Shown: positions 1 through 64,000 of the stretch, piece after piece
How positions within the stretch are numbered: the stretch's first letter is position 1
Layout of the letters: each line of letters begins with the position of its first letter
Assembly: GCF_020991085.1 (NCBI RefSeq)
Contig: NZ_CP087719.1
Span: 5,069,001 to 5,133,000, forward strand
Length of the DNA: 64,000 nt
Direction: 5' to 3'
Source of the DNA: Roseomonas sp. OT10
GTDB taxonomy: Bacteria; Pseudomonadota; Alphaproteobacteria; Acetobacterales; Acetobacteraceae
Program-made: the position numbers and the translations under genes
Notes under the pieces: generated by a model
Told to the model about the DNA's origin: nothing
What the model saw: only the letters and a program-made list of their open reading frames with translations
Databases searched by the model: none

Positions 1-1
1 C

Positions 2-499
2 GGCCGCGCGGCCATCGCCTACCCGCATTCCAACCAGCTCGTCGGCTACCAGCAGATCAACCGCAACAAGCTGGCCATCACCACCCTGCCGAACGGGGGG
101 CCGGGCGCGAAGCCGGGCCACTACCTGAAGCCGTCGCAGTTCTTCAGCATCTATGCGCGCACGCCCCGGGCGGAGGAGGCGGTGAAGCTGCTGAACTTCT
201 TCGTCACCGATCCGGAGGCCGCCAAGGCGCTGGGCGTGGAGCGCGGCGTGCTGGTCGATCCGCGGCAGCGCGCGGCGCTGGACGGCAGCCTGGACGAGCT
301 GGGCAAGATGCAGGTCGCCTATATCGACCTCGTCACCCCCCTGGCCGGGCCGATCCCGCCACCGCCGCCGAAGGGCGCGGGCGAGATCGCCTTCCTGCTG
401 CGCCGCATCGGCGAGCAGGTGGGCTTCGGCCGCCAGACCCCGCGCGTGGCGGCGCAGCAGTTCGTCTCCGAGGCCAACGACATCCTCAGCCGTGGCTGA
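2..499 (+). CDS. ABC transporter substrate-binding protein, C-terminal part
   Basis: This is the end of a gene that begins left of the window; the frame is open from base 2 to the TGA at 497-499, giving 165 residues. The stretch with Tyr-Pro-His, followed by a conserved Phe-Phe-Val-Thr-Asp-Pro-Glu-Ala-Ala segment, is typical of the C-terminal lobe of family 1 (sugar-type) extracellular binding proteins, where the 'ATP-independent hinge' helices pack. There is no start, so a signal peptide cannot be judged. The next gene starts with a GTG overlapping the stop, so the two are probably translated from one message, placing this binding protein in a sugar or polyol catabolic operon with two sugar-type oxidoreductases. 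The family call is fairly safe; the ligand is unknown. Confidence 0.75.
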   Translation, partial: GRAAIAYPHSNQLVGYQQINRNKLAITTLPNGGPGAKPGHYLKPSQFFSIYARTPRAEEAVKLLNFFVTDPEAAKALGVERGVLVDPRQRAALDGSLDELGKMQVAYIDLVTPLAGPIPPPPPKGAGEIAFLLRRIGEQVGFGRQTPRVAAQQFVSEANDILSRG

Positions 500-1526
500 C
501 GCCGTGCCCGCCTTCCGCTTCGCGGTCATCGCGCCGAACCACGACCACATCAACGGCCAGGTCCGCGCGATGCGCGACGCGGGCGGCGCGCCGGTGGGCT
601 TCTTCGCGGCGGAGGACGACGTCGCCGCGACCTTCGCCGCCCACCACCCGGACATCCCCCGGGTGGAGGACGAGCGCCGGCTGCTGGAGGACCCCTCCGT
701 CGCGCTGATCGTCAGCGCCGGCATCCCGGGCGACCGGGCGGCGCTGGGGCTGCGCGCGATGCGGCACGGCAAGGACTACCTCTCCGACAAGCCGGGCATG
801 GTCTCGCTCGACGAGCTGGCCGAGGTGCGGCGGGTGCAGGCGGAGACGGGGCGGATCTATTCCATCCTCTACTCCGAGCATTTCGAGCAGCGCGCCACGG
901 TGCAGGCGGGCGAGCTGGTCCGCGCCGGCGCCATCGGGCAGGTGGTCAACACCGTCGGCCTCGGCCCGCACCGCCTGCGCAAGCCCAGCCGGCCGGGCTG
1001 GTTCTTCGAGCGGGCGCGCTATGGCGGCATCCTATGCGACATCGCCAGCCACCAGTGCGAGCAGTTCCTGTTCTTCGCCGACACGACGGAAGCGGAGGTG
1101 CTCTCTGCCACGATCGGCAACCATGCCAATGCGGACCGGCCGGGGCTGCAGGATTTCGGCGACTTCCACCTGCGCGGCGGCGGCGCCACCGGTTATGTCC
1201 GGGTGGACTGGTACACGCCGGACGGGCTGCCGGTCTGGGGCGACGGGCGGCTGACCATCCTCGGCACCGAGGGGTACATCGAGCTGCGGAAATACGTGGA
1301 CATCGCCGGGCGGCCGGGCGGCGACCACCTGTTCCTGGTGGACCGGCAGGGCATGCGGCACATCGACTGCTCGGGGGTGGAGCTGCCTTTCGGCCGGCAG
1401 TTCGCCGCCGACCTGCGCGACCGCACAGAGACGGCGATGCCGCAGGCGCGCTGTTTCAAGGCGATGGAGCTGGCGCTGACGGCCCAAAGGATGGCCGAGG
1501 CGATGACGGAAGGGCAGCGCGCGTGA
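492..1526 (+). CDS. Gfo/Idh/MocA family oxidoreductase
   Basis: A 344-residue NAD(P)-dependent dehydrogenase of the glucose-fructose oxidoreductase/inositol dehydrogenase family, expected to act on a sugar, polyol or cyclitol in the cytoplasm. The N-terminal Rossmann half is followed by a Ser-Asp-Lys-Pro-Gly segment near residue 98, which matches the family's Glu-Lys-Pro signature with Asp replacing Glu. The usual Gly-rich dinucleotide loop is atypical here (Ala-Pro-Asn-His-Asp-His), so cofactor use should not be taken for granted. The start is a GTG that overlaps the stop of the upstream binding-protein gene, and the 3' end overlaps the GTG of the next, paralogous gene, so all three look like one operon. 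The substrate cannot be predicted. Confidence 0.8.
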   Translation: MADAVPAFRFAVIAPNHDHINGQVRAMRDAGGAPVGFFAAEDDVAATFAAHHPDIPRVEDERRLLEDPSVALIVSAGIPGDRAALGLRAMRHGKDYLSDKPGMVSLDELAEVRRVQAETGRIYSILYSEHFEQRATVQAGELVRAGAIGQVVNTVGLGPHRLRKPSRPGWFFERARYGGILCDIASHQCEQFLFFADTTEAEVLSATIGNHANADRPGLQDFGDFHLRGGGATGYVRVDWYTPDGLPVWGDGRLTILGTEGYIELRKYVDIAGRPGGDHLFLVDRQGMRHIDCSGVELPFGRQFAADLRDRTETAMPQARCFKAMELALTAQRMAEAMTEGQRA

Positions 1527-2590
1527 CGCGGCACAGGGTGGCCGTGGTGGGCTGCGGCATCGGCCGCAACCACATGCTGGAAGGCTACCTGCCGCACCGC
1601 GACCGCTTCGAGGTGGTGGCGGTCTGCGACCTGAACCCGGAGCGGCTGCGCCCCTTCGCCACCGAGTTCGGCATCCCGCGCGCGGTGACCGACTTCGCCG
1701 AGGTGCTGCGGATGCCCGACGTGGCGGTGGTGGACATCTGCACCCCGCCCGCCGTGCACAAGCCGATGATGCTGGCGGCGCTGGAGGCGGGCAAGCAGGT
1801 GATCTGCGAGAAGCCGCTGGTCGGCAGCCTGCGCGACGCGGACGAGGTGATCGCGGCCGAGGCCCGCGCCCGCGGCCGGGTGATGCCGATCTTCCAGTAC
1901 CGCTGGGGCGACGGCGTGGCGCGGGCGAAGGCGATCATCGATGCGGGGATCGCGGGGAAGCCCCATCTCGGCACGGTGGAGACCGCTTGGCTGCGCGGCG
2001 CCGACTACTACGCCGTGCCCTGGCGCGGGAAGTGGGAGACGGAGCTGGGCGGCACGCTGGTCACCCATGCCATCCACCCGCACGACCTGCTCTGCGAGCT
2101 GATGGGCGAGGTCGGCAGCGTCTTTGCCGAGACGGCGACGCGGGTGAACGACATCCAGGTGGAGGACTGCGCCGTCGCCTCGCTGGTGATGCGCTCGGGC
2201 GCGCTGGTCGCGCTCTCCGCCACCATCGGCTCGCAGGTGCAGATCACCCGGCTGCGGCTGTGCTTCGAGAACGTCACCTTCGAGAGCACCCTCTCCCCCT
2301 ACCGTCCCGGCGACGGCCCCTGGACGATCACCGCGGCGGGCCCGGCGGTGCAGGCGCGGATCGACGCGCTGCTGGAGGGCTGGGAGGAGGTACCGCCGCG
2401 CTTCGAGGGGCAGATGCGCGCCTATGCCGAGGCGCTGGACAGCGGCGGCCCGCTGCCCGTCACCCTGGCCGATGCGCGGCGCTCGCTGGAGCTGCTGACG
2501 GCGCTGTACCACTCCGCCGCCACCGGCAGCCGGGTGACGCTGCCGATCGGGCCGGAGCACCCGCGCTACGGCGGCTGGCAGCCGCGATAG
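1523..2590 (+). CDS. Gfo/Idh/MocA family oxidoreductase (second copy)
   Basis: A 355-residue oxidoreductase with a canonical dinucleotide-binding loop (VAVVGCGIG near residues 6-14) and the Cys-Glu-Lys-Pro-Leu signature near residue 96, followed by the C-terminal alpha/beta substrate domain. The frame is open much further upstream, but the GTG at 1523 directly precedes the Rossmann strand and overlaps the stop of the preceding gene (GTGA), so that start is preferred. Together with the upstream binding protein and the first oxidoreductase it forms a small sugar or polyol utilisation operon. The two dehydrogenases are diverged, so they may carry out successive or opposite redox steps; that is inference. 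Confidence 0.88.
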   Translation: MTRHRVAVVGCGIGRNHMLEGYLPHRDRFEVVAVCDLNPERLRPFATEFGIPRAVTDFAEVLRMPDVAVVDICTPPAVHKPMMLAALEAGKQVICEKPLVGSLRDADEVIAAEARARGRVMPIFQYRWGDGVARAKAIIDAGIAGKPHLGTVETAWLRGADYYAVPWRGKWETELGGTLVTHAIHPHDLLCELMGEVGSVFAETATRVNDIQVEDCAVASLVMRSGALVALSATIGSQVQITRLRLCFENVTFESTLSPYRPGDGPWTITAAGPAVQARIDALLEGWEEVPPRFEGQMRAYAEALDSGGPLPVTLADARRSLELLTALYHSAATGSRVTLPIGPEHPRYGGWQPR

Positions 2591-2643
2591 GCGTCACCGC
2601 CCGGGCAGCGGGTCCCCTGCCACGGGACAGGCCGCGGGCGGCG

Positions 2644-3585
2644 TCACGACGGCCCGGTGACCTGCCCGCCCTGCGGTGCCGGCGGCTCCACGGCGCTCCA
2701 GCCGGTCGCCTGGTCCAGGCCGCGGACCTGTCGCCTGATGGCGCGCAGGAGGTCCTTCATGCTGGGCCGGTTGGCCGGCGTGGCCAGGACGATCTGGCGC
2801 GAGAAGACGGGGTCCACGATCAGCGAGGCCTGCAGCAGCCCGCGTTCGATCTCCAGCCGCACCGAGGTGGCCGGGAGGATCGTCGCCCCGACGCCGCTCA
2901 TGACCAGTTCCAGCAGGGAGGCGAAGCCGTCGCATTCCGCGCGGATGCGCAGCTCGATCCCGTTGCGCATGGCCCAGAGCGTGGCCTGCTGCCGCAGCCC
3001 GTGCTGCCGACCCGGCAGCACCAGGGCGTGCGCCGTCAGCCCGGCGGCCGGCACGGTGGCCGGCGCCCTCTCCCCGCCGGCCCGCCGGATGAGGTGCATG
3101 GGCTCGCTGATCAGCGGCTCGGCGGACAGCCGCTGCGACGCTTCCGTGGCGTAGAGCAGGGCGACGTCCAGGCGACTGTCCGCCAGCCACTCCAGCAGGT
3201 GGCCGTTGCAGGCGTCGGTGAAGCGGAGGCCGATGCCCGGATGCGCCGCCTCCAGCGCGGCCGCCAGCGGCGCGGCGAGGATGCGGCTGAGGCTGGCCGG
3301 CATGCCGATGCTCGCCGCGGTCAGCCCGCCCCGCGCCATCACCTCCGCCCGCGCCTCGGCGATCTGGGTCAGGATCGTGGTGGCGCGGGTATAGAGCCGG
3401 CGCCCGGCCTCGGTCAGCACCACGCCGCGGCCGTTGCGGTACAGCAGGGTGGTGTTGAGGTCCGTCTCCAGGTCGCGGATATGCCGGCTCAGCGCCGGCT
3501 GCGGGCGGCCGAGCAGGATGGCGGCCTGCGAGAAGCTGCCGGCGTCCACGACCTTCACGAAGCATTCGAGGTCGCGCTGGTTCAT
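2644..3585 (-). CDS. LysR family transcriptional regulator
   Basis: A 313-residue LysR-type activator or repressor. Residues 1-60 form the winged helix-turn-helix, with a typical Phe-Val-Lys-Val-Val-Asp-Ala-Gly-Ser-Phe-Ser recognition region near 9-19, followed by the linker helix and a periplasmic-binding-like effector domain. It is the last gene of a minus-strand group that contains RidA, a dipeptide-type ABC transporter and an FAD oxidase, and it is convergent with the sugar operon on its left. By position it is the likely regulator of the hyu/transporter block. A short A+T-rich motif shared by two promoters of that block is a candidate operator. The effector is unknown, but a cyclic amide or amino-acid derivative would fit the context. 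Confidence 0.9.
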   Translation of the reverse strand: MNQRDLECFVKVVDAGSFSQAAILLGRPQPALSRHIRDLETDLNTTLLYRNGRGVVLTEAGRRLYTRATTILTQIAEARAEVMARGGLTAASIGMPASLSRILAAPLAAALEAAHPGIGLRFTDACNGHLLEWLADSRLDVALLYATEASQRLSAEPLISEPMHLIRRAGGERAPATVPAAGLTAHALVLPGRQHGLRQQATLWAMRNGIELRIRAECDGFASLLELVMSGVGATILPATSVRLEIERGLLQASLIVDPVFSRQIVLATPANRPSMKDLLRAIRRQVRGLDQATGWSAVEPPAPQGGQVTGPS

Positions 3586-3706
3586 CGCCGCGTTCCCTGG
3601 AAGCGGGCGGGATGATGCCGCCGGGCCGCGTCGGGCCGCAACATGTCCCGCCGGGGCGGCACGGCGGGCCGCACCGGGCCGGCGGGGGCGAGGAGGCCGA
3701 GGGCCG

Positions 3707-4129
3707 TCAGACGGTGATGCGCAGCCGCTGCTGCCCGGCCTTGCCGGCGCCGCGATAGGCGATGACCTCCAGCTCGACCTTGTAGATGTCGCTCGCGAGC
3801 GGCGTGCAGAGCGTGGTCGAGGTCGGGTCGATGCCCTGGAAGGCGCGGGCGAAGGCCTCGCCGACCTTGTCCTTGTCCTCGCGGTTGGGGATGTGCTTCA
3901 CCACCTTCACGATGTCGGCCATGGTCGCGCCGACCGAGGCCAGGGCGCGCTCGATGTTCTGCAGCGCCTTCGTGCATTGCTCGCCCGCATCGGGCGAGAT
4001 CTGACGGGTCGCGTAGTCGATGCCGGCGGTGTTGGACACGAAGATCAGGTCGCCCACCGCCACGATGCGCGAGTAGTTCTGGGAATCCTCGAACTTGCTG
4101 CCGGACTTGACCTTGACGACGTCGACCAT
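3707..4129 (-). CDS. RidA family protein (enamine/imine deaminase)
   Basis: A 140-residue protein of the YjgF/YER057c/UK114 family. These trimeric cytosolic enzymes hydrolyse reactive enamine and imine intermediates made by PLP or FAD enzymes. The conserved pattern is visible: Ser-Asn-Thr-Ala-Gly-Ile near residue 32, the stretch QNIERALASVGATMADIVKV in the middle, and a C-terminal segment with Leu-Glu-Val-Ile-Ala-Tyr-Arg. The family's catalytic-site Arg is usually carried in an I-E-x-x-A-Y/V-A-x-R context; here it appears as EVIAYRGAG. Linked genes encode an FAD-dependent amino-acid-type oxidase and a hydantoinase, both plausible sources of imines, so a clean-up role in the same pathway makes sense. 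Confidence 0.88.
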   Translation of the reverse strand: MVDVVKVKSGSKFEDSQNYSRIVAVGDLIFVSNTAGIDYATRQISPDAGEQCTKALQNIERALASVGATMADIVKVVKHIPNREDKDKVGEAFARAFQGIDPTSTTLCTPLASDIYKVELEVIAYRGAGKAGQQRLRITV

Positions 4130-4202
4130 GGGGGAATCTGTCCTCTCCGGATAGGTCGCGAGCCTAGCGGCCGGCCGGCCCGGGGATCAGCGCCGCCGAG
4201 CC

Positions 4203-4214
4203 AATAACAGCTAT
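4203..4214. promoter_or_regulatory. Putative regulator half-site shared with the hyuA/FAD-oxidase promoter
   Basis: An 11-base A+T-rich word, ATAACAGCTAT, lies at 4204-4214 just upstream of the ridA-like gene. Its near-identical reverse complement occurs at 11359-11369 in the divergent promoter of hyuA and the FAD oxidase (one G/A difference). In DNA this GC-rich such a coincidence is noticeable. The LysR gene of the block is a candidate binder. Weak evidence: only two sites and no footprint. Confidence 0.35.
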
Positions 4215-5200
4215 CACGCCGCCGCTTCGGCGATCTCCTCCGCCCGGATGCAGGCGACGCGCTGCCCGTTCCCGCCGAAGGGACGCAGCTCCGGCACCGT
4301 CTCCGCGCAGGCGTCGCGCGCATGGGCGCAGCGGGTGCGGAAGACGCAGCCCGATGGCGGGTTGGCCGGGCTGGGCGGGTCGCCCGGCAGCAGGATGCGC
4401 GCCGTCCGCCGCGACGGGTCGAGCATCGGCGTCGCCGAGATCAGCGCCCGGCTGTAGGGATGCGCCGGCCGGGCGAAGACCTGGCGCGACGGTCCCTCCT
4501 CCATCACCCGGCCGAGATACATCACCACCACCCGGTCGCAGAGGCTGGCCACCACCGGCAGGTCGTGGCTGATGAACAGCATCGCGAGCGACAGCTCGCG
4601 CCGCAGCTCGGCCAGCAGTTGCAGCACCTGGGCCTGGATGGAGACGTCCAGCGCCGAGACCGGCTCGTCCAGCACCAGGAATTCGGGCTGCGTGGCCAGG
4701 GCGCGCGCGATGCCGATGCGCTGCCGCTGCCCGCCCGAGAACTCGTGCGGGAAGCGCTGCCCGTGCGCCGGATCGAGCCCCACCTGCGCCAGCAGCGCCG
4801 CCACCCGCGCCGGGCGCTCGGCCGCGGGCGCCAGCCCGTGGATCGCGAGGCCGTCGGCGATCTGCTCGCCCACCCGCCGGCGCGGGTCGAGGCTGCCGAA
4901 CGGGTCCTGGAACACCAGCCCCATCCGCCGCCGCAGCCGCCGCCACTCCGTGCCGGAGATCCCCTCCATGGCCTGGCCGTCGAAGCGCATGGTGCCGCCC
5001 GTCGCCGGCAGCAGGCCCAGCAGCAGGCGGCCGAGCGTGCTCTTGCCCGAGCCGCTCTCGCCCACCACCCCCAGCGCCTCGCCGCGCGCCACGCTCACGT
5101 CGATCCGCCGCACCGCTTGCACCGGCTTGCCGCGCCGCAGCATGCCGCGCGCCGGGAAGGTCTTGGCGAGCTCCCTGGCCTCGATCAGCGCCTCGCTCAT
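4214..5200 (-). CDS. Dipeptide/oligopeptide ABC transporter ATP-binding protein (DppF/OppF type)
   Basis: A 328-residue cytoplasmic ATPase that energises a peptide-type importer. Walker A (GESGSGKST) is at residues 47-55, with a Q-loop (VFQDP), the ABC signature LSGGQ-like FSGGQRQRIGIARAL, Walker B VLDEP and the switch His in FISHD. The C-terminal extension with spaced cysteines (Cys-Val-Phe-Arg-Thr-Arg-Cys) is the oligopeptide-transporter C-terminal motif. The frame runs further upstream, but the ATG at 5200 starts exactly at the family's N-terminus. The gap to the preceding transporter gene holds a copy of the multi-hairpin repeat, so this ATPase is separated from its partner genes by a structured element. 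Confidence 0.92.
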   Translation of the reverse strand: MSEALIEARELAKTFPARGMLRRGKPVQAVRRIDVSVARGEALGVVGESGSGKSTLGRLLLGLLPATGGTMRFDGQAMEGISGTEWRRLRRRMGLVFQDPFGSLDPRRRVGEQIADGLAIHGLAPAAERPARVAALLAQVGLDPAHGQRFPHEFSGGQRQRIGIARALATQPEFLVLDEPVSALDVSIQAQVLQLLAELRRELSLAMLFISHDLPVVASLCDRVVVMYLGRVMEEGPSRQVFARPAHPYSRALISATPMLDPSRRTARILLPGDPPSPANPPSGCVFRTRCAHARDACAETVPELRPFGGNGQRVACIRAEEIAEAAA

Positions 5201-5204
5201 GCGG

Positions 5205-5545
5205 TGGACTCCCCGGCCCCCGGGGGAAAGGCTTCGCCTCGCCCCCGATACCCCCACTCCGCCGGGACCCTGCGGGCCCTGGACCCAGGGGGTGCTGCCG
5301 CGGGACAGCCTGCGACGAGGTCGATGCGCCCGAGGCCATGGGCCTCCGGCGTATTCGGGCGCCTCGCCCGCTGCCGGCATTCGTCTGTTCCTGGGCCCCG
5401 CCTGACCGCGCGCCCTCCGGCTTCAGTTCGCAGGCCTGCACCTTGCCACGCGGCGCCGGCCTCCCGCCGGGGTCCGGGGGCCGGGGCGCCCCCGGCGGAG
5501 GGGGTATCGGGGGCTCGACGCGCTGCGTCGGGGCCTCCGCCGGGG
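5205..5545 (-). repeat. Multi-hairpin interspersed element, copy A (diverged)
   Basis: This intergenic stretch between two transporter genes holds a diverged copy of an element found three more times in the window. Read on the minus strand it carries hairpins at 5328-5350 (centre CATG), 5262-5282 and 5222-5246. The stem at 5328-5350 differs in sequence from the same stem in the other copies, yet still pairs (GAGGCC with GGCCTC), with one extra mismatch. It starts about 15 bases after the stop of the co-directional permease/ATPase gene and sits inside the operon, where it could affect message stability or read-through. Confidence 0.7.
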
Positions 5546-5558
5546 GCCGGTGCCGCCC

Positions 5559-7412
<1,854 letters not shown>

Positions 7413-7413
7413 C

Positions 7414-8361
7414 TCAGGCCGCCCGGATGCGCGGGTCGAGCGCGGCATAGAGCAGGTCCGTCACCAGGTTGATCAGCAGGAACAGGCCCGAGATGACCAG
7501 CACGATGCCCACCACCATCGGATAGTCCCGCGCCTCCACCGCGCGCAGCAACGGGGTGGAGAGGCCGGGCCAGTTGAAGACGTACTCGACCAGCACCGTG
7601 CCGCCGAGCAGCGAGCCCATCTGCAAGGCCAGCACCGTCAGCACGGGCGTAAGCGAATTCCGGACCACGTGGCGCAGCAGGATGCGGCGCGGCGCCAGCC
7701 CCTTGGCCCGGGCGGTGCGGATGAAGTCCTTGCCCAGCGTGTCCAGCACCGCGGCGCGCGTCATGCGGAAGACCACCGCCGCCATCCCCTTGGCGATGGC
7801 GATGGCCGGCAGGGCGAGCAGGGTCAGGTGCTGCGCCGGGTCGCGGGCCAGGGGCACGTAGCCGCCGGCGGGCATGACGCGCAGCATCTGCGCCAGCACC
7901 AGCACCAGCAGCGTGCCCACCACGAAGACCGGCAGGGCCAGGAGGAAGGCCGCCACGGCCGAGGCGATGCGGTCGAAGGCGCTGCCCCGGTGCAGCGCCG
8001 CGGCGATGCCGGCCGGCATGCCGACCAGCAGGGCCAGCACCGTGCCGGCGAGGATCAGCTCCAGCGTGCGCGGCAGGCGGAGCGCGATCTCCTGTGCCAC
8101 CGGGTAGTCGTCCACCAGCGAGGTGCCGAGATCCCCCCGCAGCAACCCGCCGAGGAAGCTGCCGTACTGCTCCAGCAACGGCCGTTCCAGCCCCAGCCGC
8201 TCGCGCAGCTCCGCCACCGCGGCCGGGTCGGGGGCGCCGCCGGCGGAGAGCAGCAGCTCCGCCGGGTCGCCCGGGACCATGTGCAGCGACAGGAAGACGA
8301 TGCTGCTGACCAGCCAGAGCAGGGCCAGGGCGATGCCGATCCGGCGCAGCACCCAGAGCAT
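7414..8361 (-). CDS. Dipeptide-type ABC transporter permease (DppB type)
   Basis: A 315-residue inner-membrane permease. The N-terminal signal-anchor-like segment, the long loop with Pro-Gly-Asp-Pro-Ala, five further hydrophobic stretches, and the cytoplasmic EAA loop (RTARAKGLAPRRILLRHVVR) are all characteristic of DppB/OppB. It heterodimerises with the permease half of the fusion encoded immediately downstream. The spacing between the two genes is essentially zero. In the same minus-strand operon it is preceded by the binding-protein gene. Nothing in the sequence names the substrate; peptides, opines or hydantoin-like compounds would all fit the neighbours. Confidence 0.92.
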   Translation of the reverse strand: MLWVLRRIGIALALLWLVSSIVFLSLHMVPGDPAELLLSAGGAPDPAAVAELRERLGLERPLLEQYGSFLGGLLRGDLGTSLVDDYPVAQEIALRLPRTLELILAGTVLALLVGMPAGIAAALHRGSAFDRIASAVAAFLLALPVFVVGTLLVLVLAQMLRVMPAGGYVPLARDPAQHLTLLALPAIAIAKGMAAVVFRMTRAAVLDTLGKDFIRTARAKGLAPRRILLRHVVRNSLTPVLTVLALQMGSLLGGTVLVEYVFNWPGLSTPLLRAVEARDYPMVVGIVLVISGLFLLINLVTDLLYAALDPRIRAA

Positions 8362-8391
8362 CAGCCGCGCCCCGCCCCCGCCGGGAGCGGC

Positions 8392-9921
8392 TCAGCCAAG
8401 GGTCACGTCCTCCAGCGTGATGCCGGAGTTGAAGTTCAGCCCGCCCGGCAGGCCCCTGAAGCCCTGCACGTCCTTCGCCATCGCATAGCCCTGCGCGCGC
8501 CAGGCGAGGCCGACCAGGGCGCAGTCCTGCAGCGCCTGCGCCTCCAGCCGCGCATAGATCTCCTTGCGCTTCGCCGCGTCGAACTCCCGCCGTCCCTCGG
8601 CGAAGAGCTGGTGCACCTCCGGTGTGGGGATGTTCATGCTGCGCACGGTGCTGGGGGGCAGGGTGCCGTCGAGCAGGGTGGAGAGCCCGTCCGGGTCGTT
8701 GTTGTCCGCCGTGCTGCCCTGGATGAAGAAGTCGTACTGGCCGCGCCCGCCGCGGGCCACGCGCGTCGCCCAGTCCGGCATGCTCAGTTCTACCTTGACG
8801 CCGATCTCGGCCAGGTGCTGCTGCACGATCTCGGCGGTGGACTTGTGCATGCCGTACTGCGCGGTGGAGAGGAGCTGGGCGGAGAAGCCGTCCGCGAGCC
8901 CTGCCTGGGACAGCAGCGCCTTCGCCTTGCCCGGGTCATGGGCGAAGTGACGGCTGCGCGCCGCGTCGAAGAAGGGGCTGCTGTCGATCAGCGGCACGCC
9001 GGCCAGCGGCGCGCCGCGGCCGAAGAACACCGCCTGCACGATCTCCTCGCGCCGGATGGCATAGGCGCAGGCCTGGCGCACCAGCGGGTTGTCGAAGGGC
9101 TTGCGCGCGCCGTTGAAGCCCATCCACATGAAGGGGCCGTTCTGGTTGTCCAGCTTCAGCTGCGGGTCGGCCTCGATCGAGGCCATCGCCTCCCAGGGGA
9201 CGTACTCGATGATGTCCACGTCCCCCGCCCGCAGCGCGGCGACGCGCAGGTTCTCGTCCGCATAGGCGACGAAGCGCAGGTTGCGGATCTTCGGCAGGCC
9301 GGGGCGGTAGAAACGCGGGTTGGCCTCCAGGTCGACGGAGGTGCCGCGCTCCTGCGCCTTGACGGTGTAGGGGCCGGCACCGATCCCGACGCCGTCGCGG
9401 CCCAGCGAGTCCTTGGCCACGATCGGCACGTGCGGATGCGCCAGCCATTCCGGCAGGACGATCGTCGGCTCCTTCATCACGACGATGACGGTGCGCGCAT
9501 CGGGCGTCTCCACGCGCTCGATCTCGCGGAACTGCCCGGCGAAGGGCGAGACGGAACGCTCCGCCGCGACCTGCTCCAGCGTCCAGCGGACGTCCTCGGC
9601 GGTCACCGGCTTGCCGTTGTGGAACACCGCCTCGCGCAGCTTGAAGCGCCAGCCGGTCGGGCCCTGCGGCTCCCAGCTCTCGGCCAGCTCCGCCCGCACC
9701 TTGCCGGCGGCATCATAGGAGAGCAGGCCGCGATGGGTCTGCAGCTTCACCGTCAGCGCGGCGGTGCCGGCGGGGGCGAAGGCCTGCAGGTTGGGCGGGT
9801 AGCTGGAGAGGCCGAAGACGAGCGTGTTCGGCACGCGTGCCGCGCGGACGGTCCGGGGCAGGGCGAGACCCGCCCCCATGGCCATGGCGGAGCCCAGGAG
9901 GGCGCGACGGGTCGGAAGCAT
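8392..9921 (-). CDS. ABC transporter substrate-binding protein, family 5 (dipeptide/opine type), Tat signal
   Basis: A 509-residue periplasmic solute-binding protein of family 5. The N-terminus has a twin-arginine-like signal (Thr-Arg-Arg-Ala-Leu-Leu-Gly, then an Ala/Gly/Leu-rich core ending in Val-Arg-Ala-Ala), which suggests export of the folded protein. The mature part shows the family landmarks: an early LAESWEPQGPTGWRFKLREA-type segment, then VTAEDVRWTLEQV, and later the AYAIRREEIVQAVFFGRG region. It heads the transporter gene order binding protein, permease, permease/ATPase fusion, ATPase. It is followed upstream by an FAD oxidase, so the captured substrate probably becomes that oxidase's or the hydantoinase's substrate. 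Confidence 0.92.
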   Translation of the reverse strand: MLPTRRALLGSAMAMGAGLALPRTVRAARVPNTLVFGLSSYPPNLQAFAPAGTAALTVKLQTHRGLLSYDAAGKVRAELAESWEPQGPTGWRFKLREAVFHNGKPVTAEDVRWTLEQVAAERSVSPFAGQFREIERVETPDARTVIVVMKEPTIVLPEWLAHPHVPIVAKDSLGRDGVGIGAGPYTVKAQERGTSVDLEANPRFYRPGLPKIRNLRFVAYADENLRVAALRAGDVDIIEYVPWEAMASIEADPQLKLDNQNGPFMWMGFNGARKPFDNPLVRQACAYAIRREEIVQAVFFGRGAPLAGVPLIDSSPFFDAARSRHFAHDPGKAKALLSQAGLADGFSAQLLSTAQYGMHKSTAEIVQQHLAEIGVKVELSMPDWATRVARGGRGQYDFFIQGSTADNNDPDGLSTLLDGTLPPSTVRSMNIPTPEVHQLFAEGRREFDAAKRKEIYARLEAQALQDCALVGLAWRAQGYAMAKDVQGFRGLPGGLNFNSGITLEDVTLG

Positions 9922-9961
9922 GCTGTCTCCTTGGTCCGGGCGGGGGCCGGGTCGGGGCGTG

Positions 9962-11278
9962 TCAGGCGGCCAGTCGCTGGCTCCGGTTGAAGCGGCTCAG
10001 CCGGTAGGGCTCGGCATCCACCACCGGGGTGGCGCCGGTCACGAGGTCCGCCATCAGCCGTCCCGCGCCGGGGCCGATGCCGAAGCCGTGGCCGGAGAAG
10101 CCGGTCGCCATGAAGAAGCCGGGGATCGCATCGACGGCGGAGATCACCGGCACGGCATCCGGCGTCACGTCGATCAGCCCGCCCCAGCGCTCCACCTCGT
10201 GCATCGCCTTGAAGGCGGGGAAGGCGGCGGGGAGGAGGCGCTTGGCCTCGTCGATCAGCCCGGCATTCGGCTCAGGGTCAAGGACGCGCACGCGCTCGAA
10301 AGGCGACTGCTCGTCCATCCGCCAGCGGCGCGGCGTGTTCCATTCGGTGAGGAACTGCGAGCCGACGCGCAGCCGCAGCTCGCGCCAGGACTTCACCAGG
10401 GTCGGCGCGAAATCGGCGAAGAGGCGGAAGCTGTCGGGCGTGAGGACGGAGATGCTGGCATTGCGCCGGGAGACGGTGTAGCCGCCGTCCAGCCGCTTGC
10501 GGAAGCCGAAATGGTTGCTGCCGGCGCTGACCTCGGGCGCGCCCGGCACCGGGCCGGTGCGGAAGACGCTGCCCAGGATCTTGAGCTGCGGCAGGTCGAT
10601 CCCCGCATTGCCGGCGAAGAGCCGCGACCAGGCCCCGCCCGCCAGCACGACGCTGTCGCAGGCGATCCGCCCGCGCTCCGTCACCACCGCGTCCACGCGG
10701 CCGCCCTTGGTCTCGATGCCGCGCACGGCGCAGCCGGTCAGGATGGTGGCGCCCCGCGCCGCGGCGCCGGCGGCGATGGCGGGCGCCGCCTTGGTCGGCT
10801 CCGCCCGCCCGTCGCCGGGATTGTACAGGGCCCCGACATAGGGCCGCGCGGCCCCGGGCACGACGCGGTCGATGTCCTGGCCGCGCAGGAGCTGGGTGTG
10901 GACCTGGTAGGGGCGCGCCTTCTCCTGCCAGGCCTCGTAGTCGGCGACCTCCTTCTCCGTGTCGCAGAGATAGGCGATGCCGCATTCGCGGAACCCGGTC
11001 TCCGCCCTGGTCATCTCGTTCATGCGGTGCCACAGCTTCAGGCTTTCCAGCCCTAGCGGGATCTCGCGCTCGTCGCGGCCCATCACCCGCGTCCATCCCC
11101 AGTTCCGGCTGGACTGCTCGCCGCCGATGACGCCCTTCTCGCACAGCACCACGGGCACGCCGCGGTCCGCGAGGAACAGCGCGGTGGAAACGCCCGCGAT
11201 GCCGCCGCCGATCACCACGACGGAGGTCCGCGCCGGAATCTCCTCGCTGCCCTGGAACCGGTCCACCTGTGGCGCCAT
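9962..11278 (-). CDS. FAD-dependent oxidoreductase (DAO / glycine-D-amino-acid oxidase type)
   Basis: A 438-residue flavoenzyme. The dinucleotide-binding loop VVIGGGIAGVSTALFLADRG is near residues 22-41, followed by the Glu of the second strand and, later, a C-terminal ATGFSGHGFGIGPGAG segment typical of sarcosine/D-amino-acid oxidase relatives. The expected reaction is oxidation of a secondary or primary amine to an imine, releasing it to hydrolysis; the linked RidA-type protein fits that chemistry. It is the first gene of the minus-strand operon that continues into the ABC transporter, and it is divergent from hyuA across about 160 bases of shared promoter DNA. Substrate not identifiable. 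Confidence 0.9.
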   Translation of the reverse strand: MAPQVDRFQGSEEIPARTSVVVIGGGIAGVSTALFLADRGVPVVLCEKGVIGGEQSSRNWGWTRVMGRDEREIPLGLESLKLWHRMNEMTRAETGFRECGIAYLCDTEKEVADYEAWQEKARPYQVHTQLLRGQDIDRVVPGAARPYVGALYNPGDGRAEPTKAAPAIAAGAAARGATILTGCAVRGIETKGGRVDAVVTERGRIACDSVVLAGGAWSRLFAGNAGIDLPQLKILGSVFRTGPVPGAPEVSAGSNHFGFRKRLDGGYTVSRRNASISVLTPDSFRLFADFAPTLVKSWRELRLRVGSQFLTEWNTPRRWRMDEQSPFERVRVLDPEPNAGLIDEAKRLLPAAFPAFKAMHEVERWGGLIDVTPDAVPVISAVDAIPGFFMATGFSGHGFGIGPGAGRLMADLVTGATPVVDAEPYRLSRFNRSQRLAA

Positions 11279-11358
11279 GCGGCCGTCATCCTCGTCGGGG
11301 AAGGGGTCGTTACGTGACCGGGGGATTGGGCGGCAGGAGGCGCCATGCTGTCCAGCGT

Positions 11359-11369
11359 ATAGTTGTTAT
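11359..11369. promoter_or_regulatory. Putative regulator site in the divergent hyuA/FAD-oxidase promoter
   Basis: The bases ATAGTTGTTAT are the reverse complement of ATAACAACTAT and match the word at 4204-4214 at 10 of 11 positions. They lie about 70 bases upstream of the hyuA start and about 80 bases upstream of the FAD oxidase start, a sensible position for a LysR-type activator serving both directions. The surrounding bases are the most A+T-rich of the spacer. No -35/-10 pair can be assigned with confidence. Confidence 0.35.
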
Positions 11370-11440
11370 GGGAATTTCGTGGCGTCCCTTCGCGCCGGCC
11401 CCTGCCTAGGCTTCGCCGCCGACCGACGGAGGAGTTCTGC

Positions 11441-13495
11441 ATGGCTTGGCGCATCGGCGTGGATTCCGGCGGAACCTTCACGGATATCTGCCTGTTCGAC
11501 GACAGCTCCGGCCGGGTCGAGGTCTGGAAGGTCTCCTCCACCCCGGCCGACCCGTCCCAGGGCATCGCCGAGGGCGTGGCCGAGGGGATCGGCCGCGTCG
11601 GCGGCGATCCGGGCGAGGTCGCCTATTTCGGCCACGGCACCACGGTTGGCACCAACGCGCTGATCCAGCACAGGGGCGTGCGCACCGGCCTGGTCACCAC
11701 CGACGGCTTCCGCGACCTGCTGGAGCTGGGCCGGCAGAAGCGCCCCGACCTCTACGACATGCAGGCGGACAAGCCCCCCATCCTGGTCGCCCGCGACCTG
11801 CGCCTGGGCGTGCCGGAGCGCATCCGCCACGACGGCCGCGTGGAGATCGCGCTGGACGAGCAGGCGGTGCGCGAGGCCGCGCGCGCGCTGAAGGAGGCGG
11901 GGGTGGAGGCCATCGCCGTCAGCTTCCTCTACGGCTTCGTCAGCCCCGAGCACGAGGCCCGCGCGCGGGAGATCGTGGCCGAGGTCTGCCCGGAGGCCTT
12001 CCTGTGCACCGGCCACGAGGTGGCGCCCGAGTTCCGCGAGTACGAGCGGCTCTCGACGGCGGTGGTGAACGCCTATCTCGGCCCGGTGATGCAGGGCTAC
12101 ATCCGCCGCCTGGCCAACCGCCTGGCGGAGCTGGGCCTGACCGCCACGCCGCACCTGACGCAGTCCAACGGCGGCGTCATCGGCTTCGAGCAGGCCGCGC
12201 GCCTGCCGGTCCGCACCGTCCTCTCCGGCCCCTCCACGGGCGTCGTGGCGGCGCAGGAGATCGGCCGCGCCATCGGCATCCCCGACCTGATCACCTTCGA
12301 CATGGGCGGCACCAGCACGGATGTCGCGCTGCTCCAGGGCGGGCAGTGCCGGCTGACCGGCGAGGCCACGGTGCACGGCTACCCGATCAAGGCGCCGATG
12401 CTGGACATCCACACGGTGGGCGCCGGGGGCGGCTCCATCGCCTTCGTTGACAATGGCGGGCTGCTGAAGGTCGGGCCGCGCTCCTGCGGGGCCTTCCCCG
12501 GCCCGGTCTGCTACGGCCAGGGCAATGCCGAGCCCGCCACCACCGACGCCAATGTCGTGCTCCAGACGCTGAACCCGGAATACCTGCTGGGCGGGCGCAT
12601 GAAGGTGGACCAGTCGCTGTCCAGGGCCGCCATCGGGCGCCTCGCCGACCAGCTCGGCATGGAGCTGATGGACACGGCGCAGGGCATCCTGTCCGTCGTG
12701 ACCGCCAACATGGCCAAGGCGATCCGGGTGATCTCCGTGCAGCGCGGCCACGACCCGCGCGACTACGCGCTCTTCGCCTGCGGCGGCGCCGGGCCGCTGC
12801 ACGCGGCGCGGCTGGCGCGGGAGCTGGACATCAGCCGCATCGTCGTGCCGCGCAACCCGGGCATCCTCTGCGCCATGGGGCTGCTGCTCACCGACCTGCG
12901 CGCCGACTTCGCCGCCACCCGCCTGACCCTGCTGGGCGAAGGCGCCATCCCCGTGCTGGAAGCCGCCTTCGCCGAGCTGGAGACGCAGGCGGAGGCCTGG
13001 TTCGAGGAGGAGGGCGTCGCCCCCGCCGAGCGGCGCCTGACCCGCACCGTGGACATGCGCTATGCCGGGCAGAACTACGAGCTGCCGGTGGCCCTGCCGG
13101 GGGGAGTGCTGGACGGCACGACCCTGCTCGCGCTGGGCGAGGGCTTCGCCGAGGCGCATCGCCGCCAGTACGGCTTCGTGGCGGAGGGCGAGCCGGTGCA
13201 ACTCGTCACCTTCCGCATCGAGGCGGTCGGGCTGGTCGCCAAGGCCAGCTTCCAGCCGCAGGCCGATGCCGGGCCGGATGCCTCGGCCGCGGTGATGGGC
13301 ACGCGCGAGGTCTGGCTGCCGGAGGCCGGCGGCTTCACGCCTTGCCGGATCTACGACCGTGAGCGGCTGCGCTGCGGCAACGTCATCGCCGGCCCGGCCA
13401 TCGTCGAGCAGATGGACGCCACCACCCTGATCCTGCCGGGGATGACGGCGCGGGTGGAACCCTACCTGAACCTGATCCTGGAGTTCGACGCATGA
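11441..13495 (+). CDS. hyuA: Hydantoinase/oxoprolinase subunit A (HyuA-like)
   Basis: A 684-residue ATP-dependent cyclic-amide hydrolase subunit of the hydantoinase A / 5-oxoprolinase family. The N-terminal phosphate loop GVDSGGTFTD occurs at residues 6-15, a second actin-like motif FDMGGTSTDVALLQ is near the middle, and the C-terminal domain carries MRYAGQNYEL. The gene is preceded by a good ribosome-binding site (GGAGGAG), which decides for the ATG at 11441 over upstream in-frame codons. It overlaps hyuB by four bases (ATGA), consistent with a 1:1 complex. The substrate (5-oxoproline, a hydantoin, N-methylhydantoin or acetone-like) cannot be told apart from sequence alone. Confidence 0.92.
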   Translation: MAWRIGVDSGGTFTDICLFDDSSGRVEVWKVSSTPADPSQGIAEGVAEGIGRVGGDPGEVAYFGHGTTVGTNALIQHRGVRTGLVTTDGFRDLLELGRQKRPDLYDMQADKPPILVARDLRLGVPERIRHDGRVEIALDEQAVREAARALKEAGVEAIAVSFLYGFVSPEHEARAREIVAEVCPEAFLCTGHEVAPEFREYERLSTAVVNAYLGPVMQGYIRRLANRLAELGLTATPHLTQSNGGVIGFEQAARLPVRTVLSGPSTGVVAAQEIGRAIGIPDLITFDMGGTSTDVALLQGGQCRLTGEATVHGYPIKAPMLDIHTVGAGGGSIAFVDNGGLLKVGPRSCGAFPGPVCYGQGNAEPATTDANVVLQTLNPEYLLGGRMKVDQSLSRAAIGRLADQLGMELMDTAQGILSVVTANMAKAIRVISVQRGHDPRDYALFACGGAGPLHAARLARELDISRIVVPRNPGILCAMGLLLTDLRADFAATRLTLLGEGAIPVLEAAFAELETQAEAWFEEEGVAPAERRLTRTVDMRYAGQNYELPVALPGGVLDGTTLLALGEGFAEAHRRQYGFVAEGEPVQLVTFRIEAVGLVAKASFQPQADAGPDASAAVMGTREVWLPEAGGFTPCRIYDRERLRCGNVIAGPAIVEQMDATTLILPGMTARVEPYLNLILEFDA

Positions 13496-15159
13496 ACGCC
13501 CTCCAGCCCCCGCCCCGCCCGGCCGGCGCCAGGCCCGGCACGGCCGCCGTCGACCCGATCACCATCGAGGTGATCGGCTCCGCCCTCTCCTCCATCACCG
13601 AGGAGATGGGCGAGGCGCTGGTGCGCGCCAGCTACTCGACCAACATCAAGGAGCGGCGCGACTGCTCCACCGCGCTGTTCGACCTGAAGGGCCAGACGCT
13701 CTGCCAGGCCGAGCACATCCCGATGCACCTGGGCTCCTTCCTGGAGTTCATCCCGAACATCCTCAAGCGCCACCCGATCGAGACCATCCGCCCCGGCGAC
13801 GTCTTCATGGGCAACGACGCCTATGAGGGCGGCGGCACGCACCTGCCCGACATCGTGCTGGCGGAGGCGGTCTTCTTCGAGGATGAGATGGTCGCCTGGG
13901 TGATCAACACGGCGCACCATTCCGACTTCGCCGACCGCGGCCACGCCCACATCTACCAGGAGGGCATCCGCCTGCCCCCCGTGCGCCTGTACCGCGAGGG
14001 CGTGCTGCAACGCGACGTGGAGGAGATCTTCCTCCTCAACTGCCAGGTGCCGCGCGAGCGCCTCTCCGACCTGCGCGCGCAGATGGCGGCGAACCGGCTG
14101 GGCGTGCAGCGGATGCAGTCGCTCTGCGCCAAGTACGGGCGCGACACGGTGCTCGCCGCGGGCGACGCGCTGCAGGACTACGCGGAGCGCAAGATGCGCG
14201 CCGGCATCGCGGCGATCCCGGACGGCACCTATGCCGCCACCGACCTGTTCGACGCGGAGGACTGGCCGGGCGAAATCCAGATCGGCTGCGAGATCGCGGT
14301 GCGGGGCGACGAGCTGACGCTGTCCTTCGAGAGCCCGGAGCAGGTGCGCGCCGGCTTCAACATGATCTGGACCGCGCTGCTCTCCACCGTCTACTACACG
14401 GTCAAGGGCGTGGTGGACCCGACCATCCTGCCCAATGCCGGGCTCGCCCGCCCGATCACGGTGAAGGCTGCGCCGGGGACGGTGCTGAACTGCTCCCACC
14501 CCGCGGCCGTGAACGGCCGCATCTCCCTGTGCCAGCGCGTGGTGGACGTGATCCACCTCGCCTTCGCCCAGGTGGTGCCGGAACGGGTGACGGCGGCCTG
14601 CAACAGCACCGTGGCCTCGGCGACCTTCAGCGGCACCAACCCCGATGGCAGCATGTGGATCTACCTGGAGACCATCGGCGGCGGCTCCGGCGCGCGGGTC
14701 AACAAGGACGGGCTGGACGGGGTGCAGGTCCACATGACCAACACCTCCAACCTGCCGGTGGAGGCGCTGGAGGTGGAGTACCCGCTGACCCTGCTGCGCT
14801 ACGAGCTGGTGGACGGCTCCGGCGGGGCGGGGCAGTTCGTCGGCGGCATGGGCATCCGCCGCACCTACCGCGCCGACGCGCCCTGCCGCCTGCGCATCTC
14901 CATGTCGCGGCTGAACTCGGCGCCCTGGGGCCTGGCCGGCGGCCTGCCCGGCGGCAACGGCAGCGTCAGCATGAACGAGGAGGCGGCACCGCTGGTTGGC
15001 GGCAGCGGCGTCATGCGCACGGGCGACATCGTGGACATCATCACCCCCGGCGCCGGCGGCTATGGCCCGCCGGTGCTGCGCGACCGCGCCCGGGTGCAGC
15101 GCGACATCGGCGAGCGCCGCTTCACCCCCGCCCTGGCGGAGAGCGTCTTCGGGGCGTGA
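13492..15159 (+). CDS. hyuB: Hydantoinase/oxoprolinase subunit B (HyuB-like)
   Basis: A 555-residue partner subunit. The family landmarks are clear: ITIEVIGSALSSITEEMGEA at the start, the NDAYEGGGTHLPD segment near residue 105, AHHSDFADRGHAH, and a Gly-rich C-terminus ending in a GAGGYGPP motif. HyuA and HyuB together hydrolyse cyclic amides at the expense of ATP. The start codon lies inside the hyuA stop, so expression is coupled. Two strong hairpins follow the stop and close the transcription unit. The neighbouring FAD oxidase, RidA and peptide-type transporter suggest a complete import-and-degradation route for one cyclic or N-modified amino-acid compound; this is inference. Confidence 0.92.
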   Translation: MNALQPPPRPAGARPGTAAVDPITIEVIGSALSSITEEMGEALVRASYSTNIKERRDCSTALFDLKGQTLCQAEHIPMHLGSFLEFIPNILKRHPIETIRPGDVFMGNDAYEGGGTHLPDIVLAEAVFFEDEMVAWVINTAHHSDFADRGHAHIYQEGIRLPPVRLYREGVLQRDVEEIFLLNCQVPRERLSDLRAQMAANRLGVQRMQSLCAKYGRDTVLAAGDALQDYAERKMRAGIAAIPDGTYAATDLFDAEDWPGEIQIGCEIAVRGDELTLSFESPEQVRAGFNMIWTALLSTVYYTVKGVVDPTILPNAGLARPITVKAAPGTVLNCSHPAAVNGRISLCQRVVDVIHLAFAQVVPERVTAACNSTVASATFSGTNPDGSMWIYLETIGGGSGARVNKDGLDGVQVHMTNTSNLPVEALEVEYPLTLLRYELVDGSGGAGQFVGGMGIRRTYRADAPCRLRISMSRLNSAPWGLAGGLPGGNGSVSMNEEAAPLVGGSGVMRTGDIVDIITPGAGGYGPPVLRDRARVQRDIGERRFTPALAESVFGA

Positions 15160-15162
15160 CGC

Positions 15163-15213
15163 CCGGGAGGGCACGCCGGGCGTGCCCTCCCGGAACCGCC
15201 GGCGGGCGGTTCC
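15163..15213 (+). terminator. Double-hairpin terminator after hyuB
   Basis: Two perfect hairpins lie back to back after the hyuB stop. The first has 14-base arms at 15163-15176 and 15180-15193 with a three-base loop. The second has 9-base arms at 15192-15200 and 15205-15213 with a four-base loop. There is no clear T-run, so they may act as Rho-assisted or bidirectional barriers against the convergent MHS transporter gene. Confidence 0.6.
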
Positions 15214-15308
15214 TCCCGGGGGCCCGGTCCTGCCGGCCATGCCGCCTTGCCGCTCCGGCGAGACGCGCGGCGTCCCGGCCAGGCCGCCGGGGGGCGGGGA
15301 GGGGCCGT

Positions 15309-16640
15309 CTAGGCGGACTTGCCGGCCCACTCCTTGTTGAAGGCCAGCGCCAGCAGCGTGCAGACCGCCCCGGACAGCAGATAGGCGCCGACGGAGAGCA
15401 GCCCGAAGGTGCTGGAGAGCAGGAGGGCGGCGAGCGGCGCGAAGCCGGCGCCGATCAGCCAGGACAGGTCGGAGGTGATCGCCGCGCCCGTATACCGGCG
15501 CCTGGCGGAGAAGGCGTAGTTGATCGCGCCGGACGACTGCCCGAAGGCCAGGCCGAGCAGCAGGAAGCCGAGGATCAGGTAGATGGCCTCCCCGATGCGG
15601 CCCTGGCCCAGCAACTGCGGCGCGAACCCGCTATAGGCCGCGATCAGCACCGCCGACCCGCCGAGAAGCATCCGCCGGCCGATGCGATCGGCGATCAGGC
15701 CCGAGGCCAGGATGGCGAGCAGGCCCACCACGGCGCCGATCATCTCGACCATCAGGAAGCGGGCCGGCGTATCCTCGTTGAAGAGCACCGACCAGGACAG
15801 TGGGAAGACGGTGACCACGTGGAACATCGCGAAGCTGACGAGGGGCGCGAAGGTGCCGAGCAGGACGGTGCGCCACTCGTGCCGCAGCGTCTCACCCACC
15901 GGCGCGGGTTGCAGCGCACGGGATTCGTAGAGGTGCCCGAACTCCGGCGTCGCGACCAGGCGCAAGCGGGCGAAGAGCGCCACGACGTTGATCGCGAAGG
16001 CGACGAAGAAGGGATAGCGCCAGCCCCAGCCGAGGAAATCCTCGGTGGAGAGGGTCGTGAGGAAGAAGGCGAACAGCCCGGACGCGACCAGCAGGCCCAG
16101 CGGGGCGCCGAGCTGCGGGATCATGGCGTACCAGCCGCGCCGCTCGGGCGGGGCGTTCAGCGACAGCAGGGACGGCAGCCCGTCCCACACCCCGCCCCAG
16201 GCCACCCCCTGGCCCAGCCGGAACAGGGCGAGCAGGGCCACCGCCAGGGAGCCGGCCTGCTGGTAGCTCGGCAGGAAGGCCATGCACATCGTCGAGCCGC
16301 CGAGCAGGAACAGGGCGATGGTCAGCTTCACGCCGCGGCCGTGCTTGCGGTCGATCGCCATGAAGATGAACGTCCCGACCGGCCTCGCGACGAAGGCCAG
16401 GGAGAAGATGGCGAAGGAGTAGAGCGTGCCCGTCAGGGGATCGACGAAGGGGAAGATCAGCGACGGGAAGACCAGCACCGAGGCGATGCCGTAGACGAAG
16501 AAGTCGAAGAACTCGCTCGTCCGGCCGACGATGACCCCGATCGCGATCTCGCCGGGCGCGATGCGGTGATCGCGCGCCGTGACGAGGCGGGCGTCCCGCT
16601 CCAGCGGCGTTGAACTCGCGGCGGCGTCGGCCTCACTCAT
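15309..16640 (-). CDS. MFS transporter, metabolite:H+ symporter (MHS) family
   Basis: A 443-residue inner-membrane symporter with about 12 hydrophobic segments. The signature EFFDFFVYG near residue 35 and the following Val-Ala-Arg-Pro-Val-Gly motif are typical of the MHS branch (ShiA, ProP, KgtP, citrate and shikimate carriers), which bring organic acids or osmolytes in with protons. Start set at the ATG at 16640: it gives the usual cytosolic N-terminus, whereas the longer frame adds a Gly/Pro-rich stretch unlike the family. The gene is convergent with hyuB and divergent from cyoA. The substrate is unknown, although co-location with hyuAB could mean a breakdown product. Confidence 0.88.
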   Translation of the reverse strand: MSEADAAASSTPLERDARLVTARDHRIAPGEIAIGVIVGRTSEFFDFFVYGIASVLVFPSLIFPFVDPLTGTLYSFAIFSLAFVARPVGTFIFMAIDRKHGRGVKLTIALFLLGGSTMCMAFLPSYQQAGSLAVALLALFRLGQGVAWGGVWDGLPSLLSLNAPPERRGWYAMIPQLGAPLGLLVASGLFAFFLTTLSTEDFLGWGWRYPFFVAFAINVVALFARLRLVATPEFGHLYESRALQPAPVGETLRHEWRTVLLGTFAPLVSFAMFHVVTVFPLSWSVLFNEDTPARFLMVEMIGAVVGLLAILASGLIADRIGRRMLLGGSAVLIAAYSGFAPQLLGQGRIGEAIYLILGFLLLGLAFGQSSGAINYAFSARRRYTGAAITSDLSWLIGAGFAPLAALLLSSTFGLLSVGAYLLSGAVCTLLALAFNKEWAGKSA

Positions 16641-16729
16641 CGTCGTACCCCATCCCGGCCCAGGCCCGCATCCGGTCCAGCCCATACTGCCTGAACGAGG
16701 CTTCCTGCCCGAATGGGGAGGGGCAGGGG

Positions 16730-16748
16730 ATTGGACAAAATGTCCAAT
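16730..16748. promoter_or_regulatory. Palindromic operator upstream of cyoA
   Basis: A perfect inverted repeat with 8-base arms, ATTGGACA AAA TGTCCAAT, sits about 36 bases before the cyoA start and about 90 bases before the divergent MHS transporter start. It looks like a dimeric transcription-factor site. It is A+T-rich relative to its surroundings and may overlap promoter elements of either gene. The cognate factor is unknown. Confidence 0.55.
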
Positions 16749-16783
16749 GTTACGCCAGGGTCACAGGCCGGTATGGGCGTCCC

Positions 16784-17887
16784 ATGCGCGAAAAAGGAAC
16801 GGCGGCGGTGAAGCGCCTCGCCCGTCTGGGCATGTCCTGTCTACTCCTCATGCTCGCCGGGTGCGACATGGTCGTGATGAATCCCACCGGCGACATCGCC
16901 ATCCAGCAGCGCGACCTGATCCTGATCGCGACGGGGCTGATGCTGCTCATCATCGTGCCGGTGATGGCGCTGACGGTCCTGTTCGCGTGGCGCTACCGGG
17001 CCAGCAACCGCAAGGCCACCTACGACCCCAAGTTCGACCACTCCATGTCCCTGGAGCTGGTGATCTGGGCCTGCCCGCTGCTCATCATCATCTGCCTGGG
17101 CGCGGTCACCTGGTCGAGCACGCACCTGCTCGACCCCTTCCGGCCCCTGGACCGGATCGCGCCGGGCAAGCCGGTCCCCCCGGGGACCAGGCCGCTCGAG
17201 ATCCAGGTCGTGGCGATGGACTGGAAGTGGCTGTTCATCTACCCGGAGCAGGGGGTGGCCGCGGTGAACGAGCTGGTCCTGCCCGTCAACGTGCCGGTCC
17301 GCTTCCTGATCACCTCCAGCACGCAGATGAACACCTTCTACGCGCCCACCCTGGCGGGGATGATCTACGCCATGCCGGGCATGCGGTCGGAGCTCAACGC
17401 CGTGCTGAACGAGCCCGGCGATTCCATGGGCTATTCCGCCAACTACACAGGGGCGGGCTTCTCCCACATGCGCTTCCGGCTGCGCGGCGTGGACCAGGCG
17501 GGCTTCGACGGCTGGGTGCAGCAGGCGAGGTCGGGCGGCCCGCTCGGGCAGACCGAGTACCTGGCGCTCGACCGCCCCAGCGAACGGGTTCCCGTGACGC
17601 GCTTCGGCTCTGTCCAGGACGGCCTGTTCGACCGGGCGGTCAACCAGTGCGTCGAGCCGGGCAGGCCCTGCGCGGCGGAGGTGATGGCCCGCGACATGGA
17701 GCGGGTCCGCGGCGGCGGCGGGCACGCGTCCCATGGCGGCATGAGCATGCCCCCCTCCCACGGCGGCACCCACGGGTCCCCCCCGACGCCCGCGCTGCTG
17801 CGGGAGCCGGAGGAGAAGGGGTCCGGCCCGAACATCACCGCCCCGCCCGGCCCCACGGGGCCCGGCCAGCCAACCCCCCACAACTAG
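16784..17887 (+). CDS. cyoA: Cytochrome bo-type quinol oxidase subunit II
   Basis: A 367-residue lipoprotein subunit. The N-terminus is a lipoprotein signal with the lipobox LAGC (Cys27), followed by two membrane helices and a periplasmic cupredoxin fold. The cupredoxin fold lacks the CuA cysteine pair, as expected for a quinol rather than cytochrome c oxidase. The segment VVAMDWKWLFIYPEQGVA is diagnostic of CyoA. The last 60 or so residues are an unusual His/Gly/Pro-rich low-complexity tail (for example HASHGGMSMPPSHGGTHG) not found in the E. coli protein; metal binding or periplasmic exposure is possible. The ATG at 16784 is chosen because it directly precedes the signal; the longer upstream frame is unlikely. 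Confidence 0.92.
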   Translation: MREKGTAAVKRLARLGMSCLLLMLAGCDMVVMNPTGDIAIQQRDLILIATGLMLLIIVPVMALTVLFAWRYRASNRKATYDPKFDHSMSLELVIWACPLLIIICLGAVTWSSTHLLDPFRPLDRIAPGKPVPPGTRPLEIQVVAMDWKWLFIYPEQGVAAVNELVLPVNVPVRFLITSSTQMNTFYAPTLAGMIYAMPGMRSELNAVLNEPGDSMGYSANYTGAGFSHMRFRLRGVDQAGFDGWVQQARSGGPLGQTEYLALDRPSERVPVTRFGSVQDGLFDRAVNQCVEPGRPCAAEVMARDMERVRGGGGHASHGGMSMPPSHGGTHGSPPTPALLREPEEKGSGPNITAPPGPTGPGQPTPHN

Positions 17888-17976
17888 CCGTCGGCGGAAG
17901 GCACCAGCCGGCATGACCCCTTCCATGCTCCCTCGCGCCCCCGGCGCCCAGGGCGGCCTCATCCCCGGACCAGACC

Positions 17977-19977
17977 ATGCCAGAGCATAGCTTCCTCAAG
18001 ACGGTCTTCGGCCGTCTCACGCTTGAATCCTTCCCCATCCACGAGCCGATCCTGCTCATCACCTTCATCGTCGTGGCGCTGCTGGGCCTCGGCATCGTGG
18101 CCGCGCTGACCTGGTTCCGGCTGTGGGGCTACCTCTGGAAGGAGTGGTTCACCAGCGTGGACCACAAGCGCATCGGCATCATGTACGTCATCCTCGGCAT
18201 CATCATGCTGCTGCGGGGCTTCGCCGACGCGCTGATGATGCGGGCGCAGCAGGCGGTCGCCTTCGGCGCCAACGAAGGCTACCTGCCGTCGCACCACTAC
18301 GACCAGATCTTCACCGCGCACGGCACGATCATGATCTTCTTCGTCGCCATCCCGCTGGTGGTGGGGATCATCAACTTCGTCATGCCCCTGCAGATCGGCG
18401 CGCGGGACGTGGCCTTCCCCTTCCTCAACAACCTGAGCTTCTGGCTGACGGTCTCCGGCGCCGCCCTGGTCATGATGTCCCTGTTCGTGGGCGAGTTCGC
18501 GCGCACCGGCTGGCTGTCCTACGCCCCGCTTGCCGGCCTGCAGTACAGCCCCGACACCGGCGTGGACTACTACCTGTGGGCGCTGCAGATCGCCGGCGTG
18601 GGGACGACGCTGTCGGCGATCAACATGGTCGCGACCATCATCAAGATGCGCGCCCCGGGCATGACGATGATGAAGATGCCCGTCTTCTGCTGGACCGCGC
18701 TGTGCAGCAACGTGCTGGCCGTGGCGATCTTCCCGATCCTGACCGCGGCCTTCTTCCTGCTGATCCTGGACCGCTACATCGGCACCCACTTCTTCACCAA
18801 CGACATGGGGGGCAACCCCATGATGTACTGGAACCTGGTGTGGATCTGGGGCCACCCGGAGGTCTACGTGCTGGTCCTGCCGGTCTTCGGCATCTACTCG
18901 GAGGTGACCTCGACCTTCACGGGCAAGCGGCTGTTCGGCTACTCGTCGATGGTCTACGCGACGGTGGTCATCACCATCCTGTCCTACATCGTCTGGCTGC
19001 ACCACTTCTTCACCATGGGGTCGGGCGCCAGCGTCAACTCCTTCTTCGGCATCGCCACGATGGTGATCTCCATCCCGACGGGCGCGAAGATCTTCAACTG
19101 GCTCTTCACCATGTACCGCGGCCGCATCCGCTACGAGCTGCCGATGATGTGGGTCGTCGCCTTCATGCTGACCTTCGTGGTGGGTGGCATGACGGGCGTG
19201 CTGCTGGCGGTGCCGCCGGCGGACTTCGTCCTGCACAACTCGCTCTTCCTCGTGGCGCACTTCCACAACGTCATCATCGGCGGCGTGGTCTTCGGGCTGC
19301 TGGCGGGGATCACCTACTGGTTCCCCAAGGCCTTCGGCTTCAAGCTCGACCCGTTCTGGGGCAAGGTGTCCTTCTGGGGCTGGGTCATCGGCTACTGGAT
19401 CGCCTGGACGCCCATCTACATCGTGGGCCTGATGGGCGTGACCCGCCGGATCAACTACATCGAGGACGTGACGCTCCAGCCCTACTTCGTGGTGGCCGCG
19501 GTCGGCGCCCTCATCATCCTGGTCGGCATCCTGGGCACGGTGATGAGCATCGTCATGGGCATCGTGCGGCGCAAGGCGCTGCGCGACGTCACGGGCGATC
19601 CCTGGGACGGCCGCACGCTGGAATGGTCCACCTCCTCGCCGCCGCCGCCCTACAACTTCGCCTTCACGCCCGTCGTGCACGAGCTGGACACCTGGTACGA
19701 CATGAAGGAGCGCGGCTACAGGCATCCGACCGAGGGCTACCGGCCGATCCACATGCCCCGCAACACGGGCGTCGGGGTGTACCTCGCCGTCCTGGCCCTC
19801 GCCCTGGGCTTCGGGATGATCTGGTACATGTGGTGGCTGGCCGCGCTGAGCGCCGTCGGCCTGCTGGCGGTCGCGATCGGCCATACCTTCAACTACAACC
19901 GCGACTACTTCATCAGCGCCAGCGAGGTGGCGCGGACGGAAGGCCAGCGGGCGCGGCTGACGGCGGCAGGAGCCTGA
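17977..19977 (+). CDS. cyoB: Cytochrome bo-type quinol oxidase subunit I
   Basis: A 666-residue, roughly 15-helix haem-copper oxidase core subunit that reduces O2 to water and pumps protons using ubiquinol. The active-site signature [14 protein letters not shown] (Cu-B histidine cross-linked to tyrosine) and the haem-ligand segment [11 protein letters not shown] are both present, as is the [14 protein letters not shown] motif near the N-terminus. Length matches E. coli CyoB (663). It follows cyoA after about 90 bases and precedes cyoC by four bases, so the four subunits are co-expressed. No haem O synthase gene (cyoE) is adjacent; it must be elsewhere. Confidence 0.96.
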
Positions 19978-19981
19978 GACG

Positions 19982-20617
19982 ATGCCGCACGCCACGCACC
20001 CCGCCGAGCCGGCGCGCACCTACCACCTGGCCGAGGCGGAGGACCACGACCACGCCGGCGGCAACGGCGCGACGATCCTGGGCTTCTGGATCTACCTGAT
20101 GAGCGACGCGCTCATCTTCGCCGCGCTCTTCGCGACCTTCGGCGTGCTGAGCACCAGCTTCGCCGGCGGCCCCACGCCGCACGAGATCTTCGAGCTGCCG
20201 CTGGTGGCGCTCAACACCGCCTTCCTGCTGATCTCCTCCATCACCTTCGGCTTCGCCATGCTGGAGATGGAGGCGGGCCGGCTGCCCGGGACGCGGCTCT
20301 GGCTGGCCGTCACCGCCCTGTTCGGCGCCGCCTTCCTGGGCGTCGAGCTCTATGAGTTCGCCAGCCTGATCGCCGAGGGGGCCACGCCGCAGCGCAGCGC
20401 CTTCCTGTCGGCCTTCTTCACGCTGGTGGGCACGCACGGCCTCCACGTCCTGTTCGGGCTGATCTGGATCTCCACCCTGCTGGTCCAGATCGGCCAGCGC
20501 GGGCTGGTGCTGGAGAACCAGCGCCGCCTGCTGTGCCTCAGCATGTTCTGGCACTTCCTCGACATCATCTGGATCGGCGTCTTCACCTTCGTCTACCTGT
20601 TCGGAGTGCTCCGATGA
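19982..20617 (+). CDS. cyoC: Cytochrome bo-type quinol oxidase subunit III
   Basis: A 211-residue membrane protein with five predicted helices, the normal size and topology for CyoC, which stabilises the oxidase core. Conserved features include the N-terminal GFWIYLMSDALIFAALFATF segment, EMEAGRLPGTR in a cytosolic loop, and the C-terminal FWHFLDIIWIGVF. It starts four bases after cyoB and overlaps cyoD by four bases (ATGA), so stoichiometric translation is expected. The N-terminal 25 residues are rich in His, Asp and Gly, a minor local feature. Confidence 0.95.
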   Translation: MPHATHPAEPARTYHLAEAEDHDHAGGNGATILGFWIYLMSDALIFAALFATFGVLSTSFAGGPTPHEIFELPLVALNTAFLLISSITFGFAMLEMEAGRLPGTRLWLAVTALFGAAFLGVELYEFASLIAEGATPQRSAFLSAFFTLVGTHGLHVLFGLIWISTLLVQIGQRGLVLENQRRLLCLSMFWHFLDIIWIGVFTFVYLFGVLR

Positions 20618-21006
20618 CCGCCCCGACGGCCGCCCATCCGGCCACGCCCGCCCCCCATCTGCACGGCCACGGCGATACGCACGGCCACGGCACGCGACGC
20701 GGCTACCTGATCGGCTTCGCCCTGTCGGTCATCCTCACCGCCATCCCGTTCTGGCTGGTGATGGGGCACGTGCTGCAGAACCCCCAGGTGACGGCCCTGC
20801 TGATCTTCGCCTGCGCGGTGGTCCAGATCATCGTGCATGTCGTCTACTTCCTGCACCTCAACACGCGCTCGGAAGGCGGTTGGACGCTGCTCGCCTTCGT
20901 GTTCACGGCCGTGATCGTGCTGATCACCATCAGCGGGTCGATCTGGATCATGTATCACCTGAACACGAACATGATGCCCATGATGCCCGCGACCGGCGCC
21001 CGATAG
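20614..21006 (+). CDS. cyoD: Cytochrome bo-type quinol oxidase subunit IV
   Basis: A 130-residue, three-helix subunit that assists assembly of the oxidase. Helices occupy roughly residues 32-52, 60-80 and 92-112; the segment QIIVHVVYFLHLNTRSEGGW is a family hallmark. The N-terminal 30 residues are His-rich (HLHGHGDTHGHGTRRG), perhaps binding copper or another metal, and are longer than in E. coli. The ATG at 20614 overlaps the cyoC stop; the longer upstream frame is an artefact. Confidence 0.93.
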   Translation: MTAPTAAHPATPAPHLHGHGDTHGHGTRRGYLIGFALSVILTAIPFWLVMGHVLQNPQVTALLIFACAVVQIIVHVVYFLHLNTRSEGGWTLLAFVFTAVIVLITISGSIWIMYHLNTNMMPMMPATGAR

Positions 21007-21011
21007 CGGCC

Positions 21012-21740
21012 TTGGCGCGCCCGTCCCCGGCGAAGCGCGGCCTTCTGGCGGCGCTCCTCGGCACGGCGACGGTGCTGTTCATCGCCCTGGGGGTCTGGCA
21101 GGTCCAGCGCCGCGCCTGGAAGCTGGACCTGATCGCCACGGTGGAGCGCCGCATCCATGCGGAGCCGCGGCCCGCGCCGGGGCCGGCGGAGTGGCCCGGC
21201 TTCTCGGCGCCGGCGGAAGCCTATACGCGCGTGCGCGTCGCCGGCACCCTGCTGGACGACCGGGAGACCCTGGTCCAGGCCGTCACGGAGCTGGGTCCGG
21301 GCTTCTGGTTGCTGGTGCCGCTGCGCACGGATGACGGCTGGACCGTGCTGGTGAACCGCGGCTTCGTGCCGCCGGACCGGCGCGCCGCCGCCGACCGGCA
21401 GGCCCGGCCATCGGCCGGGCGCGTGACCGTCACCGGCCTGCTGCGCCCGTCCGAGCCCGGGGGCGCCTTCCTGCGGAGCAACGACCCGGCCGGCGGCCGC
21501 TGGTTCTCCCGCGACGTCGCGGCCATCGCCTCGGCACGGGGGCTGGGCCCGGTCGCGCCCTACTTCATCGACGCGGATGCGGCCGCGAGCCCGGGGGGCT
21601 ATCCGGTCGGCGGCCTGACGGTGGTCGCCTTCCGGAACAGCCATCTGGTCTATGCGTTGACCTGGTTCGGACTGGCGGCGATGGGCCTGGCGGGGCTCTG
21701 GGTCCTGCTGGTGCGCGGGGCGGAGGCCGAAGACGCGTGA
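21012..21740 (+). CDS. SURF1 family cytochrome oxidase biogenesis protein
   Basis: A 242-residue membrane protein of the SURF1/Shy1 family, needed for haem insertion into terminal oxidases. It has one N-terminal and one C-terminal transmembrane helix flanking a periplasmic domain; the landmarks LGVWQVQRRAWK after the first helix, VNRGFVP in the middle and the final NSHLVYALTWFGLA helix are clear. No ATG lies in a suitable place; the TTG at 21012 gives the correct N-terminus and follows the cyoD stop by five bases. It overlaps regB by four bases, so the maturation factor and the redox sensor are tied to the oxidase operon. Confidence 0.88.
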   Translation: MARPSPAKRGLLAALLGTATVLFIALGVWQVQRRAWKLDLIATVERRIHAEPRPAPGPAEWPGFSAPAEAYTRVRVAGTLLDDRETLVQAVTELGPGFWLLVPLRTDDGWTVLVNRGFVPPDRRAAADRQARPSAGRVTVTGLLRPSEPGGAFLRSNDPAGGRWFSRDVAAIASARGLGPVAPYFIDADAAASPGGYPVGGLTVVAFRNSHLVYALTWFGLAAMGLAGLWVLLVRGAEAEDA

Positions 21741-23026
21741 AGGACGCTCCGCTCCTCGCCCTGACGCGCCATATCGGCTCCGCGTCGGATGCGATCGCGA
21801 ACGACAACATGTGGCAGCTCATCCAGCTGCGCTGGCTCGCGGTCGCCGGCCAGTTCATGACCATCATGGCTGTCCGCTTCGGGCTGGGCGTGCCGCTGCC
21901 GGTGGGCGTGATGCTCGGGGTCGTGGCGCTGCTCGCCGCGGTCAACCTGGCCAGCTCGAGGATGCTGCGGCGGCGCATCACGAACCTGGAGTTCCTGCTG
22001 GCGCTGCTCTTCGACGTCATGGCGCTGACGGCGCAGCTCTATCTCAGCGGCGGCGCCGAGAACCCGTTCATCGCCCTGTACCTGGTCCAGGTCGTGCTGG
22101 GCGCCATCCTGCTCCGGGCGGGGCTCGTCTGGATCCTGGTGGCGGTGACGGCGGGGTGCTTCGCCCTCCTGACCTATCGCCACCTGCCGCTGCAGTTCCC
22201 GCCGCAGCTGATGGACGAGGTCGCGGACCTCTACACGCTGGGGCGGTGGATGAGCTTCACGCTCGTGGCCGCGCTGCTGGTCCTGTTCATCACCCGCATC
22301 AGCCAGAACCTGCACGCGCGTGATGCCTATCTCGCCGACATGCGGCAGCATGCCGCCGAGGAGGACCACATCGTCCGCATGGGGCTGTTCGCCTCCGGGG
22401 CGGCGCACGAGCTGGGCACGCCCCTGGCGTCCCTGTCGGTGATCCTGAGCGACTGGCAGCGCATGCCCAAGCTGGCCTCGGACCCGGAGCTGCTCGGCGA
22501 ACTGCGCGAGATGCAGGCCGAGGTCCGGCGCTGCAAGTCGATCGTGACGGACATCCTGCACTCGGCCGGGGAGCCGCGGAGCGAGATGCTCGGCAGCATC
22601 GATGCCGGCCTCTTCATCAGCGAGCTGGCGAAGGCCTGGCGCGCCGCCCACCATGCCATCCCGCTCGAATGCCACGGCCACGGCATCGCGGGGGCCCTGG
22701 TGGTGGCCGATCCCGCCTTGCGCCAAGCCGTATGGAACCTGCTGGAGAACGCCGCCGAGGCCTCGGCGGAGCGGGTCCACCTCTCGGCCACGCAGGCCGG
22801 CGACATGCTGGTGCTGGCCGTCCGCGACCACGGGCCGGGCTTCCTGCCCGAGATGCTGCAGCATTTCGGCCAGCCCTACAGGTCCAGCAAGGGGGCCGGG
22901 CACGGCCTGGGCCTGTTCCTGGTGGTGACGGTCGCAAGACGGCTTGGCGGCCGGGTCGAGGTCGCCAATCTTCCGCAGGGGGGGGCGGAGGTCAGGATCT
23001 TCGTTCCCCTTGTCCCCGGGGCATGA
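21737..23026 (+). CDS. regB: Redox-sensing histidine kinase, RegB/PrrB family
   Basis: A 429-residue membrane kinase. About six N-terminal helices contain the ubiquinone-site heptad GGAENPF (residues 105-111). The phospho-acceptor His224 lies in GAAHELGTPLAS, and a Cys at residue 266, 42 residues later, corresponds in position to the redox-active cysteine of RegB. The ATP-binding domain shows the N-box NLLENAAEAS and GXGLGLF-type GHGLGLFL. Such kinases read the oxidation state of the quinone pool and signal to RegA. The GTG start overlaps the surf1 stop. Genetic linkage to the quinol oxidase that drains that same pool is functionally coherent. Confidence 0.93.
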   Translation: MKDAPLLALTRHIGSASDAIANDNMWQLIQLRWLAVAGQFMTIMAVRFGLGVPLPVGVMLGVVALLAAVNLASSRMLRRRITNLEFLLALLFDVMALTAQLYLSGGAENPFIALYLVQVVLGAILLRAGLVWILVAVTAGCFALLTYRHLPLQFPPQLMDEVADLYTLGRWMSFTLVAALLVLFITRISQNLHARDAYLADMRQHAAEEDHIVRMGLFASGAAHELGTPLASLSVILSDWQRMPKLASDPELLGELREMQAEVRRCKSIVTDILHSAGEPRSEMLGSIDAGLFISELAKAWRAAHHAIPLECHGHGIAGALVVADPALRQAVWNLLENAAEASAERVHLSATQAGDMLVLAVRDHGPGFLPEMLQHFGQPYRSSKGAGHGLGLFLVVTVARRLGGRVEVANLPQGGAEVRIFVPLVPGA

Positions 23027-23027
23027 C

Positions 23028-23576
23028 ATGGAGGCCGAGTTGGACGAGCCGCGCTCGCTTCTCATCGTCGAGGACGACGCCGTCTTCGCCCACGCGCTCC
23101 AGCGTTCCTTCCAGCGGCGTGGCTACCAGGTCCGGGTGGTCGGCGGGCCCGAGGAGCTGGACGTGGCCCTGGCCCAGGACGTTCCCGACTTCGCGGTCGT
23201 GGACCTGAAGCTGAAGACCGCGTCGGGGCTTCCCTGTGTGCAGGCGCTGCACGCCCGCGACCCGTCCATGCGGATCGTCGTCCTCACCGGCTTCGCCAGC
23301 ATCGCGACGGCGGTGGAGGCGATCAAGCTCGGCGCCTGCCACTACCTCGCCAAGCCGTCGAACACGGACGACATCGAGGCGGCCTTCGACAAGGCGGCCG
23401 GCAATCCGGACGTCTCCGTATCCGGTCGCTCGACGGCGTCCATCAAGACCCTGGAGTGGGAACGGATCAACGAGGTGCTCGTGGAGACCGGCTTCAACAT
23501 CTCGGAAACCGCCAGGCGCCTCGGCATGCACCGGCGCACCCTGGCCAGGAAGCTGGAGAAGCGCCCGATTGTCTGA
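23028..23576 (+). CDS. regA: Response regulator, RegA/PrrA/ActR family
   Basis: A 182-residue two-domain regulator. The receiver domain has the acidic pair Glu-Asp-Asp near residues 15-17, phospho-acceptor Asp59 and Lys109. The short C-terminal domain is a Fis-type helix-turn-helix; NISETARRLGMHRRTLARKL is the near-invariant RegA recognition helix. It follows regB directly (ATG at 23028). RegA proteins control photosynthesis, carbon and nitrogen fixation and terminal oxidases in alphaproteobacteria, so autoregulation of this cyo operon is plausible. The order kinase then regulator, with no SenC gene in between, differs from Rhodobacter; the SURF1 gene occupies the upstream place. Confidence 0.93.
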   Translation: MEAELDEPRSLLIVEDDAVFAHALQRSFQRRGYQVRVVGGPEELDVALAQDVPDFAVVDLKLKTASGLPCVQALHARDPSMRIVVLTGFASIATAVEAIKLGACHYLAKPSNTDDIEAAFDKAAGNPDVSVSGRSTASIKTLEWERINEVLVETGFNISETARRLGMHRRTLARKLEKRPIV

Positions 23577-23590
23577 CCGGGAGGCCGGTC
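23575..23590 (+). terminator. Small hairpin at the regA stop
   Basis: Six-base arms GACCGG and CCGGTC with a four-base loop immediately follow the regA stop codon. It is short and lacks a T-run, so only a modest barrier is expected. The following 200 bases up to the convergent CoA-transferase gene show nothing recognisable. Confidence 0.3.
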
Positions 23591-23795
23591 CAGCCCCCTC
23601 GTCACCCCGGCGGCGCTACGCCCCGGGCCGATCCCCGCCGGGGGAGCGGCTCCGCGCCCCCCCGCCCGCTCCCGCACGGTCACGAACGCCTCCCGCGTAA
23701 GCCCTGCTCCCGGCAGATGAGGGCCCCGGGGGCAGGGCGGGGCCGGCCCGTGGGCCGCGGCGGGCCCGCGGGATGGCCCACCGCGGCGCCGGCCG

Positions 23796-24452
<657 letters not shown>

Positions 24453-24464
24453 GACGGGCGCTCC

Positions 24465-25217
24465 TCAGGCGGTGGGCAGGGGGTCGGTGCCGGCGGCGGC
24501 CGGGGCGGCATCGGCGCGCTTGCGCAGGGTGCGCTGCTCGATCCGCTTCTCGTAGCCGGGCGGCAGCAGCACGATGCGCTTCACGTAGATGCCGGGGGTG
24601 TGGATGTGGTCCGGGTCGATCTCGCCCGGCTGCACCAGCTCCTCCACCTGGACGACCGTCACCTTCGCGGCGGTGGCCATCATCGGGTTGAAGTTGCGGG
24701 CAGTCTTGCGGAAGACGAGGTTGCCCTCAGTGTCCGCCTTCCAGGCATGGACGATGGCGAGGTCGGCGAAGATGCCGCGCTCCATCACGTAGTCATGCCC
24801 GTCGAAGTTCCGCACCTCCTTGCCCTCGGCGACGGCGGTGCCGACGCCGGTGCGGGTGAAGAAGGCGGGGATGCCGGCGCCGCCGGCGCGGATGCGCTCC
24901 GCCAGCGTGCCCTGGGGGTTGAACTCGATCTCCAGCTCACCGGCCAGGTACTGCCGGGCGAACTCGGCGTTCTCCCCGACATAGGAGGAGATCATCTTGC
25001 GGATCTGGCGGGTCTTCAGCAGCAGGCCCAGCCCCGCATCGTCGATCCCGGCATTGTTCGAGACGACGGTGAGGTCCTTCACGCCGCTCTCGCGGATGGC
25101 CTCGATCAGCGCCGCCGGGATGCCGCAGAGGCCGAAGCCGCCGGAATGGATCAGCATCCCATCCCGCAACACGCCCGACAGGGCGCTGCGGGCATCCGTG
25201 TAGACCTTGCTGCTCAT
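24465..25217 (-). CDS. 3-oxoacid CoA-transferase subunit A
   Basis: A 250-residue CoA-binding subunit. The Gly-rich loop GGFGLCGIPAALIEAI occurs near residue 24 and the family motif KVYTDARSAL precedes it. Start chosen at the ATG at 25217 (MSSKVY), which matches the family N-terminus; the longer frame adds unsupported residues. It is translated just before subunit B and both are expected to form an alpha2-beta2 or heterotetrameric enzyme. The region upstream, before the tRNA, presumably carries its promoter; no clear motif was found there. Confidence 0.92.
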   Translation of the reverse strand: MSSKVYTDARSALSGVLRDGMLIHSGGFGLCGIPAALIEAIRESGVKDLTVVSNNAGIDDAGLGLLLKTRQIRKMISSYVGENAEFARQYLAGELEIEFNPQGTLAERIRAGGAGIPAFFTRTGVGTAVAEGKEVRNFDGHDYVMERGIFADLAIVHAWKADTEGNLVFRKTARNFNPMMATAAKVTVVQVEELVQPGEIDPDHIHTPGIYVKRIVLLPPGYEKRIEQRTLRKRADAAPAAAGTDPLPTA

Positions 25218-25421
25218 GGGCGCTCCTGCTCCTCGCTTGAACGTTCTCATAGAGCATCAGAGGCATCCCAGGGAACTCCCGGCCCCGGCACCCCCGGCCG
25301 TACCAGCCCTCCCCGCACCGGGCGCCCCCGCACCGGGCGCATGCAGCCGGCGCAAGTTTCTCCGGGCAGGGGTCTTGCGGTGTCCGGCAGGGGGGGGTTA
25401 TACGCCCGCACCGCCTGGTGC

Positions 25422-25497
25422 GGGGCCATAGCTCAGTTGGGAGAGCGCCTGAATGGCATTCAGGAGGTCGTCGGTTCGATTCCGATTGGCTCCACCA
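25422..25497 (+). tRNA. tRNA-Ala (anticodon GGC)
   Basis: A 76-base cloverleaf including an encoded CCA end. The acceptor stem is GGGGCCA with TGGCTCC and contains the G3-U70 wobble that marks alanine tRNAs. The anticodon stem CCTGA/TCAGG encloses the loop ATGGCAT, so the anticodon is GGC. D-loop (AGCTCAGTTGGGAGAGC) and T-loop (GGTTCGATTCC) are standard. No integrase is adjacent to this copy. Confidence 0.97.
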
Positions 25498-25694
25498 ATT
25501 CAACGGGGTGTCCGGTAACGGACGCCCCGTTTGCTTTTGGCCACTGGCATTCCGGCATCACCCACAGAGCCCTCCGGCCCGTTGCGGCAAAGACACCAGG
25601 CCAGGCCACCGAAACCAGGAACAAGGGCTTGCCGCGGACGGCGGCGCCAAATCAAGTCGGCTTCGGGCGATGGCAGGCTCATACGGACGGTGTG

Positions 25695-26110
25695 ATGCCC
25701 TGATGCGTGCTGGCGTGGGGTGCGCCCGTGGCCCGGGGGCAAGGCTCTGCCTCGCCCCCGATACCCCCACTCCGCCAGGACCCTGCGGGCCCTGGACCCG
25801 GTGGGCGCTGCCGCGCGGATGACTGCGACGGGGTCGAGGCGCCGAGGAGCCATGCTCCTCGGCGGGACCGGCCTCCGCACTCGCTGACGCCTTCTGAAGC
25901 TTTTTCAGAGTCCCGCCTGTCCGCGCTCTCCCCGGGATCAGCCCGCAGGCTGACGGCAGCCGCGCAGCACCAGCCTCCCAGCGGGGACGGGGGCCTGCTT
26001 GCGGCCCCGGCAGGGGAGGGTCTGGGACGGAGATCGACGCACGGCGTCGATGCCGCAGGCCGGTGCCCCCTCCCGGTCCCACGCCCGAACACCACAGCAT
26101 GACCGGTCAG
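25695..26110 (-). repeat. Multi-hairpin interspersed element, copy B
   Basis: The 630-base gap between tRNA-Ala and the next gene is mostly this element, read on the minus strand. It starts about 18 bases after the stop of the co-directional hypothetical gene. Hairpins: 26033-26051 (8-base arms ATCGACGC), 25990-26008, 25840-25864 (11-base arms CGCCGAGGAGC with loop CAT), 25775-25795, and 25735-25759. Alignment by eye to copies C and D runs over almost the whole length, with scattered substitutions. No protein-coding content is credible. Confidence 0.85.
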
Positions 26111-26127
26111 GTCATCCACCGTTGGGA

Positions 26128-26493
26128 TCAAGCGATGCTGACGACCCGCCAGCCATGTTCCTTCCCGTTCGGCTCCACGATCGTCACATTCTCGCCGGGT
26201 CGCAGCCAGGTCCGCACCTGCATGACCGCATGCAAGGGCGCATCATCCGCCCGGTCGGACGGGTGGAAGAAGCGCAGCGCCCAGCCGAGGTCGGGATCGT
26301 ACTGCACGTCCCCTTCCATCACGCCCTGGCCCGGCCACTGGCGCCGGGCAGGCCAGGGGTTGGTATCCCCGAGCCAGGCCTCGGCCGAAGGCAGGCCCTG
26401 CCCATCCAGCACCAGCTCCAGTTCGTAGCGATGCTCCGGGCTTCCCTCCGGAAGGCCGGGACCGCCGCTGGGGGACAGGATGATCCGGGTCAT
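26128..26493 (-). CDS. Hypothetical protein
   Basis: A 121-residue soluble protein I do not recognise. It has no signal peptide or membrane segment. It contains a Trp/Pro-rich stretch in the middle (DTNPWPARRQWPGQG) and a C-terminal strand-rich region resembling a small beta-barrel (VQVRTWLRPGENVTIVEPNG fragment). It is acidic overall. It sits alone on the minus strand, about 100 bases downstream of kup and just upstream of repeat copy B. High-GC codon use like its neighbours supports a native gene. Confidence 0.6.
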   Translation of the reverse strand: MTRIILSPSGGPGLPEGSPEHRYELELVLDGQGLPSAEAWLGDTNPWPARRQWPGQGVMEGDVQYDPDLGWALRFFHPSDRADDAPLHAVMQVRTWLRPGENVTIVEPNGKEHGWRVVSIA

Positions 26494-26590
26494 GCGCCTC
26501 CTCCTTCACGCCATCCGCCCCCGGGGGGGCGCCCCCGTGCCGCCGGGTGCCGGCGGCACAGCACCGGCGGCACGGGGTCCGCACCTGGTG

Positions 26591-28471
26591 TCAGATGGCC
26601 ACCCGGACGCCGAGCTCGACCACCCGATCGCTGGGGATACGGAAAAACTCGGTCGCCGGAACGGAGTTGCGGCTCATCACCCGGAACAGCCACTGCTGCC
26701 ACGCCGCCATCTTCGGCACCGTGGCCTGCACCAGCGTCTCCCGTCCCAGGAAGTAGCTGGCCTGCATCGGGTTGAAGCCCTCGCCCAGATCCTTCAGCGC
26801 CTCCAGGTCGCGCGGGATGTTCGGGCTCTCCAGGAAGCCGTAGCGCAGCAGCACGCGGTAGATGCCCGGGGCCAGCTGGGTCGCCTCGCTGCGCTCGGAC
26901 ACCTGCGGCACGTCCTCGTTCAGCACGGTGACGAAGATGATCCGCTCGTGCAGCACCTTGTTGTGCTTCAGGTTGTGCAGCAGCGCGTTGGGCACGTAGT
27001 CCGCCTGGCCGGTCATGAAGACGGCGATGCCCGGCACCCGGATGGTGCGGGACTGCGGCAGCCGCGCCAGGAAGGACTTCAGCGGCAGGCTGTCCTGGCG
27101 GAAGCGGCTCATCAGCAGCTCGCGCCCACGCCGCCATGTCACCATCAGCACGAACATCGCCACGCCCAGCACCAGCGGCACCCAGCCGCCATCGGGGATC
27201 TTGAGCACGTTGGAGATGAAGAAGGCGAGGTCGAGCAGGAAGAGCGGCACGAAGACGGCCAGCACCAGCGCCAGGGGCCAGCCGAAGCTGCGCCGGAACA
27301 CCAGGCCGGCGAGGCAGGAGGTGGCGAGGAAGGTGCCCGTCACGGCGATGCCGTAGGCAGCGGCGAGGCTGTCGGAATTGCGGAAGGTCAGGACCAGGAT
27401 CACCACGCCGATCAGCAGGGCGAAGTTGACCTGGGGCAGGTAGATCTGCCCCTCCTCCGTCTCGCTGGTGTGATGCACCACCAGCCGCGGCAGCAGCCCC
27501 ATCTGCACGCACTGCCGCGCGATGGAATAGGCGCCGGAGATCATGGCCTGGCTGGCGATGATGGTGGCGAAGGTCGCCAGCACCACGAGTGGCAGCCGCA
27601 TCCAGCCGGGCGCGAGCAGGTAGAAGGGGTTGTCGAGCGCAGCGATGTCGCTCAGCACCAGCGCCCCCTGGCCCAGGTAGTTCAGCAGCAGGCAGGGCAG
27701 GACGAAGGTCATCCAGGCGAGCTGGATGGGACGCTTCCCGAAATGACCCATGTCGGCATAGAGCGCCTCGGCCCCGGTGATCGCCAGCACGACCGAGCCG
27801 AGCGCGATGAAGGCCGCCAGCCTGTAGGTGATGCAGAAGCGGATGGCATGGTGCGGCGACAGCGCCGCCAGCACCCCCGGCTCGCGCAGGATCTCCACCA
27901 GCCCCAGCAGGCCGATGGCGGCGAACCACAGCACGGTGACGGGGCCGAAGATCCGGCCGACCGCCCCGGTGCCGCGGTACTGCACCAGGAAGAGCGCGAC
28001 CAGGATGGCCAGGGAGAGAGGGGTCACCGCCTGGTCGAAGACCGGCGAGATCAGCTTCAGCCCCTCGACCGCCGAGAGGACGGAGATGGCCGGGGTGATG
28101 ATGCCGTCGCCGAAGAACAGGCAGGCGCCGGCGATGCCGACCATGACGACGAGGTTGCGTCCCCGCGGCGTGGCGGTGACACGATGGGCCAGCGCCATCA
28201 GCGCCAGGATGCCGCCCTCGCCGCGATTGTCGGCGCGCAGCACGAGGAGGACGTATTTCCCCGTGACGACGATGAAGAGCGACCAGACGATCAGGCTGAG
28301 GACGCCAAGCACCTCCCAGCGCTCCAGCCCATCCGAGGCGAAGTGCAGCAGGGCGGCACGGAGCGCGTAGAGGGGGCTGGTGCCGATGTCGCCATAGACG
28401 ACCCCCAGGACGGCGAGGAGCAGCGGCAGGGTGAGGGGGCGTCCCCTGCTGTGCGACATGTCTGAGGTCAC
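26591..28471 (-). CDS. kup: Kup family low-affinity potassium uptake protein
   Basis: A 626-residue potassium:proton symporter of the KUP/HAK/KT family. The N-terminal signature [17 protein letters not shown] begins near residue 21, about 12 hydrophobic helices follow to roughly residue 430, and the last 150-200 residues form the cytosolic domain. Length matches the family (about 620-630). The ATG at 28471 or the one four codons later may be used. The transporter supports constitutive K+ uptake, particularly under acid or hyperosmotic conditions. No kdp or trk genes lie nearby. It is divergent from repeat copy C. Confidence 0.95.
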
Positions 28472-28704
28472 GGGCCGGGACGCATTGCGTTACGCCACAG
28501 GCATAGGCTGGGCCGAGAGGCGGACGCAAGGGGCAGCCCGTTCAACCTCCGGACAGCCGGGACAGGACGGCAAGGGCCGGCCGCCTCGTCCCGTCGCCCG
28601 GACCCCGGGTGCGCCGGAGCAGGGCAGGAAAGGGATGCCGTCCCCCCAGGCGGGCGGAGCGGACCGCCCGTATCATACGGTGGCGGGATGAGGTGACCTG
28701 TCGG

Positions 28705-29095
28705 GCTGTGGTGTTCCGGCGTCGGACCGGGAGGCGAGGCCGGCCCGTGGCATCGACGCCGTGCGTCGATCCCCGTCCCGGACCCTCCCCTGCCGGGGCC
28801 ACAAGCGGGCCCCGGTCCCCGCTGGGAGTCTGGTGCGGTGCGGCTGTAGTCAGCCCGTGGGCTGAACCCTGACGGCGCGCGGACAGGCGGGACTCTGGAA
28901 AAGCGTCAAAGGCGTCAGCGAGTAAGGAGACTGTACCCGCCGAGGGGCCATGCTCCTCGGCGCCGTGACCCCGTCGCAGTCATCCGCGCGGCAGCGCTGA
29001 TCGGGTCCAGGGCCCGCAGGGTCCTGGCGGAGTGGGGGTATCGGGGGCGAGGCGGAGCCTTGTCCCCGGGCCACGGGCGCACCCCGCGCCGCCAT
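28705..29095 (+). repeat. Multi-hairpin interspersed element, copy C
   Basis: This fills most of the 650-base gap between kup and aapP, read on the plus strand. Hairpins: 28752-28770, 28793-28815 (8-base arms CCGGGGCC), 28850-28865 (TCAGCCC/GGGCTGA), 28938-28962, 29007-29027 and 29043-29067. Relative to copies B and D the stem at 28938 has an A-to-G change that turns an A-U pair into G-U only on this strand. Unlike the other copies it does not follow a co-directional gene; it is divergent from kup and convergent with aapP. The remaining bases 28472-28704 show nothing recognisable. Confidence 0.85.
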
Positions 29096-29121
29096 GGGTC
29101 AGCGCCTCCCGCCGTCCCTTG

Positions 29122-29913
29122 TCAGTGGCCGCGCAGGATCTGCGAGAGGAACATCTTCAGGCGGTCGGTCTTGGGGTCGTTGAAGACCTGGTCCGGCGTG
29201 CCCGACTCGACGATCTCGCCGCGGTCCATGAACACCACCCGGTCGGCCACGGTGCGGGCGAAGCCCATCTCGTGGGTGACGCAGATCATGGTCATGCCCG
29301 TCTCGGCCAGGCCGATCATGGTGTCGAGCACCTCCTTGATCATCTCCGGGTCGAGTGCCGAGGTCGGCTCGTCGAACAGCATGATCTTGGGCTTCATGCA
29401 CAGGGCGCGGGCGATGGCGACCCGCTGCTGCTGCCCGCCGGAGAGCTGGCCGGGGTACTTGTTCGCCTGCTCGGGGATCTTCACCCGGCGCAGGTAGTCC
29501 ATGGCCAGTTCCTCGGCCTCCGCCTTGGGCATCTTGCGCACCCAGATCGGGGCCAGGGTGCAGTTCTGCAGGATGGTCAGGTGCGGGAACAGGTTGAAGG
29601 ACTGGAACACCATCCCGACCTCGCGCCGGATCGCGTCCAGGCTGCGCAGGTCGTCCGACAGCTCGATGCCGTCCACGACGATCCGGCCCTGCTGGTGCTG
29701 CTCCAGCCGGTTGATGCAGCGGATCATGGTGGACTTGCCCGAGCCCGAGGGGCCGCAGACCACCACCCGCTCGCCGGCCGCGACGGCCAGGTTCACGTCG
29801 CGCAGCACGTGCATGGCGCCGTACCACTTGTTGACGTTCTCCAGCAGGATCGCCGGCGGGGCATCGGCCTTGATGGCCGAGGCGATGGAGCCTTCGTCGA
29901 GCGCGGCGCTCAT
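29122..29913 (-). CDS. aapP: General L-amino acid ABC transporter ATP-binding protein
   Basis: A 263-residue ATPase of the polar amino-acid family. Walker A is GPSGSGKST near residue 52, the signature is [15 protein letters not shown], Walker [15 protein letters not shown] and the switch His lies in CVTHEMGF. It powers the AapQ/AapM permease dimer. The ATG at 29913 is the family start; the longer frame adds an unlikely Pro-rich leader. The gene is last in aapJ-aapQ-aapM-aapP on the minus strand, separated from aapM by about 130 bases holding a strong hairpin, so its level may be set apart from the permeases. Confidence 0.93.
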
Positions 29914-29989
29914 GGGCGGAACTCCTCCGTTCGGAAGCGGATCGGGCACGTGGCCCGGAGGGGGCGGGCCGCCGGGGCCCGGAAGGGAT

Positions 29990-30022
29990 CGCCGCCCGGG
30001 AAGCGCGGCTTCCCGGGCGGCG
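29990..30022 (-). terminator. Intercistronic hairpin between aapM and aapP
   Basis: A perfect hairpin with 15-base arms (29990-30004 and 30008-30022) and a three-base GCG loop follows the aapM stop on the minus strand. There is no T-run. Inside an operon such a structure usually works as a partial terminator or a 3' stability element. Confidence 0.6.
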
Positions 30023-30042
30023 GGCGAGGGGACGCCTGCGGC

Positions 30043-31176
30043 TCAGCGCCGGCGGTGGCGGTTCAGCTCCGCCTCCAGGTTCTGGCTGTAGCGCGACATG
30101 GCGAAGCAGAACAGGAAGTAGATCACGCCGACGAAGACGTACACCTCCACCCCGAAGCCCTGCCAGGCTGGCTCGACGATCGCCGTCTTGCCGGCGGTCA
30201 GCAGGTCGAAGATGCCGATGATCAGCACCAGCGAGGTGTCCTTGAAGAAGCCGATGAAGGTGTTCACCAGCGGCGGGATGACGAGGCGCAGCGCCTGCGG
30301 CAGCACGATGAAGCCCGTCTTCTTCCAGTAGGACAGGCCCAGCGCGTCCGCCGCCTCGTACTGGCCCTTGGGCAGGGCCTGGAGCCCGCCGCGCACCACC
30401 TCGGCCAGGTAGGCGCCGGCGAAGAGGATGATGGCGACCTGGGCGCGCAGCAGCTTGTCGACGTTCATCCCCTCCGGCAGGAAGAGCGGGAACATCACGG
30501 ATGCCATGAACAGCAGCGAGATCAGCGGCACGCCGCGGATCAGCTCGACATAGACGACGCAGAGCAGCCGGATCGCCGGCATGCTGGAGCGCTTGCCCAG
30601 CGCCACCAGGATGGCGAGCGGGAAGGCGAAGGCGAGGCCGAAGGTGGAGAGGATCAGGGTGATCGGCAGGCCGCCCCAGCGCTCCTGCGGGACATAGGAC
30701 AGGCCGAGCACGCCGCCCCACATCAGGATGCCGATGACGGTCAGCGTCACCAGCCACACCACCGCCAGCTCCCACCGCCAGAAGCGGCGCATGGCGGAGA
30801 CGATGTAGAGCCCGATGAACAGCAGGCAGACCACCGCCGGCCGCCAGTGCTCCTCGAAGGGATAGGTGCCGAACAGGATGAAGCGGTGCTTCTCCGTGAT
30901 GACGGCCCAGCAGGCGCCCACGCCCTTGAGGTCGCGGCAGGCCTGGGTCTGGTTGCTGGGCACCGACCAGATGGCGTTGACGAAGGCCCAGTCGATGAAG
31001 CCGATCGTCCAGCGCACGATCAGGTAGGCCAGCAGCAGCGTGACCGCCGTGTTGATCCAGGAGGAGAAGAGGTTCGCCCGCACCCAGGCCACGGGTCCCA
31101 CGGCCAGGGCGGGCGGGTTGCGCGGAGCGGCCTCCGGAACCGCCGCCGCGGCGGTGTTGAGGGTGACGTCGCTCAT
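30043..31176 (-). CDS. aapM: General L-amino acid ABC transporter permease AapM
   Basis: A 377-residue permease of the HisMQ family. A long N-terminal region contains extra helices and a periplasmic loop with paired cysteines (residues 97 and 106), as in other AapM proteins. The conserved inner part has the EAA loop (LGLSYWKKTGFIVLPQALR) and the motif LRAQVAIILFAGAYLAEVVRGGLQ. It pairs with AapQ to form the membrane channel for broad-specificity L-amino-acid import. The gene follows aapQ by about 13 bases. Length agrees with Rhizobium AapM (about 380-385). Confidence 0.93.
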   Translation of the reverse strand: MSDVTLNTAAAAVPEAAPRNPPALAVGPVAWVRANLFSSWINTAVTLLLAYLIVRWTIGFIDWAFVNAIWSVPSNQTQACRDLKGVGACWAVITEKHRFILFGTYPFEEHWRPAVVCLLFIGLYIVSAMRRFWRWELAVVWLVTLTVIGILMWGGVLGLSYVPQERWGGLPITLILSTFGLAFAFPLAILVALGKRSSMPAIRLLCVVYVELIRGVPLISLLFMASVMFPLFLPEGMNVDKLLRAQVAIILFAGAYLAEVVRGGLQALPKGQYEAADALGLSYWKKTGFIVLPQALRLVIPPLVNTFIGFFKDTSLVLIIGIFDLLTAGKTAIVEPAWQGFGVEVYVFVGVIYFLFCFAMSRYSQNLEAELNRHRRR

Positions 31177-31189
31177 GACCCGGCCCTCC

Positions 31190-32392
31190 TCAGCGCTCGA
31201 TGAGCGCGATGCGCGTGTTGTACCAGTTCATGAAGAGGCTGATGCTCAGGCTGATGGTCAGGTAGACCAGCATGATGATGGCGATGCCCTCGATCGCCTG
31301 GCCCGTCTGGTTCAGCGTCGTGTTGGCGATCGAGACGATGTCCTGGTAGCCGATGGCGACGGCCAGCGAGGAGTTCTTCGTCAGGTTCAGGTACTGGCTG
31401 GTCATCGGCGGGATGATGACGCGCAGCGCCTGCGGCAGCACGATCAGCCGGAGCGTCGCGCCGGGCCGCAGCCCCAGCGCCTGCGCCGCCTCCCACTGCC
31501 CCTGCGAGACGGAGAGGATGCCGGCGCGCACGATCTCGGCGATGAAGGCGGCCGTGTACATCACGAGGCCGATCAGCAGCGCGAAGAACTCCGGGCTGAC
31601 GGTGATGCCGCCCTGGAAGTTGAAGCCGCGCAGGGCGGGCCAGCTCACCGTCCAGGGCGCGCCGGTCAGGGCCCAGACGGCGACCGGCAGGCCGACCAGG
31701 AAGGCCAGCGCGAAGGGCCATACCCGGCGGGGCTGGCCGTCCGCTATCTGCTTGGCGCGGGCGCTGCGGGCATAGGCCCAGGTCGCGACGGCGCCGACGA
31801 CGAAGGCGAGCAGGGCGAAGGTGTGGGAATCCTGCCATTCGATCCAGGGCAGCTTCAGCCCGCGGTTGGACAGGAAGATGCCGCCGCCGGGGTTCAGCGC
31901 CTGGCGCGGCCCGGGCAGGGACTGGAGGATCGTGTACCAGAACAGCAGCTGCAGCAGCAGCGGCAGGTCGCGCACCAGCTCGACATAGGCGCCCGCGACG
32001 CGGGAGAGCAGCCAGTTCTTCGACAGCTTGGCGATGCCGATCAGCGTGCCCAGGACGGTGGCGAGGACGATGCCGATGACGGCGACCTTGAGCGTGTTCA
32101 GCACGCCCACGGTGAGGGCGCGGAAATAGGTGCTGGTGGGCGAGTATTCGATCAGGTGCTCGCCGATCGGCAGCCCCGCCTCGCGCCACAGGAAGCCGAA
32201 GCCCGTGGCGATGCGCCGGACCTCGAGGTTGTGGGCGGTGTTGCGGGCCAGCCACCAGACCAGGGCGACCACCAGCCCGACGATCAGCACCTGCCAGACG
32301 ATCGAGCGGAGGCGCTCGTCCCGCCAGCTCAGTCGCAGCGGCCTTTTCGGCGGCGGGCGGAGGAGGCGCGGGTCGATGGTGGTCTGCGACAT
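31190..32392 (-). CDS. aapQ: General L-amino acid ABC transporter permease AapQ
   Basis: A 400-residue permease of the same family, length as in Rhizobium AapQ. The N-terminal part contains an amphipathic cytosolic start (residues 1-25) and a helix, then a periplasmic loop. The conserved MAEIVRAG-type segment here reads FIAEIVRAGILSVSQGQWEA, and the EAA loop is ALGLRPGATLRLIVLPQALR. It precedes aapM and follows aapJ. Between aapJ and aapQ there is a strong hairpin, so the binding protein can be made in excess over the permeases. Confidence 0.93.
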   Translation of the reverse strand: MSQTTIDPRLLRPPPKRPLRLSWRDERLRSIVWQVLIVGLVVALVWWLARNTAHNLEVRRIATGFGFLWREAGLPIGEHLIEYSPTSTYFRALTVGVLNTLKVAVIGIVLATVLGTLIGIAKLSKNWLLSRVAGAYVELVRDLPLLLQLLFWYTILQSLPGPRQALNPGGGIFLSNRGLKLPWIEWQDSHTFALLAFVVGAVATWAYARSARAKQIADGQPRRVWPFALAFLVGLPVAVWALTGAPWTVSWPALRGFNFQGGITVSPEFFALLIGLVMYTAAFIAEIVRAGILSVSQGQWEAAQALGLRPGATLRLIVLPQALRVIIPPMTSQYLNLTKNSSLAVAIGYQDIVSIANTTLNQTGQAIEGIAIIMLVYLTISLSISLFMNWYNTRIALIER

Positions 32393-32439
32393 CGTGTTGG
32401 CCTGTTCTCCTTGCCCATGCCGGGCCGGGTGGCAAAGGT

Positions 32440-32473
32440 GGGACGGGCCGGGGGATCAGCCCCGGCCCGTCCC
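32440..32473 (-). terminator. Attenuating hairpin between aapJ and aapQ
   Basis: A perfect hairpin with 14-base arms (32440-32453 and 32460-32473) and a six-base GATCAG loop begins 9 bases past the aapJ stop on the minus strand. Partial termination after a binding-protein gene is a known way to make more binding protein than permease. No T-run follows. Confidence 0.6.
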
Positions 32474-32481
32474 GTCCCGCG

Positions 32482-33525
32482 TCAGCGCAGCGGCGGCGCG
32501 TATTGCAGGCCGCCCTTGGTCCACTGCGCGTTCGGGCCGCGCTGGATGCCGATCGGGGTCAGGTGGCGCTCGAACACCTCGGCGTAGTTGCCGACCTGCT
32601 TGATGACGTTCACCGCCCAGTTCGGCTGCAGCGTCACCATCTGGCCCAGGTCGCCGGTCTTGCCGACCAGGCGCTGCACGTCCGGCCGCGGGTCGTTCGC
32701 CATGCGGTCGATGTTCTTGCTGTCGATCCCCAGCTCCTCCGCCGTCAGCATGGCGTAGTGGACCCAGTGGACGATGTCCCCGAAGCGCTGGTCGCCGTGG
32801 CGGTAGGCCGGGCCCAGCGGCTCCTTGCTGATGACCTCGGGCAGGATCACGTGGTCAGCCGGCGTCGGCTGCGCCGAGCGGGTGGCGGCGAGGCCGGAGA
32901 CGTCGGTGGTGTAGGCGTCGCAGCGGCCGGCGACATAGGCGCTGACCAGCTCCTCCAGCCGCTCGATCACCACCGGGGTGAACTGCACGTTGTTGGAGCG
33001 CGCCCAGTCCGTCAGGTTCTGCTCGGTCGTGGTGCCGGGCTGGACGCAGATGGTGGCGCCGTTCAGCTCCTTGGCGCTGTTCACGCCCAGGGCCTTCTTC
33101 ACCATGAAGCCCTGGCCGTCGAAGAAGGTGATGGCGCCGAAGTCGAAGCCCAGGCTGGTGTCGCGCGACATGGTCCAGGTGGTGTTGCGCGACAGCAGGT
33201 CGACCTCGCCCGACTGCAGCGCGGTGAAGCGGTTCTGCGCCGTGGTGGGCACGTAGCGGACCTTGCTGGCGTCGCCCAGGATGGCGGCGGCGACGGCGCG
33301 GCAGAAATCCACGTCGAAGCCCTTCCAGGCCCCCTGGCTGTCCGGCTGGGCGAAGCCGGCGAGGCCCGTGTTCACGCCGCAGATCAGCGTGCCGCGCGCG
33401 CGGATGGCATCCAGTGTCGCCGCCGGGCCCTGGGCTGCCGGCTGCTGGGCCTGGGCGCCGCCGAGGCCGGCACCCAGGGCGAGGGCCCCGACCGCTCCCA
33501 GAAAGGCTAGACGCAATGGCCGCAT
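32482..33525 (-). CDS. aapJ: General L-amino acid ABC transporter substrate-binding protein
   Basis: A 347-residue periplasmic binding protein. The Sec signal peptide occupies residues 1 to about 24 (MRPLRLAFLGAVGALALGAG, cleavage near Ala-Gln-Ala). The mature protein begins with the AapJ-typical TLDAIRARGTLICGVNTGLAGFAQPD region and contains RAVAAAILGDASKVRYVPTT further on. The ATG at 33525 is chosen since it directly starts the signal; the longer frame is spurious. It heads the aap operon; the promoter must lie in the 290-base spacer before the divergent ornithine-cyclodeaminase-like gene, but I could not identify it. Confidence 0.93.
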   Translation of the reverse strand: MRPLRLAFLGAVGALALGAGLGGAQAQQPAAQGPAATLDAIRARGTLICGVNTGLAGFAQPDSQGAWKGFDVDFCRAVAAAILGDASKVRYVPTTAQNRFTALQSGEVDLLSRNTTWTMSRDTSLGFDFGAITFFDGQGFMVKKALGVNSAKELNGATICVQPGTTTEQNLTDWARSNNVQFTPVVIERLEELVSAYVAGRCDAYTTDVSGLAATRSAQPTPADHVILPEVISKEPLGPAYRHGDQRFGDIVHWVHYAMLTAEELGIDSKNIDRMANDPRPDVQRLVGKTGDLGQMVTLQPNWAVNVIKQVGNYAEVFERHLTPIGIQRGPNAQWTKGGLQYAPPLR

Positions 33526-33814
33526 GAACAATCTCCCCAAACCGAGCAGGTTCCGCTGCGAATCCAGCGCAGCGGTTCGGGGCCTGAACGGAGACCGCGC
33601 CTCGCGGTGTCCACGCCCCTCGATTCTCCCGTTACCGCGACCGCATGACCAGCGCAATTCGCGCGCTCTTCCCCTGCGTCGGGGAGAGTCATCCGCGCGC
33701 CCCACGCAAGCCTTGTGCCAGGGGCGGCCGGCGGCCCTGGCGCGCCGCCCGCCCGGCGGCGACACTGCCGCACCGGCCGCGGACGGCGCGGCACGGCCGG
33801 GGCGGGGAGGGGTG

Positions 33815-34756
33815 ATGCGGATCCTGGATGCGGCGGAGGTGCGGGCCCGCCTGCCCTGGCCGGCGCTGATCGGCGCGCTGGAGGCCATGTTCCGCCAGGG
33901 CTGCGAGGCGCCGCTGCGCCACCACCACGGGCTGGGCCCCTCCGGCGCGGGGCAGGCCTCGCTGCTGCTGATGCCCGCCTGGCAGGCAGGTGGCTTCACC
34001 GGGGTCAAGCTGGTGCATGTCGTTCCAGCCAACGCAACCGCGGGCCTGCCGGCGGTGCACGCCGTCTACCTGCTGTCGGAGGCCGCGACCGGCCGGCCGC
34101 TGGCCGTCCTCGACGGCGGCGAGTTGACGGACCGGCGCACGGCGGCGACCAGCGTGCTGGCCGCCCGCCACCTCGCCCGCCCGGACAGCCGGCGCCTGCT
34201 GTTGCTGGGCAGCGGCCGCATCGCCCATGCCCTGGCCGGCTGCTACCGCAGCGCCTTCCCGATCGAGGAGATCGCCGTCTGGTCGCGCCGGCCGGAGAGC
34301 GCGGCGCGGCTGGTCGCGGCGCTGGCGGCGGAAGGGCACCCGGCCCGCGCCGCCGCCACGCCCGACCCCGCCGGGGCGGACATCGTGGCCGCCGCCACGC
34401 TGTCGGCCGAGCCGCTGGTGCGCGGGGCGGCGGTGGGGCCGGGGACGCATGTGGACCTGGTCGGCGCCTTCCGCCCGGACATGCGGGAAAGCGACGGGGC
34501 GCTGCTGGCCCGGGCGCGGCTGGTGGTGGACACCCATGCCGGGGCGCTGGCGGAGGCGGGGGACATCCGGCAGGCCATGGCGGAGGGGGCCATCGGGCGC
34601 GGGGACGTGGCGGCGGAGCTGGCGGAGCTGTGCCGGGGGGAGAAGCCGGGGCGGGAGGACGCGCGGCAGGTGACGGTGTTCAAGTCGGTGGGCTGGGCGG
34701 GTGAGGATCTGGCGGCGGCGGCGCTGGCCTATGGGGCGGCCGCCGAAGCACCCTGA
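33815..34756 (+). CDS. Ornithine cyclodeaminase / mu-crystallin family protein
   Basis: A 313-residue NAD(P)-dependent enzyme. The N-terminal segment with RILDAAEVRARLPWPALIGA, the substrate-domain stretch TGVKLVHVVPANATAGLPAV and the Rossmann loop LLGSGRIAHA near residue 130 are family landmarks. Members cyclise ornithine to proline, or reduce ketimines and other imino acids. The ATG at 33815 follows a Gly/Ala-rich region and fits the family; a GTG one codon upstream is possible. The gene is divergent from the L-amino-acid transporter operon, which fits a role in amino-acid or imino-acid catabolism. The exact reaction is uncertain. Confidence 0.85.
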   Translation: MRILDAAEVRARLPWPALIGALEAMFRQGCEAPLRHHHGLGPSGAGQASLLLMPAWQAGGFTGVKLVHVVPANATAGLPAVHAVYLLSEAATGRPLAVLDGGELTDRRTAATSVLAARHLARPDSRRLLLLGSGRIAHALAGCYRSAFPIEEIAVWSRRPESAARLVAALAAEGHPARAAATPDPAGADIVAAATLSAEPLVRGAAVGPGTHVDLVGAFRPDMRESDGALLARARLVVDTHAGALAEAGDIRQAMAEGAIGRGDVAAELAELCRGEKPGREDARQVTVFKSVGWAGEDLAAAALAYGAAAEAP

Positions 34757-34956
34757 CCGCCGCTCCGCGCCCCGGCCGGTCCGCGATCAGGCCGGGGGCG
34801 CGCGTCGCGGGTGGGCCTGGGTGCCGCCACGGGCCTCTGGCCCCGGACGGATGCGGCCCCACCCCGCAAGGATGAGATGCCATTCCTGCTCCCGCCGATT
34901 GCCGGTCTGGTCAGGCCATTTCATCATGCAGAACCAAGACGCGGGGGAGAGGCGGC

Positions 34957-37392
34957 ATGATCGTGGAACACGGCCCGGATGAGGACCGGGCCACCGGCTC
35001 GCCCGTGGCGGACACCCTCTCCGGCGGCGGAGGCTCGGACATCCTGGGCGGGGAGGGGGGCGACGACCTCCTCTACGGCTTCGGCGCCGCCGACCTCGCC
35101 CCGGATTCGGGCGTCATCGACGTCCACCGCCTGGCGCTCAACTTCGCCAGCCCCGTCTACGCCGCCTCCCCGCCCGGCCAGCCAGACCTTCTCTACATCG
35201 TCGAGCAGCACACCGGCCGGATCGTCATCCTCGACACCGCCACGGAAGCCAGGCTGGCGACGCCCTTCCTGGACCTGCCGGATGCCGGCCTCGCGGCCGG
35301 CGGGGAGCAGGGCCTGCTCGGCCTCGCCTTCGACCCCGGCTATGCCGCCAACGGCAGGTTCTACGTCTACCTGACGAACGCGGCCGGCGCGGTGGAGATC
35401 CGCGAATACACCCGCTCCGCGGCGAACCCCGCCCAGGCCGATCCCGCCTCCGCGCGCCTCATCCTCACCTTCGATCACCCGGGCAGCCAGCATTACGGCG
35501 GCTGGATGGATTTCGGCCCGGATGGCCACCTCTACATCGCCACCGGCGATGGCGGCTTCCCGGGGCGCGTCGAGGACACCTCGCAGGACCCGGACTCGCT
35601 GCTCGGCAAGATGCTGCGGATCGACCCGCGCTCGGACGGCTTCCCCGAGGATGCGGGCCGCAACTACGCCATCCCCGAGGGCAATGCCTTCCCCTCCGGC
35701 GACGGGGCGCCGGAGGTATGGGCGCTCGGCCTGCGCAACCCCTGGCGCAACAGCTTCGACACGCGGACGGGCGACCTCTACATCGCCGATGTGGGCGAGG
35801 ACAGGATCGAGGAGATCAACCATGTCCCGGCCGGCAGCGCCGGCGGCCTGAACTTCGGATGGAGGGTCAAGGAAGGCTCGATCGGCCCGGACGACCCGGC
35901 CTATACGGACCCGACCCTGGAGTACCAGCACGGCACGGGCCCGCTCAACGGCGCCTCGGTCACCGGCGGCCACGTGTATCATGGGCCCGGCGGCGCCCAG
36001 GGCCTCTACCTCTTCGCCGACTTCTCGGCCAACCATCTCTGGGCCACCCGCATCGTCGACGGCGCGCCGCAGTTCTTCCGCAACCTGGACCAGGACCTGC
36101 GCATCGACGCGGGGCGGTTCAGCTCCATCGTCTCCTTCGCCCAGAGCGGCGATGGCGGGCTCTACGCCATGGGCGTCGACGGCAAGTTCCTGCGCCTGCG
36201 CTTCTCGGAGGCCGCGGGCGACGGGAACGACACCCTCGACGGCGGAGCCGGGAACGACCGGCTGTACGGCGGCAGCGGCGACGACAGCCTTCTGGGCGGC
36301 ACCGGGGACGACCAGCTGGCGGGCGGCCTGGGGAACGACGCGCTGGACGGCGGCGCGGGGAACGACACGGCCCGCTTCTCCGGCACCCTCGCCCAGCACG
36401 CGGTCCGGTACGACGCGGCCAGCGGCCGCCTCGTCGTCTCGGACAGCCGCGCCGGGCCCCATGACGGCACCGATAGCCTGGCGGGGATCGAGCGCCTCGC
36501 CTTCGACGACCAGACGGTGGATGCGTCGAGCTACCTGCCGACGACCTTCTCGATCGCCGCCCTCTCCGCCGCCCGGGCGGAAGGGAATGGCGGCAGTTCC
36601 CCCTTCACCTTCGTGGTGACCCGCCAGGGCGCGACCGACGCCGCGGCGACCGTGCGCTTCGGCATGACCGGCGGCACGGCGGACGGGGCTGATTTCGCCG
36701 GCGGTGTCCTCCCCTCCGGCACGGTCGCCTTCGCCGCCGGCCAGGACACCGTCCTGGTCACGGTCGCCGTGGCGGGAGATGGGGAGGTCGAGGGCGACGA
36801 GACCTTCACGCTCGCCCTGTCCGCGCCCAGCACCGGCAGCATCGACCCGCTGCGCGCGACGGCCGGTGGCACGATCCGCAACGACGACGCCGCGGCGGGC
36901 GCCTATGTGCGGGGCACCGCCGGCGCCGACCTGCTGGACTACGCGGGCTCGGCCGGCCGGGTGCAGATCGCCGGGCTGGAAGGCAACGACACCCTGCGCG
37001 GCGGCAGCGGAAGCGACGCGTTCAACGGCGCCGTGGGGGACGACGTCATCGCCGGCGGTGCGGGCAACGACGCCATCACGGGCGGCCTCGGCGCCGACCG
37101 CGTCAGCGGTGGGGCGGGGAGCGACACCTTCAACATCGGCCGGGGTGACATCGCCGCGACGGGCGCGACGGACCTGATCGTCGACTTCCAGGGCGCGGGC
37201 GCGGCGGGGGGCGACGTGATCCGCTTCACCGGCTTCGCCGCGGGCTCGACCCTGGCGCTCGTCGGAACCTCCGGCAATGCGCTGGTCTACGAGGTGCAGG
37301 ACCTGGCCGGCCTGTCCGAGGGACGGCTGCTGGTGAGCGCCAGCGGCGTGCCGGGTCCCGCGCTCGCCGCGGGCGACTACGTCTTCGCCTGA
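34957..37392 (+). CDS. PQQ-dependent sugar dehydrogenase-like protein with RTX and Calx-beta modules
   Basis: An 811-residue mosaic secreted protein. An N-terminal RTX-like segment (Gly-Gly-Gly-Ser-Asp motifs near residues 20-40) precedes a six-bladed propeller of the soluble glucose/sorbosone dehydrogenase type (about residues 55-410; for example [13 protein letters not shown] and [13 protein letters not shown]). Next comes a row of calcium-binding nonapeptides (about 425-475), a Calx-beta domain (about 525-640, with [15 protein letters not shown]), and a final RTX block (about 670-730). There is no Sec signal, and the RTX repeats imply type I secretion, but no exporter genes are close. The start is supported by a GGGGGAGAGG ribosome site. 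Possible role: periplasm-free, extracellular aldose oxidation or surface attachment; PQQ use is inferred. Confidence 0.85.
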
Positions 37393-37419
37393 TCCCCAGG
37401 AGGAGGCCGGCCCGCCGCA

Positions 37420-37800
37420 TCCCCTCGTCCCGGCGTCGGACCGGGAGGGGACGCCGTCCCCTCCCAGACCCTCCCCTGCCGGGGCCACAAGCGGGCCCCG
37501 GACCCCGCTGGGAGTTTGGCGCTTCGTGGCTGCCGTCTGCCGTGGGCTGAACCCTGACGGGGCGCGGACAGGCGGAACTCCAGAATAGCTTTGAAGGCGT
37601 CAGCGAGTGCTGCGGCCGGTCCCGCCGAGGAGCATGGCTCCTCGGCGCCTCGACCCCGTATCAGGCTGTCCCGCGGCAGCGCCAAATGGGTCCAGGGCCC
37701 GCAGGGTCCTGGCGGAGTGGGGGTATCGGGGGCGAGGCGGAGCCTTGCCCCCGGGCCACGGGCGCACCCCGCACCGGCACGGATCAACGCATCCCGCCGG
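37420..37800 (+). repeat. Multi-hairpin interspersed element, copy D
   Basis: This occupies the 424-base gap after the RTX dehydrogenase gene and starts about 30 bases past its stop, on the same strand. Hairpins: 37443-37465, 37479-37501, 37623-37647 (11-base arms, loop ATG), 37692-37712 and 37728-37752. The first hairpin is notable: its 10-base arms (GGGAGGGGAC) differ from the arms at the same place in copies B and C (ATCGACGC), yet it is still perfectly palindromic. No gene is credible here. Confidence 0.85.
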
Positions 37801-37816
37801 CCGTATCGTTCCTTCT

Positions 37817-38344
37817 TCAGTCCTCCGCTGGCAGGAGCAGCGTGCCGGGGCTTTCTCCGGCCGATGCGGCGTTCCCCCACGCCACCGACACCCGTGCCCC
37901 CTCCAGCCGCACCACCGCCTCTGCCGCCGCCGGCCGTGCTGCCGCCATCCCCACCAGCACCGCATCCATCCGTGGCCGCGCGACCGCCACCCGCACCCTC
38001 TCTCCCGTCACCTCCAGCCGCATCGGCTTGCCTGTCGCCAGCCCCAGCAGCGGCAGGATCTCCCGCAGCCAGTCCTCGGCCACCACCGGCACCACCGTCT
38101 CCGGCCTGGTCAGCGCCAGCAATCCCCGCACCAGCCCGTCATACGCCCGCGCCGCCTCCAGCGCCCGGCCCACCTGCCGTGCCTCCCGGCTTCCCTCCGG
38201 CAGGGTCCCGGCTGCTCCTTCGAGGTTCATCAGCAGCACCAGGGCCAGGTTGTTGGCCGCGTGCCGCGCCGGGCCGAACAGCCGGCGCAGCGCCTCCTCC
38301 CCGGGCGACAGGGGCTCCGGCCGGGGCGCGTCCGTCGGGCTCAT
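37817..38344 (-). CDS. Degenerate histidine-kinase-like (DHp) protein
   Basis: A 175-residue protein. Residues 25-75 resemble the dimerisation/phospho-acceptor helices of histidine kinases: the pattern RHAANNLALVLLMNLEGA (His28) matches the H-x-x-N-N-x-L motif, and a second helix ends in Leu-Leu-Ala-Leu-Thr-Arg-Pro. The C-terminal part resembles a shrunken ATPase domain in which the N-box and G-boxes are missing, so catalysis is unlikely. It may act as a phosphotransferase of the ChpT kind or be an orphan pseudokinase. Its ATG overlaps the stop of the upstream penicillin-binding-protein gene (ATGA), so both are translated together. Function not established. Confidence 0.65.
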   Translation of the reverse strand: MSPTDAPRPEPLSPGEEALRRLFGPARHAANNLALVLLMNLEGAAGTLPEGSREARQVGRALEAARAYDGLVRGLLALTRPETVVPVVAEDWLREILPLLGLATGKPMRLEVTGERVRVAVARPRMDAVLVGMAAARPAAAEAVVRLEGARVSVAWGNAASAGESPGTLLLPAED

Positions 38345-40185
38345 CGCGGCAGCTCCGCCAGGATGTCGTGGAACAGCCGGGCGGGCAGGGTGCCGCCGCG
38401 CACGTCGTCCATCGGGGTGGCGTCGTCGTTGCCCAGCCAGACGCCGATCACCAACCGGCCGGAGAAGCCGATGAACCAGGCGTCGCGCGAATCCTGGGTG
38501 GTGCCGGTCTTGCCGCCCACCCCGCGCCCCGCCACGGCGGCGGCACGGCCCGTGCCGCGCGCCACCACCGCCTCCAGCGCCCGGCGCACGGACTGGGCGT
38601 CGTCGCCCTGGATCGCCCGGGCCGGCGCCGGTGCCGGCAGGGAGCGCAGGCTCCGCCCCTCCCGCAGCGCGGCCAGCCCGAAGGGCTCCACCCGCAGGCC
38701 GCCATTGGCGAAGGCGGCATAGGCCGTCGCCAGCTCCAGCAGCGTCGTCTGCCCCGTGCCCAGCGCCAGAGTGGCGTCGTCCGGCAGGGCACCGGCCAGC
38801 CCCAGCCGGCGGGCCACGGCGGTGGCGGCGCGCACCCCGCCGCCGCGCAGCAGGGTGCGGACGGCGGCGGTGTTGACGCTGTGGGCCATCATCTCCTCCA
38901 GCGTGATCGCCCCGCGCTCCCGCCAGCCGCCATTGCCCGGCGACCAGCCGCCCAGGCTCAGCGGCGCGTCGGAGACGGTGTCGGAGAGCGACATCCCCGA
39001 TTCCAGCGCGGCGAGCAGGACGAAGGGCTTGAAGGCCGATCCGGGCTGGCGGTGGGCGTCGGTGACGCGGTTGAACTGGCTGGTGCGGTAGTCGCCGCCG
39101 CCGACCATCGCCCGCACCGCGCCGGTGGGGGCGTCGAGGATCACGACCGCGCCCTCGCCCACCCGCGCCGCCGCCCCCGGCCCGGCGAGCAGCGCGGCGA
39201 GCTTCGCCTCCGCCACCCCCTGCATCCGCAGGTCGAGCGTGGTGCGCAGCACCAGGTCGTCGGCGCCGGGGAAGCGCTCCGACAGGTCGTCCTGCACCCA
39301 GTCGGCGAACCAGCCGGAGCCGCGCGAGCGGCGCGCGGACAGGGTGATGCGCTCCGCCTCGGCCTGGGCCTGGGTGGAGGGGATCGCCCCGACCTCGACC
39401 ATGGCGTCCAGCACCTCCCGCGCGCGGTGGACCGCCCCGTCCGGGTTGGCGCGCGGGTTGAGGCGCGACGGCGCCTTGGGCAGCCCGGCCAGCATCGCCG
39501 CCTGCCACAGCGTCACCTGCCGGGCGGAGACGCCGAAATACTGCCGCGCCGCCGCGTCCACCCCATAGGCGCCGGCGCCGAGGTAGACGCGGTTCAGGTA
39601 GATCTCCAGCAGCTCCGTCTTGCTGAAGCGACGCTCCAGCCACAGCGCCATCACCAGCTCCTGTGCCTTGCGCCGGAAGGAGCGGTCCGGGGACAGGAAC
39701 AGGTTCTTGGCGAGCTGCTGCGTGAGCGTCGAGCCGCCCTGCACCACCCGGCCGGAGCGCAGGTTGGTCCAGGCCGCCCGCGCCAGCCCGATCGGGTCCA
39801 GCCCGGGATGCGAGAGGAAGCGCCGGTCCTCGATCGCCATCAGCGCGGCGGGCAGGGTGCGCGGCATGTCGCGCAGCCGCAGCGTGTCGCCGTAGAGGTC
39901 GCCGCTGGTGGCAATGGTCTGCCCGCCCGTGGCCTCCAGCACCAGGGACGGGCGGCGCGTGGCGGCGAGCGCCCGCTCCGGCGGCGGCAGGTCCCAGACC
40001 AGCAGGAGGAACATCCCGGCCAGGGCGAGCGTGCCCCAGATCCCCAGCAGCAGCAGCCGGCGCAGCCAGCGCCCCAGCCGTGCGGGCCGGGGGGCGTGCT
40101 TCGGGGCGGACCGGGCCGCGGCGCCGGCCGGCCGTCGGGCCGCGGGCGGCGCCTGGGTCGCGGCGGGGGCAGGGGGGCGGCGCAT
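38341..40185 (-). CDS. Class A penicillin-binding protein (transglycosylase/transpeptidase, PBP1 type)
   Basis: A 614-residue bifunctional peptidoglycan synthase. A Pro/Ala/Arg-rich cytosolic tail of about 40 residues precedes one membrane anchor (about 42-65). The glycosyltransferase-51 domain shows EDRRFLSHPG and GGSTLTQQLAKN. The transpeptidase domain has the nucleophile Ser in GSAFKP, then SVN, and KTGTTQ near residue 570. The ATG at 40185 is preferred over the much longer upstream frame, because that extension lacks homology and would run into the divergent mscS promoter. It is the first gene of a two-gene unit with the DHp-like protein. Confidence 0.93.
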   Translation of the reverse strand: MRRPPAPAATQAPPAARRPAGAAARSAPKHAPRPARLGRWLRRLLLLGIWGTLALAGMFLLLVWDLPPPERALAATRRPSLVLEATGGQTIATSGDLYGDTLRLRDMPRTLPAALMAIEDRRFLSHPGLDPIGLARAAWTNLRSGRVVQGGSTLTQQLAKNLFLSPDRSFRRKAQELVMALWLERRFSKTELLEIYLNRVYLGAGAYGVDAAARQYFGVSARQVTLWQAAMLAGLPKAPSRLNPRANPDGAVHRAREVLDAMVEVGAIPSTQAQAEAERITLSARRSRGSGWFADWVQDDLSERFPGADDLVLRTTLDLRMQGVAEAKLAALLAGPGAAARVGEGAVVILDAPTGAVRAMVGGGDYRTSQFNRVTDAHRQPGSAFKPFVLLAALESGMSLSDTVSDAPLSLGGWSPGNGGWRERGAITLEEMMAHSVNTAAVRTLLRGGGVRAATAVARRLGLAGALPDDATLALGTGQTTLLELATAYAAFANGGLRVEPFGLAALREGRSLRSLPAPAPARAIQGDDAQSVRRALEAVVARGTGRAAAVAGRGVGGKTGTTQDSRDAWFIGFSGRLVIGVWLGNDDATPMDDVRGGTLPARLFHDILAELPR

Positions 40186-40299
40186 GGGTGGCCGATTATG
40201 GGGCCGTCGCGGGGAAGGGGACAGGGCGGGCCGGCGCAGGAGGGCACGGACCCTTTCGCCGGCTGCGGCGTTGTGGCCCCACTCCCTGGGGAAGACGCC

Positions 40300-41286
40300 A
40301 TGTTCGACGATGCGCTGGGCCGCCTCCAGGCCCTCGGGGCCGCCGCCGTGGCCCTGGTGCCGGGCCTGCTGATGGGGCTCCTGGTCTTCGGGCTGGGGAT
40401 GCTCCTGGTACGGGGCGTGCGGGCGGCGGTCACGCGCGCCGCCGCGCTGCGCGAGGCCTCGGCCGGCTCGGCCGCCGTGCTCGGCCGCATCGCCGGCGGG
40501 GTGGCGACGCTGGTGGTGTTCCTGGTCTCCGCCTCGATCGCCTTTCCCTCCGTCTCGGCGGCCGACCTGTTCAACCTGCTGGGAATCGGCGGCGTGGCCA
40601 TCGGCTTCGCCTTCCGCGACGTGCTGCAGAACCTCCTCGCCGGCGTGCTGATCCTGCTGACCCGCCCCTTCCGCATCGGCGACCAGATCCGCCAGGGCAG
40701 CCTGGAGGGCACGGTCGAGGACATCTGGGTCCGCGCCACGGTGCTGCGCACCTACGACAACCGCCGCATCCTGATCCCCAACGCCTCGCTCTTCACCGAC
40801 AAGATCGAGGTCATCACCGCCTATGAGCGGCGGCGGCTGCACTTCCCGCTGACCATCGGCAATGCGGACGACATCGCCCGGGCGCGCCAGGTGGTGGTGG
40901 AGGCGCTGCGGGGCACGCCCGGCGTCCTGGCCGACCCGCCGCCCGAGGCGCTGGTGACCGGGCTGGGCAGCGCCGGGGTGGACATGGCGGCGCGTTTCTG
41001 GATCGACCCGCCGCGGCGGCGGGAGGCGGTGGACGCGCTGGACGGGGCCATCGAGGCGGTGAAGGACGCGCTGACCGAGGCGGGGATCGACCTGCCCTAT
41101 CCCACCTCGCAAGTCCTGTTCCACGACCAGACGGAGGAGACGGACGGCGACCGCGCCCGGCAGCGCGAGGGCTGGCCCGCCAGGGGGCGCCCCGTCCCCC
41201 GCTCCCGCTGGCAGGTCCGGCAGGAGGAGGAGCGGCCGCGGCCCGCCCCCGCGCGGGACCCCGGCGCACCGGAACCGCGCCGGTGA
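40300..41286 (+). CDS. MscS family mechanosensitive ion channel
   Basis: A 328-residue small-conductance mechanosensitive channel. Three N-terminal helices end in the pore helix; the motif LLGIGGVAIGFAFRDVLQNL followed by RPFRIGDQI is diagnostic. The beta domain and the C-terminal alpha/beta domain follow, and the last 40 residues form a charged, Pro/Arg-rich tail longer than in E. coli MscS (286 residues). The real start is the ATG at 40300; the long upstream frame crosses a repeat and the opposite-strand PBP gene. The stop overlaps the GTG of the DUF2254 gene, so both membrane proteins are co-translated. Confidence 0.93.
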   Translation: MFDDALGRLQALGAAAVALVPGLLMGLLVFGLGMLLVRGVRAAVTRAAALREASAGSAAVLGRIAGGVATLVVFLVSASIAFPSVSAADLFNLLGIGGVAIGFAFRDVLQNLLAGVLILLTRPFRIGDQIRQGSLEGTVEDIWVRATVLRTYDNRRILIPNASLFTDKIEVITAYERRRLHFPLTIGNADDIARARQVVVEALRGTPGVLADPPPEALVTGLGSAGVDMAARFWIDPPRRREAVDALDGAIEAVKDALTEAGIDLPYPTSQVLFHDQTEETDGDRARQREGWPARGRPVPRSRWQVRQEEERPRPAPARDPGAPEPRR

Positions 41287-42626
41287 GGGGCCGCCTGACC
41301 GGCTGGCTGGAAGCGCTGGGCGACCTGTTCTGGCTCCGCCCCGCCTTCCTCGTGGTGCTGGGCGTGGCGCTGGGCGAGGCCCTGGTCTGGGCGGAGCGCG
41401 CCGGCTTCACGGAGAGCTGGGTCAGCGGCGGCTGGATCTATGCCGGCGGAGAGGCGGGCGCGCGGGCGCTGCTGAGCGCCGTCGCCTCCTCGGCCATCGG
41501 CGTCGCCGGCACGGTGTTCTCCATCACCGTGGCCGCGCTTTCGCTCGCCTCGGGGCAGATGGGGCCGCGCCTGCTGCGCAACTTCACCCGCGACCCCGGC
41601 AACCAGATCGTGCTGGGCACCTTCCTCGGCACCTTCGCCTGCGCCCTGGTGCTGCTGCGCACCGTCCGCTCGGTGGAGGAGGTGGCCTTCGTGCCGCATC
41701 TGGGCGTCACCGCGGCGCTCGCCCTGGCGCTGCTCTGCGTCGCCGCCCTCGTCTGGTTCGTCCACCACGTCGCCAACAGCATCAACGTCGACACGGTGAT
41801 CGCCCTGGTCCATGCCGAGCTGGCCGGGGCCATCGCGACGCTGGAGGAGGGCCGCGACGCGCCCACCGGGGAGGCGCCCGAGGCTGCCCGGGCCGGCGCC
41901 GCGCCCCGGCCCGGCCCGGACGCGGAGGGCGCCCGGGGGCGGGTCCTGCGCTTCGCCGGCGGCGGCTACCTGCGCGCGCTGGACGACGCGGCGCTGGCCG
42001 ACTGGGCGGCCGGACAGGGCGCGCGGCTGCGGCTGGACGTGCGCCCGGGCGACTACTTGCTGCCGGGCGCCGCCTTCGGCACGCTCTCCCCGCCGGATGC
42101 GGATGCCGGTGCCGCGGAGGCCGCCTTCGCCGCGGCCGCCAGCCTGGGCGAGCGGCAGGCCGCCGCGCAGGACCTGGAGTTCGCCGTGCGCCAGCTCGTC
42201 GAGGTGGCGGTGCGCGCCCTGTCGCCCGGCATCAACGACCCCTTCACCGCCGTGGCGGTGCTGGACCGGCTGGGCGCGTCGCTCTGCACCCTCGCCGGCC
42301 GCCGCCTGCCCGATCCCGTGCTGCGCCGCGATGGCCGGGCGGTGCTGTCGCGCCATGTCACCGACTATGACGGGCTGTGCGACACCATGTTCCACATGAT
42401 CCGCCAGAGCGCCGGCGGCTCGGCCACGGTGCTGATCCGGCTGGTGGAGATCCTGCGCCAGGTGGAGGGGGTGGAGACGGACCCCCGCCGCCACGCCGCC
42501 CTGCGCCGCCACGTCGCCCTCGCCCTGGCCACGGGGCGCGCGACGGTGGAGGACGCAGCCGGGCTGGCCGACCTGGAGGCGCGCGCGGCCGGGGAGGGCC
42601 TCCGCGGGCGTCAGGCGGCGACGTAG
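41283..42626 (+). CDS. DUF2254 domain-containing membrane protein
   Basis: A 447-residue integral membrane protein with four N-terminal helices. The stretch AIGVAGTVFSITVAALSLAS followed by GPRLLRNFTRDPGNQIVLG is the DUF2254 signature. The soluble C-terminal half includes LSPGINDPFTAVAVLDRLG, another family landmark. The biochemical role is not known. It is coupled to the mscS-type gene by GTGA overlap, so a role in envelope or osmotic homeostasis is a fair guess only. Its last 16 bases overlap the convergent TetR gene. Confidence 0.88.
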   Translation: MRGRLTGWLEALGDLFWLRPAFLVVLGVALGEALVWAERAGFTESWVSGGWIYAGGEAGARALLSAVASSAIGVAGTVFSITVAALSLASGQMGPRLLRNFTRDPGNQIVLGTFLGTFACALVLLRTVRSVEEVAFVPHLGVTAALALALLCVAALVWFVHHVANSINVDTVIALVHAELAGAIATLEEGRDAPTGEAPEAARAGAAPRPGPDAEGARGRVLRFAGGGYLRALDDAALADWAAGQGARLRLDVRPGDYLLPGAAFGTLSPPDADAGAAEAAFAAAASLGERQAAAQDLEFAVRQLVEVAVRALSPGINDPFTAVAVLDRLGASLCTLAGRRLPDPVLRRDGRAVLSRHVTDYDGLCDTMFHMIRQSAGGSATVLIRLVEILRQVEGVETDPRRHAALRRHVALALATGRATVEDAAGLADLEARAAGEGLRGRQAAT

Positions 42627-43288
42627 CGCTCCACCATCTCCAGCACGCCCTCGCGGCGCCGGGCCTGGGCCGCCGCATCCCCCGGGTCGAGCCCGAAGAG
42701 GCGGGAGAAGGTGGGGCGGTTGGAGACGGCAAAGAAGCACAGCGCGCTGATCTGCCAGTGCAGTTCCAGCGGGTCGATGCCCGGCCGGAACACGCCTTGG
42801 GCGACGCCGCGGCCGTAGAAGCCGCGGATCTCCTCGACCATCGCCGTGCTGAGCTGGCGGATGGCGGTCAGGTCGCCGAGGAAGGCGCCCTGCTGGACGT
42901 TCTCCATCGCCACCAGCCGCACGAAGGTCTCGTTGCGGTGGTTGAAGTCGAAGGTGAAGCCGACCAGCGCGCGCAGCGCGTCGAGCGGCGCGAGGCGGTT
43001 GAGGCCGAGCTGGCTCTCCTGCGTCCGGATGCGCCGGTACTCAGCCTCCAGCACGGCCTGGTAGAGGCCCTCCTTGCTGCCGAAATGATAGTAGATCACG
43101 CCCTTGCTGGTGCGGGTCCGGGCGGTGATCTCGTCGATCCGCGCCCCCGACAGCCCGCCGCGCGCGAACTCCTCCGTGGCGACCGCCAGGATGCCCTGGC
43201 GGGTCCGCTCCGGATCATGGGTCCGCGACGCCCGGGGTCCCGGTGCGCGGTCCCCGCGTGGCGTGGCGGTCGCGGCGCCGTCCTGCAT
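42611..43288 (-). CDS. TetR family transcriptional regulator
   Basis: A 225-residue repressor. The helix-turn-helix is at about residues 27-75, with ILAVATEEFARGGLSGARID and TSKGVIYYHFGSKEGLYQAV, typical of TetR/AcrR proteins. The C-terminal domain resembles the TetR_C group found next to transport genes. Start at the ATG at 43288; the longer frame begins with a Pro/Gly-rich stretch. It is divergent from an MHS transporter gene, and the spacer holds inverted repeats that are the probable operators. Ligand unknown, most likely the transporter's substrate. Confidence 0.9.
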   Translation of the reverse strand: MQDGAATATPRGDRAPGPRASRTHDPERTRQGILAVATEEFARGGLSGARIDEITARTRTSKGVIYYHFGSKEGLYQAVLEAEYRRIRTQESQLGLNRLAPLDALRALVGFTFDFNHRNETFVRLVAMENVQQGAFLGDLTAIRQLSTAMVEEIRGFYGRGVAQGVFRPGIDPLELHWQISALCFFAVSNRPTFSRLFGLDPGDAAAQARRREGVLEMVERYVAA

Positions 43289-43394
43289 GCCTGTGCGGTC
43301 TCCTTCCCGGCGGGGCCCTCCGCCCGGACGGGGCGGGGGCCGCGGCCCGGCATCCGGCGGGCCCCAGGGGTCCATTGTAGATTGTGATTGACCG

Positions 43395-43413
43395 AACTGA
43401 CCAGTCCGTCTAA
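43395..43413. promoter_or_regulatory. Possible second TetR operator
   Basis: The stretch with AACTGACCAGTCCGTCT resembles TetR-type half-sites (ACTGAC, CAGTC) and lies about 20 bases left of a perfect inverted repeat with the same AACTGAC word. Sites in pairs are common for this family. Imperfect symmetry keeps confidence low. Confidence 0.4.
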
Positions 43414-43430
43414 CAGATACAAGAGTTATG

Positions 43431-43450
43431 AACTGACAGGTTCGTCAGTT
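43431..43450. promoter_or_regulatory. TetR operator (inverted repeat)
   Basis: A perfect inverted repeat with 7-base arms AACTGAC and GTCAGTT and a six-base spacer lies in the spacer between the divergent tetR and MHS transporter genes, the usual place for control of both. It sits 100 bases before the transporter ATG, in the most A+T-rich part of the spacer. Confidence 0.65.
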
Positions 43451-43549
43451 ATCCGTTCTGTCATGAATCGCCCTGGTTCCGGCAACGCCGCCCCACCCAT
43501 GCCGGGAACAGGCCAGCAAACCCGCGAGACGCGGCCATGGAGGAAGCGA

Positions 43550-44884
43550 ATGGACGTTGCCGGTACCGCGCCGCTCGGCGCCACGGAGGCCCATGCAGGG
43601 CCATCGCCGCGAAAGGCGGCCATCGCCGCCTGGATCGGCAGCGCGCTGGAATATTATGACTTCTTCATCTACGGCAGCGCCGCGGCACTGGTCTTCGGCA
43701 AGATCTTCTTCCCGGCGGACAACCCCGCCCTGGGGACGCTGCTCTCCTTCGGCACCTTCGGCGTGGCCTATGTCGCCCGGCCGCTGGGCTCGTTCGTGAT
43801 GGGGCACATCGGCGACAAGTTCGGCCGCAAGGCCGTGCTGATGCTGACCCTGTTCGGGATGGGCGCCTGCACCTTCCTGATCGGCCTGCTGCCCACCTAT
43901 CACCAGATCGGCGTCTGGGCCCCCATCCTGCTGGTGCTGCTGCGCGTCTGCCAGGGCCTCGCCGTCTCGGGCGAGCAGTCCGGGGCGACCTCGATGACCG
44001 TCGAGCACGCGCCGGAGAACCGGCGGGCCTTCTTCAGCAGCTTCACCCTGGCCGGCACCCAGGGCGGGCTGATCCTGGCCACCGCCGTCTTCCTGCCGAT
44101 CTCCACCCTGTCGGACGAGGCGCTGCTGAGCTGGGGCTGGCGGATTCCCTTCCTGTTCAGCGTGGCGGTGATGGCCGTGGCCTGGTGGATCCGGCGCAGC
44201 CTGCCCGAGACCCCCGCCTTCGAGGCGGAGCAGGAGCACCACGCGGTGCCCGTCGCCCCGCTGAAGCTGCTGGCGCGCCACTACGTGCCCGACGTGATGA
44301 AGGTGGTCTTCGCCGCGCTGACCTCCGTCATCAGCACGCTGGCCACCGTCTATGCGCTGAGCTACGGCGTCGCGACCGTCGGCCTGCCGCGCTCGGCGAT
44401 GCTGTGGATGCAGATCCTGGCCAACGTCGTGGCGCTGGGCGCCATCCCCGCCTGGGCGCTGCTGGCCGACCGGATCGGGCGCAAGCCGGTCTTCGTCATC
44501 GGCGCGGCGGGCAGCGCCATCCTGATCTGGCCCTTCATCTGGTCGATCACCCAGGCCAACCTGCCGATGGTCTTCCTGTTCGGCATCCTGATGTCCGGCG
44601 TGATCTACAGCGCCTACAGCGGCTCCGCTTTCGCGATGTTCAGCGAGCAGTTCGGCACCAAGGTCCGCCTGTCCGGCATGGCCATCGGCACCCAGTTCGG
44701 CTTCGCCCTGGGCGGCTTCGCGCCAACCATCGCCGCGGCGCTGGCCGGGCCGAACCTGGGCAACTGGGTCCCGGTGGCGGTCTTCGGCAGCGCGGCCGCG
44801 GGACTGGCGGCGCTGTCCGCCTTGAGCATGCGCGAGACCTACCAGGTGCCGCTGGACCGGCTGGGGCGGCCGGAGGCGGGCTGA
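43550..44884 (+). CDS. MFS transporter, metabolite:H+ symporter (MHS) family
   Basis: A 444-residue symporter with 12 predicted helices. The signature ALEYYDFFIYGSAAALVFGK and the next-loop GDKFGRKAVL are strong MHS markers (shikimate, dicarboxylate, proline/betaine carriers). The ATG at 43550 is preferred because a good ribosome site (GGAGGAAG) lies directly upstream; an earlier in-frame ATG has none. It is divergent from the TetR gene and probably controlled by it. A very strong hairpin follows the stop. This is the last gene before the lower-GC defence island. Confidence 0.9.
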   Translation: MDVAGTAPLGATEAHAGPSPRKAAIAAWIGSALEYYDFFIYGSAAALVFGKIFFPADNPALGTLLSFGTFGVAYVARPLGSFVMGHIGDKFGRKAVLMLTLFGMGACTFLIGLLPTYHQIGVWAPILLVLLRVCQGLAVSGEQSGATSMTVEHAPENRRAFFSSFTLAGTQGGLILATAVFLPISTLSDEALLSWGWRIPFLFSVAVMAVAWWIRRSLPETPAFEAEQEHHAVPVAPLKLLARHYVPDVMKVVFAALTSVISTLATVYALSYGVATVGLPRSAMLWMQILANVVALGAIPAWALLADRIGRKPVFVIGAAGSAILIWPFIWSITQANLPMVFLFGILMSGVIYSAYSGSAFAMFSEQFGTKVRLSGMAIGTQFGFALGGFAPTIAAALAGPNLGNWVPVAVFGSAAAGLAALSALSMRETYQVPLDRLGRPEAG

Positions 44885-44889
44885 GGGGA

Positions 44890-44924
44890 GGCACGGCCGG
44901 CCGGGGAACCCGGCCGGCCGTGCC
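44890..44924 (+). terminator. Strong hairpin terminator after the MHS transporter gene
   Basis: A perfect stem with 16-base arms (44890-44905 and 44909-44924) and a GAA loop begins six bases after the stop. It is the strongest single hairpin in this part of the window. It also marks the left border of the native high-GC DNA; from about 44990 to 45216 the base composition falls and no gene or repeat is recognisable. Confidence 0.7.
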
Positions 44925-45216
44925 ACATGGACGGGCATCGGTCTCAGGACCGTCCGGGCGATGCCCAAGTGGCCTAGCGTAGAGGCTGGGCAGCGTCCGA
45001 TACGCGCCCTTGCCAGTCATTCATATGCAGGTCTTACCTATCGGAAAGCAGACATGACAGCTTGGCAGTTTAGGGCGAAGTTGGGCGGATTACCAAGTCG
45101 GCTAGTCGCGAGGTACTGATCGGTATACCTCTAAAAGATGGTTTTCAGAGACAATCAAGGTTGACACTCAGGGATGCCCTGTCAGCAACTGAATAATACG
45201 AACTTTCAATTCATCC

Positions 45217-47350
45217 TCAAAGGCTCGCCTGGATTTCCTCAACAAGAGCCGCCTCAAAACGGCTGAGCCGCAAACGACTGACCTCTAGCTGGCGCAGCGC
45301 TGCAAGAACGGCATCGAGATCGCTGTTGGAGGGCAGGACTGGCTCCAACCGCGCGACGATCTGCAGAGGAAGACCATACTCATCGAGCGCCGATAACGCT
45401 GGGGGCAGCATTAAATTTTCGACCCTGACCGCAAAGGGTGCGTAGGCCCCCTGGGGAAGGCCGAGGCGACCGAAAACCTCCGCCTGGATTCGCTCTAGCG
45501 CAGTGAGAGCGCGGGGGAAGTTGAACGAGGCCCAGTTCCGCAGAAACTCCAGCGCGTTTTCAACCCGGTCGCTCGGATCCGCAGGCGCGCGCGGGCCCGA
45601 TGCTTGGGCCTGGGTCTTGATGAACCCCGACGCCCCAAGCTGTCGCAGTTTCGTCAGCAAGAGCGCAAGCTGGCGGTCATTGCGGACTACGTCCCGCCCC
45701 GCGCCAGCAAGAAGGGTGTCGAATAGAAGCTCGCATACCTTGTAAATTTGATCGTTCGACGGCTCTCCCCGCCACGACAACGCCGGATGCAGCTCGCGCG
45801 CGTGTAGGCGGATGTAGCGGGCTAGGTCGATCTGCTGTTGCGGGTCTACGTGTGCGTTGGCACGAATCGTCTCGATGCTGAGCTCAGGTTGCCCCTTCAG
45901 TTTGTTGACGCGGCGTAGTCCTTCTCCTCCGAGATCCTCCTCATCGAGTTGCACAAGAAGGCCGTCCGTTGCAGTGTCAGTTTGACTAAAAGCAGGAAAG
46001 TCGACGTCGAGCAGATTAGTCTGTGGTGGCGGGTGAAAGAGATGGACCGTGCCGACAAAATGCCGGAACATCCGACCCGATCGTCCCTGAATATTGCGGT
46101 AGGTGAAGTAGTCGAACGGCTTCTTCGAAATCTTATTGTCGTAAATAACGACGTGCTTCGCAGCGGTGTTGACGCCCTCAATCAGGGTCGACGTACACAC
46201 AAGAAATTTCAACGCACCGCTATTGAAGAGACGTACTTGCAGCTGTGCAAGCGCACGTGGCAGCCGGCCGTGATGAATACCAATGCCGTGCGCCAACGCA
46301 CGCGCCACGATCCAGTCAGGATGGAAATTGCTGGCGACCCAGTCCACCACTTCGGCTAAAGTTGGCTTTGCTGGACTGATGTGCCGCTCAACCATCAATT
46401 GCGCCACCCGGCGCACGCTGCCCGGTGACTGACAATAAATCAGAGTGGAGCCGTCTAGTTCCTTTGTTAGGCGCACTAGCGCCTCACGGGCTCCGCCTGT
46501 CAAATCGACGCGCCGTACATCGCTCGCCACCGTCACGAAGTCGCTGACAATCAGGCGAGCCTCGAAGCGATCCTGGAAGTCAGTCGGGATGGCGCGGATG
46601 TTGGGGCCCAGAAGATAGAACTGCCGAGCGGTCTTCAGCAGCTTATAGAAAGCGTGGTTCAGAATGGCAGCACGGTCCGCGTTGCCTCCACTTGGGTCAA
46701 GTTTGTAGAATTCGTCGATTACGAACAGGTCAAGATAGTCGAGGTCCGCCCGCTCGATCACTCGCTCCTGGGTTAGAACATATATCGTGCCACGTTCCAG
46801 ATCGGCTGGCTGCGATGCGTGGGTTACGATCTTGTAGCTGTCTGAGAAGCGCGAAAGGCGTTTCCGCGTCTCGTCGATCAGCGCGATCGTTGGTACCACC
46901 AGCGCGATGCGCTTGTACTTGCCCGAAGCGATGAGCGCGTCGACTACAAGACTTTTGCCGAAGCTGGTCGGCGCACTGAGTATTACGTTCTCGCCATCGA
47001 CAAGCCTCCAGTAGACTTGGGCTTGAACCCGGTGAAAAACCATTCCGCCGTCAGCCAGCCGCCCCTCCGGCCGGTGAAATTCGAACGCTAAGCGGTCCCG
47101 GGCGGATAGCTCATTCGGCTCAGCATAAGGATAGAGTCCGGTCTCCCGCAGCAAGGCATTGAGCAGCCCCGAGCAGCTGGCGAAGTCATCACGGTGCTCC
47201 AGTGCGCGGATGAGGAGCAACTGCGCCGCTGCGTCTTCCTGCTTCTGGCCGAGTTGGTGAGCAATCGACTGGAGGATGGCGAAAGCTTGCGCAGGCGTTC
47301 GGGATGGGGCATCGAGCGCGTCCCGCGTCCCGCGTCTCGTCGAGAGTCAT
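45217..47350 (-). CDS. hamB: Hachiman anti-phage helicase HamB (frameshifted at its 5' end)
   Basis: A superfamily 2 DNA helicase, the effector partner of the Hachiman defence system. The Walker A motif reads SAPTSFGKS, the motif II is VIDEFYKL and the motif VI is NIQGRSGRMFR. The uninterrupted frame runs from 47346 to 45217 but contains no ATG at its start; the first usable codon is a TTG at 47220. The natural start is the ATG at 47350 overlapping the hamA stop. Reading from that ATG leaves frame because of a seven-base tandem repeat (GGGACGC on this strand; 47318-47338). Removing one unit restores a smooth 708-residue reading frame. The gene is lower in GC than its surroundings. Either an inactive or phase-off allele. 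Confidence 0.82.
47318..47338. repeat. Seven-base tandem repeat inside hamB
   Basis: Two identical units of GCGTCCC (plus strand, 47318-47324 and 47325-47331) and a third with one change (GCGTCTC, 47332-47338). The unit length of seven is not a multiple of three, so gain or loss of one unit switches the reading frame of hamB after its ninth codon. Confidence 0.85.
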
Positions 47351-48197
47351 GTCATCATCCCCTTGAGCTTCGCATCAAAGCGCTCCAGCAGCTTCGCCTT
47401 ATTATTCATTGGAAGCAGGATCAGGATGATTTTGATCTCGGCAGGCAGACTTGCGTTACAAAATCGCTGGTGATGCTTCTCAAACTCTGCCGTTATTGCT
47501 GTCTCGTAGGTGGCGTTAGTACGTCTGTGGACGGCAAGAGTGGCGCTGTCATAGGTGAGAAGCACGGGGATGCAGAGCCGCTCGAACACCTCGTCCATAG
47601 TGACATTGCCGGCCAGAAGTCGCTCGAGCGCGGGACGATGCGGGTGGTCTTGGTCGACCTTGCGCCAGATCGCAGCGAACTCGGATCGAAGGTAGGGAAT
47701 GCGAGTGTGCTGATTCAGCTCATCGACAATGTCCCGTACGGCACTTGCTACGTCCTGGTAGAGCTTCACCTCTCCCAGCCAGAGTTCCAGGCCGTCCGCA
47801 GCCTCCACAACGTGAACGGCGTCAAAACCTTTCACCGTGTCATTAGGGGCATCCTTAAAGAACACCTTACTGATCGCCGGGACTGAACCGAACTCCTGAC
47901 GGATGATGGCGTGGAGCAGTATCTCACCAACCTCGCCTCGTGTAGTGTACTTGGCGGATTTGTAGATCGTCTCGGCTGCCGCGCGGAGCGCGCGCGGGCG
48001 TTGACGCCGCTCAGCGCATTGAACTCCCGCTCGTTGAGCGCGAACTCGGGCAGCCATTCGATGATATGCTCAGCCAACTGGTCATAGCGCCACTCGCCCG
48101 CCTCGAATCCCGCACAGACGCCCGCGAGCCCAGGCACGTCTTCTACGCGCTTCACAATGGCGCGCAGCAGAGCCGGTGGCATAGAGGGACTAGGCAT
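47347..48197 (-). pseudogene. hamA: Hachiman nuclease subunit HamA (DUF1837), frameshifted
   Basis: The nuclease/sensor partner of HamB. The N-terminal 69 or so residues are in one frame (from the ATG at 48197: RVEDVPGLAGVCAGFEAGEW), and the rest in another. The second part has the DUF1837 hallmarks: RGEVGEILLHAIIRQEF, FKDAPNDTVKGFDAVHV and LWLGEVKLYQD, which contain the Asp and Glu-x-Lys residues of the nuclease site. The switch falls in an alternating GC run (47988-47996). Deleting one CG unit there gives an unbroken 282-residue protein of normal family length. The stop overlaps the hamB ATG. As it stands, a full HamA cannot be made without frameshifting. Confidence 0.82.
47988..47996. repeat. 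Alternating GC dinucleotide run at the hamA frameshift
   Basis: Nine bases of alternating G and C lie exactly where the two hamA frames meet. Loss of two bases (or gain of one) restores the frame. Such runs are prone both to replication slippage and to sequencing error. Confidence 0.75.
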
Positions 48198-48203
48198 CCC
48201 GGA

Positions 48204-48530
48204 TTACCGCAACTGTGAACTATCGCCTGCTTGCGGAGCCGCGATACGATGCGAATACGAAAAATCTTCTTCGGTCCCATCAGTGCGAACGAGTTGGAAG
48301 CACTGCGTTCCGAGCTCTGCGCTCATCACCTCGAAGTGGTCGATCCCGATGCCGACTTTCTTGGCGTGCGCGGCCTGCCTCACAAGGAGCGTAGCCAAGT
48401 CGGCGTCATCAATATCGGAAGCGCGCTGCTTGGGCCGGTAACGGCTCAACATTTCTCGGAAAAACTCCGTCGCCTCTTTCTGACTTTTAAACATCCTTAT
48501 CTTAAGCACTGCCGACTTTCTTCTTGGCAT
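48204..48530 (-). CDS. DUF3223 (DCL family) protein upstream of Hachiman genes
   Basis: A 108-residue protein whose centre matches the DUF3223/DCL family: FKSQKEATEFFREMLSRYRP at the start, then an acidic Asp-Ile-Asp-Asp-Ala-Asp segment, IGIDHFEVMSAELGTQCF and DGTEEDFSYSHRIA. Plant members are linked to rRNA or plastid RNA metabolism; bacterial ones often occur in mobile or defence DNA, with unknown action. The ATG at 48530 is chosen; a longer version from 48587 is possible. The gene ends six bases before hamA, so it is probably the first gene of the Hachiman operon and may be an accessory component. Confidence 0.7.
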   Translation of the reverse strand: MPRRKSAVLKIRMFKSQKEATEFFREMLSRYRPKQRASDIDDADLATLLVRQAAHAKKVGIGIDHFEVMSAELGTQCFQLVRTDGTEEDFSYSHRIAAPQAGDSSQLR

Positions 48531-48605
48531 GGCGTGTCCCACTCTTCGTGAACCCATGCAGAAAAAGAACTGCCGGCCTTGCGCCATCGCGATGCCTAGC
48601 TCCCG

Positions 48606-48743
48606 ATGAATCCGTCACCCTCATCTTACAGTTCTGAACCTTTGCCGAAAACTGTTGAGCTGTGCACGCTTTTCCAGGAGATGAGGGACGTGATCGGCAC
48701 CCTGGATGGCATCATCAACGAGGAGAGCTTTCCCGACCACTAG
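48606..48743 (+). other. Short open frame in a degraded region
   Basis: A 45-codon frame (MNPSPSSYSSEPLPKTVELC at the start) lies in the gene-poor 48.6-49.15 kb stretch. It has no recognised domain, and no convincing ribosome site. The rest of this 560-base stretch has only chance-looking frames; on the minus strand about 48770-48910 a stretch reading [14 protein letters not shown] resembles a recombinase-like fragment, but it has no start or length to support a gene. I regard the stretch as decayed island edge. Confidence 0.2.
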
Positions 48744-49151
48744 CTCCCGATCTCATCGGCCTATTTCTGTGAGTGCCACATCCCGCAACGAGCCGCGTTC
48801 ACGCCGTTGCCAGCAACTGGCCTAGCTTGGCGCGAACTCGTTCTTCTCGCATCATTTGGCGCATAAGCCGCTGTAAATTCAGGAGCCTCCGGCCTGCGGT
48901 GCCGCTTTCATTCCATGTTCGCAATGCTCACTTCATCCGCCTACCTTACCACTTCGGTGGAGAATGTCCGCCTTCTCGGGTTTCCTCCTCGGGGGAGAAT
49001 GTGTCGCTATCGGCCAGAGCCAGACCTAGCAGCACCGAGTATGAGCTTCAGAGAAGTTGGGAGCAAAGTCCACAAGCCTTTAGGGGCCCTGCTCTCGGTC
49101 GAGGGGGAGCCAGCGCCTTTTCCGGCACCGCCTAACCCACCGTATCCTACA

Positions 49152-50405
49152 TCATCCCACCCGCGCCCCGAGCAGCAGGCGGTTCATCGGCTCCATCGTC
49201 GCCCGCAGCGCGGCCCAGTCGCGCACCGCCTGCTCCCGCGACGCGCCGGCGGCCACTACCTCGTCCAGGATCGCCCCCAGGCTGCGCCGGCCATCCACCC
49301 GCGACAGCAGCCCGGCGGCGAGGCGTGGGAGGGGGAGCTGGAGGCGGATGCCGTCGAAGGTGACGACCAGGGTCCCGTCGCGCGGCAGCCCCCGTGCCAG
49401 GGCCGGGCCGTCCAGCTCTCGCAGCACGGGGACCGAGTCCGGATCGTCCCAGCGCGGCTCGGGGGCGGTGTCGCGGGTCGCGTAGGCGATGTGCACGCCC
49501 ATGTTGCCGGTCATCGCCTCGGCCAGGGCGGCGCGGTCGATCAGGCCCATCCCGGCGGTGCGCTCGCGCAGGCGCGGGTCGGGGAGGTAGCGGTCCGGGT
49601 CGTAGCGCACCGGCTCCACCAGGCAGCGCAGGGTCAGGCCGGCCCCCGCGATCAGGCCGGCGAGCTGGGGGACGGTATAGGCGACGTCGCGCGGGTTCAG
49701 CAGCAGGTCGTAGAGCCCGGCATCCCCGCCCTCCAGGTGGTCGGTGATCCAGGGGTTGCGGCGCAGCCAGGCGGTCTCCGGCAGGTGCCGCCAGAGGCGC
49801 TTCGCGACCTCCACCCGCTTCGCCGGCGCCTCCTCGGGCGGGGTCAGGCGGCGCAGGGCGTCCTGGAGCATGTAGACGCCCGTGCGGCCATGCGGGGCAT
49901 AGACCATCAGCCCGATCCCGCCGCCCGGGGCGAGGCTGGCGGCGAGCGCGCGCAGCCCGGCGGCCGGGTCGGGCAGGTGGTGCAGCACGCCGCAGCAGTC
50001 GATGTAGTCGAACAGGCCGAGCGCCGGGTCCGGCAGATCGAGGATCGAGCCCTCCACGAAGCGGATGTTGCCCAGGGACCGCTTCGCCGCCCGGGCCTCC
50101 GCCACCTTGCGGGCGGCGGCGGAGCGGTCGAGCCAGACCACCTCTCCCGGGCGGCCGAGGCTGGCCATCTGCTGCGCCAGCATGATCGTGCCGTCCCCCG
50201 ACCCGCCCCCCGCCACCAGGGCGCGGAGCGGTTGCGTGGCGGGCCGGCGGGCGCCGAAGACCCAGTGATCCACCTCCCGCAGGTGGGAGGGGCTGCCGAC
50301 GATCAGCCGCCTCGCCTCCTCCGCCGGGTCGCGGGCCGGGTAGGGGTAGCGGTCGTATTGCGCGGCGAGCTGCCGGTCCCGGTCGTCCTGCATGGCCGGC
50401 TGCAT
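49152..50405 (-). CDS. Class I SAM-dependent methyltransferase
   Basis: A 417-residue protein. The SAM-binding motif I is [11 protein letters not shown] near residue 66, the acidic ribose-binding residue follows in VVWLDRS, and motif IV-like [20 protein letters not shown] comes later. The C-terminal third, with [21 protein letters not shown], looks like an extra PqqD-like or helical domain found in many bacterial methyltransferases of this type. It has no membrane segments. Start may be either of two ATGs (50405 or 50393). It stands alone on the minus strand. The acceptor molecule is unknown. Confidence 0.82.
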
Positions 50406-50547
50406 AGGCCAGACGCGCCGCCGCGTCAGCCGCCCCCTGGCCGGCCGGAATTCCGGGGCCCGGCGGGCCAGCCCCGCACCCGGCGAGACTCTCCCCGGGA
50501 CAATGGACGGTTGAAGCCGACTGCTTCGGGGTCTTATCTGCGGCGCC

Positions 50548-51084
50548 ATGAAGCGCGCCCTTCCCGCCCTCCTCGCCCTGCTCCTGCCTGTCGTGGCCAA
50601 TGCCCAGGCGAACCGGCCTGCCCAGGGAGGCCAGCCCGGCCCGCAGCGGCTCGGCATCTCGCAGAACTGGACCGCCGCGACGCACCAGGAAGGGGGCCAG
50701 AAGGTCTGCTACGCCTTCACCCGCGCCACCAAGACCGAGGGCGGCGGGCCCCGCCAGAACGTGATCCTGACCGTCACCCATCGCCCCCAGGGGCGCGACC
50801 AGGTCGCCGCCTCGCTCGGCTTCTCCTTCCCGCGCAACGCCGACCGGCGGGAGACCACGGTCGAGGCCTCGGTCGGGTCCAACGACCTGTCCTTCTACGG
50901 CGCCGGCACCAACGCCTTCGCCCAGAATGGCGGCGCCGCGGTGGCGGCCTTCCGCAACGGCCGCGACGTGGTCTTCCGCAGCCCCGGTCCGCAGGGCAAG
51001 GGCGCGACCACGGACACCTTCTCCCTGATGGGCTTCAGCGCCGCCTACGAGGCGATCTCGCGCGAGTGCCCGGCGCGCCGATGA
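50548..51084 (+). CDS. Secreted protein, invasion-associated locus B (IalB) family
   Basis: A 178-residue protein with a Sec signal peptide (residues 1-19, [19 protein letters not shown]). The mature part follows the IalB pattern: early [20 protein letters not shown], a conserved second cysteine near the end (SRECPARR), and beta-rich spacing. IalB-like proteins are widespread in non-pathogenic alphaproteobacteria, and the name does not imply virulence; role unknown, probably periplasmic or outer-membrane-associated. Its stop overlaps the rlmN start (ATGA), an association seen elsewhere as well. Confidence 0.78.
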
Positions 51085-52412
51085 GCGACCCCGCCGCCCC
51101 GCGGCCCGCCGTCCCGATCCCGGCCGGGGGGGCCGCCGCGCCGGCCCTCCCGCCCCTGCTGGACGCGGGCGAGGCGGCACGCATCCTGGCCAAGTCCGCC
51201 CTCTTCGCCCCGCCCCCGGCCACCCTGCCGGACGGCCGCCGCGACCTGGTGGGCCTGTCGCGCGAGGAGCTGGCGGCGGAGATGGTGGCGATGGGCGAGA
51301 AGCCCTTCCGCGCCAAGCAGCTCTGGCACTGGATCTACCACCAGGGCGAGCGCGACTTCGCCCGCATGACCACCATCGCCAAGCCGATGCAGGCGCGTCT
51401 GGCCGAGCGCTTCGTCATCGGCCGCCCGGGCGTGACCACCGAGCAGACGAGTCGCGACGGCACCCGCAAGTGGCTGTTCGGCTTCCGCGACGGGCAGCAG
51501 GTGGAGACGGTCTACATCCCCGAGACCGACCGGGGCGCGGTGTGCATCTCCACCCAGGTCGGCTGCACGCTCTCCTGTCGCTTCTGCCACACCGGCACGC
51601 AGAAGCTGGTGCGCAACCTGGGCGCGGCCGAGATCGTCGGCCAGTTCATGGCGGCGCGCGATTCCTACGGCGAATGGCCCGGCCAGAAGGGGTGGCAGGG
51701 CGGCGACCCCGCGCGCAAGGCCGGCGGTCTCGCGCCCACCCGGCGCGGCAACGCGGCCGAGGGTGAGGACGGCCCAGGGGATGGCGAAGACGACCCCTCG
51801 CCCCGCCTGCTGTCCAACATCGTCGTCATGGGCATGGGCGAGCCGCTCTACAACTACGAGAACGTTGCCAAGGCCCTGAAGATCATCATGGACCACGAGG
51901 GCATCGGCCTGTCCCGACGGCGCATCACCCTCTCCACCTCCGGCGTCGTCCCCATGATGGACCGGGCAGGGGAGGAGCTGGGCGTGAACCTCGCCGTCTC
52001 GCTGCATGCCGTGCGCGACGATCTGCGCGACGAGATCGTGCCGCTGAACCGCAAGTACCCCATCGCCGAGCTGATGGCCGCCTGCCGCCGCTATCCCCGC
52101 GCCAGCAACTCCCGCCGCATCACCTTCGAATACGTCATGCTCGACGGCGTGAACGACGGCGAGGCGGATGCGCGGGAGCTGGTCCGCCTCCTCCGCGGCC
52201 TGCCGGCCAAGGTGAACCTGATCCCCTTCAACCCCTGGCCCGGCAGCCCCTACCAGACCAGTCGGGGGCCGGCGATCGAACGCTTCGCGGCCATCGTCAA
52301 CGATGCCGGCTATGCCAGCCCCGTCCGCCGCCCGCGCGGGCGCGACATCCTGGCCGCCTGCGGGCAGCTCAAGACGGAGAGCGAGCGGGCGCGGCGCCGG
52401 CCGGCGGCGTAG
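51081..52412 (+). CDS. rlmN: 23S rRNA (adenine-2503-C2)-methyltransferase / tRNA A37 methyltransferase
   Basis: A 443-residue radical-SAM enzyme. The cluster-binding motif CTLSCRFC places Cys162, Cys166 and Cys169 as iron-sulfur ligands. The sequence [20 protein letters not shown] near residue 56 and the segment [17 protein letters not shown] are RlmN hallmarks. Between those, residues about 196-241 form an extra charged Gly/Asp/Glu-rich insertion absent from most RlmN proteins. The gene starts inside the stop of the IalB-like gene; much longer upstream frames are not real. RlmN modifies 23S rRNA and a subset of tRNAs to help decoding accuracy. Confidence 0.95.
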
Positions 52413-52417
52413 GAAGG

Positions 52418-52558
52418 TTGGGGGAGTGACCTCCCCCAAACCCCCTCCCTTTTTCGGGAGTCCGCGGGTGACGGGACCTGCGCCCTCTGGCGACCCCGTG
52501 CGGCCTTGGGCGGACTCCTGAAAGAAGGCGGGGGATTCGGGGGAGTTCACTCCCCCGA
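52418..52558. terminator. Long imperfect inverted repeat between convergent rlmN and gpx
   Basis: Two arms of about 48 bases (52418-52465 and 52510-52558) pair imperfectly around a 44-base centre. Each arm also folds on itself: GGGGGAG/CTCCCCC on the left and CGGGGGAGT/ACTCCCCCG on the right. It lies between two convergent genes and can act as a bidirectional terminator. The architecture also resembles a miniature inverted-repeat element; no target duplication was found. Confidence 0.65.
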
Positions 52559-52569
52559 GACTTCTCCTT

Positions 52570-53049
52570 TTACAGCAACGCCTCGATCCGCCCCTCGATC
52601 TCGGCCGGCTTCGTCGTCGGCGCGAAGCGGTCCACCACCTGCCCGTCGCGGCCGATCAGGAACTTGGTGAAGTTCCACTTGATCGCCTCGGTCCCCAGCA
52701 CGCCCTTCCGCTCCCCCTTCAGCCAGCGGAACAGCGGGTGCGCGTCCGGCCCGTTCACCTCCACCTTGGCGAAGAGCGGGAAGGTGACGCGATAGTTCGA
52801 GACGCAGAAGCGGGCGATCTCCTCCGCATCCCCCGGCTCCTGCCCGCCGAACTGGTTGCAGGGGAAGCCCAGCACCGTGAAGCCGCGCGGGTGCAGCTTG
52901 CGGTACAGCGCCTCCAGCCCCTCGTATTGCGGGGTGAAGCCGCATTTGCTGGCGACGTTCACCACCAGCAGCACCTGGCCGCCATAATCGGCCAGCGACA
53001 CCTCGTGTCCGTCCAGCGCGAGCGCCGTGAAATCCCCGATATCGGCCAT
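52570..53049 (-). CDS. Glutathione peroxidase family protein (thiol peroxidase, Cys type)
   Basis: A 159-residue peroxidase of the glutathione peroxidase family. The catalytic cysteine is Cys36 in NVASKCGFTPQY, followed by FPCNQFGGQEPG and the Trp/Asn pair in KWNFTKFLI, completing the Cys-Gln-Trp-Asn catalytic set. No selenocysteine is needed: the codon is a normal Cys. Most bacterial members use thioredoxin rather than glutathione. The ATG at 53049 is preferred over the longer frame. It removes organic or hydrogen peroxides in the cytosol. Confidence 0.92.
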   Translation of the reverse strand: MADIGDFTALALDGHEVSLADYGGQVLLVVNVASKCGFTPQYEGLEALYRKLHPRGFTVLGFPCNQFGGQEPGDAEEIARFCVSNYRVTFPLFAKVEVNGPDAHPLFRWLKGERKGVLGTEAIKWNFTKFLIGRDGQVVDRFAPTTKPAEIEGRIEALL

Positions 53050-53096
53050 GCCGCGCCCTTCCGCACCATCCGGCACGGAAGGGTAGCGGCGGCGCG

Positions 53097-54392
53097 TCAG
53101 TTCGTCAGCCCGAGGCCCCGCACCAGCACGATCCGCGTCCGCTGGCCGGTGATGCCGAAATCGTCGTCGTTGATGAGCAGCAGCGTGTCGTCCGGCAGGA
53201 TCGCCATCCCCTCCAGCTTCACCGGCAGCTCCGGGTGGTCCGCCGTGTCGAGGACCAGCCGCTTGGCCAGCGGCACCACGCCCGTGCCGGCCAGGTCGTT
53301 CGACTGCTCCAGCGTCGGGCGCGTCGCCGCATCGTCCCAGCGGCTGTTCAGGATGTCCGTGGCACCCGCATCCAGCTTCACCTCGTAGAGCTTCGTCGTC
53401 CCGTCCGTCCGCTCCAGGACGAGGAGGCGATTCGGGCCCAGCCAGGTCATCTCGCTGATGCGCGGGTCGCTCTGCCGCGCCGACGGGTCCAGGCGGAAGC
53501 TGCGCGGGTCGTCGAGCTGGTAGACCCACTCGCCCGTCGCCTGGCCCGTCGCGGGGTCGATCCGCAGCAGCCGGCTGTTGCGCGCATCGCGGAAGGCGGC
53601 CGCGTCCGGGTTGGCCAGCGGGTTCTGCACCATGACGTAGAGCGCGGAGCCGTCCGGCGGCGCCGTCAGGCTCTCGATCCCCCGGTTGCTCTGCCGCTTC
53701 GCCAGGATCGCCGGCAGCGTGCCCGCGACCTCGTAGTGCGCGCCGGCCAGCTCACCCTCGGTCCCCGCGGGGACGTAGCGGCGCAGGATGCGGCCGTCGG
53801 CGGCGATGTGGACGACGGAGGGCGCGTTCTCCTCCCCCACCCAGAGCGTGCCGTCCGGGGCGCGGAACAGCCCCTCCGCGTCGATCGCGTTCGGGTCGAA
53901 GTCGAGCCGGTTCCCGGCGGCGTCGATCGGCGTCTCCGTCCGGCCGGGGAGCGGGTTGGTCAGGCCCGTCACCGGCCGGCCGTCGCGGTCCTTCACGGCG
54001 ATGGCGTCGAAGACGTGGAAGGTGCGGTTCGCCTCGTCCAGCCGCACGCCGTAGAGCGTCGGGCTGTAGCCCGGCGTGGGGTAGACGCGCCCGTTGCGGT
54101 CGGCGGCGCAGATGCGGTCGCGCGGGAGGCCGGTGATCTCCGGCGCCTCCGCACAGGTGAAGTTCGGGCCGCGGTCGGAGAGCGTATGGACGATGTCCGC
54201 CGGGTCGGTCGGGCGGCGGTGCGCGGCGCTGCCGATGCCCACCGTGAAGCGCATGATCTTGCCGCCGGGGGAGGTGACCTCGCCCAGGGTCAGGTTCGCG
54301 TCCTGGCTGTCCAGGATGGTGATGCGGGGCTGGGCGAGGGCGGGGAGGGCGGTGAGGCCCAGGAGGAGGGTGGCGAGGGGGAGAGGGCGCAT
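53097..54392 (-). CDS. Esterase-like activity of phytase family protein (secreted)
   Basis: A 431-residue exported protein. The signal peptide covers residues 1-21 (MRPLPLATLLLGLTALPALA), which decides for the ATG at 54392. The body forms a beta-propeller with acidic loops: FDPNAIDAEGLFRAPDGTLWVGEE and SNRGIESLTAPPDGSALYV are hallmarks of the 'phytase-like esterase' domain. Members hydrolyse phosphoesters or phytate-type compounds, though most are uncharacterised. Periplasmic or secreted location is expected. No obvious partner genes are nearby. Confidence 0.82.
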   Translation of the reverse strand: MRPLPLATLLLGLTALPALAQPRITILDSQDANLTLGEVTSPGGKIMRFTVGIGSAAHRRPTDPADIVHTLSDRGPNFTCAEAPEITGLPRDRICAADRNGRVYPTPGYSPTLYGVRLDEANRTFHVFDAIAVKDRDGRPVTGLTNPLPGRTETPIDAAGNRLDFDPNAIDAEGLFRAPDGTLWVGEENAPSVVHIAADGRILRRYVPAGTEGELAGAHYEVAGTLPAILAKRQSNRGIESLTAPPDGSALYVMVQNPLANPDAAAFRDARNSRLLRIDPATGQATGEWVYQLDDPRSFRLDPSARQSDPRISEMTWLGPNRLLVLERTDGTTKLYEVKLDAGATDILNSRWDDAATRPTLEQSNDLAGTGVVPLAKRLVLDTADHPELPVKLEGMAILPDDTLLLINDDDFGITGQRTRIVLVRGLGLTN

Positions 54393-54511
54393 GCGGTGGG
54401 GGTCCGAAAGGGCGGAAGGTCGGGGGCGGCTGCTAGCAGGGGAGGGGTGGGGTGAGCGTGACGGTTGGGTGACAAGGCTTTGCGCTGGAATTGGGCAACC
54501 TTCGTATGGCA

Positions 54512-54526
54512 TATGTCGATGACATA
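54512..54526. promoter_or_regulatory. Inverted repeat upstream of vapB (autoregulatory operator)
   Basis: The repeat TATGTC GAT GACATA (6-base arms) lies 18 bases before the vapB start. Toxin-antitoxin complexes of this kind bind such palindromes and repress their own operon, and the position overlaps the likely promoter. Confidence 0.55.
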
Positions 54527-54543
54527 CCCCGAAGAGGTCCGCC

Positions 54544-54792
54544 ATGCCCTCGCCTGCCCCAGCCTCGCGTCAGGTCCGCCTGTTCCGCAACAATCGCAAT
54601 CAGGCCATCCGCATCCCGGTGGAGTTCGAGCTTCCGGGGGAGGAGGCGATCATCACCCGCGATGGCGACCGGTTGATCATCGAGCCGGTGCGCCGCCGGG
54701 GACTCGCCGCCCTGCTGGATAGCTGGGAGCCGCTGGACGAGGAGCTTCCGGAGCCCGAGGACCTGCCCCTGGCGCCGAAGGATGTCTTCTGA
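54544..54792 (+). CDS. vapB: Type II antitoxin, VapB family (AbrB-type)
   Basis: An 82-residue protein with an N-terminal SpoVT/AbrB-type swapped-hairpin fold: VRLFRNNRNQAIRIPVEFEL followed by ITRDGDRLIIEPV. The C-terminal 35 residues are acidic and Pro-rich (PEPEDLPLAPKDVF), the part that wraps around the toxin. The ORF ends two bases before the toxin start. Together they form a bicistronic VapBC module. The module lies at the left edge of an AT-rich segment, suggesting the pair moved in or was joined later by mobile DNA. Confidence 0.88.
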   Translation: MPSPAPASRQVRLFRNNRNQAIRIPVEFELPGEEAIITRDGDRLIIEPVRRRGLAALLDSWEPLDEELPEPEDLPLAPKDVF

Positions 54793-54794
54793 CC

Positions 54795-55199
54795 GTGCGC
54801 TACATGCTGGATACCAACATCGTCAGCGACATCATCCGGAACCCGTTGGGGGCTGCCGCGCAGCGTGCGCGCGCCGAGGGGGATGCAGTGTGCGTCAGCG
54901 TCATCGTCGCGGCGGAGCTTCGCTATGGCTGCGCCCGCAAGGGTTCGCCGAAGCTGACGCGCCGCGTCGCGCAGTTCCTGGCGGAGGTGCCGGTGCTTCC
55001 GTTCGACGCTCCGGCGGATGAAGCTTACGGCACGCTACGGGCGGAGTTGGAAGCGGCAGGGAGGCCGATTGGGGGGAATGATCTGCTGATCGCCGCTCAT
55101 GCTAGTGCGTTGGGAGCTACAGTGGTGACAGCGAATCTGGGAGAGTTTGTGCGGGTCCCAGGATTGAATGCGGAGAATTGGATGGAGACCTCGGGATGA
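54795..55199 (+). CDS. vapC: VapC family toxin, PIN-domain ribonuclease
   Basis: A 134-residue PIN-domain RNase. The acidic active-site residues are recognisable: Asp in MLDTNIVSD near residue 6, Glu in AAELRYGC, and Asp in GGNDLLIAAHA. VapC toxins cleave initiator tRNA or other specific RNAs until bound by VapB. It begins at a GTG two bases after vapB. Its TGA overlaps the ATG of the following HNH gene, which is unusual for a VapBC locus. Toward the 3' end the base composition starts to fall. Confidence 0.92.
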   Translation: MRYMLDTNIVSDIIRNPLGAAAQRARAEGDAVCVSVIVAAELRYGCARKGSPKLTRRVAQFLAEVPVLPFDAPADEAYGTLRAELEAAGRPIGGNDLLIAAHASALGATVVTANLGEFVRVPGLNAENWMETSG

Positions 55200-56032
55200 T
55201 TGATCTTTATAAGGCCCTGCAATCAACGAAAATGTTGTTCGATGCACATCAAAAATTCCCCGATCTTATTCTAAAAATTCCAGATAGGGGGAGGCGCTAT
55301 GCTTATATAATAAACTACCTCGACTGCATTTTTCCGAGTATGGATTTTCGGCCAGAATCTGGCATTGATATTTCTTTTTGTTTTGTAGATGAAAATGGAG
55401 GCAGGCAAAAATTTGAAGCTGTTCGCAAAAATTTAATAAATAAGCTTAGCTCTGAATTTCCCGGTCGGGAGATCAAGATTCTTAGGAGAGGTCCTGCAAC
55501 GTCTGTTATAGTTGTTATTTATTCTGTCAGTCAACTTAATGTAGGCGAAAGCGATGCTAGTAAAATAGTACTCCTGCACTTTGAGAAGATGTTGAGAGTG
55601 GGATCAGAAATTTTTGCCGAGAATCTTTCTGGCGAGGGGCATCTATTTCTCTATGAACTGGAATCGGCGTTGACAAAGGCTGTCCGATCTTCTGAGATGG
55701 ATCGGAGAGAGGTAAGAATAGCTAGACTTCAGGCTAAAAGTAGCAATATTCAGCCGCCTCAGAAAATTACAGTGCTTGTGACAGCATTTGATCGTGACCC
55801 AGATGTTATTGCTGAGGCACTTTATCGAGCTCAGGGAATCTGCGAAGGTTGTGGGAGGCAGGCTCCGTTTAGGCGAGCGACTAATGGGTCCCCTTACTTA
55901 GAGGTGCATCATATTAAGCCACTTGCCGAAGGAGGTCTTGATCATTTAGACAATGTTGAAGCGCTTTGTCCCAACTGCCACCGTGACGTGCACTATGGAC
56001 CTCGCTTTGCAGAACGGCAGCGACAAACTTAG
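55196..56032 (+). CDS. HNH endonuclease-domain protein, AT-rich, coupled to vapC
   Basis: A 278-residue protein. The C-terminal 70 residues form an HNH/zinc-finger nuclease: CEGCGRQAPF (Cys216, Cys219), LEVHHIKPLAEGGLDHLDNV (His238-239, Asn253) and CPNCHRDVHYG (Cys258, Cys261). The first 190 residues are unlike anything I recognise; they are mixed alpha/beta with no signal or membrane segment and may sense or bind nucleic acid. Codon use is strikingly AT-rich compared with the genome around it, so it is recently acquired. The ATG overlaps the vapC stop (ATGA). Resembles McrA-like type IV restriction nucleases only in the HNH part. Confidence 0.75.
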   Translation: MIDLYKALQSTKMLFDAHQKFPDLILKIPDRGRRYAYIINYLDCIFPSMDFRPESGIDISFCFVDENGGRQKFEAVRKNLINKLSSEFPGREIKILRRGPATSVIVVIYSVSQLNVGESDASKIVLLHFEKMLRVGSEIFAENLSGEGHLFLYELESALTKAVRSSEMDRREVRIARLQAKSSNIQPPQKITVLVTAFDRDPDVIAEALYRAQGICEGCGRQAPFRRATNGSPYLEVHHIKPLAEGGLDHLDNVEALCPNCHRDVHYGPRFAERQRQT

Positions 56033-56121
56033 CTGGGAAATTGTAGTAAAGGGGCAATTTTCCTTGACAAAGGAATAAATACCTATTAGAATTCTTGCTG
56101 CTCGTTCGCGGAGCCTGCCCC

Positions 56122-56709
56122 ATGCCCCTCACCCCACCCACCCCCTGGACCCCGCTCACCGACCTCCAGTTCCACGCCCTCCTCCCCTACCTCCTCCCGC
56201 GTGCCCCCCAGGGGCGCCGGGTCTCCGACCTCCGCGCCCGCATGGACACCATCTTCCACCTCACCCACACCCGCGCCGCCCCCTGGCGCGACCTCCCGCC
56301 CGAACACGGCTGCCCCGACACCGTCTCCCGCTTCTTCCGCCGCCTCACCCATGCCGGCCTCTGGCACCGCCTGCTGGAGGCCCTGGCGGACGCCGCCCCG
56401 GACCACCCCCTCCGCACCCTCGAATACGCCATCTGCCGCGCCACCCGCCGCGCCGCGCGGCTGGGCGGCTTCCGCCTCCTCGTCCTGATCCGCCGCCTGG
56501 GCTTCCGCACCGCGCTCGACGCCCCGCCCTGGCTGCTCCCCGACCCGGTTTTGTCCGAAACCCTGCGCCGCACCCCGGTTCCGGCGGCCGAATCCGCCAC
56601 CCGCCTGCCGCGTCCCGCCCGCGACGCGCTGCGGGCGCTCGCCGCCCTTCATCGCGCCGCCGCCGGCCGCGCCCGCATCCGCCGCTCCGTCCGGCTCGCC
56701 TGGCCATGA
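56122..56709 (+). CDS. Orphan protein with IS5/IS402-type transposase N-terminal domain
   Basis: A 195-residue protein. Its first 90 residues (LTDLQFHALLPYLLPRAPQG, RVSDLRARMDTIFHLTHTRA, WRDLPPEHG) match the DNA-binding DUF4096 domain that begins IS5-family transposases. No catalytic DDE domain follows; instead the rest is an Arg/Ala/Leu-rich region. There are no flanking terminal repeats visible, and codon use is native and high GC. It is either a fossil or a domesticated DNA-binding gene. The ATG at 56122 is preferred to an upstream one. It precedes argG by 110 bases. Confidence 0.6.
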   Translation: MPLTPPTPWTPLTDLQFHALLPYLLPRAPQGRRVSDLRARMDTIFHLTHTRAAPWRDLPPEHGCPDTVSRFFRRLTHAGLWHRLLEALADAAPDHPLRTLEYAICRATRRAARLGGFRLLVLIRRLGFRTALDAPPWLLPDPVLSETLRRTPVPAAESATRLPRPARDALRALAALHRAAAGRARIRRSVRLAWP

Positions 56710-56818
56710 CCCGCCGCCCCCCGGGAAACCCCGCCCCCGCCATGCCCGCTTGCGGCTTGTCCGCGCCGAATCGCTGCGGCACATCCATGCGGCATTCCGG
56801 TGAAAGGGCCCCCGCGCC

Positions 56819-58054
56819 ATGGCGGTGAAAGACGTGAAGAAGGTGGTGCTCGCCTATTCGGGCGGGCTCGACACCTCCGTGATCCTGAAGTGGCTCCAGA
56901 CGACCTACCGGGCGGAGGTGGTGACCTTCACCGCCGACCTCGGCCAGGGCGAGGAGCTGGGCCCGGCCCGCGACAAGGCGAAGCTGCTGGGCATCAAGGA
57001 GGAGAACATCTTCATGGACGACCTCCGCGAGGAGTTCGTCCGCGACTTCGTCTTCCCGATGTTCCGCATGAACGCCCTGTACGAGGGCATGTACCTGCTG
57101 GGCACCTCGATCGCCCGCCCGCTGATCGCCAAGCGCCAGATCGAGATCGCCGAGGCCGTCGGCGCCGACGCGGTGGCGCATGGCGCGACCGGCAAGGGCA
57201 ACGACCAGGTCCGCTTCGAGATCGCCTACTACGCGCTCAAGCCGGACGTGAAGGTGATCGCCCCCTGGCGCGAATGGGACCTGACCAGCCGCACCCGGCT
57301 GATCGAGTTCGCCGAGCAGCACCAGATCCCCATCGCCAAGGACAAGCGCGGCGAGGCCCCGTTCAGCGTGGACGCCAACCTCCTGCACAGCAGCAGCGAG
57401 GGCAAGGTGCTGGAGGAGCCGTGGGACGAGCCGCCGGAGGTCGTCTGGCAGCGCACGATCAGCCCCGAGGCGGCGCCGGACAAGGCGACGGAGATCGTGA
57501 TCCAGTTCGCGCACGGCGACCCGGTGGCGATCAACGGCGAGACGCTGTCGCCCGCCGCGATGCTCACGAAGCTGAACGCCCTGGGCAAGGAGAACGGCAT
57601 CGGCCGGCTCGACCTGGTGGAGAACCGCTTCGTGGGCATGAAGTCCCGCGGCTGCTACGAGACCCCGGGCGGCACCATCCTCTACACGGCGCACCGCGCG
57701 ATGGAGAGCATCACGCTGGACCGCGAGGCGGCGCACCTCAAGGACAGCCTGATGCCGCGCTATGCGGAGCTGGTCTACAACGGCTTCTGGTTCTCGCCGG
57801 AGCGCCGGATGCTGCAGGCGCTGGTGGACCAGAGCCAGCACAGCGTGAACGGCGAGGTGCGGCTGAAGCTCTACAAGGGCAACGTGATCGTCACCGGCCG
57901 CCGCTCGCCGGACAGCCTGTACTCGATGAAGCACGTGACCTTCGAGGACGACCAGGGCGCCTACGACCAGGTGGACGCCCAGGGCTTCATCAAGCTCCAG
58001 GCGCTGCGCCTGCGCCTCGGCGCGATGGCCGGCCGCAAGGGCGGCGCGCTGTAA
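56819..58054 (+). CDS. argG: Argininosuccinate synthase
   Basis: A 411-residue cytoplasmic enzyme that joins citrulline and aspartate with ATP in arginine biosynthesis. The PP-loop [16 protein letters not shown] is near residue 11; downstream are [15 protein letters not shown] and the citrulline-binding [12 protein letters not shown] region, followed by [19 protein letters not shown]. Length fits type-I ArgG of alphaproteobacteria (about 400-410). The ATG at 56819 has no strong ribosome site but the N-terminus matches the family. It is a single gene, not part of an arg cluster. Confidence 0.96.
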
Positions 58055-58094
58055 TGCGGCGCGGGGCGGCGCCGGCTGGCCGCCCCGCCGTCCC

Positions 58095-58373
58095 TTACAA
58101 CGCGGGCGGGACGGAAACCGGCCAGAGATGCCGGAACGCCCCGCCGCTGAGGCGCAGGCCGACCTCCGTCAGCGCCATCTGGAGCATCGGCAGGGCCAGC
58201 AGCACGAGGCTGAGCACCAGCAGCACCCGCCACAGCGCGCCGCGCGGCAGGGTGGCGAGGGTCTGGACCATCAGGTCCAGCGGAGATGAGGACGGGGCAG
58301 GGGCGGCGAGAGCGGGCACGGCGGGGGACCTCCGGGGCGTTCGGGTCCGCCATCCTGGCGGGACGTGTCTCAT
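58095..58373 (-). CDS. Small membrane protein, hypothetical
   Basis: A 92-codon frame with one clear hydrophobic helix (WRVLLVLSLVLLALPMLQMA). The first 34 residues are Pro/Arg-rich and uncertain; an ATG at 58271 starts immediately before the conserved-looking part and would yield 58 residues. No domain recognised. It lies alone between argG and the EamA exporter gene. The existence of the protein is plausible but unproven. Confidence 0.4.
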   Translation of the reverse strand: MRHVPPGWRTRTPRRSPAVPALAAPAPSSSPLDLMVQTLATLPRGALWRVLLVLSLVLLALPMLQMALTEVGLRLSGGAFRHLWPVSVPPAL

Positions 58374-58419
58374 TTCACGCGACGAAGCTGAATCGCCGGT
58401 GAACGCGACGCCCCTTTCC

Positions 58420-59295
58420 TCAGCCCGCCCGGCGCGAGCGGAACAGCAGCATCAGCCCGGCCAGGGTGATCGCGCCGCCGATCAGGTCGGCCCAGCCCAG
58501 CACCTCGCCCAGGAACCCCCAGCCGATCAGCGCCGCGACCGGCGGCGCCAGGAGCTGCAGCGCGGCGGCGGTGCTGGGCGGGAATCGGCGCAGCATCACG
58601 AACAGCAGGGCATAGCCGCCCACCCCCACCACCAGGATGGTGAAGACGAGGCTGGCGAGCGTGGCCGGGGCGGCGTGCTGCGGCGGCGCGCCCTCGATCA
58701 GCAGGGCGAGGGGCAGCAGCAGCAGGGCGCTGACCAGGCTCTGGCCGAAGGTGGCGGCCCAGAGGTCCACCCGCCCGCGCGCCGGGGCGAAGACCAGCAG
58801 CCCCGCCGCCTGGGACGCGGCGCCGAGCAGGGCGAAGAGGAAGCCCAGCCCCTCGCCCGCATGCAGCCCGCCGGCCACCCGCGCCCCGCCCAGCAGTGCG
58901 ACGCCCGCCCAGCCCAGGCCCAGCCCGGCCCAGGCGGCGGGCCCGAGGCGGCGGCCGAACAGCGTGACCTCGCCGAGCGCCACGAAGAGCGGCGAGGCGG
59001 CGGTGATGACGGCCACGAGGCCGGAGGGGATGCGCGCCATGCCCATCCAGGACAGGGCGAGGTAGCCGCCCGTCCCCACCAGCCCCAGCAGCCCGACGCG
59101 GACGAGATCGCCGCCGCGCGGCAGCCGCTGGCGGAAGGCCAGCATCAGGCCGAGGAGCAGCGGTGCGGTGAGGGCGAAGCGGATGGCCAGCGCCCAGAGC
59201 GGCGTCCATTCCAGCACCACCACCTTGGCGCTGTTGAAGGCCAGGCCCCAGATGACGACGAACAGGGCGACCAGCCCCAGATCGGCTGGCCGCAT
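58420..59295 (-). CDS. EamA family (DMT superfamily) transporter
   Basis: A 291-residue membrane protein with ten helices in two EamA repeats. The first repeat has VIWGLAFNSAKVVVLEWTPL near the N-terminus and the second has APPVAALIGWGFLGEVLGWA near the end. Members usually export amino acids, nucleosides or drugs. Start at the ATG at 59295; the longer frame enters folD. It follows folD by about five bases and probably belongs to the yggT-DUF167-folD unit. The substrate is unknown. Confidence 0.88.
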   Translation of the reverse strand: MRPADLGLVALFVVIWGLAFNSAKVVVLEWTPLWALAIRFALTAPLLLGLMLAFRQRLPRGGDLVRVGLLGLVGTGGYLALSWMGMARIPSGLVAVITAASPLFVALGEVTLFGRRLGPAAWAGLGLGWAGVALLGGARVAGGLHAGEGLGFLFALLGAASQAAGLLVFAPARGRVDLWAATFGQSLVSALLLLPLALLIEGAPPQHAAPATLASLVFTILVVGVGGYALLFVMLRRFPPSTAAALQLLAPPVAALIGWGFLGEVLGWADLIGGAITLAGLMLLFRSRRAG

Positions 59296-59300
59296 GGCGG

Positions 59301-60161
59301 TCAGCCCCCCTGTCTGGTGGGGGCGCGTCTGGCCAGGGCGGCTTGGACGGTGTTCTCCAGCAGGCAGGCGATGGTCATCGGCCCCACCCCGCCGGGGACG
59401 GGGGTGATGGCGCCGGCATGCGGCAGCGCCTCGGCGAAGGCGACGTCGCCGACCAGCCTGCCCTCGGCGGTGCGGTTGATGCCCACGTCGATCACCGTGG
59501 CGCCGGGTGCCACCCAGTCGCCGCGGATCATCTCCGCGCGGCCCACGGCGGCGACGAGGATCTCCGCCCGTCGGCATTCGGCGGCGAGGTCGCGGGTGCG
59601 GGAATGCGCGACGGTCACGGTGGCGTCCCCCCCCAGCAGCAGCAGGGCGGCGGGCTTGCCGACGATGGTGCTGCGCCCGACCACCACGGCCCGCGCCCCG
59701 CGGGGGGAGACGCCCGCCTCCTCCAGCAGCAGCATGACGCCGCGGGGGGTGCAGGGCACCAGGCCGGGCCGCCCGAGGGCCAGCGCCCCCTGGTTGACCG
59801 GGTGGAAGCCGTCCACGTCCTTGGCCGGGTCGATAGCGTCCAGCACCGCCTCGGTGCGGATATGCGCGGGCAGCGGCAGTTGGACGAGGATGCCGTCCAC
59901 CGCCGGGTCGTCGTTCAGCCGGCGCACCAGGGCGAGCAGCTCCGGCTCGGTCGTCGCCTCCGGCAGGTGCAGGGTCTCGCTCTCCAGCCCCGCCTCGCGG
60001 GCGGCGCGGTCCTTGTTGCGGACGTACACGCCGCTGGCCGGGTCCTCGCCGACGCGCACCACGCGCAGCCCGGGGCGGAAGGGCAGGGCGGCGACGCGTT
60101 CGGCCAGGGCGGCACGCCGCCGCGCGGCCAGGGCCTTGCCGTCGATCAGCCGGGCGGTCAT
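59301..60161 (-). CDS. folD: Bifunctional methylenetetrahydrofolate dehydrogenase / cyclohydrolase
   Basis: A 286-residue cytosolic enzyme of one-carbon metabolism that interconverts 5,10-methylene- and 10-formyl-tetrahydrofolate. Markers: the catalytic [20 protein letters not shown] segment (Tyr and Lys), [43 protein letters not shown] and [14 protein letters not shown] near the C-terminus. Length and motifs match standard FolD. Its ATG overlaps the stop of the DUF167 gene by four bases. Confidence 0.96.
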
Positions 60162-60475
60162 GCGAAGCTCTCCAGTGCGGCGGCGAGCGCAGCCGGATCG
60201 CCGCGCGCCACCAGGGTCTTCTCCCGCGCGGCGGCGCCGGCGGTGAGCGTGACGGCAGAGGGCGGGACGCCCAGCGCCTTGGACAGGGCCGCGATCACCG
60301 CGGCATTGGCCTTGCCGTCCGTGGGCGCGGCCGAGACGGCCACCCGCAGCCGCGGCCCGTCCGGCCCGGCGACCACGCCGGTGATGCCGGGGCGCTTCGC
60401 CTTGGGCTGGGCCCGTACCCGCACCTCCAGCCCCTCGGGGCGGGTGCGCCAGGCGGTCAGTTCAGGGCCGGCCAT
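60158..60475 (-). CDS. DUF167 (YggU-like) family protein
   Basis: A 105-residue small protein of the DUF167 family. The signature [15 protein letters not shown] near residue 17 and [20 protein letters not shown] in the middle are typical. Function unknown in bacteria. It overlaps the yggT stop by 19 bases upstream and the folD start by four bases, an arrangement (yggT, DUF167) that recurs in many proteobacteria, and is translated from the same message. Confidence 0.88.
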
Positions 60476-60747
60476 AGGGTGGTGGCGATGAAGATGCGCA
60501 GTGCCTGCAACAGGAGGATCAGGATGACGGGCGAGATGTCGATGCCGCCCAGATTCGGCAGGAACCGGCGGATGGGGCGCAGCGCCGGCTCGGTGATCCG
60601 CTCCAGGAAGTCGCCGATGGTCCAGACCAGCCGGTTGCGGCTGTCCAGCACACCGAAGGCCATCAGCAGGCTGAAAACGGCGGCGATGATCAGCGCCCAG
60701 ACGTACAGGCCGATGAGCTGGTCGATGAACCAGAAGAGGGCTGCCAT
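60457..60747 (-). CDS. YggT family membrane protein
   Basis: A 96-residue protein with two hydrophobic helices (about 6-28 and 66-90) separated by a conserved loop containing [20 protein letters not shown], the YggT signature. YggT proteins have been linked to cell-division and osmotic tolerance, with no defined mechanism. The ATG at 60747 is preferred; the longer frame starts with Pro-rich, tRNA-overlapping sequence. First gene of the yggT-DUF167-folD unit. Confidence 0.9.
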
Positions 60748-60885
60748 GCCGATCCTTGTCCCAAATCCAGGGCGGGGAGGTCCCGATGTATGGGGCCGGG
60801 GCGGCATGGGCAAGCAGGGCCCGGAGGTTCGGGCGCTTGACGGACCATCAGGACTGGGCAATAAGCCGCCCGCCTTCGCGGGCAT

Positions 60886-60961
60886 GGGGCTGTAGCTCAG
60901 TTGGGAGAGCGCCTCGTTCGCAATGAGGAGGTCAGGGGTTCGATTCCCCTCAGCTCCACCA
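60886..60961 (+). tRNA. tRNA-Ala (anticodon CGC)
   Basis: A 76-base cloverleaf with encoded CCA. The acceptor stem GGGGCTG with CAGCTCC has the alanine-specific G3-U70 pair. The anticodon stem CCTCG/TGAGG encloses TTCGCAA, giving anticodon CGC. T-arm GGGGTTCGATTCCCC is standard. The 3' half of this gene borders an integrase gene and is the probable attachment site of the element on its right. Confidence 0.97.
60937..60961 (+). other. Probable integration site (att) in the 3' end of tRNA-Ala
   Basis: Tyrosine-recombinase elements commonly recombine within the T-arm and acceptor end of a tRNA and regenerate it. The integrase-like gene begins its 3' end about 80 bases away. The matching right-hand copy of this sequence is expected beyond base 64000, so the core cannot be confirmed here. 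Confidence 0.5.
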
Positions 60962-61004
60962 CTGCTTCGCTTAGGCTATTGTTATCCATCGAGATTTCCT
61001 TCCA

Positions 61005-61036
61005 GTTGGCTACCGGGTGGCCGCCCGGTAGCCAAC
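61005..61036. terminator. Hairpin between tRNA-Ala and the integrase gene
   Basis: Perfect 13-base arms (61005-61017 and 61024-61036) with a six-base loop. It lies just past the 3' end of the integrase gene on the minus strand and some 45 bases after the tRNA on the plus strand. It could terminate either transcript. No T-run on either side. Confidence 0.55.
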
Positions 61037-61042
61037 GCCCTT

Positions 61043-62068
61043 TCACGTTTCGGTCCTGGCCGGCCTCGCCAACCTGGGCACCGTGCGCGCCGCAACCCGG
61101 CGCTGGTTCACCTCCCGCGTGTAGTGCTCCACCATCTTCAAGCTCTGCCCGGTGATGGAGCTGATCTCGTGCGGTGTGCATCCCGCCTCGGCCAGCCGGC
61201 AGCAGGTGGCCTTGCGCAACCCATGGGGCGGCGCAGTCACGCCAGCATCGGCGGCGCAGCGGCGGAACCAATTGTAGAAGGCGGTCTGCGATGCGAAGGG
61301 GGCGCCGAGCTGCGTCATTAGGAAGGCAAGGTGCCCGCCGGGATGGGCGGCCAGCGCCTCCTCCAGCTCGGAGTGCTTCGGGATCGCCAGCTCCTTCCCC
61401 GTCTTCTGCTGCCGCACCAAGATTGCTCCGCCCTGGACGTGCTGCGGACCCATGCGGATCACGTCGCCGGATCGCTGGCCGGTGTAGAGCAGCAGAGCCA
61501 GCGCTAGGCGGGCGCGGGTGCCCAGCGGGTGCTTCGCCTCAAAGGCGGCAATGTCCTCTTCCGTCCAGGTCGCGTGCGGCTTGGCCTTGTAGCGGGGCGG
61601 GCGCACGTCACGGGTCGGCACGTCGCCGCGCATCCCGACGTCGAACGCATGATGCAGCACCTGCCGCAGCACGTTCAGCAGGGCGCGGGCGGCGGCCGGG
61701 GTCTTGGCGCGGCGGGAGACGATGGCGCGAATGTGCGCCGGCTGGAGGCCAGCCACGGCGTCGTCGCGATGCTCCTTCAGCAGCTCCTCGAAGATGCGCC
61801 GATAGCGGTCCTGGCTGCCTTCGGTCAGGCTGGTGAAGCGGGCGGAGGAGTACCAGGAGACGGCCAGGGCGGCCATGCTGCCGGGCCTCGTGCGACGATG
61901 CCCGATGGGGGGCGCCTCGCCCTGCTAGGCCGCCTGATAGGCCGCCATGAACTCGGCGCTGCCGGGCTGCCCATGCAGCCGCACCTTCACCCGCCCCTTG
62001 CGGAAGTAGCGGTAGGTCACCCGCCCTTTCCGGAACTCGTGGATGTAGTCCAGCTTGATCCGCGTCAT
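61043..62068 (-). pseudogene. Tyrosine-recombinase integrase interrupted by an in-frame TAG
   Basis: Two open segments lie in the same frame. The first, from the ATG at 62068 (MTRIKLDYIHEFRKG), supplies the usual N-terminal DNA-binding strands and ends in ...MAAYQAA. A TAG at 61925-61927 follows, and the frame then continues without change as QGEAPPIGHRRTRPGSMAAL into the core domain. The catalytic domain is complete: Arg in TGQRSGD, His-x-x-Arg in HGLRK, and Tyr in MVEHYTREV. A single C-to-T change from CAG would explain it. The ATG overlaps the stop of the excisionase gene. Start of a truncated core from 61876 would lack the arm-binding part. Probably immobilised. Confidence 0.82.
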
Positions 62069-62322
62069 GCTTCCAGCACCCGATCCCAGGAGTTGGAACC
62101 ATCCTTGCCCTTCCCGCCGCGGCGGGGGAGGAGCCGGCACGCGGCGCGCAGCTCCTCCGTGTCCCACAGGGTGCGCGCGTCCACCTTCCGCGGCTCCGGC
62201 ATCCGCCCGTCCTCCACCATCTCGTCAAACTTGGTCGAGGACACGCCCACCAGGGCCGCCGCAGCCTCGCGGGCGACCAGGAAGGGCAGGATGCCGGGCG
62301 GCAGGTGGTCGTAGTGCGCCAT
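62065..62322 (-). CDS. Excisionase / AlpA-like DNA-binding protein
   Basis: An 85-residue protein with a MerR-like winged-helix: FLVAREAAAALVGVSSTKFD then VEDGRMPEPRKVDARTLWDT, the pattern of phage excisionases and AlpA regulators (helix-turn-helix and a Pro-Arg wing). Such proteins direct excision and can control expression of satellites. It begins inside the portal gene stop and ends on the integrase ATG, so the three form one transcription unit on the minus strand. Confidence 0.75.
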   Translation of the reverse strand: MAHYDHLPPGILPFLVAREAAAALVGVSSTKFDEMVEDGRMPEPRKVDARTLWDTEELRAACRLLPRRGGKGKDGSNSWDRVLEA

Positions 62323-63509
62323 CAGCCCTGCGCGCCCTCCACCGGCTGCTGCTGGCCCTGCTGCGCCGCCGCCGGCCGCGGGTTCCAGCCCTCCACCTCG
62401 CGCACCTCGTTGGGGTCGAGGATCTGGTTGCGCACGGCGATCTCGTGCGCCTTCCACCGCGCCTCGTAGTCGCCGCGCATGAGGCCGGAGAGGTCCACCT
62501 CCAGCGTCAGGTCGGAGCCGGTGCCGAAGATGGAGCGGGAGAACTCCGCCTCGATCTTGCGCGCCCAGGGCGTGAGGCTGAACTGCGCGAACCAGAGCGC
62601 CGCCTGCTGCGAGTTGGTGAAGGTGTTGTGCGTGTAGTCCTGCACGATGGGCGGCGGCACCTGGAACAGCCGGCACAGCTCCTCCACCGTGAAGCGCCGC
62701 GACGCCAGCACCTCGGCGTCCTCCGGGCTGACGGAAAGGGCCTTCCATTCCATGCCCTCTTCCAGCACCAGTACCCGGCGGGCGTTGCGCGTGCCGGTGA
62801 TGCTGTCTGTGATCTGCGCCCGCAGACGTCGCACTGCATCGTCGCTCAGGGTCTTGGGATGCGTGACCGAGCCGGAGGGCGTCGCCTGGTTTTGCCACAG
62901 GCTGCCGGTCCACTCCTGGAGCGCGGTGGCGCTGCCCAGCACCTCCGGCGCGCGGCTGATCCGGCTGCGGCCGATCAGCCCGTCGTCGCTGCGGTCGCGC
63001 AGGTGGAACACCTCGTCGGCCAGGTAGCGCCGCACGCCGCCGGCATCCTGCACCACGTCGTAGGCCAGCCGTCCGGACGGCAGGGTGTAGAGCTGGAGCT
63101 TGCCCCAGGGGATCGGCCGCAGCGCGGTGATGCGCCCGGCGCCGTCGTACTCCAGCGCCAGCACCGCGTTGCCGTGCAGCAGCACCTGCGCCATCAGCCA
63201 CTCGATCATGTCGGGCCAGGTCTGGTGCGCGTTCGGCCGGCGGATCAGGCGGGCCACCGGATGCGACGGCACCTCCTCCCGCCCGCCAGGCGTCACCCGG
63301 TAGACGTAGGCCGGCAGGCTGCCCATGGTCGAGCTGATCGCGCCGACGCAGGCCGAGACGGTGGACAGGTTCTCCGCCAGGCGGGCGTTGACGTAGACGC
63401 CCGAGGCGGTGGGGCGGATGCCGAAGGCCGCGGCATAGCCCGCAGGGTCGGAGAGGGGCGCCGCGCGCTTCTCCGTCCGGCCCAGCAGGCGGGCGAGGAG
63501 GCCAGCCAT
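62322..63509 (-). CDS. HK97 family phage portal protein
   Basis: A 395-residue portal protein, the dodecameric ring through which DNA enters the capsid. Matching features: an N-terminal helical segment, VSACVGAISSTMGSLPAYVY, the DEVFHLR segment, GSATALQEWTGSLWQNQATP and the C-terminal FQVPPPIVQDYTHNTFTNSQ, which is a hallmark of the HK97 portal family. The ATG at 63509 overlaps the protease stop. The C-terminal 30 residues are Gln-rich. It lies directly beside the integration genes, which is unusual for a temperate phage. Confidence 0.9.
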   Translation of the reverse strand: MAGLLARLLGRTEKRAAPLSDPAGYAAAFGIRPTASGVYVNARLAENLSTVSACVGAISSTMGSLPAYVYRVTPGGREEVPSHPVARLIRRPNAHQTWPDMIEWLMAQVLLHGNAVLALEYDGAGRITALRPIPWGKLQLYTLPSGRLAYDVVQDAGGVRRYLADEVFHLRDRSDDGLIGRSRISRAPEVLGSATALQEWTGSLWQNQATPSGSVTHPKTLSDDAVRRLRAQITDSITGTRNARRVLVLEEGMEWKALSVSPEDAEVLASRRFTVEELCRLFQVPPPIVQDYTHNTFTNSQQAALWFAQFSLTPWARKIEAEFSRSIFGTGSDLTLEVDLSGLMRGDYEARWKAHEIAVRNQILDPNEVREVEGWNPRPAAAQQGQQQPVEGAQG

Positions 63510-64000
63510 CACAGCGTCTCCAGGAAGCGGGCGCGGGCGGCTGCCGCGGCGCCCTGGGCGGTCCGGCTGCGGGCCTGGACGGTGGTGGCGGCATAGGCGG
63601 GCCAGGCATGGACCACCGACACCTCCAGCAGCTCCACCGCGCGCAGCTCGCGCTTGTCGGCCGCGGGCCATGCCTCGTCCTTCACCCGGAAGGAGAAGGA
63701 CATGCCGCCCAGGTCGCGCCGCTCGGCCAGGGCGAGGATGTCGCGCCCCAGGCTAGTATCCGGCACGTCCAGGGAGAAGTGCAGCCCGCGGGTGTCCTCC
63801 GCGAGCCGCAGCGTGCCCGAGGCGGTGCGCGCCAGCAGCCGGCCGGGGTCGTGGTCCACCAGGGCGAGCACGTCGCCCCCGGCGGCCAGCGACGCCCGGA
63901 AGGCGCCGGTGCGGATCGTCTCGGTGAAGCCGCCGATGTGGGCCTCGGCCGCGAACACCGCGGCGTAGCCCTCCAGGCGGCGGCCGGCGGCGCGCAGCTC
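63509..64000 (-). CDS. HK97 family prohead protease, N-terminus off the window
   Basis: The visible 163 residues cover most of a U35/HK97-type prohead protease. Landmarks: FTETIRTGAFRASLA near the left, LVDHDPGRLLARTASGTLRL with the catalytic His, and GGMSFSFRVKDEAWPAADKR with the catalytic Ser. The protein should continue to the right of base 64000; the frame is open there and begins ...RRLEGYAAVFAAEA. This enzyme trims the scaffold of the major capsid protein, whose gene is expected further right. Confidence 0.88.
   Translation of the reverse strand, partial: ELRAAGRRLEGYAAVFAAEAHIGGFTETIRTGAFRASLAAGGDVLALVDHDPGRLLARTASGTLRLAEDTRGLHFSLDVPDTSLGRDILALAERRDLGGMSFSFRVKDEAWPAADKRELRAVELLEVSVVHAWPAYAATTVQARSRTAQGAAAAARARFLETL

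Follow-up and report, generated by a model that had tools for sequence, protein, structure and literature searches.

Frame breaks in both genes of a Hachiman operon in Roseomonas sp. OT10

Hachiman-type systems and the Roseomonas locus

The described systems closest to the locus studied here are as follows. In HamA2/HamB2 (PADLOC PDLC00195/PDLC00201), which has a short HamB of about 710 amino acid residues, a HamA with a DUF1837 domain is followed by the helicase HamB, whose start overlaps the end of hamA. For the E. coli complex, PMC12278908 describes HamA residues 30–63 as stacking on the N-terminal helical bundle of HamB. The same paper reports that ectopic Hachiman is mildly toxic and proposes AbpAB (8zue) as a Hachiman variant. 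A switch built on seven-base units is found in neuO of E. coli K1, for which PMC9659370 describes heptanucleotide phase variation in the coding region.

The window, that is, the whole 64-kb stretch of Roseomonas sp. OT10 DNA analysed, contains hamAB on the minus strand with the HamA2/HamB2 layout (Table 1). A HamA with the DUF1837 domain lies beside a HamB helicase, and the original hamB start, the ATG at 47350, shares bases with the hamA stop (ATGA). The HamA2 and HamB2 profiles match strongly, and the same-size HamA1/HamB1 profiles score about equally. The difference from HamA2/HamB2 is that both frames of the window's operon are broken, as follows: hamA lies in two frames, and the ATG at 47350 no longer enters the helicase frame. 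Among solved structures, the best relative of the window HamB is AbpB (E 4.3e-104). The C-terminus of AbpA weakly matches the C-terminal part of the window HamA (E 7.6e-6) and was the sole phmmer match to that part; phmmer with the N-terminal part gave nothing relevant. AbpA has an additional N-terminal nuclease domain, whereas the window HamA consists of DUF1837 alone. In our view, the locus is probably a horizontally acquired Hachiman operon of the short type, HamA2/HamB2-like, in which two separate frame breaks have recently abolished function.

The operon sits in a segment of about 9 kb that three genomes of the same genus lack at this place; there, the flanking blocks are about 200 bases apart. 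Besides hamAB, the segment carries genes for DUF3223, DUF2254, TetR, and MFS proteins (Pfam). The G+C content of the DUF2254/TetR/MFS part (40.1–45.0 kb) is 73%, and that of hamAB plus the DUF3223 gene is 54–59%; hamAB alone has 0.59 versus 0.71 for the window. A search for repeats at the flanks of the insert gave nothing convincing. The DUF3223 gene ends just ahead of the hamA start at 48197. DUF3223-like stretches also occur near hamAB in four other loci (L073, L075, L080, and L091) of the 95 searched, and in L075 (2347–2586) and L091 (2289–2597) they are upstream of hamA.

Table 1. Coordinates of the hamAB features and of the surrounding insert in the window.
Feature	Position	Strand	Basis or remark
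Stretch of about 9 kb, absent at the same place in three same-genus genomes	40092..49162		Adjacent alignment blocks in L119, L123, L134
hamB helicase frame	45217..47346	-	PADLOC HamB2, E 1.2e-228
Early-ending frame of 53 codons that starts at the original hamB ATG	47189..47350	-	Stop at 47189-47191
Period-7 tandem tract, about 2.9 units	47317..47336		Site of hamB frame loss; sister copy 7 bases shorter
C-terminal part of hamA with the DUF1837 nuclease domain; frame differs from that of the N-terminal part	47347..47985	-	Pfam, PADLOC
CG-rich stretch with the hamA frame change inside	47986..47996	-	11 bases versus 4 residues in relatives
N-terminal part of hamA (67 residues), with a frame of its own	47997..48197	-	PADLOC HamA2 profile
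DUF3223 gene, open frame, 127 aa, directly upstream of hamA	48204..48587	-	Pfam PF11523, E 2.4e-15

The hamB start and the seven-base tract

The earlier note had reported that the hamB ATG overlaps the hamA stop and that the frame it opens breaks off at a seven-base tandem, and our analysis bears this out: the frame from that ATG closes after a short run of codons (Table 1). The tandem units GCGTCCC, GCGTCCC, and GCGTCTC occupy 47318–47338, a 21-base string with a single occurrence in the 5.69-Mb genome. The exact period-7 run has 13 matches, more than any other run of that period in the window, where 0.03 runs of at least 12 matches would be expected (30 replicates of first-order Markov sequences). 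Heptamers in just two units are nothing unusual, with six runs of at least seven matches observed versus 9.2 expected in the window. Short tandem arrays are also common there, as Tandem Repeats Finder gave 99 rows with a score of at least 30.

The helicase frame comes straight after the hamA stop, in phase with the C-terminal part of hamA, and its residues 2–665 match positions 43–716 of the 721 in the PADLOC HamB2 profile. From 47346, where it opens, it has no ATG, GTG, or TTG before the TTG at 47220; the near-cognate codons ahead of that TTG are ATC at 47277 and ATT at 47265.

One relative allows the junction to be compared at the DNA level, so that the number of units can be compared once. 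Among all the DNA searches, the only alignable junction was that of the Roseomonas mucosa plasmid pTT14-3 (CP099474.1, L114), one of two records matched in the plasmid collection. This sister copy is about 75% identical over 60% of the query, from the C-terminal part of hamA into hamB, and the alignment continues across the hamA stop and the hamB start, leaving a net seven-base gap. The ATGA overlap is common to both copies. The pTT14-3 junction differs in being open and seven bases shorter than that of the window; it reads as a single frame, MTPEETLRALKAPSR... No relative with the same tract was found among 15 same-genus genomes, 397 family genomes (both sets including the genome of the window), and the plasmid collection. 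Programmed frameshifting was considered and rejected because the pTT14-3 copy needs none.

In more distant relatives, a start codon for hamB also lies near the end of hamA. The nearest in-frame ATG, GTG, or TTG, a mechanical assignment that does not prove a start, is at most 24 bases away from the hamA stop in 78 of 79 loci (L035–L113), ranging from 16 bases before the end of the hamA stop codon to 24 after it; the exception is L070. In the 78 loci, 20 to 48 residues lie ahead of the residue aligned with the window TTG at 47220, and therefore the N-terminus that the window lacks belongs to the family.

We propose that replication slippage most likely added one unit to the GC-rich heptamer tract, which would have thrown hamB out of frame by about codon ten. 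By coupled translation from hamA, the cell would then make a dead-end peptide of 53 residues in place of the helicase. These comparisons also bear on whether the operon could still work by recoding or alternative starts, with HamB made from the TTG at 47220, HamA from the ATG at 48057, or a HamA–HamB fusion by read-through of the TGA. Both long frames are open with their conserved residues intact, and the helicase frame lies in phase right behind the hamA stop, which favours such a reading. However, by eye no ribosome-binding site lies at the usual spacing before 47220 or 48057, and the missing part of hamB is present in 78 of 79 relatives. In addition, hamB frames in relatives that open only past the hamA stop (L073, L091, and L097, for example) each have a start codon there, and the published complex places such missing parts at the HamA–HamB interface (PMC12278908). 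We regard continued function by this route as extremely improbable.

The hamA frame

The break in hamA was absent from the earlier note. The ORF at 47832–48197 matches positions 3–67 of the PADLOC HamA2 profile (E 1.6e-18), and the ORF at 47347–48057 matches Pfam HamA (PF08878; E 1.9e-47) and positions 67–279 of the PADLOC profile (E 2.4e-86). These two parts are out of phase across the CG-rich stretch, which corresponds to four residues in all 14 aligned relatives. The parts share one ORF in every relative in which both were matched; several relatives gave no match to the N-terminal part at the cut-off used. The C-terminal part has a possible start, the ATG at 48057, which is out of frame with the true N-terminus.

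A small change in the CG-rich run, separate from that in hamB, would have broken hamA around codon 67. The product would be either an N-terminal fragment or, from the internal start, a nuclease domain without residues 1–67. Because residues 30–63 of E. coli HamA stack on the N-terminal bundle of HamB, each break probably takes away part of the surface where the partners meet, provided that the residue numbering corresponds to that of the E. coli protein.

Given that the change sits in a CG-rich run, the hamA break by itself could be a sequencing error, and the reading in which it is an assembly or base-calling artefact, with hamB alone truly broken, has to be weighed. As a baseline, five same-genus genomes were sampled at 16 stretches, and the 212 ORFs taken from these were compared with the window, keeping only matches above 45% identity. 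Fifty-six of them matched, covering 25,601 bases in 25 intervals, and within these comparable intervals of the window no match was split between frames, which argues against an error. Two of the 56 matches were flagged for stops, in both cases upstream of the start of the ORF at 26591–28471. Against this sample, two breaks within the 3 kb of hamAB stand out. We therefore consider an error in hamA unlikely.

The state of hamA also bears on what the tract in hamB can do. The earlier note had offered two explanations for the tract, a fresh duplication or a slipped-strand on/off switch. The duplication fits what was found, since the window carries an extra unit relative to the sister copy in a gene that is otherwise well conserved. 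The switch finds no support: hamA is broken too, and the tract has only about three units. Nor do the relatives fit the possibility, also raised there, that all of them carry three units and a conserved alternative start, as 78 of 79 start hamB near the hamA stop and the sister copy lacks the extra unit.

Reversible phase variation by heptamer slippage would place the frame of hamB under the control of unit number, as in neuO, where seven-base units in the coding region likewise set the frame. Consistent with this, the tract lies within the first hamB codons, is the longest period-7 run in the window, and differs by seven bases from the sister copy, and the remainder of the genes is normally constrained. 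Unlike the expectation for a switch in which the tract alone decides the state of an otherwise intact operon, however, hamA is separately broken upstream, and so the hamB heptamer alone cannot switch the operon on; hamA would have to switch at its own CG-rich run or be open in the other state. The window also differs from neuO in its short tract and in the break in a second gene, and against a switch stand as well the absence of the extra unit from the sister copy and the junctions of 78 of 79 relatives, where hamB has a start codon in frame. Taken together, phase variation at the heptamer is very unlikely. Similarly improbable is a switch with two sites, the heptamer in hamB and the CG-rich run in hamA, each varying in length at an appreciable rate, by which a costly defence that senses DNA damage would be silent in most cells and return in rare ones. 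If it were true, the parallel damage in the two nearest relatives described below would point to strong selection for silencing this branch of Hachiman. A search of the literature on phase variation and repeats in Hachiman and phage defence gave no phase-variable Hachiman, and we know of none; if the tract varied, it would be the first known to us.

Related copies, constraint, and a second Hachiman

The two nearest relatives of the window's operon are damaged by other means. In pTT14-3, which differs from the window in this respect, the damage lies beside insertion sequences: the 5′ part of hamA is absent and the remainder adjoins an IS21-family transposase gene, and the 3′ part of hamB is absent, the gene ending at an IS3-family transposase region. 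The copy of Paracoccus S-4012 (L034) is truncated. Only hamB residues 230–667 were matched there, and no hamA match was found within the 9.3-kb locus searched. Among 125 Paracoccus genomes, relatives were found in that same genome and as two copies 38% identical, and a viral scan gave two distant relatives, 45% and 37% identical. As a separate observation, hamA homology in pTT14-3 (L114, about position 4000) starts at window position 47978, which is 8–18 bases from the zone of the window's hamA break (to 47996). A break hot spot common to the two copies was considered; having no explanation for one, we treat the proximity as coincidence.

Breaks are rarer farther away. In the 79 more distant loci, a set that leaves out L034 for want of a hamA match and in which L093 runs off the contig end, hamB is clearly broken in two (L068 and L070) and two are unsettled (L087 and L095). 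The check for stops covered 85 loci and flagged four (L068, L070, L075, and L099); L075 and L099 were dropped as broken genes, since in each the stop precedes the opening of the frame that bears the start. The hamB frame of L087 stops near residue 610 of the 722 in the query, where about 100 bases of sequence remain, and in L095 only the last third of hamA was matched, beginning 95 bases from the sequence start.

Both clear cases deserve a short description. In L068, from a metagenome-assembled genome of Opitutaceae, a stop codon at 4463–4465 interrupts hamB. In L070 (3808–4032), from Capnocytophaga leadbetteri, reading from the hamB ATG reaches a stop after 74 codons by hand count. The helicase frame drops out near codon 65 at a short tandem of four-base units, which makes this locus an independent instance of hamB breaking at a tandem repeat. 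One of 19 other Capnocytophaga genomes has a relative, 34% identical.

Apart from the two breaks, the window's genes are conserved. Window hamB compared with the Paracoccus copy gives dN 0.069 and dS 0.996 over 438 codons, and thus dN/dS 0.069. Compared with pTT14-3 it gives dN 0.091 and dS 2.28 over 348 codons, where the ratio of about 0.04 is soft as dS is near saturation; the hamA comparison with pTT14-3 yields no ratio, its synonymous sites being saturated. Of the columns that relatives conserve to at least 90%, the window deviates in three of 97 for HamB and in none of 20 for HamA, and for HamB, 37% of 83 relatives deviate as often as the window or more. Judged by these comparisons, hamAB look to have been normally constrained until recently, and therefore both breaks look recent.

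The same genome carries a second HamA/HamB pair 183 kb away (L153, 3518–7799; about 5.2995–5.3038 Mb), in which both frames are open. Its HamA has 259 residues (PADLOC E 7.7e-117) and its HamB 1172, and the latter matches HamB of E. coli ECOR31 (8vx9) over residues 1–1169. The two HamB proteins of the genome are distantly alike, with 31% identity over query residues 256–392. An AbiEii-like gene lies upstream of this second locus. We infer that the second locus may make the broken hamAB dispensable.

With breaks in both genes, the operon is most simply read as an acquired, redundant defence that decayed recently. It is tempting to propose that the need for the operon was reduced, by its fitness cost or by redundancy. 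Two points count against decay: a gene that is often switched back on should likewise keep its conserved residues intact, and the small change in the CG-rich run of hamA is a possible base-calling error.

Profile searches call a Hachiman here with strong scores though neither gene reads through. Under the decay reading, the locus would offer a small, concrete case in which a costly, self-toxic defence was lost by different routes in its nearest copies, namely, frame breaks, insertion sequences, and truncation, while another Hachiman with open frames was kept in the same genome.
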